In this document: positions 1 to 36,509 of the stretch, piece after piece | How positions within the stretch are numbered: position 1 is the first letter of the stretch | Layout: each line of letters starts with the position of its first letter | Source of the DNA: Pleurocapsa minor GSE-CHR-MK 17-07R | GTDB lineage: Bacteria > Chloroflexota > Anaerolineae > Aggregatilineales > Phototrophicaceae | Direction of reading: 5' to 3' | Assembly: GCA_019359125.1 (NCBI GenBank) | Contig: JAHHHY010000023.1 | Span: 1-36,509 of the forward strand | DNA length: 36,509 nt | Translations under genes and position numbers: made by a program | Notes under the pieces: generated by a model | The model's input: only the letters and a program-made list of their open reading frames with translations | Database searches by the model: none | Told to the model about the DNA's origin: nothing

Positions 1-301
1 AAAGATATGGATTATAATGTCTTCTGTAGTCACGGGGTGCACTCCACTCGAATTCGCACTTTAAGTGTGTGCTGTCCTCGTGACTACTTCAAATTTTCCT
101 ACTCATAAAACCCGCACCACTGGTTATAAGAGAACAAAGCGTCATTGATATATGGGAAGCAGAGGTATGGTATGTCATTCGAAGTCCTGATTATTACAAT
201 CAATCAGAGCCCTTTATCATCCTGTAATTGATGATATGATTCGTAATGCCATGTAAATCATGCATTCGGGGCGGCGAGATTCAGAGAAGGAAATCATCCC
301 T
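1..301. other. Left-edge non-coding stretch
   Basis: I see no convincing gene here. The DNA is clearly more AT-rich than the bulk of the window. It holds an imperfect inverted repeat (TAGTCACG at 27-34, CGTGACTA at 79-86, with further partial pairing inside) and a TACAAT hexamer at 195-200 that could be a -10 box for the downstream toxin-antitoxin pair, although no good -35 accompanies it. The region may be the 3' flank of whatever lies left of the window. Confidence 0.4.
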
Positions 302-529
302 ATGACGATGACGGACGAACTGATCGAACAATTTAATCGTCTGGACGAGGCGCAGCAGCAGCGCCTTTTGAACTTCGCCCGTATCCTGACGAAAACGCCA
401 AAGGTGCAGGGTGAGCCGGGAACGCGCATTGTCCAGGCTGTCGGATTTTTTGACGCGCAGGCGCTGGACGAGATCGAAGCAGCGATTAACGAAGGCACAG
501 AGGATATTGACTGGCGTGGCTGGGAGTAG
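302..529 (+). CDS. VapB-like antitoxin of a type II toxin-antitoxin pair
   Basis: This is a 75-residue acidic, helix-prone protein read as the antitoxin of the PIN-domain toxin that overlaps its end. I chose ATG 302 because a GAGAAGGA ribosome-binding site lies at 284-291; an in-frame ATG at 260 has no such site. The N-terminal part (LIEQFNRLDEAQQQRLL) looks like the short helical segment of small antitoxins of this size. The C-terminus, rich in Asp and Glu and ending DIDWRGWE, would be the toxin-wrapping segment. No obvious ribbon-helix-helix or AbrB fold can be read, so the DNA-binding class is open. The call rests mainly on size and on the 14-bp overlap with the toxin. Confidence 0.72.
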   Translation: MTMTDELIEQFNRLDEAQQQRLLNFARILTKTPKVQGEPGTRIVQAVGFFDAQALDEIEAAINEGTEDIDWRGWE

Positions 530-908
530 GTTTCTGCTGGATACGAATGCCATCATCGCCTTGCAGCGTGAAAACGCAGCCCTGACAGCGCTGCTCAGGC
601 CTGCCAGTGATGTATTTCTTCCGGTGATCGCTGTTGGTGAACTGTATTTCGGGGCGTACAAGTCGCAGCGCGTAGAAGAAAACCGGCGCGCTGTTGCTGC
701 ATTCATCGCCAACCGTGTGGTGCTGAAGGTGGACACGGATACCACTGATGTTTTTGGGCAGGTTAAGCAGCAGCTGCGCGCCAAAGGGCGGCCGATTCCC
801 GAAAACGACATCTGGATTGCAGCATTGGCAATTCAACACGACCTGACGCTGATCTCGAATGACGAGCATTTCAGCGAGTTAGACAATCTCACATGGCGGA
901 GCTGGTAA
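516..908 (+). CDS. vapC: PIN-domain toxin, VapC-like endoribonuclease
   Basis: This 130-residue protein is a PIN-domain nuclease of the VapC kind, which cleaves RNA (tRNA or rRNA in studied cases) with Mg2+ bound by conserved acidic residues. The order fits: LLDTNAIIAL near the N-terminus (first Asp), AVGELYFGA in the middle (Glu), and ENDIWIAALAI then LISNDEHF toward the C-terminus. The start is GTG 516, inside the antitoxin gene, with GAGGA at 499-503 upstream; this gives translational coupling. An ATG 105 bp further upstream would add a long extension that only repeats antitoxin codons in another frame. The pair is in DNA of lower GC than its neighbours, as expected for a mobile module. 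Confidence 0.88.
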   Translation: MAGSRFLLDTNAIIALQRENAALTALLRPASDVFLPVIAVGELYFGAYKSQRVEENRRAVAAFIANRVVLKVDTDTTDVFGQVKQQLRAKGRPIPENDIWIAALAIQHDLTLISNDEHFSELDNLTWRSW

Positions 909-1065
909 GTGATCATCACCGACCAAAACAGCGATTTATGACCAGCGGTTCCCCTGTATTGCCTGAATATCGAAACTCCGGTAGGACATAAATTTGGTGT
1001 GTTGTCGCACAATGGTCAGCCCCCGACTGTTTCCGTATAATCAGGCGCGGAAAGAACAGGTGACG

Positions 1066-1680
1066 ATGATCGAGCTGACGCGCCAGACCCCGTGGAAAGC
1101 CATCAACGAGCTGCGCCGCTATGCCATGCTGCCGCTGATTCGGCTGTATTTCGCGCTGCACGGCGTGGCGTGGGGATCCGGCTGGATGGTGTATGGCCTG
1201 CCGCTGATTCAGCGTTACACGGGCAGCCGCATCCGCATCGGCCGCGGCTTCAATATGCGCAACTGGTTTGGCAGCAATCCGCTGGGCGTGGCGCATCGCT
1301 GCGTGCTGGCCACCTGGTCGGCCTCGGCCAGCATCACGATTGGCGACGACGTGGGCATGACCGGCGTGGTGATCGTCGCGCAAACCAGCGTCACGCTGGG
1401 CGACCGCGTGTTTGTGGGCGCCAACAGCACGATTGTCGATACCGATTTTCACCCGCTGGGCCCGCGTGCGCGGCGGGCAGACCCCACGGCGGGCGCGTCC
1501 CGCCCGATTGTCATCGAGGACGATGTCTTCATCGGCATGAACACGATCATCCTGAAGGGCAGCCACATTGGCCGCGGCGCGGTCATCGGCGCGGGCAGCG
1601 TGGTGCGCGGACAGGTGCCCGCAGGCCAGATTTTCGCCGGCAACCCGGCCGTCTTTATCCGCCCCGTGCACGAGGATTAG
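1066..1680 (+). CDS. Hexapeptide-repeat (left-handed beta-helix) acyltransferase
   Basis: The 204-residue protein is a LbH-fold O- or N-acetyltransferase of the WbbJ/maltose acetyltransferase type, which moves an acetyl group from acetyl-CoA to a sugar or glycan. From about residue 56 it shows hexapeptide turns (IRIGRG, ITIGDD, VTLGDR, IVIEDD, IGRGAV) and the family catalytic histidine in TDFHPLGP (His129). The C-terminal GQIFAGNPAVFIRPV closes the last coil. ATG 1066 was chosen over 994 because the protein then begins at its conserved part. A TATAAT lies at 1036-1041. It is followed within 5 nt by a GT-C glycosyltransferase, so it probably decorates a surface glycan. The acceptor cannot be told from sequence. 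Confidence 0.85.
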   Translation: MIELTRQTPWKAINELRRYAMLPLIRLYFALHGVAWGSGWMVYGLPLIQRYTGSRIRIGRGFNMRNWFGSNPLGVAHRCVLATWSASASITIGDDVGMTGVVIVAQTSVTLGDRVFVGANSTIVDTDFHPLGPRARRADPTAGASRPIVIEDDVFIGMNTIILKGSHIGRGAVIGAGSVVRGQVPAGQIFAGNPAVFIRPVHED

Positions 1681-1684
1681 CCCG

Positions 1685-2983
1685 TTGCAAGCAGTCACTT
1701 CCGCAAAACCAGCCTTTCGCCTGCCCGTGCCGCCGCTGCTGCTCATCGTGCTGCTGGCCGTGCTGCTGCGCGCCGGATTCATCCTCGCCGCGCCGGGCAC
1801 GCTCAGCCTGGATGCCTCCGGCTATGACGACTACGCCGTGAACCTCATGGCGGGCAATGGCTACACGCGCATGGACGACCTGCGCCCCGACAGCGACCTG
1901 CCGCCGCTGTATCCGGCCTTTCTGGTCGTCGTGTACAGCGTATTCGGCCGCGACCCGGTCGCCGTCGCCGCCGTGCAGATCGTCTTTGATGTGGTCATGC
2001 TGGTGGCGCTGTACGCCATCGGCCGGCGCGTGGGCGGAGAGCGCGTCGGGCTGCTGGCCGCGCTGTTCACCGCTGTCTACCCGTATCTGCTGTTTCAGAA
2101 CCTGAGCACCAATGACACCGGCATCTTCATCATGCTGCTGGCGCTGGCCGTGTGGATGCTGCTGCGCGCCGCCGACGAACGCCGCATCAGATGGGCGGTC
2201 GGGGCGGGCATGATGCTCGGTATCGCCGCGCTGACCAAGTCGCTGGTGCTGCTGATGCTGCCGCTGATCGCGCTGTGGTGGTGGCGCATGATCGGCTTTC
2301 GGCGCGCCGTGCTGTTTTCGCTGGCTCTGGGCGTCGGCTTCGCCGTGTTCGTGACGCCGTGGATCCTCCGCAATACCGCCCTGCACGGCCAGCTCACGTT
2401 TTTGAGCACTAACGATGGCAGCAACCTGTACCAGGGCAATAACCCGTGCGTGGCCGATTACCTCTCGGTCGGCTGGGACGCACAGTGGGTGAACTGCCTG
2501 AATCCCACTCCGCCGGGCATGAGCGAGACCGAGACCTCGCGCTGGTTCCGCGACCAGGCGCTGACCTACCTGCGCGAGCATCCGGGCGAGTGGCCGCGCC
2601 TGTTTGGCGTGAAATTTATCACGCTGTGGACGCCGGAGCTGCTGCCGCGTACCGTGCCGCCCACGGCCAACCTGGACGACCCGACCGTGCTGCAATATGA
2701 GGAATCGCCGCTGTTTCAGGCCGCGCGCATCGTGCACGTGCTGTACTTTGGCCCGCTGCTGGCGCTGGCCATTATCGGCGCGCTTCGGGCCGCCCGAACC
2801 GGCACCCTGCTCACGACCGCCGCGCCGCTGCTGATTATCTGCATCGCCATCACCGTGACATATGTGATTTATCACCCGTCCACGCGCTACCGCGCCCCGG
2901 CCGACCCGTTCGTGTTTGTATTTTCGGCGCTGGCCGCCACCTGGCTGTGGGATCGCGTCCGTGGAAAGGCCAACGCCTCATGA
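1685..2983 (+). CDS. GT-C family membrane glycosyltransferase (ArnT/PMT-like)
   Basis: This 432-residue polytopic membrane protein resembles the glycosyltransferase family 39/ArnT group, which transfers sugars from polyprenyl-phosphate donors on the outer face of the membrane. It starts with a transmembrane helix (VPPLLLIVLLAVLLRAGF), followed by the typical first-loop acidic stretch SGYDDYA and the PPLYPAFL motif. Several more helices follow, then a soluble loop with paired Cys in the LYQGNNPCVADYL region. The start is probably TTG 1685, with GAGGA at 1670-1674; no ATG fits without a long overlap with the acyltransferase. It lies between that gene and a membrane protein that overlaps its stop, so the three form an operon. 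Donor and acceptor are unknown. Confidence 0.82.
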   Translation: MQAVTSAKPAFRLPVPPLLLIVLLAVLLRAGFILAAPGTLSLDASGYDDYAVNLMAGNGYTRMDDLRPDSDLPPLYPAFLVVVYSVFGRDPVAVAAVQIVFDVVMLVALYAIGRRVGGERVGLLAALFTAVYPYLLFQNLSTNDTGIFIMLLALAVWMLLRAADERRIRWAVGAGMMLGIAALTKSLVLLMLPLIALWWWRMIGFRRAVLFSLALGVGFAVFVTPWILRNTALHGQLTFLSTNDGSNLYQGNNPCVADYLSVGWDAQWVNCLNPTPPGMSETETSRWFRDQALTYLREHPGEWPRLFGVKFITLWTPELLPRTVPPTANLDDPTVLQYEESPLFQAARIVHVLYFGPLLALAIIGALRAARTGTLLTTAAPLLIICIAITVTYVIYHPSTRYRAPADPFVFVFSALAATWLWDRVRGKANAS

Positions 2984-3948
2984 TGTCGCGCCGCCTGTGG
3001 ACGACCGTGTTTCTGGCTGCGATGCTGGCCTTCGGCAGCGAAATCCTGCTCTGGCCGCACGCCGGGGGGCGCTCCGTCATCGGCTGGATCTCGACCGTGA
3101 TTGGCTATCCGGCGCTGGCCGGGCTGCTGCTGGCGCTGGCCGAGCGCTTCCGCATGCGCGATTTGTTTGGCCTGATGGCGCTGGCGGGCGTGTATGGCGT
3201 GCTGAACGGCCTGCTCATCACGCCGGATACCGCGCTGGCTGATATCCCGCGCACCTGGTTCACGCGCATGATGGGCGCGCACGCGTTCGTCGGCCTGCTG
3301 ATGCTGGGGTTGTTCCTCACGCTGCAATATCCGTGGAGCCGCACAAAGATCATCGCGCTCGGGGTGATTACGGCGCTGCTGGGCGTCGCCTTTGGCGTGT
3401 GGGGCCGCTGGGCGCCGGAGCTGTATGGCGCGGGCGGGGAAGTCGAACGGCTGCCGCTGCAACTGGTCAGCATGGGCGTCTGCCTGCTGATCGTGCTGAC
3501 CGGCACCGTGATGGCGAGCCGGCCGCAGACGTATGCGCCCAATTCGCGCCTGAGCGTGTTTGCCCCCGCGCTGGCGCTGTTCGGGATTCTCATCATGCGC
3601 CTGCTGGAAGGCACGCTGGACAGCCTGTCGCTGGTGGTCACGGGCACGTTCGCGCTGCTGGCCGTCGGCGTGCTGTATTACCAGAAGCGCCAGAAGGGGC
3701 CGACGCTGCTCGATGGCCTGAATACGCTGCCCGCCGACCAGAGCATCTATTACCTGGGCATGTACGCGACCTTCCTTTACGGCGGCGGCTATGCTGGCTA
3801 CTTTCTGGAGCGCGGGACCGGCTCTGGCGACCCGGTGTATGTGATCGGCGTGATTTTCCTGGCCTACGGCATCGTGTGGCTGCCGGCCGTGGCGGTGGTG
3901 CTGGGTGCGCGCGCCTTCATCCGGCTGTCGCGCCAGGGCAGGCTGTAG
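2980..3948 (+). CDS. Polytopic membrane protein of unknown function
   Basis: The 322-residue protein is almost entirely hydrophobic, with about ten predicted membrane spans (for example VFLAAMLAFGSEILLW, LFGLMALAGVYGVLNGLL and VIGVIFLAYGIVWLPAVAVVL). I recognise no catalytic motif. ATG 2980 overlaps the stop of the preceding glycosyltransferase (ATGA), with a GGAAAGG site upstream, so translation is probably coupled. An in-frame ATG at 2947 would sit deeper in that gene. The operon context suggests a role in envelope glycan or lipid handling, but this is inference only. Confidence 0.7.
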   Translation: MMSRRLWTTVFLAAMLAFGSEILLWPHAGGRSVIGWISTVIGYPALAGLLLALAERFRMRDLFGLMALAGVYGVLNGLLITPDTALADIPRTWFTRMMGAHAFVGLLMLGLFLTLQYPWSRTKIIALGVITALLGVAFGVWGRWAPELYGAGGEVERLPLQLVSMGVCLLIVLTGTVMASRPQTYAPNSRLSVFAPALALFGILIMRLLEGTLDSLSLVVTGTFALLAVGVLYYQKRQKGPTLLDGLNTLPADQSIYYLGMYATFLYGGGYAGYFLERGTGSGDPVYVIGVIFLAYGIVWLPAVAVVLGARAFIRLSRQGRL

Positions 3949-3983
3949 GACAAGCGTCGTTTCTCAACGCCTCACACTCTTGT

Positions 3984-3989
3984 TATACT
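3984..3989 (+). promoter_or_regulatory. TATACT -10 box placed for a leaderless transcript
   Basis: TATACT ends 7 nt before ATG 3997 and the 7 nt between carry no ribosome-binding site. Transcription would begin at or next to the start codon. No convincing -35 hexamer is seen at 17 bp spacing (TTCTCA at 3961-3966 is weak). Confidence 0.45.
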
Positions 3990-3996
3990 GTCTGGC

Positions 3997-5088
3997 ATGA
4001 AAACACTCGCATGCTGTGTCCTCACCTTTGCTTTGCTGGCTGGCTGCTCACCGCAGTCAGATGTGTCGGTGCTGCCCACGCTGGCCGCGCTGCCCACCGA
4101 GACGCTGGTTCCGCCCAGCGCGCTGCCGCCGACGGCGCTACCGGCTTCAGACACGCCTGCCCCGTCTGATACCCCTGCGCCCACCGAAACCATTCCGGCC
4201 ACCGATTCGCCGCCGACAGCCACGCTGACGCAAAGCCCGACGCTGTCGGCCACGCCCAGCCTGACGATTACGCCGACGCTGACGTTCACGCCCAGCCTGA
4301 CCATCACCAACACCGTCACGCCCATCCCGAGCGTCACGCCATCGCCATCGCCCGATCTCGGCCCGCTGGGGCCGCTGGCGCTGTTCGCCGCGCAGATTAC
4401 CGTGCAGCCGTTCGCGCCGCCCACGCAGACCGCCATCGCCGAGGCCCGCGCTCAGCTGCAAACGGCGACGATGGCCGCGTTGATGGCGACCAATTTCGTG
4501 CCGCTGCCCACGCTGCCCGGCCTCGTGCCCACGGCGGCAGGCGGGTTCCCGCCGGGCCAGCTCCCCATCGCGCCGATTCCTACCGTCATTGGCGGTAGTT
4601 GCGCCGCGCAGCCCCCGGCCAACGTGGCCGCGCTGGCCAATCAGGTGCCCGCAGTCGGCGGTTCGCTGGGATGCGTGTCTGGCGGCATCGTTAGCCTGAT
4701 CGCTGCCTTCCAGCCGTTTGAGCGCGGCGTGATGATCTATGTGCAGACGACGCCCGCCAGCATTTACGCCTTCACGCAGGATGGCCGCTTCCGCCGCTTC
4801 GACGACACGTGGGTCAGCGGCGTCGACCCTGACACAGGCGTGATGTCGCCGCCGCCCGGCCTGCTGGAGCCGATTCGCGGATTCGGCAAGGTGTGGCGCA
4901 CCACTCCCGATTTGCAGGCGTCGCTGGGCTGGGCCACCGCCAATGAAAGCGGCCAGCAGGCCAGCCTGATCGCCTTTACCAGCGGCCGCATGATTTATCT
5001 CACGGTCAATAACCAGACATTCGTGCTGCTGGACGATGCGCCCGGTGCAATCAGCGGCCGCTGGCAGGCCGTCAATGGGGGGTTCTGA
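3997..5088 (+). CDS. Lipoprotein with Thr/Pro-rich linker and a repeat-type C-terminal domain
   Basis: A 363-residue lipoprotein. Residues 1-17 are a lipoprotein signal ending in LAGC, so Cys17 would be lipidated. Residues ~25-125 are a Thr/Pro/Ser-rich linker (repeats of the PTLTFTPSLT kind), which is typical of exported Anaerolineae proteins. The C-terminal part (about 195-363) holds a domain with FERGVMIYVQ, GRFRRFDDTW, RGFGKVWR and LGWAT, followed by a second half-unit ending in SGRMIYL. I recall similar FERG..W / RGFGKVWR / LGWA units in other Chloroflexota hypothetical proteins, but know no assigned function. It heads an operon with the beta-propeller gene, whose ATG overlaps this stop by 1 base. 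It probably acts on the outer face of the membrane. Confidence 0.75.
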   Translation: MKTLACCVLTFALLAGCSPQSDVSVLPTLAALPTETLVPPSALPPTALPASDTPAPSDTPAPTETIPATDSPPTATLTQSPTLSATPSLTITPTLTFTPSLTITNTVTPIPSVTPSPSPDLGPLGPLALFAAQITVQPFAPPTQTAIAEARAQLQTATMAALMATNFVPLPTLPGLVPTAAGGFPPGQLPIAPIPTVIGGSCAAQPPANVAALANQVPAVGGSLGCVSGGIVSLIAAFQPFERGVMIYVQTTPASIYAFTQDGRFRRFDDTWVSGVDPDTGVMSPPPGLLEPIRGFGKVWRTTPDLQASLGWATANESGQQASLIAFTSGRMIYLTVNNQTFVLLDDAPGAISGRWQAVNGGF

Positions 5089-7244
5089 TGAGGAATAAAC
5101 GCGGCATTTCCGGCGTCGTGGGTGCGCTGCTGATGGTGGTGGCGGGCATGCTGCCGCTGGCGGCGCAGGGCCTGCCCGACCTGCCCACCGACCTGTATGT
5201 GCTGACCAACGAAGGCATCATCGAGCGGTATGGCCTGGACAGCGTGGGCGCACAGGCCGTCACCGCGCCGGACACCTATATCCTCGATTTCGGCATCGAC
5301 GCCTTTGGCCAGCGCCTCGCTTATCGCACCGAAAGCGAATTGGTCGTGATCGGGCTGAGCGGCGGCGAGGGCATCACGCTGGAGCCGCTGGGCCCGGATG
5401 TGCTGCCGCCGGTGCGCGGGGCAGGCGACACCATCGCCTGGTCGCCCACCGGCGATGCGCTGGCCTACACCACGTTGACCGGCGCGCGCGTGTACCTGGA
5501 AACCGCCAGCACGCCCGTCTTTTACGACATTTTAGAAAGTCCGTTTGTCAACCTGACGTGGTCGCCGGGCGGCACCTTCCTGGCCGCGCAGACCGCCGAG
5601 GATGTGTGGTGGGTCTACCGGCGCGAATCGACCACGATGAGCCTGGCCAGCGTGCTGGAGTCTTCGATTGGCACCACCTGGGTGAGCAACAGCGAGCTGG
5701 TGTTTGCGCCTGCGGCTGGCGGACTGAAGCTGATGAATCTGGAGGCCGCCAACGCGCAGACCACGCTGCTGGATGAATCGGCGCGCTACCGACTGCCCAC
5801 GCTGACCGCCGATGACCGACTGGCCTTCTTCGGGCTGCGGCCCGGTGCCGACGCGACGGCCAGCGAAGGCCGCCTGCTCACGCTGTCGCGCGGGGCGCCG
5901 CAGGTCGAGACGACCGGCGAGGTGTTTGTCCCGCTGAATGGCCTGCAATGGGCGCCGCGTGGCGAGCTGCTGACGCTGCTGCAAGGCGGCATCCTGGCGC
6001 TGGTTGACCCGGTGACAGGCGAGGGCATCCCGCTGGCGACGCAGAACATCGTCGCTTATGACTGGGCGACCACGCGGGCCTCTGTCCCGCCGCCCGCGAC
6101 CGACACTGTGACTGAAATTGAGCCGATTCCGGTGCAGGCGACTGCCTCGCCTGTCCCCGTGCTGCCCACCGCAGCCCCGCCCACCGTCGAGCCGACGCAG
6201 TCGCCGCTGGGCATGACGGTCACGCCGGTGCGTTCGCTCTCGCTGATCGTGGATGGCTTCTTCCTGTCTGACGACACCAATGGTGTGGCGCAGGTGTGGC
6301 AGCTTCCGGCGGACAACCGGGCCGCCTTTCGCTTTACCGGCGCATCGACCGACATCAGCGAATTTGCCGCCTCGCCAGACGGCACCGCCGTGGCCTATGT
6401 GACCGATGGCGACCTGTGGCTTCAGCGGCTGGCGCGCCCGCAGCCGGTGCGCCTGGCCACGCTGAACGGCTTCGCGCCAGTCACGGCCGATATCAGCCCG
6501 GACGGGACGCGCGTCGCGTATACGGATGAGACGGCCAACGGCGGCGGCATCTGGATCGCCTATACCGATGGCGTGACCCCGCCCGAGCGCGTCCTCGCCA
6601 ATGTGACCAATGACGCGCTCGGCTCGCGCACCTATCGGCGGCCGCAGTTCTCGCCGGATGGCGGGCTGCTGCTGGTGGATGCCTACGGCCAGCAGGGCGT
6701 GCGCAGCGCGATTGCCTCTACCGAGACGTGGGAGATTGCCGAACTGTCCAGCCCGGTCAATGATCCCCGGCCGGTCAGCGCGCGCTGGCTGAATGACGGG
6801 CGCATTTTATCGTATCGCGACGCCACGTCTGATGGCGCGGCCAGCCCCGGCTCGATTGACCCCGGCCTGTATATCGTCGACCCGGACGGGGGCGATGATG
6901 CGCCGGTGGAATTTGTGCCGCTGCCGGTGGATGCCGCCGTGCGCGATGTGCTGCCCGTCGATGCGGATACCTATCGCGTGCTGCTGACCGGCGTGAGCGA
7001 TACGCTGGTGCGCGTCGTCGACCTGAGCGGCTTCGATGGCACGGTCGTCACGGCGATTGCCAATTTACTCGCGCCGCGCATCTCGCCGGACGGCCGCTTC
7101 ATCGCCGGCTACGAGACGCTGATCGACTTCAACAACGACGATATTTTCGATGGCGCGCTGGTGGTCGTGGACCTGGAGCGCGGCGGCGCGTTCCGGCTGG
7201 AAGCCCCGCCTTCGCTGTGGAATTTCCGGTGGGTGTCGCCATGA
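5088..7244 (+). CDS. Exported beta-propeller-like (TolB/PD40-type) protein
   Basis: The 718-residue protein starts with a signal peptide (hydrophobic to about residue 27, with LAAQG at the likely cleavage site). It then has many short units of the WD40-like/PD40 kind, seen as SPDGTAVAYV, SPDGTRVAYT, SPDGGLLLV and SPDGRFIAGY. A Pro/Thr-rich linker at about residues 332-380 splits it into two lobes, each long enough for a propeller. This fold usually serves as a binding scaffold, and no catalytic motif is visible. ATG 5088 shares one base with the upstream stop, with GGGGGG just upstream as ribosome-binding site. The next gene overlaps its stop as ATGA, so lipoprotein, propeller and second lipoprotein are probably made together and may form one extracytoplasmic complex. 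Confidence 0.75.
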   Translation: MRNKRGISGVVGALLMVVAGMLPLAAQGLPDLPTDLYVLTNEGIIERYGLDSVGAQAVTAPDTYILDFGIDAFGQRLAYRTESELVVIGLSGGEGITLEPLGPDVLPPVRGAGDTIAWSPTGDALAYTTLTGARVYLETASTPVFYDILESPFVNLTWSPGGTFLAAQTAEDVWWVYRRESTTMSLASVLESSIGTTWVSNSELVFAPAAGGLKLMNLEAANAQTTLLDESARYRLPTLTADDRLAFFGLRPGADATASEGRLLTLSRGAPQVETTGEVFVPLNGLQWAPRGELLTLLQGGILALVDPVTGEGIPLATQNIVAYDWATTRASVPPPATDTVTEIEPIPVQATASPVPVLPTAAPPTVEPTQSPLGMTVTPVRSLSLIVDGFFLSDDTNGVAQVWQLPADNRAAFRFTGASTDISEFAASPDGTAVAYVTDGDLWLQRLARPQPVRLATLNGFAPVTADISPDGTRVAYTDETANGGGIWIAYTDGVTPPERVLANVTNDALGSRTYRRPQFSPDGGLLLVDAYGQQGVRSAIASTETWEIAELSSPVNDPRPVSARWLNDGRILSYRDATSDGAASPGSIDPGLYIVDPDGGDDAPVEFVPLPVDAAVRDVLPVDADTYRVLLTGVSDTLVRVVDLSGFDGTVVTAIANLLAPRISPDGRFIAGYETLIDFNNDDIFDGALVVVDLERGGAFRLEAPPSLWNFRWVSP

Positions 7245-8050
7245 AGATGAGACTGTTTGCGGCCTGCCTGGGGCTGTTTGTGCTGGCCGGCTGCCGGGAA
7301 CGCCTGCAGCCCGATCAACTGCCCACGTCGGCCAGCATTTCCGGGCTGGAGACGGCCATCCCGCTGACGCAGAATGCCCCGCCGCCGCCGTTTAATGGCG
7401 AGGTGCGCGCCTTTGATCGCATCGATAACAACCTGAACGAGCTGGCGGGGGGGCGCTATGTGGTCGAGCTGACGTTCAGCGGCGTGTATGCCGGGACTGA
7501 CCGTGTGGCCGATGCCAGCGCGCGCGCCGAAGTCTCGTTTGACCAGGTGGGCAGCGCCCGCCGTGTGCTGGTGCAGACGACCGGCGCGCTGCTGAACAAC
7601 AATGCCGACGAATCGCTGGTGGAGGCGGTGCGCCTGGGGCCGGATGCTTTCCTGCTGCGCGATGACGTGTGCCTGACCGGGGCGGGCGAGGATGCCCGGC
7701 TGGCGGCCAGCCTGAACGCGGGCCAGCTGATCGGCGGCGCGTCGGTCATGCGCCCTGCTGGCGAGCGCGCCACCATCAATGGTGAGGATGTGTATCGCTT
7801 CACCTTTGACGAGGCCGACTGGCTGTTCCCGGCGGTGCAGCGCGGCGACAGCACGCAGGTCGCCATCGAGAGCTTTGAGGTGTGGCTGTCGCCCGATAAA
7901 GAGGTCGTCGTGCGCTATCACATGAATTTCTCGGTGCAGGACGCGGTCATTTTCGGCAATCCGCAGGCGGTCACCGGCCGCGTACTGGTGCGTTATGACG
8001 CGTACGAGCTGGACGAGCCGGTCAATATCACGGTGCCGTTCGGGTGCTGA
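7241..8050 (+). CDS. Lipoprotein of unknown function
   Basis: A 269-residue protein with a lipoprotein signal ending LAGC (Cys18), followed by a mostly beta-rich body without low-complexity sequence. Segments such as RYVVELTFSGVYAG, VRYHMNFSVQDAV and GEDVYRFTFDEADW suggest a LolA/LppX-like curved sheet, but that is an impression from the pattern and not a motif match. I chose ATG 7241, which overlaps the previous stop (ATGA); an in-frame ATG at 7217 would put eight non-signal residues first. It is third in the lipoprotein/propeller operon and is followed after 4 nt by a ferredoxin gene. Confidence 0.7.
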   Translation: MKMRLFAACLGLFVLAGCRERLQPDQLPTSASISGLETAIPLTQNAPPPPFNGEVRAFDRIDNNLNELAGGRYVVELTFSGVYAGTDRVADASARAEVSFDQVGSARRVLVQTTGALLNNNADESLVEAVRLGPDAFLLRDDVCLTGAGEDARLAASLNAGQLIGGASVMRPAGERATINGEDVYRFTFDEADWLFPAVQRGDSTQVAIESFEVWLSPDKEVVVRYHMNFSVQDAVIFGNPQAVTGRVLVRYDAYELDEPVNITVPFGC

Positions 8051-8054
8051 CGCG

Positions 8055-8363
8055 ATGACCGAGAGCGTGCCCCCGCAGAAGAAGCGCGTCGTGCTGTGCC
8101 GGGGGCAGTACTGCAATATGGATCGCCGGGCCGATGCCATCCTCAAGGTGCTGGAGCCGCAGATCGACGCCATCAATGACGCGGCTGGCTGGCGGCGTGC
8201 CAAGCTGGAGACGGCCAACTGCCTGGGCATGTGCGGGCTGGGGCCGAACCTGGTCATTTATCCTGATGATGTGGTCTTCGACCGGCTGAATCCGGGGCGC
8301 GTGGGCGAAGTGCTGGCGGCGCTGCATGCCCTGCTGGGGGACGACCCGCCCCCTGCGCCGTGA
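8055..8363 (+). CDS. Thioredoxin-fold (2Fe-2S) ferredoxin
   Basis: This 102-residue protein matches the small thioredoxin-like [2Fe-2S] ferredoxins related to NuoE. The four cluster ligands are visible: Cys15 and Cys20 in LCRGQYC (C-x4-C), and Cys56 and Cys60 in NCLGMC (C-x3-C), followed by the usual GLGPNLVIYPD strand. The protein would be cytoplasmic and carry single electrons. ATG 8055 is 4 nt after the preceding stop; the longer reading frame upstream (from 7995) overlaps that gene and adds no ferredoxin sequence. Its most likely partner is the membrane Fe-S oxidoreductase that follows at 8517, although a promoter and a weak hairpin separate them. Confidence 0.88.
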   Translation: MTESVPPQKKRVVLCRGQYCNMDRRADAILKVLEPQIDAINDAAGWRRAKLETANCLGMCGLGPNLVIYPDDVVFDRLNPGRVGEVLAALHALLGDDPPPAP

Positions 8364-8364
8364 T

Positions 8365-8388
8365 GCAGGGTTTGCAGAAATTCCCTGC
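8365..8388 (+). terminator. Weak hairpin after the ferredoxin gene
   Basis: GCAGGG (8365-8370) pairs with CCCTGC (8383-8388) around a 12-nt loop immediately after the stop. No proper U-tract follows, so termination would be partial at best. Confidence 0.3.
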
Positions 8389-8417
8389 TTCCGGCTGAAT
8401 TTTCTCCCCGGCCGTGT

Positions 8418-8447
8418 TTGTGTACTTTCTTTCGGCAGTGGTACACT
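8418..8447 (+). promoter_or_regulatory. Promoter for the Fe-S oxidoreductase
   Basis: TTGTGT (8418-8423) and TACACT (8442-8447) are separated by 18 bp. The predicted start, about 8454, leaves a leader of roughly 60 nt, with GAGGA at 8506-8510 placed well for ATG 8517. Confidence 0.45.
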
Positions 8448-8516
8448 GTTTTGGCGTACGCTGATATTCAGGACGCGGCAAAAATACAACCCAATCATGT
8501 TTTTTGAGGACACTTC

Positions 8517-10544
8517 ATGCTCACTGACATTGAAAAAATGCTGTTTGTGCTGCTGGCGATTCTGGCCGTCTCCGCGACGGCAGCCGGTTTCTGGGAGATG
8601 TGGCTGGTCATTCAGCGCGGGGATGGCAAACTGCACCTGAACGGCTTCGTCCGCCGGGCGATTAACGCGCTGGGTGTGTATCTGACGCAGCGCACCACGC
8701 TGAAGACGCGCCGCCTGACCAGCCTGCTGCACCTGGGCGTGGTGCTGGGCTTCACCTACTTTTTCCTGGTCAACGCGGTCGATCTGCTCTACGGGTTCCT
8801 GCCCGGCTTCACCTGGCCCTATGACAACAATCTGCTGAGCAATCTGTACCGGCTGTTCGCCGACCTGCTGAGCGTGGCCGTGCTGGTGGGTGTGGGCTAT
8901 TTCATCCTGCGCCGCTTTGTGCTGCCCAATAAAACCGACCTGAAATATCACGCCAATGTGCTGCTGCACCCGAAGGTGAAGGCCGGCGCGGTCAATGCCG
9001 ACTCGCTGATCGTGGGCGTGTTCATCTTGATCCACATCGGCGCGCGATTCCTGGGCAGCGCGGCCTACATCGCCGAGCACGGCGCGGATGTCTTTTCGCC
9101 GTTTGCCACCATCGCGTCTGTCCTGTTCAGCGGCGTGGGCAGCGACGGCCTGCTGCTGTGGGAGCATGTGTTCTGGTGGGTGGGGCTGGGCGGCATCCTG
9201 ATTTTCACGCCGTATTTCCCGTATACCAAGCACGCGCACCTGTTCATGGCCCCGTTTAACTACCTGACGCGGCCGGAACGTACCTCGCTGGGCGAGATGG
9301 AAAAGCTGGACTTCGAGGACGAATCACGCGAGCAGTTTGGCGCGGCCCGCATCGAGCATCTGGCGCAGACGCACATCGTGGATGCCTTCGCCTGCATCAT
9401 GTGCAACCGCTGCCAGGATGTCTGCCCTGCCTATACGACCGGCAAAGAGCTGTCGCCCGCCGCGCTCAAAATCAACGAACGTTACATGATCAAAGATGAG
9501 ATGAGCGCGCTGGCCGCCGGGGCCGAAAGCAGCAATCCGCTGATGGGCTTTGCGATCAGCGAGAGCGCGGTGTGGGCGTGCACCAGCTGCGGCGCATGTA
9601 TCGATATCTGCCCGGTGGGCAATGAGCCGATGCTGGACATCCTCGATATCCGCCGCAATGCCGTGCTGATGGAAGGCGAGTTCCCCGCAGAGCTGCAAGG
9701 CGCATTCAAGGGCATGGAGCGCCAGGGCAACCCGTGGCAAAGCCCGGAGAATCGCTTCCGCTGGGCCAAAGACATGGACATCCCGACGGCCGACGAGAAT
9801 CCCGATTTCGATGTGCTCTACTGGACGGGCTGCGCGGTCAGCTATGACCCGCGTGCCCAGCTCACCGCCCGCGCGCTGGTGAAAATCCTGCAGAAAGCCG
9901 GGGTGAATTACGCCGTGCTGGGCGAAAAAGAGAACTGCACGGGCGACTCGGCGCGCCGCGCTGGCAAGGAAGATTTGTATCAGGAGCTGGCGACGACCAA
10001 TGTCGAGACACTGAACGAGGTCTTTGCCGACAAGCCGCGCCGCGTGGTCGTCACCTGCCCGCACTGCTATCACAATATCGGCCGCGAGTATCCGCAGTTT
10101 GGCGGCAATTACGAGGTTATCCACCACACCGAGCTGATCGAGGAGCTGATTCAGGCCGGGAAGATTCCCGCCACGGCACGACCGGGCCAGCAGCCGAATG
10201 TCACCTTCCATGACCCGTGCTACCTGGGCCGCCACAACGACGTGATCGATGCGCCGCGTGATGTGCTGTCGTCAGTCGTCGGCGCGGACAACCTGATCGA
10301 GATGCCGCGCACGAAGAAAAATTCGTTCTGCTGCGGCGCGGGCGGGGCGCAGTTCTGGAAAGAAGAAGAACACGGCACGGCGCAGGTCAATGTCGTGCGC
10401 TATGAAGAGGCGAAGGCCACCGGCGCCGAAGTGCTGGCCGTGGGCTGCCCGTTCTGCATGCAGATGTTCGAGACCGCCAAAGCTGCCGATGACAAGCCGA
10501 TGATCGTCAAGGACGTGGCCGAGCTGGTGGCAGAAGCGCTGTAG
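8517..10544 (+). CDS. Membrane-bound Fe-S oxidoreductase (heterodisulfide reductase/FadF-like)
   Basis: The 675-residue protein joins three parts. An N-terminal membrane domain of about five or six helices (residues ~1-245) resembles the cytochrome b-type NarI/HdrE module. A dicluster ferredoxin domain has two [4Fe-4S] sets, Cys293/296/299/303 (CIMCNRCQDVC) and Cys355/358/361/365 (CTSCGACIDIC). Two CCG domains follow (TGCAVSYD to CPHCYHN, then HDPCYLGRHN, FCCGAGG and GCPFCMQ), which in HdrB/HdrD-type enzymes bind a non-cubane cluster. This layout matches FadF/GlpC/HdrDE-like proteins that pass electrons between a soluble donor and membrane quinone. In the FadF case the donor is an electron-transfer flavoprotein. 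The adjacent [2Fe-2S] ferredoxin could be a donor here. No etfAB genes are in the window. Confidence 0.87.
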   Translation: MLTDIEKMLFVLLAILAVSATAAGFWEMWLVIQRGDGKLHLNGFVRRAINALGVYLTQRTTLKTRRLTSLLHLGVVLGFTYFFLVNAVDLLYGFLPGFTWPYDNNLLSNLYRLFADLLSVAVLVGVGYFILRRFVLPNKTDLKYHANVLLHPKVKAGAVNADSLIVGVFILIHIGARFLGSAAYIAEHGADVFSPFATIASVLFSGVGSDGLLLWEHVFWWVGLGGILIFTPYFPYTKHAHLFMAPFNYLTRPERTSLGEMEKLDFEDESREQFGAARIEHLAQTHIVDAFACIMCNRCQDVCPAYTTGKELSPAALKINERYMIKDEMSALAAGAESSNPLMGFAISESAVWACTSCGACIDICPVGNEPMLDILDIRRNAVLMEGEFPAELQGAFKGMERQGNPWQSPENRFRWAKDMDIPTADENPDFDVLYWTGCAVSYDPRAQLTARALVKILQKAGVNYAVLGEKENCTGDSARRAGKEDLYQELATTNVETLNEVFADKPRRVVVTCPHCYHNIGREYPQFGGNYEVIHHTELIEELIQAGKIPATARPGQQPNVTFHDPCYLGRHNDVIDAPRDVLSSVVGADNLIEMPRTKKNSFCCGAGGAQFWKEEEHGTAQVNVVRYEEAKATGAEVLAVGCPFCMQMFETAKAADDKPMIVKDVAELVAEAL

Positions 10545-10589
10545 GCAAGCAACTCTGAATCAGGCCTGACTGGAGAGGGTATCCGCCCG

Positions 10590-12653
10590 ATGAATACCGA
10601 GCGTCCGCCACTGCGCGCATATCTGCTGCCTGTCGTCATCCTGCTGGCGGTCGCGCTGCTGCTGACGGGCTATTATGCGGTGCATAAGCCGATTGATCCG
10701 GCCTCCGGCCTGCGCTATCTGGGCATGGCCATCGACGTGCTGGCGCCGCTGGGGCTGACTGTGGTGTGCGCGGGTGCGGGCAGGGGCGTGATGCGACGCG
10801 TCGCCGTGCGCGCCGGGGCACCGGCCGGATTCGGCCTGTCACGCGCGGAAAGCCTGGCGCTGGACGCGGCCATTGGGCTGGGCATGATGTCCGGGCTGCT
10901 GGTGCTGGTCGGTCTGGCGGGGCTGTTCCGGCCGCTCGTCTTCGCGGTAATGCTGCTGGCCTGCATCGCCCTGTTTCGGCGCGACATTCCCGCCTGGCTG
11001 CGCGACGCACGTGGCATCTTTCGCGCTTCAAAGCCGGACGGCGCGTTCACCTGGGTTATCGCGGGCTTTTGCGTGCTGCTGCTGGCGCTGGCGCTGATTC
11101 ACACCCTGGCCCCGCCGTACGCGTGGGACAGCATCGTGTATCACCTGGTGGAGGTGCAGCATGCGCTGCGGGATGGACGCCTGACCGCCAGCGCCGACAA
11201 TTTCTATCTGGGCTTCCCCAAAGCGACAGAAATGCTGTTCGGCATGGTCATCGGCCTGACCGGGCGCTTCACCAGCGGCGGCGGCATCCATTTCGCCTTC
11301 GGCGTGCTGGGGCTGCTGGCGGCTGCGGGTATGGCCAGGCGCCTCGCCGGGAGGCAGGCGGCATGGCTGGCGGTCACGCTGCTGCTGGCCAGCTTCAACC
11401 TGTGGCAGTTGTTCGGCTGGGAATATGTCGATCTGGCAGTGATGCTGTTCAGCACGGTGGGCTTTGGGCTGCTGTTGAGCTGGCGCGCGGGTGGCTTTGA
11501 ACGGCACAGCCTGCTGTATGCGGCGCTGCTGGGCGTATTGTGCGGCTTCGGCTTTGGCACCAAGTACACGATGGGCGCGTTTATCCTCGCGTGCGTGCTG
11601 TGGATGTTCATCGCCGGGCGCAGACAGGCGCTGCGGCCCTTCCTCGTGTTTGGCATCGCGGCAACGCTGGCCTATGCGCCGCACGCGCTGCGCGGCCTGC
11701 TGCTGTATGGCAACCCGATTTATCCGTATTTCCTGAACGGGCTGGCGTGGGATGGCATTCGCAGCGCGGTGTTCAGCCAGGCTGGGCGCGGGCTGCTGGC
11801 GCGTGGTGAGCTGGCGGAACTGCTGGCGCTGCCGGTCAGCGCGACTGTGCTGGGCATGAATTATGGCGAGACGTATTCGTTCACGCTGGGGCCGTTCCTG
11901 CTGACATCCCCGCTGCTGCTGACCTTGCTCTGGCGCGTGCTGGAGCAAAAGGTGCGCACAGCTGCCGTGCTGGGCCTGGCGATCATGCTGCCGATCTATA
12001 TCTATTGGGCGGTGACGGCAGCTTTCACCGGCATCGGCATGCAGACGCGCCTGGTGATTATGCTGCTGCCCATTTCGGCTGTGCTGGGGGCGTGCGCGCT
12101 GGTCGGGCTGGACCGGCTGCCGGAAAAACCGATCAAGGTGAGCTTCATCGTGCGCGGGATATTCCTGCTTACGGTGCTGTTCAGCCTGTTTGAGGTGCAC
12201 AAAAAAGTCAACGAGACGCACTTTCTGGAAGTGACGCTGGGCACCATGCCGGAGCAGGAATTCCTGTTCCGCAATCTGGCCACGCATCGCGCCACGCTGG
12301 ACCGCCTGAATGAGCTGCCCGCTGGCTCGACCGTGCGCTTTATGTGGGAGCCGCGCAATTTCTACTGCCCGGCGCAGCTGACTTGCATCCCCGATGTGCT
12401 GTTTGACAACTGGGGCTATCAGCGCAGGCAGGGGGTCGCCCAGGCAGAGATCATCTCTCGCTGGCGTGACGCCGGGGACGATTACCTGCTGTTCTTCCAC
12501 CTGGGCTATCAGGAATATCTGGATTTCAGCTTTTCGCCCGAATATGATGTCGAGTTCCCGGTATATGCCGGCGAGAACCTGCCAGTGGTATGGGCGGCAG
12601 ACGACGGCCGCTATACGCTGTATGCCCTAAATGACGCGCAGCCTGTAGAATAA
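10590..12653 (+). CDS. Large GT-C-type membrane glycosyltransferase-like protein
   Basis: A 687-residue polytopic membrane protein of more than ten spans. The first extracytoplasmic loop after the fourth or fifth helix has YAWDSIVYHLVEVQ followed by FYLGFPKATEMLFG. This is the pattern of GT-C proteins, where an acidic residue in a Tyr/Trp-rich loop is catalytic and a PK/PP turn follows. It ends with a soluble domain of about 120 residues (MWEPRNFYC to the C-terminus) containing a pair of Cys (YCPAQLTC) that could form a disulfide outside the cell. The start is supported by GGAGAGGG at 10571-10578. It stands alone between the Fe-S oxidoreductase and an SH3b protein. The sugar and acceptor are unknown. 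Confidence 0.72.
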   Translation: MNTERPPLRAYLLPVVILLAVALLLTGYYAVHKPIDPASGLRYLGMAIDVLAPLGLTVVCAGAGRGVMRRVAVRAGAPAGFGLSRAESLALDAAIGLGMMSGLLVLVGLAGLFRPLVFAVMLLACIALFRRDIPAWLRDARGIFRASKPDGAFTWVIAGFCVLLLALALIHTLAPPYAWDSIVYHLVEVQHALRDGRLTASADNFYLGFPKATEMLFGMVIGLTGRFTSGGGIHFAFGVLGLLAAAGMARRLAGRQAAWLAVTLLLASFNLWQLFGWEYVDLAVMLFSTVGFGLLLSWRAGGFERHSLLYAALLGVLCGFGFGTKYTMGAFILACVLWMFIAGRRQALRPFLVFGIAATLAYAPHALRGLLLYGNPIYPYFLNGLAWDGIRSAVFSQAGRGLLARGELAELLALPVSATVLGMNYGETYSFTLGPFLLTSPLLLTLLWRVLEQKVRTAAVLGLAIMLPIYIYWAVTAAFTGIGMQTRLVIMLLPISAVLGACALVGLDRLPEKPIKVSFIVRGIFLLTVLFSLFEVHKKVNETHFLEVTLGTMPEQEFLFRNLATHRATLDRLNELPAGSTVRFMWEPRNFYCPAQLTCIPDVLFDNWGYQRRQGVAQAEIISRWRDAGDDYLLFFHLGYQEYLDFSFSPEYDVEFPVYAGENLPVVWAADDGRYTLYALNDAQPVE

Positions 12654-12692
12654 CGGGCCACCTGGTATCGATAATTGAATTGATGATGCGTG

Positions 12693-14135
12693 ATGCATTT
12701 GCCTAGACTCCTCCCTGTAATCGTACTGCTGCTGTGCTTCGCTGTTCTGCTGGTGGCCGGGGGCCTGCTGGCTCAGGACAGCCCGACGCCCGTGCCCACG
12801 GCCGGCGTGCTGCTGGTCGTAACGCCGCCGCTGCCGCCCACGGCCACGCCTGTGCCCACCGAGGCGCCGCCTGTGACCGAAACCTGCGCCGATGCGCTGG
12901 TCGGGCTGTATGTGACGGCCACCGAAAGCTGTATCAACAAGCCGCAGGGCTTTATCTGTAACGCGGGCATCGCGCTGGGCGCAGAGCCGCAGGGCGGGGT
13001 GAGCAATGCGCTGGCGTCTACGGGCGCGCTGGTCGAGGCCGCGCTGGTGGACAGCATCGCGTCGGCCCCGTTTGCGCCCGAAGTGGGCACCGCCGGTATG
13101 GCCTATCTGCGCGCGGACGATCCGCTGCGCTATACGGCCTTCCTGCTGGGCGATGTGCGCATGCGCGATGTCTCGCCGCCGGAATTCACGGCCTGGACCA
13201 GCTTCGTGGTCGAGACCAGTTTCACACCGCCTGCGTGCCCGTCTGCGCCCACGCCGATGCTGGTGCTGCAAACGCCGATCGGCTATGGTGTGCGCATCGT
13301 CGTCAACAGCATCTCGCTCTATCTCAATGGCACGGCGCTGGTCAAGATCGACGGCACCAATACCGCCTTCATCCTGCTCAGCGGCGTCGGCTCGGCGCTG
13401 GCCTCCGGCACGGAAGTCGCGTTTAACGTGGGTGAGCAGGTGACGGTGGCCCACGCGCCCGATGATGTCAGCGTGCCCATCAGCGCGCCCAGTCAGCCCC
13501 AGCCGTATGACCCGGCGCTGGCGGCCAATCTGCCGATCGCGCTGCTGGACCGGCCGATCGTGCTGCCTCAGCCGGGCTATGTCATCACCCAGGGCGCGGT
13601 CAATATGCGCGTGTCGCCCGGCACCAACGCCGCGGTCGTGCTGCAGGTTCCGGCGGGCGAAATCCTGAGCGTGCTGGGCCAGAATCCGCAGCAGGACTGG
13701 CTGCATGTACGCCGCGACACGGGCGAAACCGGCTGGATGCTGGCCGAGCTGCTGGGGCGCAATACCGGCTCACTCAGCGCGGTCTATGAATCCACACCGC
13801 TTCCCCCCCAGCGTTATGGTGAGCTGGGCACCAGCGGCCGCGTGATCGCGCCCAATGGGGCCAGCCTGCGCAGCGGCCCGGACACAATTTTCCCGGCGAT
13901 TGTGTCGCTGACGGATGGCCAGCCGGTGACGCTGCTGGCGCGCAGCCCGTACAGCCCGTGGGTGAAGGTGGACATCGGCGGGGCGATTGGCTGGCTGGCG
14001 CTGATCGCGCTGGATACCCAGGCCTATATCGATGCGCTGCCAGTGGATTACCAGGCGCCGGCTATCCCCACGCCGACGATTCCGCCCGGTTCGTTTGGCA
14101 ACGCCTTCCCCGACCCTGACGGGCCGGACAACTAG
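12693..14135 (+). CDS. Exported protein with two SH3b domains
   Basis: The 480-residue protein has an N-terminal signal or anchor helix (LLPVIVLLLCFAVLLVAGG), a short Pro/Thr-rich stretch, a central domain of about 200 residues with Cys pairs and no recognised motif, and two bacterial SH3 domains near the C-terminus. The first reads GAVNMRVSPGTNAAVV to GETGWMLAELL, the second GASLRSGPDTIFPAI to IGWLALIAL; each has the usual N-x-R-x-x-P/G opening and a GW near the end. SH3b domains often bind peptidoglycan or other wall polymers, so a wall-associated role is plausible. ATG 12693 was taken over the adjoining GTG 12690. No ribosome-binding site is seen, but a GATAAT lies at 12670-12675, so the leader would be only ~10 nt. 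Confidence 0.82.
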   Translation: MHLPRLLPVIVLLLCFAVLLVAGGLLAQDSPTPVPTAGVLLVVTPPLPPTATPVPTEAPPVTETCADALVGLYVTATESCINKPQGFICNAGIALGAEPQGGVSNALASTGALVEAALVDSIASAPFAPEVGTAGMAYLRADDPLRYTAFLLGDVRMRDVSPPEFTAWTSFVVETSFTPPACPSAPTPMLVLQTPIGYGVRIVVNSISLYLNGTALVKIDGTNTAFILLSGVGSALASGTEVAFNVGEQVTVAHAPDDVSVPISAPSQPQPYDPALAANLPIALLDRPIVLPQPGYVITQGAVNMRVSPGTNAAVVLQVPAGEILSVLGQNPQQDWLHVRRDTGETGWMLAELLGRNTGSLSAVYESTPLPPQRYGELGTSGRVIAPNGASLRSGPDTIFPAIVSLTDGQPVTLLARSPYSPWVKVDIGGAIGWLALIALDTQAYIDALPVDYQAPAIPTPTIPPGSFGNAFPDPDGPDN

Positions 14136-14144
14136 CGTTCTCAG

Positions 14145-14178
14145 GCGGGTGGGCTCACGGGAGCTCACCCGCTTTTTT
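14145..14178 (+). terminator. Rho-independent terminator after the SH3b gene
   Basis: GCGGGTGGGCTC (14145-14156) pairs with GAGCTCACCCGC (14161-14172) with one G-U pair and a 4-nt loop, followed directly by six T residues (14173-14178). Confidence 0.92.
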
Positions 14179-14324
14179 ATGTCAGCGATGCCTGATGTGT
14201 GCTTTTCTCCCGCCTGTTAATGTTTGTTTTCTGTAATGCCCCAATTCCGAAACCTTTTCGAGCCTCGCCAGACTGTAGTGCTGTAACGAGCAATCAGATG
14301 GCATGTAACCGGAAAAGGAATCGA

Positions 14325-15317
14325 ATGATGTTCAAATCAACACGTTTGGCAAAAATGATCTCGCAGGGCGCACTGGCCACCGGGCTGATGCTGGCCGCAG
14401 TCGGCCCGGCCGTCGCCCAGCAGTCGCCGCTGCCGGTCGCTACCTACCTGCTGGGCACCGTGGCGCAGATCAACGGCACGCTGTGGACGGTCAACAGCCA
14501 GTCGGTCAATGTGGCGGGCGCCTATATCGATGACCGCATCACGGTGGGCAGCATCGTCGAGATTCGTGCATTCGCCACCGGGCCAAATGCCTGGCTGGCG
14601 ACCTACGTCGATCGCGAAGATGACCTGAATCTGGGCGCGGCCCAGTGGCGCGTGGGCGGGCTGGTGCAGGCCGTCACCCCGACCAGCGTGACCATCGGCG
14701 GGCAGACCTACACGCTGCCTGCTGGCATCAGCGCGGCAGACCTGGTGGTGGGCAATCCGGCCGTGCTCACGCTGTCGGTCGATACATCCGGCGCCATTGT
14801 GGTCACCCGTGTGCGCACCACCACATCGATACGCGACGCCATCGATGACCGCGACGATGACAACGGCATTCGCGGCACCGCGACACCCACCGGCGCAACA
14901 GTCACGGCAGAACAGGCCGCCGCGATTGCGCTGGGTGTGCTGCCCAACGCGCGCATCACCGAAGTCGAGCTGTATCGTGGGGGCGATGGCCGCCCGTACT
15001 GGGAAGTGAAGACCAATACCGGCCACGAATTCCGCATCAGCGCGGTGGACGGCACCATCTGGTCGATCGAACGCGATGATGACGGGGATGACAACAGCGG
15101 CAGCGGCTCGGACGACGACCGTAATGACGATAATGACGATGACTCGAATGATGACTCGTTTGACGACAACGACGACGATAGCTCGGATGATGATTCGAAC
15201 GACGATAACGACGATGACTCAAACGATGATAACGACGACGACAGCTCGGATGACGACGACAGTTCAGACGATGACTCGAACGATGATGACAGCGGCAGCG
15301 ACGACAACGACGATTAG
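14325..15317 (+). CDS. Exported DUF5666/PepSY-like protein with poly-acidic tail
   Basis: A 330-residue exported protein. The signal peptide ends near AVAQQ (about residue 32). Two consecutive DUF5666-like beta units follow (LLGTVAQINGTLWTV to WLATYVDRED, then VGGLVQAVTPTSVTIGG to GAIVVTRV). A PepSY-like unit comes next (TAEQAAAIALGVLPNARITE, then GRPYWEVKT and ISAVDGTIWSIE). The last 80 residues (251-330) are nearly all Asp with Ser, Asn and Gly. Such a tail would be extended and strongly negative and could hold divalent cations; this is inference. ATG 14325 (or 14328) follows an AAAAGGA site, while the in-frame ATG 14199 precedes a non-signal segment. It is the first of three genes with the same architecture. 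Confidence 0.8.
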   Translation: MMFKSTRLAKMISQGALATGLMLAAVGPAVAQQSPLPVATYLLGTVAQINGTLWTVNSQSVNVAGAYIDDRITVGSIVEIRAFATGPNAWLATYVDREDDLNLGAAQWRVGGLVQAVTPTSVTIGGQTYTLPAGISAADLVVGNPAVLTLSVDTSGAIVVTRVRTTTSIRDAIDDRDDDNGIRGTATPTGATVTAEQAAAIALGVLPNARITEVELYRGGDGRPYWEVKTNTGHEFRISAVDGTIWSIERDDDGDDNSGSGSDDDRNDDNDDDSNDDSFDDNDDDSSDDDSNDDNDDDSNDDNDDDSSDDDDSSDDDSNDDDSGSDDNDD

Positions 15318-15334
15318 CTGCTGATGCGCTGGAC

Positions 15335-15367
15335 AGCACAGGGGCGAGGCATGCCCGCCCCTGTGCT
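15335..15367 (+). terminator. Strong intergenic hairpin without U-tract
   Basis: AGCACAGGGGCG (15335-15346) and CGCCCCTGTGCT (15356-15367) form a perfect 12-bp stem with a 9-nt loop. No T-run follows, so it may be an mRNA stabiliser or a partial terminator between the first and second DUF5666-PepSY genes. Confidence 0.5.
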
Positions 15368-15441
15368 GCGCGGGCATGCGCTTTACTGGTATCCATACGC
15401 TGCTGCCGGTCAGGCAGACGGATTTAGCGGGAGTAATGAGG

Positions 15442-16539
15442 ATGATGTCGATGAAGAACAGAAACCACATGTCGCGCGCGGGGCTGCTGGCGCTCGGCCT
15501 GCTGCTGGCGCTGCTGCTGACAGCGCCCGTCGCGGCCCAGCGGCCAAAAGCCCAGGTCGTGACGATGATCACCGGCTTTATCGAGCTGGTGACGCCCGAT
15601 GCGTGGGTGGTTGGCGGGCACATCCTGCTGGTCAACCAGGCTGATATTCAGGGCGAATTTGCGGCTGGCAGCGTCGTCACCATGCATGCCTATCCCACGC
15701 CGATCAGCATTTGGGAGGCGTCGATTATCGAGCCTGCCCGCATCGCAGGGCTGAATCCGGGCGAGGCGGTGATTGAAGGGCTGGTGGACAGCGTGGATGG
15801 CAGCACCATTTTCGTGGGTGGCCAGTCTTTCAAACGCGCATCGAGTGCCGAGGCGGACGTGAATCCGCTGCAGGCTGCTGTGGGAATGCCGGTGCGTATG
15901 CGCACTTCCAGCAGCAATGGCACATGGGAAGTGAGTGCGGTCACGCCGGCCTGGGTAGGCGCGCAGGCTGACGGCGTCGATGCCAGCGGGGCCACAGCCC
16001 TGCCGCTTGTCATCGTGAACGGTCAGCAGGCGGCTGATATCGCTGCGGGGATGTTTCCAGACAGCCGCGTGACCGGCATGGCGCTGGTGCCAACGGCTGA
16101 TGGTGGTACCTCCTGGCGCGTGCAGACCAATGCCGGCGTTTCGCTGGACATCAACAGCACGGACGGCAACGTGGTGTCGGTGGCTATGCTGGCGGCTCCT
16201 GGCACAGATGATGATGGCTCGAATGATTCGAACCAGTCCAACAACACGTCGAATAACACATCGAGCAACACCAGCTCGAATCAGTCTGACGACAGCAACT
16301 CAAACCAGTCGAACAACACGTCGAATAACACGTCGAGCAACACCAGCTCGAATCAGTCTGACGACAGCAACTCGAACCAGTCGAACAACACGTCGAATAA
16401 CACGTCGAGCAACACCAGCTCGAATCAGTCTGACGACAGCAACTCGAACCAGTCGAACAACACGTCCAGCAATACGTCCAGTGACGACGATGATAACGAT
16501 GATGACGGTGGCGATGATGACTTTGACGACGACGATTAA
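15442..16539 (+). CDS. Exported DUF5666/PepSY-like protein with Asn/Ser/Thr-rich repeat tail
   Basis: A 365-residue paralogue of the next gene. Its signal peptide ends near APVAAQ. It has two DUF5666-like units (MITGFIELVTPDAWVVGGH, and AVIEGLVDSVDGSTIFVGG to NGTWEVSAV) and a PepSY-like unit (NGQQAADIAAGMFPDSRVTG, then TSWRVQTNAGVSLDINSTDG). From about residue 255 the tail is built from 24-residue repeats of Ser/Asn/Gln/Thr ending in Asp-Asp, and it finishes in an Asp-rich block. ATG 15442 was chosen because GGGAG stands upstream at the same distance as for GTG 16680 of the paralogue, and the two starts align codon for codon; ATG 15436 and 15451 are alternatives. Several Asn-x-Ser/Thr-like motifs arise from the repeat and should not be read as glycosylation sites without proof. 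Confidence 0.78.
   Translation: MMSMKNRNHMSRAGLLALGLLLALLLTAPVAAQRPKAQVVTMITGFIELVTPDAWVVGGHILLVNQADIQGEFAAGSVVTMHAYPTPISIWEASIIEPARIAGLNPGEAVIEGLVDSVDGSTIFVGGQSFKRASSAEADVNPLQAAVGMPVRMRTSSSNGTWEVSAVTPAWVGAQADGVDASGATALPLVIVNGQQAADIAAGMFPDSRVTGMALVPTADGGTSWRVQTNAGVSLDINSTDGNVVSVAMLAAPGTDDDGSNDSNQSNNTSNNTSSNTSSNQSDDSNSNQSNNTSNNTSSNTSSNQSDDSNSNQSNNTSNNTSSNTSSNQSDDSNSNQSNNTSSNTSSDDDDNDDDGGDDDFDDDD
16216..16480 (+). repeat. 72-bp tandem repeat inside the second DUF5666-PepSY gene
   Basis: About 3.7 copies of a 72-bp unit, with units beginning near 16216, 16288, 16360 and 16432 (GACGACAGCAACTC marks the last three starts). Units two and three are nearly identical at DNA level. The length is a multiple of three, so copy number can change without frameshift. 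Confidence 0.92.
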
Positions 16540-16562
16540 CTGCTAAAGCGAAAGCATATGGG

Positions 16563-16584
16563 TGGGGGATATGACTATCCCCCA
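16563..16584 (+). terminator. Hairpin between the second and third DUF5666-PepSY genes
   Basis: TGGGGGATA (16563-16571) and TATCCCCCA (16576-16584) make a perfect 9-bp stem with a TGAC loop. There is no following T-run, so it resembles the hairpin upstream of the previous gene in role and weakness. Confidence 0.5.
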
Positions 16585-16679
16585 GTCAGCACATGAATCA
16601 TCTCAAATGCTAGTTCATAATGATTAATAAGCACACGTCGTCGTTTATCGGATGTGTGCAACTAGCGGGAGAAATTTGG

Positions 16680-17735
16680 GTGAATTCAGTGAAGAATAGA
16701 ACGACTCCCGTGCCTCGTCTGGCAGTTCTCATATTTAGTTTCTTCTTGGGGCTGCTGCTGACAGCGCCCGTTTTGGCCCAGCGGCCAAAAGCACAGGTCG
16801 TCACGATGATCACCGGCTTTATCGAGCTGGTGACGCCCGATGCGTGGGTCGTTGCCGGGCATATATTGCTCGTGAACCAGGCTGATATTCAGGGCGAATT
16901 TGAAGTCGGCGGTGTCGTCACGATGCATGCCTATCCCACGCCGATCAGTATCTGGGATGCCTCAATCGTAGAGCCAGCCCAGATCGTCGGGCTGAATCCG
17001 GGCGAGGCTGTGATTGAGGGTCTGGTGGACGGCGTGGATGGCAACACCATCTTCGTCGGCGGACAATCATACAAACGGGCATCCAGTCCTGAGATGGATG
17101 TGAATCCGCTTCAGGCTGCTGTCGGGATGCCAGTGCGGATGCGCACTTCCAGCACCAGAAGTGGCTGGGAGGTCAATGCCGTTACAGCAGCCTGGGTTGG
17201 CGCGCAGCTCGATATTGCCGATGCCTCTTTTGTGTTGACGTTGCCTCTCGTGCTTGTGAATGGTCAGCAGGCTGCTGATATCGCTGCGGCAATGTTTCCC
17301 AACAGCCGCGTGACCAGTATGGAACTGGTGCCCACGGCTGCAGGTGGTACAACCTGGCGTATAGAGACCAATGCCGGCGCCGCGCTGGACATCAGCAGCA
17401 CAGATGGCACTGTGGAGTCGGTGACGATTCTGGAGGTTCCGCGTAACAACAATAACGGTTCAGATGTTTTTGGCCCGCCTGCGAATCCGCCCAACAACTC
17501 AAATCCGAACCCGCCTGCGAATCCGCCTGACAACTCAAATCCGAACCCGCCTGCGAATCCGCCCGACAACTCAAATCCGAATCCGCCTACCAGTATGCCG
17601 CCCATGGCGACGGCCGTCCCGCCTGTCAGTATGCCTCCCACTTCGCCTCCAAACCCGCCTGCCAATGTGCCGAATAATGACGATAACGATGATGACGACG
17701 ATGATGATGGCGGTGGGGATGACGACGACGATTAG
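16680..17735 (+). CDS. Exported DUF5666/PepSY-like protein with Pro/Asn-rich and acidic tail
   Basis: A 351-residue paralogue of the preceding gene. Both share almost the same DNA from the end of the signal peptide through the first DUF5666-like unit (AQRPKAQVVTMITGFIELVT). The second unit and the PepSY-like unit (NGQQAADIAAAMFPNSRVTS) are more diverged. The tail from about residue 256 is different: three Pro/Asn repeats (PPANPPDNSNPN), a Pro/Met/Thr stretch, then a terminal Asp run. GTG 16680 is taken as the start, with GGGAG at 16667-16671, by alignment with the paralogue; ATG 16620 is in frame but adds 20 residues that do not look like a signal peptide. Base composition is a little more AT-rich than in the paralogue. 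Confidence 0.76.
   Translation: MNSVKNRTTPVPRLAVLIFSFFLGLLLTAPVLAQRPKAQVVTMITGFIELVTPDAWVVAGHILLVNQADIQGEFEVGGVVTMHAYPTPISIWDASIVEPAQIVGLNPGEAVIEGLVDGVDGNTIFVGGQSYKRASSPEMDVNPLQAAVGMPVRMRTSSTRSGWEVNAVTAAWVGAQLDIADASFVLTLPLVLVNGQQAADIAAAMFPNSRVTSMELVPTAAGGTTWRIETNAGAALDISSTDGTVESVTILEVPRNNNNGSDVFGPPANPPNNSNPNPPANPPDNSNPNPPANPPDNSNPNPPTSMPPMATAVPPVSMPPTSPPNPPANVPNNDDNDDDDDDDGGGDDDDD
17478..17588 (+). repeat. 36-bp tandem repeat inside the third DUF5666-PepSY gene
   Basis: Three copies of a 36-bp unit start at 17478, 17514 and 17550 and encode Pro/Asn-rich dodecapeptides. The differences between copies are mostly third-base changes. Confidence 0.88.
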
Positions 17736-17768
17736 CCACGACGAATCATCCGGAAAATAAGGCATCAG

Positions 17769-17803
17769 GCGGCCACACTGTTGATTCAGGTGGCCGCTTT
17801 TTT
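17769..17803 (+). terminator. Rho-independent terminator closing the DUF5666-PepSY cluster
   Basis: GCGGCCAC (17769-17776) pairs with GTGGCCGC (17790-17797). CTG/CAG extends the stem past a bulge, and six T residues (17798-17803) follow. Confidence 0.88.
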
Positions 17804-17833
17804 ATGGGTTAAGGTGGGCGCGGGCACATGGGT

Positions 17834-17839
17834 TATAAT
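17834..17839 (+). promoter_or_regulatory. TATAAT -10 box for the solute-binding protein
   Basis: A perfect TATAAT sits 33 bp before the chosen GTG 17873 and just after the preceding terminator. The -35 is poor (TTAAGG at 17809-17814, 19-bp spacing). Transcription would begin near 17846, leaving a leader of about 27 nt that includes AGGTG at 17861-17865. Confidence 0.55.
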
Positions 17840-17872
17840 GCGCTCCATGACCAGACAAACAGGTGCGGTTTT

Positions 17873-19102
17873 GTGAAACGAGCAGCAGGCTGGGTTTTTG
17901 TTATGGCGCTGTGCTTCAGCATGGCGGCATCGGCGCAGGATATGATTGGGGAAGATGCGACCGGCGATACCATTGAGAGTACGCCACTGCCGGTGCGTCT
18001 GTGGATGCCGGAGTCGTTGATCGTCACCCAGGATGCGGCCTCTGAGGTGTTTGGCGCGCAGATGACCAGCTTTGCCGAGGCGAATCCAGAGACGCTGGCC
18101 GAGCTGCGCATCAAGCGCGACAGCAATGCCGGGCCTGGCTCGCTGATCACCACGCTGCGCAGCGCGTCGGCGGTGGCGCACGGCGCGCTGCCCCACCTCA
18201 CGCTGGTGCGCCGAGCCGACCTGGTCGCGCTGGTGCGCGATGGCCTGGTTGATCCGATGCCAGCGCGGGCAGCCAGCCTGCTGGGCGATATGCCGCTGGC
18301 TATGGGCGAGCTGGGGCGTGTCGACGGCGTGCTGTACGGCATCCCCTACCTGGCAGAATTCAAACATCTGGCCTACAGCGAGTCAGCTTCCGCTCCCGAA
18401 ACCTGGTCTTTCGACAGCGTGATCGATGCCCGCTTTGCCTATCAGTTTCCGGCACAGAATGCCGGCATCAACGATGTGTTATATGCCCAGTATCAGGCAG
18501 GCGCGGAGGATCCACCGCTGAACGAGCCGCTCATGCTGACGGAAGATCCGCTGCGCGACCTGTTTGATTATGTGCAGCGGGGCGTGCGCGGACAGGTATT
18601 GGATCCCGGCGCTTTGCAATATGCGGGCACCAGCGCCTATGCCGACGATGTCATCAGCGGAGCCCTGCCGGCCGGCGTGCTGACCTCAACCGAATATCTG
18701 CGCGCGCGGGCTGCGGGCAGCACGCTGTTGTTTGCGCCGCTGCCCACGGCCAATGGCTCTCCGGCCGCCGTCGTGGATGCTTGGATGTGGGTTATCCCCA
18801 CCGCCGAGGCCGATGAGCAGGAGCGCACGGTGGATATGTTGTTTTATCTCATGGATCCGCGCCGACAGATGGAATTTGCTCAGGCGACTGGCGCTTTGCC
18901 CACCACCCGCACCGCCCTGAATGACTTTTTCGATGTGCGCTACGATGCTTTTGCGGCGCGGGTATTCAGCCGTGCGCTGATTCCGATTACCGCCGACAGC
19001 CGCGACGCGGTCGTCATGCGCGCCATCCAGAATGCTGTCGCCGCTATACTGGCAGGCGAGACGGATGCCGAGTCGGCGCTGGATGCGGTGCTGGCGCGCT
19101 AG
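17873..19102 (+). CDS. Extracellular solute-binding protein, family 1-like
   Basis: The 409-residue protein has a signal peptide ending near AASAQD and the body of an ABC-type family 1 solute-binding protein. Recognisable parts are the early strand LWMPESLIV, the hinge-region VDGVLYGIPYLAEFKHLAYS, the loop APETWSFDSVI, DAWMWVIPT, and the late QMEFAQATGALPTTRTAL, which is common in sugar-type binding proteins. GTG 17873 has AGGTG 7 nt upstream; the in-frame ATG 17828 lies upstream of the -10 box, so it cannot be the start if that promoter is used. There is no lipobox, so the protein is secreted or anchored otherwise. No permease or ATPase gene is adjacent, so this is an orphan binding protein and its ligand is unknown. 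Confidence 0.82.
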   Translation: MKRAAGWVFVMALCFSMAASAQDMIGEDATGDTIESTPLPVRLWMPESLIVTQDAASEVFGAQMTSFAEANPETLAELRIKRDSNAGPGSLITTLRSASAVAHGALPHLTLVRRADLVALVRDGLVDPMPARAASLLGDMPLAMGELGRVDGVLYGIPYLAEFKHLAYSESASAPETWSFDSVIDARFAYQFPAQNAGINDVLYAQYQAGAEDPPLNEPLMLTEDPLRDLFDYVQRGVRGQVLDPGALQYAGTSAYADDVISGALPAGVLTSTEYLRARAAGSTLLFAPLPTANGSPAAVVDAWMWVIPTAEADEQERTVDMLFYLMDPRRQMEFAQATGALPTTRTALNDFFDVRYDAFAARVFSRALIPITADSRDAVVMRAIQNAVAAILAGETDAESALDAVLAR

Positions 19103-19110
19103 GGTGATAT

Positions 19111-19143
19111 AAAAGTGGGCGAGACAGGATATGCCTCGCCCAC
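19111..19143 (-). terminator. Terminator for the minus-strand membrane-protein gene
   Basis: GTGGGCGAG (19115-19123) and CTCGCCCAC (19135-19143) form a 9-bp stem with an 11-nt loop. Read on the minus strand, the stem is followed by TTTTATAT. It lies between two converging genes and may stop both, but only the minus strand has a T-run. Confidence 0.75.
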
Positions 19144-19169
19144 ACGGTGTTGCGTTGTAGAGCTGGACG

Positions 19170-19637
19170 TTACGAGGCGGATTCGGTCACTTCAACGGCC
19201 GGCACATCCTCGGCAGCCGATGAGCCCATGCCCGTGGGCGTGAAGCTCCAGCGATTACCGCCCAGCGCCGAGACGCCAATGACGACCGCGACCAGCGTCA
19301 CCGCGATGACGCCCAGCCCGCCCACATATTTGACGTTGTCCGGGCGCTTGCGGAAGGCCATATACGCGTGCGCGATCACCAGCGCGACGGTCATGATGCC
19401 CAGGTGCGTCCACTTGGCGGGCGTGGCATTGTCCAGCCCCTGCACGACGAGCACAATCAGCCCAAGCAGCCACTGAATTTCCATCGAGCGCACGAAGATC
19501 GTCAGCAACAGGCCGGCGGGACGGTCATAGGCGCGCTTCGTCAGCAGGCCAAAGACAAAATAGCCGATCGCGACGATGGCCGCCAGGATGACGATCCAGC
19601 GGATGCCGGAATGGGCGTAAAACAGCATGTTTTCCAT
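19170..19637 (-). CDS. Four-TM membrane protein with conserved-looking histidines
   Basis: This 155-residue protein has four clear membrane spans (WIVILAAIVAIGYFVFGLL, MEIQWLLGLIVLVVQGL, GIMTVALVIAHAYMAF and GGLGVIAVTLVAVVIGVSAL) and a short Ser/Glu-rich C-terminus. His9 (AHSGIRW), His78 (WTHLG) and His90 (IAHAY) sit at or in membrane helices, as in small cytochrome b-like proteins. Heme binding is only a possibility. Similar small proteins beginning HSGxRW or HSGLRY occur in several phyla without assigned function. The start is supported by AAAAGGA nine bases upstream on the minus strand. Confidence 0.75.
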   Translation of the reverse strand: MENMLFYAHSGIRWIVILAAIVAIGYFVFGLLTKRAYDRPAGLLLTIFVRSMEIQWLLGLIVLVVQGLDNATPAKWTHLGIMTVALVIAHAYMAFRKRPDNVKYVGGLGVIAVTLVAVVIGVSALGGNRWSFTPTGMGSSAAEDVPAVEVTESAS

Positions 19638-19666
19638 AGGTGTATCCTTTTCTGATAGTCAGTCTG

Positions 19667-19744
19667 AAACCGATGCGCAGCGCAGTCCTTACAGTACCGG
19701 CGCGTGCGTGCTGCGCTTGATGAACTGGCCGTTACTGTTGCCGC
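19667..19744 (-). repeat. Near-direct repeat of the hydantoinase 3' end (copy 1)
   Basis: About 75 bp here match 19825-19903, where the second copy is the true 3' end and downstream flank of the hydantoinase gene. The identical core runs from CCGGCGCGTGCG to ACTGGCCGTT; the flanks carry small substitutions and gaps. Confidence 0.85.
19689..19736 (-). pseudogene. Remnant of a second hydantoinase C-terminus
   Basis: On the minus strand this encodes NGQFIKRSTHAPVL followed by a stop, identical to the last 14 residues of the complete hydantoinase 157 bp away. The homology ends at the palindromic repeats upstream, so only the tail of a former gene copy, or a copied tail, is left. Confidence 0.72.
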
Positions 19745-19794
19745 CTGGGGTTCAAAACCCCAGGCTACCAACTGCCCAAGTCCCTGAAGGGACT
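19744..19794. repeat. Pair of palindromes between the two hydantoinase tails
   Basis: CCTGGGGTT (19744-19752) and AACCCCAGG (19756-19764) form a 9-bp hairpin with a 3-nt loop; AGTCCC (19779-19784) and GGGACT (19789-19794) form a second with a TGAA loop. A related AGCCTGG piece (minus strand) follows at about 19810-19816. Dispersed palindromes of this general look (CCTGGGGTTT...CCCCAGG with AGTCCCTGAAGGGACT) are, as I recall, frequent in Chloroflexota genomes, so this is probably a REP-like element. Confidence 0.65.
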
Positions 19795-19845
19795 CAAAGC
19801 TGTAATTCCAGGCTGTTTCCTCTCACAAACCGATCGGCAGTCTTC

Positions 19846-21321
19846 TTACAGCACCGGCGCGTGCGTGCTGCGCTTGATGAACTGGCCGTTCCCGTTTTTG
19901 CCGAACCATTGGTCGCCGTCCACCAGCTTGTTGCCGCGCTGATACACCATGACCGGCTTGCCGGTGGCGGTGTGCCCCTCAAACAGGTTGTAGTCGGTGC
20001 GCATGTGATGGGTTTTGGCGCTGAAGGTATGCTTCGCGTTCGGGTCCCACACCACGATATCGGCGTCGCTGCCCACGGCGATCGTGCCCTTCTTCGGGTA
20101 CATGCCGAAGATTTTGGCCGGGTTGGTGCAATTCAGCTCGACAAAGCGCGACGGCGTCAGGATGCCGGAATTCACCCCGCCATCCCACACCATCATCATG
20201 CGGTCTTCGATGGCGGGCAGGCCATTGGGGATTTTTGAGAAATTGCCCAGGCCGAGTTCCTTGCCCGGACGGCGATACGACGGGTCCTGTGCCTCATACT
20301 CCACCCAGTCGCCGCCATTGTGCGCCTTCGACCATTCCTGCCACGGCCCCTTGCCACCCTCAAACCAGAAGTCGCAGTGGTCGGTGCTGATGACCTGGAG
20401 CGTGCCGTCTTTCACGGCGCGCCACAGCACCTGCTGGTCGTGCTTGGTGCGGATGGGCGGTGAACACACGTACTTCGAGCCGTGGAAGTCTGGCTGGGCC
20501 ATGTGTTCCTCGACGGTGAGGAAAAAGTACTGCACGCACGTCTCGCCCATGACCGGATAGCCCAGCGCGCGGCCGCGGCGCAGCGCCTCGATCGATTCGT
20601 CGCAGGTCATATGCACGACATACAGCGGGCAGTTCGCCAGGCCGGCCATGACCACGGCGCGGTTGGTCGCTTCGCCCTCAATTTCGGGCGGGCGCGAGGC
20701 CGCGTGATACTTCGGCTCGGTCTTGCCAGCGGCCAGCAGGGCGGGCGTGAGCGTGTTTTCCACATCGCCATTTTCCGCGTGCACCATCACGATCATGCCG
20801 TGTTCGGCGGCCACCTGCATGGCGCGGAAGAGCGTCTTGTCATCCACCTGGAACACGTTTTTGTAGGCCATGAACAGTTTCAGGCTGGTGATGCCTTCAG
20901 CGGCCAGGCTGGGGATTTCTTCCAGCACGTCCTGGCGCAGGTCGGTCACGGCCATATGGAAGGCATAGTCGATCTGGGCCGGGGCTGCTTTCTTGCGCCA
21001 GGTCGCCAGGCCGTCGTGCAGGCTGCCGCCCTTGGGCTGGATGACGAAGTCGATGTGGGCGGTGGTGCCGCCAAAGGCCGCCGCCTTGTGCCCGACGTCA
21101 AAGTCGTCGTTGCTGAAGGTGCCGCCGAAGGGCAGGTCGAGATGCGTGTGCACGTCGATCCCGCCGGGCAGCAGATACTTGCCCGTACAGTCGACCACGG
21201 TGTGGCCGTCCGCCGGCAGGTCAAGCCCGATCAGCGTGACGATTTCTCCTTCGACAAGCACATCCGCGCGCAGCATGTCGCTGGCTGTGACGAGCGTTCC
21301 GTTTTTGAACAAAGTTCCCAT
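19846..21321 (-). CDS. hydA: Dihydropyrimidinase / D-hydantoinase
   Basis: The 491-residue protein belongs to the cyclic amidohydrolase (TIM-barrel) superfamily, which hydrolyses 5,6-dihydropyrimidines or hydantoins to N-carbamoyl amino acids. The two-metal site is complete: His58 and His60 in DVHTHLDLPF, Lys148 (the carboxylated lysine) in SLKLFMAYKN, His181 in VMVHAENGD, His237 in YVVHMTCDES and Asp314 in ISTDHCDFW. It would be cytoplasmic and homotetrameric like its relatives. The start at 21321 is supported by GCGAGG upstream on the minus strand. An LLM flavin oxidoreductase lies upstream in the same direction, separated only by the inverted-repeat element, which suggests pyrimidine or cyclic-ureide breakdown. 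No carbamoylase gene is in the window. Confidence 0.93.
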   Translation of the reverse strand: MGTLFKNGTLVTASDMLRADVLVEGEIVTLIGLDLPADGHTVVDCTGKYLLPGGIDVHTHLDLPFGGTFSNDDFDVGHKAAAFGGTTAHIDFVIQPKGGSLHDGLATWRKKAAPAQIDYAFHMAVTDLRQDVLEEIPSLAAEGITSLKLFMAYKNVFQVDDKTLFRAMQVAAEHGMIVMVHAENGDVENTLTPALLAAGKTEPKYHAASRPPEIEGEATNRAVVMAGLANCPLYVVHMTCDESIEALRRGRALGYPVMGETCVQYFFLTVEEHMAQPDFHGSKYVCSPPIRTKHDQQVLWRAVKDGTLQVISTDHCDFWFEGGKGPWQEWSKAHNGGDWVEYEAQDPSYRRPGKELGLGNFSKIPNGLPAIEDRMMMVWDGGVNSGILTPSRFVELNCTNPAKIFGMYPKKGTIAVGSDADIVVWDPNAKHTFSAKTHHMRTDYNLFEGHTATGKPVMVYQRGNKLVDGDQWFGKNGNGQFIKRSTHAPVL

Positions 21322-21334
21322 AGTGACCTCGCAA

Positions 21335-21788
21335 GTGATGAGTGACGAGTAATGAGTGATGAGGATAGTGCGCTACTTAAGTCCCTGGCCCGTCCGTTTC
21401 CGAATGATGGACTGACGCAGTCCGCCAATAACGCGGCCAGTTTCTTCTGCCAGACGCATCATCTGATTGTAGCAATCTGTATCAATGTAGCCGATGTCGT
21501 AAGCAACAACCAATTGGGAGCGCACTTCGGCACATGACCCTTTGGCGATGTTCAGAAAGTGCAGAAACTCATTTGGATTGGCTCGCTCGTACCCTTCTGC
21601 AATATTTGACATGACAGACACGGCAGCACGTTGAATCTGCCGTGACAATCCATGATCGGCTGAAAACTTACTGTTTCTGGTGACTGTATAGACCTCGCGG
21701 GTGAGCAGCCTGGCTTTTTGCCAGGCAATCAGCTCCTCAAACCGCGAAACCAGTCTTTCCTCATTACTCATCACCCATCACTCATTAC
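21335..21788 (-). mobile_element. Inverted-repeat element carrying a four-helix-bundle gene
   Basis: 31-bp imperfect terminal inverted repeats (21335-21365 and 21758-21788, about 26 of 31 bases matching, built from GTGATGAGTGA/ATGAGTAATGAG words) bracket one small gene. The interior is more AT-rich than the flanks. The right repeat supplies the stop codon of the upstream LLM gene and the start codon of the inner gene. No transposase is encoded, and I see no clear target-site duplication. Confidence 0.65.
21373..21771 (-). CDS. Four-helix-bundle protein (23S rRNA intervening-sequence type)
   Basis: A 132-residue all-helical protein of the family first seen inside 23S rRNA intervening sequences (S23/TIGR02436 type). 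Typical words are present in order: ELIAWQKARLLTREVY, GLSRQIQRAAVSVMSNIAEG, EFLHFLNIAKGSCAEVRSQL and a closing helix with RLAEETGRVIGGL. The molecular role is unknown; known structures form pentamers. ATG 21771 overlaps the stop of the LLM gene (TGATG), with GTG 21774 as an alternative. The start codon lies within the right terminal inverted repeat. The gene interrupts what otherwise looks like an LLM-hydantoinase operon. Confidence 0.9.
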   Translation of the reverse strand: MSNEERLVSRFEELIAWQKARLLTREVYTVTRNSKFSADHGLSRQIQRAAVSVMSNIAEGYERANPNEFLHFLNIAKGSCAEVRSQLVVAYDIGYIDTDCYNQMMRLAEETGRVIGGLRQSIIRKRTGQGLK

Positions 21789-22793
21789 TTTGAATTCAGG
21801 GAGGACACTTTTCCCGTATTCCTCGACGATGCGCTCTTCATCGCCGCACATCAGGTACACGTTGAACTGCGTCACGCCGACGCTTTCCAGCTCGCGCACC
21901 TTTTGCACGTGGGTTTCCACGCTGCCCAGCACGCCAAAGCTGTCGACGATATCGTCCTTGATGAAGCCCAGATGATCGGCGTCCTTGTCCGCGTGATGGC
22001 GATAGTCGTAGCCCTTGCGGCCTTCGATATAGTCGGTCAGGCGCTGCGGCACCGAGGCGCCGGTTTTGCCGTATTTTTCCACCAAGTCGGCCACATGATT
22101 GCCCACCATCGCCGGGAACCAGCGCGTCTGCGTGCGGGCGGTGTCCATATCGCCCACCCAGACGGGCGCGGCGCTCATCACGCGGAAATTGCTCATGTCT
22201 TTGCCGGCCGCCTGGCCCGCCGCAATCGCCTGGTCGCTGAACCACTTCACCAGCCACGGGTCGGCCAGCTGAATGATCAGGCCGTCGCCATACTGGCCGG
22301 CCACGCCCAGCGCCTTCGGCCCGTAAGCGGCATACCACACCGGCAGGTCGTACTTTTCCACCCAGGGAATCTGTACGGTCGTTTCCGAGCCTTCCCACTC
22401 GTAGGTGACTTCCTCGCCTTTGGCCATCGCCTTGAGCGCGTCGCCAAATTCGGCCATGTATTCCACCGTCAGCGGCTTGCGACCGAGCACACGGCGCGAG
22501 CTGTCGCCACGGCCGATGCCTGCGTCAAAGCGGCCACCGCTCTGCGCCTGCAAAGTGGCATACAGGCTGCCGGCCACAGACCATTCGCGCACGCCGGGGT
22601 TGGTCACGCACGGGCCGAAGCGCATATTCGTGGTGTGTTCCATGCACATGGCCATGGTGACGTAACACTCGCGCCACAGCACATGCGAATCGAAAAACCA
22701 TGCGTAGGTGAACCCGGCCTGCTCGGCCAGCTTACACAGCTCCACCGTGCGTTTGGGTGAAATATCCCCTTTGAAAGTGATGCCAAACTCCAT
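21771..22793 (-). CDS. Luciferase-like (LLM class) flavin-dependent oxidoreductase
   Basis: The 340-residue protein is a luciferase-like monooxygenase-fold (TIM-barrel) enzyme of the F420/FMN-binding group. It starts with the typical first strand and helix (FGITFKGDISPKRTVELCKLAEQAGFTYAWFFDSH), has the RFGPCVTNP strand, a GGRFDAGIGRGDS loop where flavin phosphate is bound in relatives, and a C-terminal GSVETHVQKVREL segment. I recall a subfamily of this type (TIGR03842, CPS_4043-like), but the match was not tested. Cofactor (FMN or F420) and substrate are uncertain. It is upstream of the hydantoinase, so a ring-cleaving or ring-reducing step is plausible. Its last five codons (VMSDG) come from the inverted-repeat element. 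GAGGAG stands nine bases before the start. Confidence 0.85.
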   Translation of the reverse strand: MEFGITFKGDISPKRTVELCKLAEQAGFTYAWFFDSHVLWRECYVTMAMCMEHTTNMRFGPCVTNPGVREWSVAGSLYATLQAQSGGRFDAGIGRGDSSRRVLGRKPLTVEYMAEFGDALKAMAKGEEVTYEWEGSETTVQIPWVEKYDLPVWYAAYGPKALGVAGQYGDGLIIQLADPWLVKWFSDQAIAAGQAAGKDMSNFRVMSAAPVWVGDMDTARTQTRWFPAMVGNHVADLVEKYGKTGASVPQRLTDYIEGRKGYDYRHHADKDADHLGFIKDDIVDSFGVLGSVETHVQKVRELESVGVTQFNVYLMCGDEERIVEEYGKSVLPEFKVMSDG

Positions 22794-22979
22794 AATGCCG
22801 AACTCCTCTAATTTTGACTGATTCGCTGGGTTGACGAACGGTTTTAGGGCGGTCTGGGCCGCGTGTAACTGGTAATTAGACCGCTACGCGCCCGCACGTG
22901 CAAGAAAGCGCCTGCTGCGTGTGCCGCGTGATTTTGAGGGTGCGTCGGGGGCTTGCGCCCGTCAGAAATTATTGTATGC

Positions 22980-22985
22980 TATGAT
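22980..22985 (+). promoter_or_regulatory. Possible -10 box for the VOC protein gene
   Basis: TATGAT at 22980-22985, overlapping TATAAG at 22985-22990, lies about 50 bp before ATG 23035. The only -35-like word, TTGCGC (22953-22958), is too far (21 bp). The divergent 241-bp region 22794-23034 otherwise holds no gene that I can see. Confidence 0.3.
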
Positions 22986-23034
22986 ATAAGAACATATGTG
23001 CTGATTTAGGTCGGTAAAGCTTAGGGGGTTAAAC

Positions 23035-23409
23035 ATGAATGTTGGCGCATTTTCGATCAGCCTGACCGTGAAAGACATCCACGCGTCGAAGGCCTTCTAC
23101 GAAAAACTGGGTTTCAGCGTGATGGGCGGCAATATCGAGCACAACTGGCTCATCATGAACAATGGGGAGCACGTCATCGGGCTGTTTCAGGGCATGTTCG
23201 ACAAGAATATGCTGACCTTTAACCCGGGCTGGAACCAGCAGGCGCAGCCGGTCGGCTCGTTTACCGATGTGCGCCAGCTTCAGCGCGAGCTGAAGGCCAA
23301 AGGCATCGCCATCGTGGGCGACGAGGCCGACGAATCCACCAGCGGGCCGGCCAGCTTCGTGGTGGTCGACCCTGACGGCAATCCGATCCTGTTTGACCAG
23401 CACCTGTAG
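23035..23409 (+). CDS. VOC-family (glyoxalase/bleomycin-resistance fold) protein
   Basis: This 124-residue protein has the paired beta-alpha-beta3 modules of the vicinal oxygen chelate superfamily: [21 protein letters not shown] at the N-terminus, [11 protein letters not shown] in the middle and [15 protein letters not shown] at the end. The usual first metal-binding His (in the first strand) is not obvious here. The protein may be a binding or resistance-type member and not a glyoxalase I. A strong GGGGG site precedes ATG 23035. It is a single gene between the divergent LLM gene and rpsB, and its substrate is unknown. Confidence 0.87.
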
Positions 23410-23444
23410 GCCTCCACGGGCGTGCCCAGGGGCGGAATTTACAC

Positions 23445-23474
23445 TTCCAAAGCGGGCTATCCGCCTGATACAAT
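23445..23474 (+). promoter_or_regulatory. Promoter of the rpsB operon
   Basis: TTCCAA (23445-23450) and TACAAT (23469-23474) are 18 bp apart. The predicted start near 23481 leaves a leader of about 124 nt before ATG 23605. Confidence 0.5.
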
Positions 23475-23487
23475 GCTGGCATCATCA

Positions 23488-23567
23488 CACGTGAAAATGC
23501 GGCTGGACTGTGTTGGACTGGCGGAATTTTCCGCGGTCTTGTCTCGACCCGCGCAGTGTTTCACGTG
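23488..23567 (+). promoter_or_regulatory. Structured rpsB leader RNA, candidate S2 autoregulatory element
   Basis: CACGTGAAA (23488-23496) pairs with TTTCACGTG (23559-23567), closing an 80-nt domain. Inside are GCGGAA/TTCCGC (23521-23534) and an overlapping alternative, CGCGGTC (23532-23538) with GACCCGCG (23546-23553). Long closing stems with inner hairpins are usual for ribosomal-protein leaders. Regulation by S2 is inferred from position and not shown. Confidence 0.45.
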
Positions 23568-23604
23568 ATCGCTTAAACACAGTCACACGTACAGGAGTCA
23601 CACA

Positions 23605-24432
23605 ATGCCCTTTTCTGTTTCCATGAAGCAGCTTCTGGAAGCGGGCGTTCACTTCGGTCATCGCACGACCAAGTGGAACCCGAAGATGAAGCCCTACATC
23701 TTCACTGCCCGTAACGGCATCCACATCCTCGACCTTCAGCAGACGATTGTCGACCTGAACCAGTACTACAACATGATCCGCGATATTGCGGCCAGCGGCG
23801 GCACAGTGCTGTTCGTGGGCACCAAGCGCCAGGCACAGGAAGCCGTGCAGCGCGAAGCTGAACGCTGCGGCATGCCCTACGTGAACAAGCGCTGGCTCGG
23901 TGGCACGCTCACCAACTGGGTGACCATCCGCAAGCGTATCGACACCCTGAAGACCAAGACGCGCAAGCGCGGCGAGGGCGAGTACGACATTCTGGGCAAG
24001 CGCGAACGCCTGAAGATTGACCGCGAAATCGAAAAGATGGAGCTGCGTCTGGGCGGTATCACCGTCATGAAGAAGCTGCCCGATCTGATCATCGTCGTCG
24101 ACACCAACCGTGAAGCGACCGCCGTCAAGGAAGCCAACACCATCAACATCCCGGTGATGGCCCTGGCTGACACCAACAGCAACCCGGACACCATCGACTA
24201 CATTCTGCCGGCCAATGACGACGCCGTGCGCTCGGTGAAGCTCATCCTTGAGACGTTCGCCAACGCCGTCATCGAAGGCAACGAAATGCGCGGCAAGAGC
24301 GCCAGCGAAGCGGAAGAAACCTCCGCCTACGGCACCCCGGCCGACAATCAGGAAGGCACAGATGAAGATCTGCTCGGTGCCTCGACCCTGGCAAAGCTGA
24401 AGTCCAACAAGCGCGTAACTGACGAGGAATAA
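23605..24432 (+). CDS. rpsB: 30S ribosomal protein S2
   Basis: The 275-residue protein is ribosomal protein S2, which binds late to the small subunit near the head-body junction. Family words are clear: SMKQLLEAGVHFGH at the N-terminus, RNGIHILDLQQT, FVGTKRQAQEAVQ, YVNKRWLGGTLTN, and the C-terminal VALADTN equivalent MALADTNSNPDTIDY with PANDDAVRSVKLI. Past residue ~225 it has an acidic extension that varies between species. AGGAG stands 9 bases before ATG 23605. It is followed 2 nt later by tsf, the usual order. Confidence 0.98.
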   Translation: MPFSVSMKQLLEAGVHFGHRTTKWNPKMKPYIFTARNGIHILDLQQTIVDLNQYYNMIRDIAASGGTVLFVGTKRQAQEAVQREAERCGMPYVNKRWLGGTLTNWVTIRKRIDTLKTKTRKRGEGEYDILGKRERLKIDREIEKMELRLGGITVMKKLPDLIIVVDTNREATAVKEANTINIPVMALADTNSNPDTIDYILPANDDAVRSVKLILETFANAVIEGNEMRGKSASEAEETSAYGTPADNQEGTDEDLLGASTLAKLKSNKRVTDEE

Positions 24433-24434
24433 AC

Positions 24435-25058
24435 ATGGCTGTCACTGCCCAGATGGTAAAAGACCTGCGCGAAATGACCGGCGCAGGGCCGCTCGACTGC
24501 AAGAAGGCGCTGGAAGCCAACGACGGCGACATGAACAAGTCGGCCGACTACCTGCGTGAAAAAGGCATCGCCAAGGCTGCCAAGAAGCTGAACGCGGGCC
24601 GCAGCATGAATGAAGGCCTGATCGAGAGCTATCTGCACTTCAACAAGCGCCTCGGCGTGCTGGTGGAGATCAACTGCGAAACCGACTTTGTCGCCAATAC
24701 CGACAATTTCCGCAACTTCTGCCGTGAGATCGCCCTGCACATCGCCAACCTGAAGCCCCAGGTGGTGCGCCGCGAACAGCTTCCCGCCGAACAGGTGGAA
24801 GCCGAGCGCGACCTGCAGCGCCGCCGCGCCATCGAAGAAGGCAAGCCGGAAGCAATGGCTGCCAAGATTGCCGATGGCCGCATGGAGAAGTATTTCCAGG
24901 AAATCGTGCTCATGGAACAGCCGTGGCTGAAGGATGACAGCAAGACCATCCAGAAGCTGCTGGAAGAAACCGTGACCGCGACGGGCGAGAGCATCGAAAT
25001 TCGCCGCTTTGCCTGCTTTGCGCTGGGCGAAGGCAATTCATCCGAAGCCGCCGAATAA
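24435..25058 (+). CDS. tsf: Elongation factor Ts, short form
   Basis: The 207-residue protein is EF-Ts, the guanine-nucleotide exchange factor of EF-Tu. The N-terminal UBA-like helix bundle (MVKDLREMTGAGPLDCKKAL, then GDMNKSADYLREKG) and the CETDFVANTD motif at residues ~80-89 are intact. At 207 residues it is much shorter than E. coli EF-Ts (283) and resembles the one-core form of Thermus and many Chloroflexota. It starts 2 nt after rpsB. A strong terminator lies about 95 nt past its stop, before pyrH. Confidence 0.97.
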   Translation: MAVTAQMVKDLREMTGAGPLDCKKALEANDGDMNKSADYLREKGIAKAAKKLNAGRSMNEGLIESYLHFNKRLGVLVEINCETDFVANTDNFRNFCREIALHIANLKPQVVRREQLPAEQVEAERDLQRRRAIEEGKPEAMAAKIADGRMEKYFQEIVLMEQPWLKDDSKTIQKLLEETVTATGESIEIRRFACFALGEGNSSEAAE

Positions 25059-25153
25059 GGCTCGTGACTCGAGGAACTGCAATGCTACCACGCGACCCCC
25101 GCACCCATTCTCTCGCTGGCCCGCGTGATGCCGCCGTTCGTTGACAGCCTTTT

Positions 25154-25188
25154 AAAGGGATCAGCCGTTATACGCTGGTCCCTTTTTT
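25154..25188 (+). terminator. Rho-independent terminator between tsf and pyrH
   Basis: AAAGGGATCAGC (25154-25165) pairs with GCTGGTCCCTTT (25174-25185) with one G-U pair and an 8-nt loop, followed by a T-run to 25188. It would limit read-through from rpsB-tsf into pyrH. Confidence 0.9.
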
Positions 25189-25240
25189 GTGCCGCGTGAC
25201 CCCGCGTTCCCCATCTTTTTCCACCGAAAGGACTGCCCGC

Positions 25241-25972
25241 ATGACCCAACCTGCCGTTCAACACAAGGCCTATCACCGTATCGTGCTCAAGCTGAGCGGC
25301 GAGGCGCTGGCCCCCCAGCGCGGCTACGGCATCGACCCCGAAGAAGCGGAACGGATCGCGCTGCGCATCCGTGAGCTGCACGACACCGGTGTGCAGATCG
25401 CCATCGTCATCGGCGGTGGCAACCTGTGGCGCGGCAAGGACGGCGTGCAGCGCGGCATGGCCCAGAGCACGGCCGACCATATCGGCATGATTGGCACGGT
25501 CATGAATGGCCTGGCGCTGCAGGATGCGCTGGAGCGCATGGGCGTGCGCACCCGCGTGCAGACGGCCATCGCCATGAATGCGATTGCCGAGCCATATATC
25601 CGCCTGCGCGCTGTCCGCCACATGGAAAAAGGCCGCGTCGTCATCATCGCGGGCGGCACCGGCAACCCCTACTTCACCACCGACAGCGCCGCCGCCCTGC
25701 GCGCCATGGAAATGGAGGCCGATATCATCATCAAGGCCACCAAGGTGGACGGCGTGTACAGCGCCGACCCGAAGAAAGACCCGACGGCCACGCGCTACAG
25801 CAGCATCAGCTATGCCGAAGTGATTGCGAAGCGGCTGAATGTGATGGACATGACCGCCTTCACCATGTGCCAGGAAAACCATATGCCGATCATGGTGCTC
25901 GATTTCTGGGCTGAGGGCGCCCTGATGAGGGCTGTACAGGGCGACGAATCGGTAGGTACAATTATTCGTTAG
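25241..25972 (+). CDS. pyrH: Uridylate kinase (UMP kinase)
   Basis: The 243-residue protein is bacterial UMP kinase of the amino-acid-kinase fold, which phosphorylates UMP to UDP in pyrimidine nucleotide synthesis. Typical segments are [53 protein letters not shown] and [13 protein letters not shown]. The enzyme is a homohexamer regulated by GTP and UTP in studied bacteria. ATG 25241 has GAAAGGA at 25226-25232; an upstream in-frame ATG (25187) overlaps the terminator. The common next gene frr is absent, and a glycolipid-binding-like gene follows at 26007. Confidence 0.97.
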
Positions 25973-26006
25973 ACAACCCGTAAGAGTAAAACGGCAGACG
26001 AACGCT

Positions 26007-26618
26007 ATGAGCTCATCCTCTCGCAAAGCCAGGGATCGCGGCGCACAGACCGATCATGTGGTCATGTGGAAGCCGTGTTCAGAGCCAGGACTGGAACATC
26101 TCACACTGCGCGTTTCCAGCGAAGAAATCATCGCCGATGGCGTGGTCATCGGCGTGGAACTGGGACAGCCCTTCCGCATGCAGTACACGGTGCGCTGCGA
26201 CCGCACCTTCACCGTGCGCTCGGTGGAAATCGCCTGCAACCCGCGCCTGCTGCGCCGTCTGGTGCTGCATCACGATGGCAGCGGCAACTGGACCGACAGC
26301 GGCGGTGCCCCGCTGCTGGGGCTGCGCGGCTGCATGGATGTGGATATCTCCGTGTCTCCCTTCACCAACACGCTGCCGATCCGCCGCCTGGGCATCAAGC
26401 CGGGCGAAAGCGCGGAAATTAACGTGGTCTATATCGAGGTGCCTGGCCTGGAGCCTTCCAGTGAGCGCCAGCGCTACACCTGCCTGGATGCCAGCAGCGG
26501 CGCGACCCGCTATCGCTACGAAAGCCTGGTGAGCGGCTTTTCGGCCGACCTCCAGGTGGATCGCGAAGGCCTGGTCACCCGCTATGCCGATGTATTCGAG
26601 CGCGTCTGGCCAGCCTGA
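26007..26618 (+). CDS. Putative glycolipid-binding domain protein (PF06475-like)
   Basis: A 203-residue protein that looks like the putative glycolipid-binding family (PF06475/COG3554, best known from a Pseudomonas structure). The characteristic words are there in order: LRVSSEEIIADGVVIG near the N-terminus, RRLVLHHDGSGNWTDSGG, GLRGCMDVDISVSPFTNTLP, IRRLGI, and near the C-terminus YRYESLVSGFSADLQVDREG followed by LVTRYADVFERVW. No signal peptide is visible. The natural ligand in this family is not settled. It is 34 nt after pyrH with a weak ribosome-binding site and probably shares its transcript. A polyprenol-phosphate glycosyltransferase follows under its own promoter. Confidence 0.82.
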   Translation: MSSSSRKARDRGAQTDHVVMWKPCSEPGLEHLTLRVSSEEIIADGVVIGVELGQPFRMQYTVRCDRTFTVRSVEIACNPRLLRRLVLHHDGSGNWTDSGGAPLLGLRGCMDVDISVSPFTNTLPIRRLGIKPGESAEINVVYIEVPGLEPSSERQRYTCLDASSGATRYRYESLVSGFSADLQVDREGLVTRYADVFERVWPA

Positions 26619-26641
26619 GCCGCGCTGGAGATGCCCGCAAA

Positions 26642-26676
26642 CGCGGCCAGGTTTGTGTGTTGGGCCCCTGGCCGCG
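26642..26676 (+). terminator. Hairpin after the glycolipid-binding gene
   Basis: CGCGGCCAGG (26642-26651) and CCTGGCCGCG (26667-26676) form a perfect 10-bp stem with a 15-nt loop. No T-run follows, so efficiency is uncertain. Confidence 0.5.
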
Positions 26677-26712
26677 CCCCGTTGTATAAACCTCCCGCAA
26701 ACCTTTTTGCTC

Positions 26713-26741
26713 TTGTAACGGTTTTGGCGTTACCTTAGACT
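26713..26741 (+). promoter_or_regulatory. Promoter with an inverted repeat in its spacer
   Basis: TTGTAA (26713-26718) and TAGACT (26736-26741) are 17 bp apart. GTAACG (26715-26720) and CGTTAC (26728-26733) form an inverted repeat that overlaps the -35 and fills the spacer, a possible operator. The start would be near 26748, 51 nt before ATG 26799. Confidence 0.55.
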
Positions 26742-26798
26742 ACGAGGTTCACACGCAGTGACCCTCCGTCAGGGCGCTACAGGAAGCCTGGTTCGCAT

Positions 26799-27560
26799 AT
26801 GCAAAATGTCACCATCGTTCTGCCGACCTATAACGAAATTGAGAATCTGCCGCTGATGGCCGATGCCCTGCTGGCGCTGCCGGTCGAGGGGCTTCAGATT
26901 CTGGTGGTGGACGACAATTCGCCAGACGGGACAGGCGCTGCGGCGGATGCGTTGAGCCAGCAGCATCCAGGGCGGGTGCATGTGCTGCATCGCACCGACA
27001 AGAACGGGCTGGGGCCGGCCTATCGGGCGGGTTTCCGCAAGGCAATTGTGATGGGTGCTGATATCATTGTGCAGATGGACTGTGACTTCAGCCACAAGCC
27101 CGAATATGTGCCGCAGATTGTGGCGAAGCTGAACGAAGGCAACGACATGGTGCTGGGCTCGCGCTACGTGCGCGGGGGCAGCGTGGACGAGGCCTGGAGC
27201 TGGTATCGCAAGCTGCTGAGCATGTTTGCCAACCAGATTTATGTGCGCGCCATCCTCGGCATCCCGGTCAATGACGCGACGGGCGGCTTTCGTGCCTGGA
27301 AGCGCGACACACTGATCGGGCTTGATCTGGACCGCGTGCAGTCAAATGGATATATATTTCAGGTAGAGATGGCGTATCTGACCTGTCGGCTGGGCTACAA
27401 GGTGGCGGAAGTGCCGATTTACTTTCCGGATCGCAAGCTCGGTCAGTCGAAGATGGATGTGCGCATTCAGCGCGAGGCAGCGATTGCGACCTGGAAGCTG
27501 CGTGCCCGTCATAAGGCGGTGACACCGGGCGACCGGCGCACCGAGACTTATTCCTCCTGA
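26799..27560 (+). CDS. Polyprenol-phosphate mannose synthase-like glycosyltransferase (GT2)
   Basis: The 253-residue protein is a GT-A family 2 enzyme close to dolichol- or polyprenol-phosphate mannose synthase, which makes lipid-linked mannose from GDP-mannose on the cytoplasmic face. It has the N-terminal VLPTYNEIENLP, the nucleotide-sugar motif VVDDNSPDGTG (Asp38-Gly46), the metal-binding DCD at residues 94-96 (QMDCDFSHKPEYVP), LGSRYVRGG and DATGGFRAWKRD. It lacks C-terminal membrane helices, as in bacterial Ppm1-type catalytic domains. The product could feed the GT-C enzymes seen elsewhere in the window. AGGAAG at 26781-26786 is a somewhat distant ribosome-binding site. Confidence 0.88.
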   Translation: MQNVTIVLPTYNEIENLPLMADALLALPVEGLQILVVDDNSPDGTGAAADALSQQHPGRVHVLHRTDKNGLGPAYRAGFRKAIVMGADIIVQMDCDFSHKPEYVPQIVAKLNEGNDMVLGSRYVRGGSVDEAWSWYRKLLSMFANQIYVRAILGIPVNDATGGFRAWKRDTLIGLDLDRVQSNGYIFQVEMAYLTCRLGYKVAEVPIYFPDRKLGQSKMDVRIQREAAIATWKLRARHKAVTPGDRRTETYSS

Positions 27561-27573
27561 AGCAGAGTTTTCG

Positions 27574-27585
27574 TCACTTAAGTGA
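27574..27585. promoter_or_regulatory. 12-bp perfect palindrome upstream of an unknown gene
   Basis: TCACTTAAGTGA is a perfect palindrome in the short gap between the GT2 gene and the next reading frame. It could be an operator, or chance. A GTG inside it is a weak alternative start for the next gene. Confidence 0.3.
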
Positions 27586-27593
27586 GCGTTCGT

Positions 27594-28253
27594 ATGCAGA
27601 CGGCCAGTCGTTTTGAACAATCACGCATCGCCCAGCTGCTTGGTATGTATGCCCCGCACGATCCGCCGCGCCTGCCCCTGGACTTCGGGGATTATCTGTC
27701 GCTGATGTGGCGTTATGACCGCTGCGCCGACCGCCCGAAACGTGCAGCGTATTACCGGCAGTGCCTGACCTCGCTGGCCAGCGGGCTGCGCATCCATCAG
27801 CTCCCCATCCAGAAACTGATCGAAACCACCCCGCCGGGAGAGCTGTATCGCCAGCTTCCCAATCTGCCTTATCGCGATGCCCGCCGCCTGGTGGACGCGC
27901 AGGACCGCAAGGCTGCGATTATGCAGTTGTGCCATCTGCGTGACAGCATCTGCGAGATTGGCGCGTATCAGCAGAACTGGGGCGTCAGCTATCCGGGCGC
28001 TGGCATTCAGGAAACCGAGCTGCGTGAGCGCGTGTTTGCCGTGCTGTTTACGGCGCTTCAGGGGCAGTTTCAGAATTTTGCGCGCATGCTGCTGGTCACG
28101 GATATCGTGCTGGCCAATCTGCTGGTGGGCTATGACGTGGTGAATGACGCTCCGCTGGATGAGCTGATCCTGCTGCACGGCTATCCCGACCCTGAGGCCG
28201 AGGCCACGCGCCGCGCCTATGAGGGTGACGAAATCCAGGCGATTCGCCGTTAA
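27594..28253 (+). CDS. Protein of unknown function
   Basis: A 219-residue soluble, mostly helical-looking protein that I do not recognise. It has no signal peptide, membrane span or metal motif. Notable segments are LDFGDYLSLMWRYDRCAD near the N-terminus, LPYRDARRLVDAQDRKAAIMQL in the middle, and a hydrophobic FARMLLVTDIVLANLLVGYD toward the C-terminus. Codon use matches the surroundings, and the frame is much longer than expected by chance in this composition with a real protein-like amino acid mix. The start could be GTG 27582 or ATG 27594; I took ATG because AAGTGAG precedes it by ten bases. It is 33 nt after the GT2 gene, so it may be cotranscribed. Confidence 0.7.
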   Translation: MQTASRFEQSRIAQLLGMYAPHDPPRLPLDFGDYLSLMWRYDRCADRPKRAAYYRQCLTSLASGLRIHQLPIQKLIETTPPGELYRQLPNLPYRDARRLVDAQDRKAAIMQLCHLRDSICEIGAYQQNWGVSYPGAGIQETELRERVFAVLFTALQGQFQNFARMLLVTDIVLANLLVGYDVVNDAPLDELILLHGYPDPEAEATRRAYEGDEIQAIRR

Positions 28254-28330
28254 GGGCCGGACGAACCTGTTTCGAGTGCGCCTTGCCTGCGCGGTGCGCT
28301 TGCGCCATGCACATGGCCCTGAATTTTCCC

Positions 28331-29107
28331 TCAATCGCGATTCATGATGTACCAGCTTCGGTGCAGCGCGGCATCTTCCTCCAGCGTGGGGATGTAGATG
28401 TTGTGGCGCGACACCCCCAGCGTGGACATCACGCTGTCGGCGGTGGGCAGGCTGTCGGTTTTGGCCCGCTGCACCGGCGTGATGAGTTCCGGATTCGTCC
28501 CCAGCACGGAGGCCCACACGCGCCCCACTTCATACTCGCTCAGCCGATAGCGGGTGCCCACTTCTATCAGGCCGCGTGCGCTGCGGTTCAGCAGGCCAAA
28601 GGTGATCGTCACCAGGCTGGTGGTGCTGATCGGGTTCATCCAGTGTTTGATCGACAATCCCAGGGATTCCTGGCGTGACAGCGCCGACCAGACCGGATGC
28701 GAGCCGTCGTAAATGCGGGCGCGGATGGTCAGATGCCCCAGCGGTTCACTCTCCAGCTTGGTGCGCCCGTACACATTGACCGGGTTGGCAGCGCGGTCGC
28801 AGCTGAAATGCACCAGGGTCGCCTCGACAGCGTCGGCTGCCGCGCGCAGATGGCGCACGCCGTCCACGTTGATCGAGCGGGCCCGATCGGGATTGCGTTC
28901 GCAGGTTCGCTGGTCGGTCAGTGCCGCGCAGTTGAGGATGACAGTGGGCCGTGCGCGCATGATGTAAGCACGCGTAGCGGCTTCGTCGGTGATATCCAGT
29001 ACTTCACGCGTGACTGGGGAAGCCTGAGGCCATGTGCGCCGAAAAGCTGTGCCCAGCCTGCCGTTGGCGCCGATAATTAAGGTTGTTGGTGCGTCCAGCC
29101 TCTGCAT
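28331..29107 (-). CDS. RmlD-like sugar-nucleotide reductase, reduced form
   Basis: This 258-residue Rossmann-fold protein resembles dTDP-4-dehydrorhamnose reductase (RmlD), which uses NAD(P)H to reduce a dTDP-4-keto sugar. The N-terminal IIGANGRLG (residues 11-19) binds the dinucleotide, and LDITD and INCAAL-like VILNCAALTD follow. The catalytic Tyr113 and Lys117 are present in NPVNVYGRTK. The usual STDYVFDG stretch with its long loop is replaced by a short HFSCDRAANP, so about 15 residues are missing. The substrate may differ, or the enzyme may be impaired. No other rml genes are near. AGGGGAG stands five bases before the start, inside a 10-bp inverted repeat. Confidence 0.8.
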   Translation of the reverse strand: MQRLDAPTTLIIGANGRLGTAFRRTWPQASPVTREVLDITDEAATRAYIMRARPTVILNCAALTDQRTCERNPDRARSINVDGVRHLRAAADAVEATLVHFSCDRAANPVNVYGRTKLESEPLGHLTIRARIYDGSHPVWSALSRQESLGLSIKHWMNPISTTSLVTITFGLLNRSARGLIEVGTRYRLSEYEVGRVWASVLGTNPELITPVQRAKTDSLPTADSVMSTLGVSRHNIYIPTLEEDAALHRSWYIMNRD

Positions 29108-29149
29108 GATGCTCCCCTTTACGTTATATTCAGTGTAATGGGGAGCATC
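29108..29149 (-). promoter_or_regulatory. 10-bp inverted repeat covering promoter and RBS of the RmlD-like gene
   Basis: GATGCTCCCC (29108-29117) and GGGGAGCATC (29140-29149) are perfect complements 22 bp apart. On the minus strand the inner arm is the ribosome-binding site of the RmlD-like gene, and the loop contains TACACT and TATAAC hexamers. It could act as operator DNA or, if transcribed from further upstream, as an RBS-hiding hairpin. Confidence 0.55.
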
Positions 29150-29182
29150 GCTGCCGTGCGTTAAGATGCTATTTCGAAAATC

Positions 29183-30253
29183 CTAGCGACCAACTACCTT
29201 GCAGCCATCGGTAAAGCGAATATTGATGCCGGTGGACATTGAAAACTGGTATTCGCCGCCTTCATAGCGAATCGTGGCGACGCCATTGGCGGGCGCGTCA
29301 AAGTCGCTGATCGCTTCCGCCCACATCACTGCCATGTCGCACACGGGCAGCGGCGAGACGGACTCGGAGGGGCGCGTGGTGGGATCTGCGAGGTTCAGCT
29401 CCATGCCCTGATTGGTGTACTGGATCGAGGTGCTGATGCCGTTGGAGGTGGTGCGTCGGGAACGGAACTGCCCCGGCTCGTAGGCGCGCACGGTGATCGG
29501 CTGATACCACTGTCCGCCGCTGTTGCCCGCCGAGCCGACGGGCGGGGCATCTGCCGGTTCAGGAATCGGGCGCAGGAAGGAATATTCGGCATAGGCGTTC
29601 TGATTGCGGTCGGTCAGGTCCATGGTGCCGTCGCTGCGCACGTTGGTGAAACTGAACTCGGTGAACTGCGCGCCGTCCCCGGCGATGCGCTGGGCCTGCG
29701 CCAGGCCGGTCAGCGGATTGAAATTGGCGGCATCTCCCACGACGGCTTCGCTGTAGGGCGGAGACAATCCCTCGGTCACCTGGCTGATCAGCTCATTGAT
29801 GCCTTCCAGAAAGCCGCCTTCTCCGCTCAGGTTGCCGAGCATCGGCACGGTGACCGCGGCGGTGATGACCAGCGGCAGCCCGCAAGATACCAGAATGATC
29901 AGCCACACGATGCAGCCCCAGCGCGTTTTGGGGGGCTGATTGACCATTATCGGCGTGCCGGTGTAGGCATAGGCCTGATAGCTGGACTGGTTGATCGGGT
30001 TACCGAACGGGTCGGTGGCGCGGCCGGTGCCGCCGATCGGATTCTGGCTGCGGTTGCTGCTCCCGCCAATTGGGTTCTGGCTGCGGTTGCTGGTGCCGCT
30101 GATCGGGTTCTGGCTGGCGCCGCCGCTCCCGCTGATGGGATTCTGGCTGGCACCACGGTTCCACGAATCGCCTACCGGCGACGTGCCATCGCTGCCCGCC
30201 ATATCGTCGTTGAAATCAAACTGGTAGTCGCTGTTATCATCATTGGGTGACAT
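29183..30253 (-). CDS. Membrane protein with N-terminal undecapeptide repeats
   Basis: The 356-residue protein has a disordered acidic N-terminus, four 11-residue repeats of the SQNPI type (GASQNPISGSG, GASQNPISGTS, NRSQNPIGGSS, NRSQNPIGGTG), one membrane helix at about residues 112-140 (CIVWLIILVSCGLPLVITAAV), and a C-terminal domain of about 200 residues with no recognised motif. The C-terminal domain would lie outside the cell, with the repeats in the cytoplasm (positive KTR just before the helix). ATG 30253 follows AGGGGG; an in-frame ATG seven codons earlier lacks one. Function is unknown. It is divergent from the large exported protein at 30410 and 75 nt upstream of the RmlD-like gene. 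Confidence 0.72.
   Translation of the reverse strand: MSPNDDNSDYQFDFNDDMAGSDGTSPVGDSWNRGASQNPISGSGGASQNPISGTSNRSQNPIGGSSNRSQNPIGGTGRATDPFGNPINQSSYQAYAYTGTPIMVNQPPKTRWGCIVWLIILVSCGLPLVITAAVTVPMLGNLSGEGGFLEGINELISQVTEGLSPPYSEAVVGDAANFNPLTGLAQAQRIAGDGAQFTEFSFTNVRSDGTMDLTDRNQNAYAEYSFLRPIPEPADAPPVGSAGNSGGQWYQPITVRAYEPGQFRSRRTTSNGISTSIQYTNQGMELNLADPTTRPSESVSPLPVCDMAVMWAEAISDFDAPANGVATIRYEGGEYQFSMSTGINIRFTDGCKVVGR
30024..30156 (-). repeat. 33-bp tandem repeat in the membrane-protein gene
   Basis: Four copies of a ~33-bp unit (marked by GGGTTCTGGCT or GGATTCTGGCT on the plus strand) encode the undecapeptide repeats. The copies have diverged in pairs: two GAS-type and two NRS-type. Confidence 0.8.
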
Positions 30254-30373
30254 GGGGCCCCCTGTCTGGCGCATAGAAATGGTTATGGATACGCCTTAGT
30301 GTAGTCAGTTTTCCGCATGCGGGATAGCGGATTTACGCCGACAGCGATTGGCGCAGTGGCGCGGCAAACGTGT

Positions 30374-30379
30374 TACAAT
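30374..30379 (+). promoter_or_regulatory. Possible -10 box for the large exported protein
   Basis: TACAAT at 30374-30379, about 30 bp before ATG 30410; the best -35 word (TTGGCG, 30348-30353) is 20 bp away, which is long. Confidence 0.35.
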
Positions 30380-30409
30380 CCCGAAAATACGTCAGAATAT
30401 TGTATCGTT

Positions 30410-32920
30410 ATGGCCAAACGACACCTCCTCGTCTTCTGTCTCTTGCTGCTTTGCGCCCTGAATGTCGCGCCAGCCGCCGCTCAGACCAACCTGGTCGACC
30501 TGACCGCGCGGGCGGGCTATGATGGCGCGTTTCGTCCCGGTGCATGGACGCCCGTCTGGGTGGAGGTCGCCAATAACGGCGATGACCTGTCCGGCCAGAT
30601 TATCGTGCGCCCGGAAACCTCTGGCGACGGCCTGCCCAATGCCTTCAGCACGCCGATCACGCTGGCGGGCGGCGCACGGCAGAACATCCCCCTGGTGATT
30701 ACGCCGCAGTCCTTTGCCACCCAGCTTCGCGTGGAGCTGATGGACGACGCGGGCATCGTGCGCGCCTCGCAGACGGTCGCCATTCGCGGGCTGTCCGAGG
30801 CCGATACCCTGTATCTTGTTTTCAACGACACGCCCACGGGCATCATCGACCTGACCGAGGCGGCATTTGGCGGCACCATCGCGGCCCAGGCCAACTGGCC
30901 GGTCGAGCAACTGCCCGAAAGCGCCGAACTGCTGCGTTCGGTCGACGTTATCCTGTTTGACGACGTGGATACCACCGGCCTGAACCAGCGCCAGAAAGAC
31001 GCGCTGCGCGAATGGGTGACGGGCGGCGGCCATCTGATCGGGGCGGGCGGGGCGAACTGGCAGGCGACCGACGCCGGCCTGCTGGAGCTGCTGCCGGTCG
31101 TGCCGGATGGCAGCACCACGGTCGATTCGCTGGCGGCGCTGGCGGATACGCTGCGTCTGCCCGCATCGTCGGACGCACAGTTGCAGTCCGGCGGCGCTAT
31201 CATCGTCACGACCGGCGCGCTGGCCGCTGACGCTGAGGTGCTGGTCGCGCTGGGCGCAGACCAGGACAGCCTGCCGCTGGTCGCGCGCAGGGAGCAGGGC
31301 GCCGGCGTGGTCGATTTTATCGCTGCCGACCCGAATGCCGAGCCGCTGCGCTCGTGGGATGGGCTGCCTGCCTTGTGGCTGATGCTGCAAAGCAGTCGTG
31401 CGCCCCAGCCGGGCTGGTCGCAGGGCTACACCAATGCCGACCAGTCGATTCGCGCCGCTGAAATCCTGCCCGGCGTGGATGCGCTCCCCGACGTGCTGCC
31501 GCTGATCGGCTTTCTCGCGCTGTACATCGCCATCATCGGCCCGGCCAATTTTCTCGCGCTGAAACGGCTCAACCGGCTGGAGTGGGCGTGGGTCACGATT
31601 CCCGTCAGCATCATCGTGTTCACGGCAGCGGCCTGGCTGCTGGGCTACTCGCTGCGTGGCGACGACGCCATCCTCAACCGGCTGACGGTCGTGCAGGCCT
31701 GGTCTGAGGGCGAACGGGCGCGTGCTGATGGCATCATCGGCGTCTTTTCCCCGCGCCGCACCAGCTACTCGATGCAGACGGGCGAGGATAATTTCCTGCG
31801 CCCGATTCCTGCCATCGAGAATGCAGGTTCGCTGCTGACCAGCAGCGCCGCCGCGGCCACCAATATCGTGCAGACCAATACCACCACTGCTGAAAATTTC
31901 TCGGTCGATGCCAGCTTCGTCAGCCCGTTCTGGGTGTCGGGCATGGTCGAGCGCCCGGCGGTGACGGGGGCGGCGTCCTTGCAGTACGACGCGACAATCC
32001 CCGGGCAGATGGTCATGCGCGGCAGCGTCGCCAATGAGACGAGCGTCACCCTGCGCGACCCGGTGATTCTGGCGCGTGGCATGGGCATGATGCTGGCCGA
32101 GCCAATTGCGGCGGGCGAAGTGGCCGTGTTCGAGGGTGTTTTGCCGGGGCAGGGCGCGGCGTCAGATATGCCGCTGATTCCCACGCGCACCAACAGCTTC
32201 CTCACATTTCGCCAGTCCACGCTGAACGCGGCCAGCGAGCAGAGTGTCGCGCAGATTATCGGCCCGGAGCGTTATGAGCTGGAGCCGACGCTGTTCCTGC
32301 GCTCGCAGTCCCCGGAAGATGAAGACCTGTGGCGCCGTCAGTTGATGCTGTGGTCGATTGTCGATGACTCGTACGAGAGCAGCGGTCGCGGTGACGAGGT
32401 TTATCTGGCAGCGTGGGCCGATTTGCCGCAGGGGGATTTGTCGCTGGCAGGGGCGGACTGGAGCGAGCAGGTCACCACGCTGGTGCTGATCCAGCTGGAG
32501 ACCGAGGTCGCCCGGCCGCAGAACGAAGACATCACCATCGCGCCGGACCGCTTCACCTGGGCGGCGCTGGAATATCAGGGGGTTGGTGGCCTGACGCCTG
32601 TCGATCTGAATATGTCACCTGGCGAAATCGTCAGCTTCCGCTATACCCCGCTGCCGACGGCCCGCCTGCGCGAAGTCGATTCCCTGAGCGTGACGCTGGC
32701 CAACCTGAATACCGGTTCGCGGCGCGTGCCCATTTCGCTCTACAACTACGATACCGCTTCGTGGGATGAAATCATCATCACCCGTGACGGCTTCACGACC
32801 AATAATCCTGGCCCATACCTGGGTCCGCACAATGCTATCGAAATGCGGCTGGTGGCGGATGAGATTGGCGGCTACCTGCGCATCGGCCGCATCGATGTGA
32901 CGCAGACCGGGCAGTTTTAG
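30410..32920 (+). CDS. Large exported, membrane-anchored protein of unknown function
   Basis: The 836-residue protein has a signal peptide (residues 1-24, ending APAAAQ) and an N-terminal beta-rich domain (FRPGAWTPVWVEVANNGDDLSG). A GATase/Rossmann-like part at about 135-340 follows (VDVILFDDVDTTGLNQRQ, then WVTGGGHLIGAGG). Two membrane helices lie at ~361-384 (LPLIGFLALYIAIIGPANFLAL) and ~391-415, and the last ~400 residues form another beta-rich exported part. The IGPxNxLxLKRLxRxEWAWVTIP block is shared, as far as I recall, with many uncharacterised proteins of Firmicutes and Chloroflexota. ATG 30410 has no good ribosome-binding site but begins the signal peptide exactly; an earlier in-frame ATG adds 31 unlikely residues. 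The next gene starts 2 nt after the stop. Confidence 0.75.
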   Translation: MAKRHLLVFCLLLLCALNVAPAAAQTNLVDLTARAGYDGAFRPGAWTPVWVEVANNGDDLSGQIIVRPETSGDGLPNAFSTPITLAGGARQNIPLVITPQSFATQLRVELMDDAGIVRASQTVAIRGLSEADTLYLVFNDTPTGIIDLTEAAFGGTIAAQANWPVEQLPESAELLRSVDVILFDDVDTTGLNQRQKDALREWVTGGGHLIGAGGANWQATDAGLLELLPVVPDGSTTVDSLAALADTLRLPASSDAQLQSGGAIIVTTGALAADAEVLVALGADQDSLPLVARREQGAGVVDFIAADPNAEPLRSWDGLPALWLMLQSSRAPQPGWSQGYTNADQSIRAAEILPGVDALPDVLPLIGFLALYIAIIGPANFLALKRLNRLEWAWVTIPVSIIVFTAAAWLLGYSLRGDDAILNRLTVVQAWSEGERARADGIIGVFSPRRTSYSMQTGEDNFLRPIPAIENAGSLLTSSAAAATNIVQTNTTTAENFSVDASFVSPFWVSGMVERPAVTGAASLQYDATIPGQMVMRGSVANETSVTLRDPVILARGMGMMLAEPIAAGEVAVFEGVLPGQGAASDMPLIPTRTNSFLTFRQSTLNAASEQSVAQIIGPERYELEPTLFLRSQSPEDEDLWRRQLMLWSIVDDSYESSGRGDEVYLAAWADLPQGDLSLAGADWSEQVTTLVLIQLETEVARPQNEDITIAPDRFTWAALEYQGVGGLTPVDLNMSPGEIVSFRYTPLPTARLREVDSLSVTLANLNTGSRRVPISLYNYDTASWDEIIITRDGFTTNNPGPYLGPHNAIEMRLVADEIGGYLRIGRIDVTQTGQF

Positions 32921-32922
32921 CC

Positions 32923-33651
32923 ATGACCATCTGGCGTACGCGTGCGGTGAAGGCGGTCAATTCGGTGCTGGGGCGCACAGGCTTCGCGCTCTATCACGGG
33001 GCCGACCTGCTGCTGGAAGGTGCGTTGTCGCGGCTGGTCCGGCATGGTATTCCGGTGGCGACGCTGATCGACGTGGGCGCGTCGGACGGGCGCTGGTGTG
33101 CGCGGGCAGAGCGTTTCTTTCCCGACGCGGCGCAATTGCTGGTCGATGCCAATCCCGCGCATGAGCCTGCGCTTCGCCTCTTCTGCGCGGCGCGCAAAAA
33201 CAGCCACTATGCCATTACGGCAGCGGGGCGCGGGACCGGGACGATCTGGTTTGATGCGACCAATGCGCTGGGCGGCGTGGCCTATCAGCACATGCAGCCC
33301 GGTCTGGTCGAGGTGCCGGTCCATGCGCTGGACTCGCTGGTCACACAGGTTGGCCTGGCCGGGCCGTACCTGCTGAAGCTGGATACGCACGGCTATGAGG
33401 TGCCTATTCTGGAAGGCGCAGCGAACGTGCTGGCGGCGTGCAGCGTATTATGTATTGAGGCGTATAATTTTCGACTGAGCGCGGACAGCCTGCGCTTTTA
33501 CGAGCTGTGCGCGCTGCTGGAAACGCACGGGTTTCGCCCGCTAGATATCATCCAGCCGATGCATCGCCCGCTGGACGGCGCATTCTGGCAGATGGATATT
33601 CTGTTTGCGCGGGCCGACAGCGTGGTGTTTGCGACCGATGCCTACGCATAA
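32923..33651 (+). CDS. FkbM-family methyltransferase
   Basis: A 242-residue SAM-dependent methyltransferase of the FkbM type, usually acting on hydroxyls of sugars or polyketides. The SAM-binding glycine motif is VATLIDVGASDGRW, the second acidic strand is AQLLVDANPAHEP, and the family motif LLKLDTHGYEVPILEGA is intact, followed by SVLCIEAYNF. It has no membrane span. Its ATG is 2 nt after the preceding stop, and an ABC exporter pair follows 39 nt later. A link to modification of an exported glycan or lipid is plausible but not shown. Confidence 0.9.
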   Translation: MTIWRTRAVKAVNSVLGRTGFALYHGADLLLEGALSRLVRHGIPVATLIDVGASDGRWCARAERFFPDAAQLLVDANPAHEPALRLFCAARKNSHYAITAAGRGTGTIWFDATNALGGVAYQHMQPGLVEVPVHALDSLVTQVGLAGPYLLKLDTHGYEVPILEGAANVLAACSVLCIEAYNFRLSADSLRFYELCALLETHGFRPLDIIQPMHRPLDGAFWQMDILFARADSVVFATDAYA

Positions 33652-33690
33652 AGTATTGATCGTTCATGACCTGACAGGCGAAAGAACACG

Positions 33691-34650
33691 ATGACCGACC
33701 TGATTATTCAGACGAAAGACCTCGTCAAGACGTTCGGCAAATTCACTGCGGTCAATGGCCTGTCGCTGGAAGTGCCGGCCGGCTCAATCTATGGCTTCGT
33801 GGGACCGAATGGCGCGGGCAAAACGACCACCATGCGCATGCTGACCACGCTCACGCGGCCCACCAGCGGCGAGGCCTTCGTCGCCGGGCATTCGGTGGCG
33901 GCCGACCCGCGTGCGGTGCGCCGTGCCATCGGCTATATGCCCGACGAATTTGGCGTGTATGACGATATGCGCGTGTGGGAATATCTCGACTTTTTCGCCG
34001 CGTGTTATGACATTGCCGAGGCCGACCGGCGCAAGCTGATCGGGGACCTGCTGGAGCTGGTCGACCTGACGCATCGCCGCGACGACATGGTGGACAAGCT
34101 GAGCCGAGGCATGAAGCAGCGCCTGTCGCTGGCGCGCACGCTGGCGCATGACCCGTCCGTGCTGATCCTGGACGAGCCAGCCAGCGGCCTGGATCCGCGC
34201 GCCCGTGTGGAAATCCGTGAGCTGCTGGTCGAGCTGGCGCGCATGGGCAAAACGATCTTTTTCTCGACGCACATCCTGGCCGACGTGAGCGAAATCTGCA
34301 CGCACATCGGCATCGTCGAGGCCGGGCAGATTATCGCGCAGGGCGATATGCACGACATGCGCGCCCAGCTCACGCCGCACCGCGAAATCACGGTCACGCT
34401 GGCCGATGCCGCGGCGGTCGAACAGATAAAGACGCTGATTGGCCCGCGCGAGGGCGTCATCAGCGTGACGCCGCTGGAGCCGAAGAATAATCGTGCCCGC
34501 GTGCGCATTGACTTCACCGGCGATGATGACGGCGTAGCTGCGCTCAGCCAGGCGATGTCCGGCGCGGGTATCGCCATTCTGGGCTTCACCGAAGAAACCA
34601 AAGACCTTGAAGCGATGTTCATGCGCGTGACCAAAGGCATCGTGACGTGA
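33691..34650 (+). CDS. ABC-2 type exporter ATPase (CcmA/NatA-like)
   Basis: The 319-residue protein is an ABC ATPase with Walker A GPNGAGKTT (38-46), a Q-loop region replaced by YMPDEFGVYDD, signature LSRGMKQR (from 137), Walker B VLILDEP (to 163), the D-loop SGLDP and the H-loop His194 (FFSTHIL). The C-terminal ~100 residues match the accessory domain of NatA/CcmA-type ATPases. It energises the permease encoded next, whose GTG overlaps this stop (GTGA). Substrate is unknown. GAAAGA precedes ATG 33691. Confidence 0.95.
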   Translation: MTDLIIQTKDLVKTFGKFTAVNGLSLEVPAGSIYGFVGPNGAGKTTTMRMLTTLTRPTSGEAFVAGHSVAADPRAVRRAIGYMPDEFGVYDDMRVWEYLDFFAACYDIAEADRRKLIGDLLELVDLTHRRDDMVDKLSRGMKQRLSLARTLAHDPSVLILDEPASGLDPRARVEIRELLVELARMGKTIFFSTHILADVSEICTHIGIVEAGQIIAQGDMHDMRAQLTPHREITVTLADAAAVEQIKTLIGPREGVISVTPLEPKNNRARVRIDFTGDDDGVAALSQAMSGAGIAILGFTEETKDLEAMFMRVTKGIVT

Positions 34651-35963
34651 GCGCTGTGTCGCTGTCTGCTGAAGGGGATGCGCACGACCTTGTGACCGGG
34701 CAGTCCGGCCGGATTGTGAAGGCTGGGGCATTGGCCAGCGCCGTGATGATGATTATCGCCGCGCTGCTGGCGACCGCGTCTGCCGGGCAGACCGGCCTGC
34801 TGGCGAATGTGCTGCTGTTCAATCGTCCGCCCACGAATGAATCACTCCCGCTGGTGGGGATGCTCAGCCTGTTTAACCTGGCTGCCTTCCTGATTGTGCT
34901 GGTGGGGGTGCGCGCCCGTGAAGCATGGACACTGCCGCTGCTGCCGCTGCTGGCCGCCGCGAATCTGGCCTTGCTGGTCTTTACGGGCTACGCGTTCGGC
35001 GCGATTCTGGCGGCTATCGCGGCGGCGGCCTCGGTCAGCGCGTGGCGTTCGCTGCGCTCGTACCGCATGAACCCGATGGCGCTGAAAGAGCTGCGCGGTC
35101 GCATGCGCGGGGCGCGGGCGTTCATCGTGCTGAGCGTATATCTGGGGCTGATGAGCGCGTTTGCCCTGCTGATTTATTTCGCCTTCAACGTGGGCAACCG
35201 CATCGGCAGCTCTGTGGGCGGCGAAATTGGCCGCACGCTGTTCATCGCGCTGGTGGGCATCGAGATGCTGCTGATTCTGTTTATCGCCCCGGCGCTGACC
35301 GGCGGCGCGATCACCGGCGAGCGTGAGCGGCAGACGTATGACCTGCTGCGCACCACGCTGCTCTCGCCGCCCGCGTTTGTGCTGGGCAAGCTGGAAAGCG
35401 CGCTGGCCTATTTGTTCCTGCTGCTGCTGGCTGCCATTCCGCTGCAAAGCATCGCATTTCTGTTTGGCGGCGTCAGCGAGGGGGAAATCCTGCTCGCGTT
35501 CGTCATTCTGGGGGTGACCGCCGTGTTCCTGGGCGCGCTGGGCATTTTCTTCTCGGCCGTGATGCAGCGCAGCACGACGGCCAATGTGCGCGCCTATCTG
35601 CTGATGGGCATCGTCATGTTTGTGGTGCCGGGCATCGGGGCGCTGCTGCTGGATGCCCTGATCAACGGCCTGTTCGCCTCGGCTGCGCCAGTCAGTTCGC
35701 CGCTGCTGGAGACGATCCTGGTATTCGTGCGCTTCGCCTTAAACGCGCTCAACCCGGTGACGACCGCGCTGACCAGCCAGCAGGTGCTGATTGAACGGCA
35801 GACGATCGGCTTCTACCCGTATACGCTGAGCAGCACGGGCGGCAACATTCCGCTGATTTCGCCCTGGGCGCTGTTTGCCGGCATCTATCTGGTCGCCTCG
35901 GCGGTGCTGATTCTGACGGCGGTGCGCCGAGCCCGCCGCGATGATGAGTCGTCTGCGGTGTAG
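34647..35963 (+). CDS. ABC-2 type transporter permease
   Basis: The 438-residue protein has about ten membrane spans. The second part carries the ABC-2 permease pattern: NPMALKELRGRMRGARAF (the cytoplasmic coupling segment), ITGERERQTYDLLRTTLLSP, FVLGKLESALAYLFLLLLAA and a closing helix near WALFAGIYLVASAVLIL. The first ~110 residues add about three extra spans. It starts at GTG 34647 overlapping the ATPase stop, so the two subunits are translationally coupled. Together they would export a substrate, perhaps a lipid or glycan given the FkbM gene upstream. Confidence 0.9.
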   Translation: MSAVSLSAEGDAHDLVTGQSGRIVKAGALASAVMMIIAALLATASAGQTGLLANVLLFNRPPTNESLPLVGMLSLFNLAAFLIVLVGVRAREAWTLPLLPLLAAANLALLVFTGYAFGAILAAIAAAASVSAWRSLRSYRMNPMALKELRGRMRGARAFIVLSVYLGLMSAFALLIYFAFNVGNRIGSSVGGEIGRTLFIALVGIEMLLILFIAPALTGGAITGERERQTYDLLRTTLLSPPAFVLGKLESALAYLFLLLLAAIPLQSIAFLFGGVSEGEILLAFVILGVTAVFLGALGIFFSAVMQRSTTANVRAYLLMGIVMFVVPGIGALLLDALINGLFASAAPVSSPLLETILVFVRFALNALNPVTTALTSQQVLIERQTIGFYPYTLSSTGGNIPLISPWALFAGIYLVASAVLILTAVRRARRDDESSAV

Positions 35964-36059
35964 ATTTCAGCCAGGTTTGTGCGCGGTTTGGGTGTTAGTG
36001 AGTCATATTTTAGCGGAAACTGGTTTGCTTCTTCCCTCAAAATTGGTCAAAACTGACCC

Positions 36060-36088
36060 TTCACAAGTCTTGTTGTCCCTCGTATACT
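36060..36088 (+). promoter_or_regulatory. rRNA promoter P1 candidate
   Basis: TTCACA (36060-36065) and TATACT (36083-36088) with exactly 17 bp between them. Confidence 0.55.
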
Positions 36089-36208
36089 TTCCCTCGTTGT
36101 GAAATTCAGTACAAACAACTCCGGCGCTAAAAAAACAAGGCGTCGCATAACCCAAATTAACCCGCAAACATGTTTAACAGCAGTTTGCACAAAGTTTCAG
36201 AAAAAGGG

Positions 36209-36236
36209 TTGACAAGGGGAAGTGAGTACTGATAGT
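36209..36236 (+). promoter_or_regulatory. rRNA promoter P2 candidate
   Basis: Consensus TTGACA (36209-36214) and GATAGT (36231-36236) with 16-bp spacing, preceded by an AAAAAGGG tract. It lies about 185 bp before the mature 16S end. Confidence 0.65.
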
Positions 36237-36300
36237 CTTAAGGCAAGACGCGCCACTGCGGAAACAAAGGGGCGCGTTGCTGTCAGAAGACAAAGACAGC

Positions 36301-36313
36301 GGCACCTTAACAA
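36301..36313 (+). promoter_or_regulatory. boxA-like antitermination site
   Basis: GGCACCTTAACAA matches the E. coli rrn boxA core TGCTCTTTAACAA at 10 of 13 positions and lies between P2 and 16S, where NusB/NusE would bind. Confidence 0.55.
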
Positions 36314-36421
36314 CAGAAAAGTGGAAATGGAAGCGTAAGCAATTACGCAGCAAGAAAATGCCAGCAGTAAGGTAAAAACAGTAAACCCAAAAGCGAGTCG
36401 AGAGACCGCTAAGAAGTCAAT

Positions 36422-36509
<88 letters not shown>

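Follow-up and report, generated by a model that had tools for sequence, protein, structure and literature searches.

In the SigI/RsgI systems of Clostridium thermocellum, which sense biomass, the anti-sigma factor has an outer domain that looks like a protein produced under the cognate sigma factor; for example, RsgI6 carries a GH10 module with 57% identity to Xyn10D, and sigma-I6 activates the Xyn10D promoter in B. subtilis (PMC4711584, PMC6056542). SigI has region 2 with a SigI C-domain in place of region 4 (PMC6056542). The class I ECF anti-sigma proteins (ASDI) are described as having four predicted N-terminal helices, a membrane-like helix and an outer part, with the gene beside that of an ECF sigma factor (PMC7406223). 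Two PepSY systems are also close: in DbfQRS an exported PepSY protein is encoded beside an envelope sensor (PMC12714742), and in UipA (PMC8963506; structure 7ath, Z 6.1) PepSY lies outside the membrane with a possible link to cations.

The three genes described here, P1, P2 and P3, lie in a stretch of 36,509 nucleotides, the whole of which we refer to as the window, and would encode the exported components of a module, found widely in Chloroflexota, that consists of sigma factor, anti-sigma and partner. The module recalls SigI/RsgI in the mirroring of outer parts, but the sigma factor is of the ECF type with regions 2 and 4 (Sigma70_r4 is present) and not of the SigI type, the mirrored part is a disordered tail with LysM, PepSY or SH3, and it is a DUF5666 protein that serves as target. 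Its anti-sigmas are like ASDI in lying beside an ECF sigma gene and in having a predicted membrane helix and an outer part. Four predicted N-terminal helices would fit the ASDI description, but no database profile reaches cut-off on this N-domain, and the outer part carries at its end a tail that matches the neighboring exported protein. DbfQRS, by contrast, is a two-component system, with neither DUF5666 nor tails in the parts described, and UipA has tandem PepSY domains and a two-component system upstream, with no sigma module in the passages available. The titles and abstracts covered, with preprints and most subscription journals outside that scope, contain no description of a sigma/anti-sigma/DUF5666 module; the papers examined on DUF5666 name it in tables only, and nothing was found on DUF5667 or on DUF5667 with a sigma factor.

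An earlier note on this DNA proposed three tandem exported proteins with one conserved head and three different low-complexity tails. The three reading frames are open and located as proposed, the heads of all three align with each other, and the tails have the compositions described, each ending in an Asp run (Table 1). The P1 head is 29% identical to those of both P2 (E 2e-16) and P3 (E 3e-17), and P2 and P3 are 75% identical to each other (E 2e-140). The likely starts, behind a GCGGGAG sequence common to P2 and P3, are at ATG 15442 for P2, with ATG 15436 as a possible alternative, and at GTG 16680 for P3, which aligns with the P2 start in a frame open from 16620. The tail of P2 contains 3.3 copies of its repeat unit and that of P3 3.2 copies, as identified by TRF. 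P2 and P3 are tandem copies without the ECF-type promoter of P1, in which the middle of the tail has changed and the Asp end has been kept. No close relatives of P1–P3 were found, P0002 having matches in 5 of 41 genomes with its own counted; the A2 head profile matches 35 of the 151 genomes of the order at E≤1e-5, again including its own.

Table 1. Positions of genes, promoter and hairpins in the P1–P3 region, in window coordinates.
Feature	Position	Strand	Details
Terminator-like site after upstream SH3 gene (12690-14135)	14143..14174	+	Consensus match
ECF-type promoter of P1, CCGAAACCTTTT-N12-GACTGTA	14247..14282	+	PWM 29.1 bits; site start 78 nt before ATG
P1	14325..15317	+	Signal peptide, 2 x DUF5666, PepSY, Asp/Ser/Asn tail; 330 aa
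P1 head, used for family profile A2	14421..15071	+	
P1 disordered tail, Asp/Ser/Asn	15072..15314	+	pLDDT mostly <50
Strong hairpin after P1, without U run	15334..15368	+	61-nt fold -39.1 kcal/mol, z -3.58
P2	15442..16539	+	Head as P1; Asn/Ser/Thr/Gln repeat tail (72 bp units), end ...DDDDNDDDGGDDDFDDDD
Hairpin after P2, without U run	16559..16588	+	61-nt fold -21 kcal/mol, z -3.08
P3	16680..17735	+	Head as P1; Pro/Asn repeat tail (36 bp units), end ...NNDDNDDDDDDDGGGDDDDD
Terminator-like hairpin with U run after P3	17767..17803	+	z -3.61; absent from consensus scan

The head had been described as two DUF5666-like units and one PepSY-like unit, and for P1 this holds at the Pfam cut-offs, with 33.1 bits for PepSY (PF03413, cut-off 24) and 29.2 bits over two stretches for DUF5666 (PF18914, cut-off 27). 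The DUF5666 scores of P2 (11.2 bits) and P3 (13.6 bits) fall under the cut-off of 27, and these two proteins are placed in the family because they are homologous to P1; neither has a Pfam match to PepSY. With a lineage HMM, all three proteins show a pair of DUF5666 units and a single PepSY. This HMM is the sole basis of the PepSY assignment in P2 and P3; it was seeded in part with P1, and is therefore not independent of it. The AlphaFold2 model of P1 contains two small beta-barrels at residues 40-166 (block pLDDT 77-93) and a PepSY fold at residues 195-250; pLDDT drops below 50 in the signal region and over most of the tail. The modeled PepSY has a YpmB-like fold (Z 9.1, rmsd 1.5, 59 aligned), and the DUF5666 units are OB/CusF-like, with model residues 33-99 matching CusF (2qcp) at Z 9.7, rmsd 1.8 and 65 aligned. 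Because unrelated OB folds come next, from Z 8.9 downward, the likeness to CusF is one of general fold. The metal ligands of the CusF copper chaperone are Met and His, and since residues 33-102 of P1, its first DUF5666 unit, contain neither, a CusF-type copper site is not supported and we set aside a role as a CusF-type metal chaperone.

In Chloroflexota, the gene of a DUF5666 protein is often found next to those of an ECF sigma factor and of an anti-sigma-like membrane protein. We kept 80 sigma loci out of 411 stretches matching a sigma profile, a profile itself built from head-linked loci, which counts against the module; they comprise 998 kb in total, with at most 8 kb on either side of the sigma gene. 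An anti-sigma-like gene adjoins sigma in 75 of the 80, a DUF5666 partner lies within 4 kb of sigma in 35, and all 40 DUF5666 ORFs detected in these loci are within 3 kb of it. Against this, 40 of the 80 have sigma and anti-sigma without a DUF5666 partner within 4 kb, and in the first, head-recruited set, 22 of the 37 loci with a DUF5666 ORF have sigma in the stretch and 15 do not, the window among them and several being on short contigs. Acidic low-complexity tails are present in 42 of 72 complete anti-sigmas and 33 of 35 partners, and are rare elsewhere, at the C-ends of five of the 1229 other ORFs that reach 150 aa in these loci. The anti-sigma profile has matches in 99 of 301 Chloroflexota genomes, and thus a class of envelope signaling in a phylum that has had little study becomes predictable from sequence.

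The anti-sigma of locus L016 is predicted to have four N-terminal helices (2-18, 23-29, 31-50 and 54-75) that fit the ASDI description, an extra helix at 90-113 that sits in a hydrophobic stretch and is a predicted membrane helix, a PepSY domain, and a disordered tail. The N-domain gave nothing above cut-off in Pfam or NCBIfam (two T2SSF matches fall below) and no convincing match in the PDB, where the fold searches returned mainly PepSY relatives and barely probed the helical domain. Thr/Pro-rich linkers are also present in the anti-sigmas.

The promoter of P1, with elements CCGAAACC and GACT, corresponds to a module consensus of CCGNAACYTTTT-N12-G(A/T)C. A PWM built from 31 partner promoters scores its runner-up in the window at only 9.1 bits, and CCGWAACYTTTT-N12-GWC has two exact matches in the 4.85 Mb genome, one of them the P1 site. 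The promoter core precedes 31 of 44 partner genes, one of 44 sigmas, none of 44 anti-sigmas and six of 427 other ORFs; on partners outside the training set it was found in one of four DUF5666 cases and one of five others, which argues against the module, as does the lack of an ECF-type promoter before P2 and P3, where the best PWM scores are -3.0 and -9.7 bits. Allowing one mismatch, CCGAAACCTTTT-N12-GACTG has four matches in 61 genomes, three of which precede DUF5666-PepSY genes (P1 and genes in G007 and G023); the fourth (G013 contig 58) is inside the 3' end of one ORF and about 60 nt before another, neither belonging to that family. A sigma-70 scan of the region found one site, with 2.0 expected. 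Since a terminator-like site follows the SH3 gene upstream, P1 probably opens a new transcription unit. We note that the window also contains a PMT_2-type glycosyltransferase gene (10590-12653).

The window contains no sigma or anti-sigma gene, so that any link to a controller rests on promoter and tail and not on position, which weighs against the module. Elsewhere in the same genome there are two anti-sigmas at E≤0.001, each in a sigma/anti-sigma pair, on contigs C16 and C1. The C16 pair consists of the sigma gene at L180:9794-10378 and the anti-sigma gene at L180:10362-11108. The sigmas of both pairs (L180 and L012) have Sigma70_r2 and r4 above cut-off, as does that of L016, in accord with the ECF type, and TIGR02937 is above cut-off for the L180 sigma. 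The four sigmas nearest to that of C16 (0.58-0.61) have PepSY partners and the fifth (0.58) has LysM, the one-mismatch promoter of C16 has GCCAGACTGTA in common with P1, and the C16 anti-sigma tail is nearer than the C1 tail to those of P1, P2 and P3 at 20 and 30 aa, with P3 tied at 40; a C1 lipoprotein fits the C1 anti-sigma. Judging from promoter and tail, the C16 pair is the likely controller of P1, acting in trans. A point against it is that the C16 anti-sigma has no match to PepSY though P1–P3 have the domain, as in the mismatched pair L083.

A comparison of anti-sigmas and their partners reveals a close correspondence of both domain and tail. We used 44 pairs (56 minus 8 duplicates and minus 4 cut by contig ends), leaving out L193, L197, L206 and L157, in which the partner tails had first been picked by their likeness. 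The class of the last domain agrees in 42 of the 44 (LysM in 8, PepSY in 6, SH3 in 3 and none in 25), compared with a mean of 18.2 and a maximum of 30 under permutation, and where LysM, PepSY or SH3 is present it is the last domain before the C-end in 36 of 36 proteins. The composition distance over the last 30 aa is 0.512 for own tails and 0.888 when permuted, with none of 20,000 permutations as close; none of 20,000 matched as well within sigma clusters over the last 40 aa. The own tail is nearer than the tails of the three closest relatives by sigma in 41 of the 44 pairs at 30 aa, 39 at 20, and 35 at both 40 and 60. A few loci have Pro-rich or Arg/Asp-rich tails on both proteins in place of acidic ones: both proteins of L095 have Pro-rich tails ending in CPPxC, and both proteins of L193 and of L206 have Arg/Asp tails. 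Differing chemistries occur within one genome in G031, where an acidic and a Pro-rich pair coexist, in G093 and in the genome containing the window. In a small same-genome test the own tail fits better in 13 of 17 comparisons, with three the other way and one tie; two of the 13 are from the genome of the window, with partners assigned by inference, which counts against the module, and doubtful partners without such tails are included (SH3 proteins of L187, L209 and L210, and a LysM protein of L211). These coexisting chemistries and the same-genome test weaken genome-wide composition as a cause of the matching. Among the candidates listed for the Thermoflexus anti-sigmas with Pro/Arg tails, no partner was convincing.

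Sequence comparison thus establishes the linkage of the genes, the promoter, the homology of the heads, and the matching of domain and tail. We favor a reading, to which we give a probability a little below 0.6, in which a membrane anti-sigma would hold an ECF sigma, its outer part ending in a domain (PepSY, LysM, SH3 or none) and a disordered tail, and the sigma would transcribe an exported DUF5666 protein with the same terminal domain class and type of tail. Because both proteins bear the same outer module, they most likely share an envelope site or ligand, which for acidic tails would be cationic or metal-rich. As free ligand becomes more abundant, it would engage the anti-sigma and set sigma free, and the newly made partner would then occupy the ligand and end the signal. 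P1 would use the promoter of such a sigma, with the C16 pair as candidate controller. Its most likely function is then that of a regulated exported protein with a ligand or surface address, encoded in the tail, that it has in common with its own anti-sigma sensor. Three tails of unexplained use would become parts of a signaling circuit that can be tested, with its promoter and sigma factor named and a sensor proposed, and DUF5666, whose function is unknown, gains a likely setting. Disordered low-complexity sequence is usually thought too loose for specificity; if the matching is genuine, such sequence is kept in step between two proteins across many genomes. That the disordered tail in Chloroflexota is a swappable address of sensor and target, its chemistry jointly selected as a recognition code while the DNA diverges, is a tentative extension to which we give slightly less than an even chance.

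The same pairing could arise if the partner bound its anti-sigma directly through PepSY, LysM, SH3 or the tail, acting as a regulator with no outside ligand, in the way that DbfQ binds the sensor domain of the kinase DbfS with a Kd of 30 nM and sets its output (PMC12714742). The same domain is present in both proteins of 17 of the 44 pairs, but in 25 pairs both proteins lack all three domains, and tail matching extends over the whole set; two acidic tails should moreover repel each other without a bridging cation, and the available DbfQ passages name no such tail (PMC12714742). We regard direct binding as unlikely, though it retains a real chance.

The earlier note had suggested a family of exported proteins specialized in what the tail does, for instance cation binding or an interaction with matrix or wall; on such a view they would be surface proteins, and the sigma next to them in relatives would be just their regulator. 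A conserved head with swapped tails is indeed what we observe, one genome has three different tails in adjacent genes, no sigma lies in the window, relatives carry LysM and SH3, and the PepSY of UipA binds uranyl via a negatively charged face (PMC8963506). That proposal omits the ECF sigma/anti-sigma module, and leaves unexplained why the anti-sigma should agree with its partner in domain class (42 of 44) and in its tail; as a full account we consider it rather improbable. What the tail does is probably what matters. In relatives, gene position and promoter link the family to this module, in which sensor and partner agree in domain class and tail, so that the tail is best taken as common to sensor and target. 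A cation or the wall may be the ligand, and a wall or surface address is favored because LysM or SH3 stands in for PepSY in relatives.

It is considerably less probable that the tail directs the proteins to a shared machine for export, anchoring, glycosylation or cleavage, whose load the anti-sigma would report. Such a role would suit the disordered C-ends, whose chemistry is swapped in both proteins (acidic, Pro-rich with CPPxC in L095, and Arg/Asp in L193 and L206), the Thr/Pro-rich anti-sigma linkers and the glycosyltransferase gene of the window, but inspection of the tails revealed no conserved sorting motif at their ends. A poly-Asp C-end was also considered as a genome-wide sorting signal but is not supported, since five Asp codons precede TAA or TAG at only two sites in this genome.

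Least probable of all is that the matching is neutral and comes from slippage in GAT/AAC repeats, from gene conversion or from the composition of the genome as a whole, for although the tails are repetitive, mostly share Asp, Asn, Ser and Gly, and fit another locus better in three of the 17 comparisons noted above, different chemistries coexist within single genomes and Pro-rich and Arg/Asp pairs match too. The longest shared DNA of matched tails is 12.6 nt, with 12.2 nt expected from synonymous codons, and exceeds expectation (<0.05) in a single pair of the 44, that of L016, as a sign of recent DNA copying. In the related loci L051 and L056 the partner tails are in frame and their repeats differ.

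Three tandem genes of the window (P1, P2 and P3) were described in the earlier note as encoding one head, composed of two DUF5666 units and a PepSY unit, with three different low-complexity tails, and this is borne out by the open reading frames and by head alignments, with 29% identity between P1 and P2 (E 2e-16) and 75% between P2 and P3. P1 scores over the Pfam cut-offs for both DUF5666 and PepSY, and P2 and P3 score under both. In an AlphaFold2 model of P1, a pair of small barrels and one PepSY domain precede a low-confidence tail; CusF (Z 9.7) and further OB folds are similar to the first barrel, and YpmB (Z 9.1) is similar to the PepSY part. The terminal Asp run is common to all three proteins and the mid-tail is not, which raises the possibility that function resides in the Asp end and that the mid-tail serves as a spacer.

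Features in the window and at the contig 1 locus (L012) of the same genome
Feature	Position	Remarks
Terminator-like site	14143-14174	3' of the SH3 gene that precedes P1
P1	14325-15317	exported protein, head common with P2 and P3, own tail
P2	15442-16539	exported protein, head common with P1 and P3, own tail
P3	16680-17735	exported protein, head common with P1 and P2, own tail
33-bp tandem repeat, ~4 copies	30016-30151	inside reverse-strand ORF 29183-30274, which has no Pfam match at E<=0.001
16S rRNA gene	36422-36509	contig ends inside
HTTM / vitamin K-dependent carboxylase-like gene	L012:7349-9088 (contig 1)	between Asp-tailed lipoprotein-like gene and sigma gene

P1 and P2 are each followed by a strong hairpin lacking a U run, and P3 by a hairpin that has one; together with the terminator-like site before P1, this suggests that each gene may be a separate transcription unit. 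Directly upstream of P1 (12690-14135) lies a gene for an exported-looking protein with two SH3_3 domains and the C-terminus PDPDGPDN.

A profile of the heads matches 35 of the 151 genomes of the order. Among 39 stretches collected by heads, the window counted, a DUF5666 ORF occurs in 37 (window included). It is accompanied by an ECF sigma gene of a single kind in 22 of the 37; no such gene was found in the other 15, which include the window and several short contigs. In most sigma-bearing stretches a membrane protein with an Asp/Asn/Ser/Gly C-terminal tail adjoins the sigma; we call it the anti-sigma, and the exported DUF5666 protein nearby its partner. A second set, collected not with heads but with a sigma profile (alignment A3, made with the sigmas found at loci linked to heads), comprises the best 80 of 411 stretches, with record titles naming Chloroflexi, Chloroflexota or subgroups such as Anaerolineae, Aggregatilineales and Thermoflexus. 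Within these best 80 of 411, an anti-sigma-like gene adjoins the sigma in 75 loci and a DUF5666 partner lies within 4 kb in 35; all 40 DUF5666 ORFs detected (998 kb covered, up to 8 kb each side) sit less than 3 kb from the sigma. Acidic low-complexity tails occur in 42/72 complete anti-sigmas and 33/35 partners at these 80 loci, as against 5/1229 other ORFs, and those five look, from their tails, like further partners. The anti-sigma N-domain is present in 71/151 genomes of the order and 99/301 of the phylum (E<=1e-6).

Removal of 8 duplicates and 4 truncated cases left 44 anti-sigma/partner pairs, and in 42 of them both proteins have the same domain class (LysM 8, PepSY 6, SH3 3, none 25), compared with a mean of 18.2 and a maximum of 30 under permutation; L083 and L098 disagree. 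Pfam confirmed LysM, SH3 and DUF5666 in sampled anti-sigmas and partners and found DUF5667 in several anti-sigmas, and the LysM, PepSY or SH3 domain, where present, is C-terminal to every DUF5666 unit (36/36). The tails match as well: the L1 distance in composition over the last 30 residues is 0.512 within pairs versus 0.888 permuted, with none of 20,000 permutations as low, nor any of 20,000 made inside clusters of similar sigma (last 40 residues). In 39, 41, 35 and 35 of the 44 pairs (20, 30, 40 and 60 residues) the own partner's tail lies at a smaller distance than do, on average, those of the partners of the three nearest sigma relatives, and a small same-genome test, with some partners doubtful, favours the own locus in 13 of 17 comparisons, the other locus in three, with one tie. 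Recent DNA copying is rejected as the general cause, since the DNA that matched tails have in common does not exceed what a random choice of synonymous codons would produce (1/44 below 0.05). Matching extends to other compositions: at L095:6208-9492 Pro-rich tails replace acidic ones and both proteins end CPPxC, at L186 both are Pro-rich and only the anti-sigma has that end, genome G031 has a Pro-rich pair alongside an acidic one, and at L193 and L206, first noticed through tail likeness and carrying LysM by Pfam, Arg/Asp tails match.

Dyads recovered de novo from the regions 5' of partner and sigma genes occur in as many as 12 of the 86 sequences (shuffles, at most 5) and give a promoter site of CCGNAACYTTTT, 12 bases, then G(A/T)C. 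Its core, CCGNAACYTT, lies upstream of 31/44 partners, 1/44 sigmas, 0/44 anti-sigmas and 6/427 other ORFs. As the partner is upstream of the sigma in 35/44 pairs, 18 of them within 300 bases, one transcript may there cover all three genes. Outside the training set the core precedes only 1/4 DUF5666 partners and 1/5 others, and also 8/53 sigmas; thus either some modules lack the promoter in exactly this form or some gene starts are wrong. In the window the P1 site, at 14247, scores 29.1 bits and the next best 9.1; scoring revealed no such promoter upstream of P2 or P3.

Two exact copies of the pattern occur in the 4.85 Mb of the own genome, one at P1 and the other preceding a lipoprotein-like gene (called from its LLAAC motif) on contig 1; the genome also has two anti-sigmas. 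The contig 1 pair lies near the lipoprotein-like gene, with the HTTM gene in between, and the lipoprotein-like tail GGGNNNNNNDDDDDDDDDDD mirrors the anti-sigma tail GGGNNNNNDDDDDDD. L053 has a second HTTM-type ORF near a sigma gene. No partner lies alongside the contig 16 pair, and Pfam found no PepSY in its anti-sigma; a promoter site with one mismatch lies 5' of its sigma gene. P1 probably belongs with this pair, in trans, because the four sigmas nearest to the contig 16 sigma (0.58-0.61) have PepSY partners at their loci (the fifth, 0.58, is at a LysM locus), its promoter and that of P1 have an identical GCCAGACTGTA, and the P1-P3 tails are closer to the contig 16 than to the contig 1 anti-sigma tail at 20 and 30 residues (P3 tied at 40); P2 and P3 may belong there too, with less confidence. 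The contig 16 sigma scores best against the BldN family model, below its cut-off; the Streptomyces member of that family, which offers no more than a lead, controls surface proteins.

Homology, linkage, promoter, domain matching and tail matching are all computational results. The kinds of part in the module are already known; no description of tail matching turned up in the literature searched. In the predicted structure of the anti-sigma from the relative L016, four helices at the N-terminus are followed by one within the hydrophobic stretch, then by a long disordered linker, the PepSY domain and finally a disordered tail. The four N-terminal helices fit class I anti-sigma domains as described in PMC7406223, and gave no profile over cut-off and no structure match to such a domain. 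For an anti-sigma with an outer domain resembling a regulated protein, PMC4711584 provides a precedent: the outer module of RsgI6 and Xyn10D share 57% identity, and sigma-I6 activates the promoter of Xyn10D. Combined with RsgI6, with UipA, a case of PepSY with metal (PMC8963506), and with DbfQ, an exported PepSY protein that controls a sensor directly (PMC12714742), the L016 model leads us to suggest a feedback circuit in which anti-sigma and partner would share one putative ligand, with putative inhibition of the sigma. The main rival, for which DbfQ is equally a precedent, is that the partner would bind its anti-sigma directly.

Some anti-sigmas have other C-termini. Those of L187, L208, L209 and L210 carry Asn/Gly/Gln repeat tails, and that at L198:5092-6249 an Asp/Glu tail with Trp (DEDWDEE), in each case with no tail-matched partner or gene seen within 5 kb. 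The anti-sigma-like proteins of L102, L104, L109 and L110 are longer (677-780 aa), and the last three have a hydrophobic stretch and a Lys/Arg-rich C-terminus in place of the tail.
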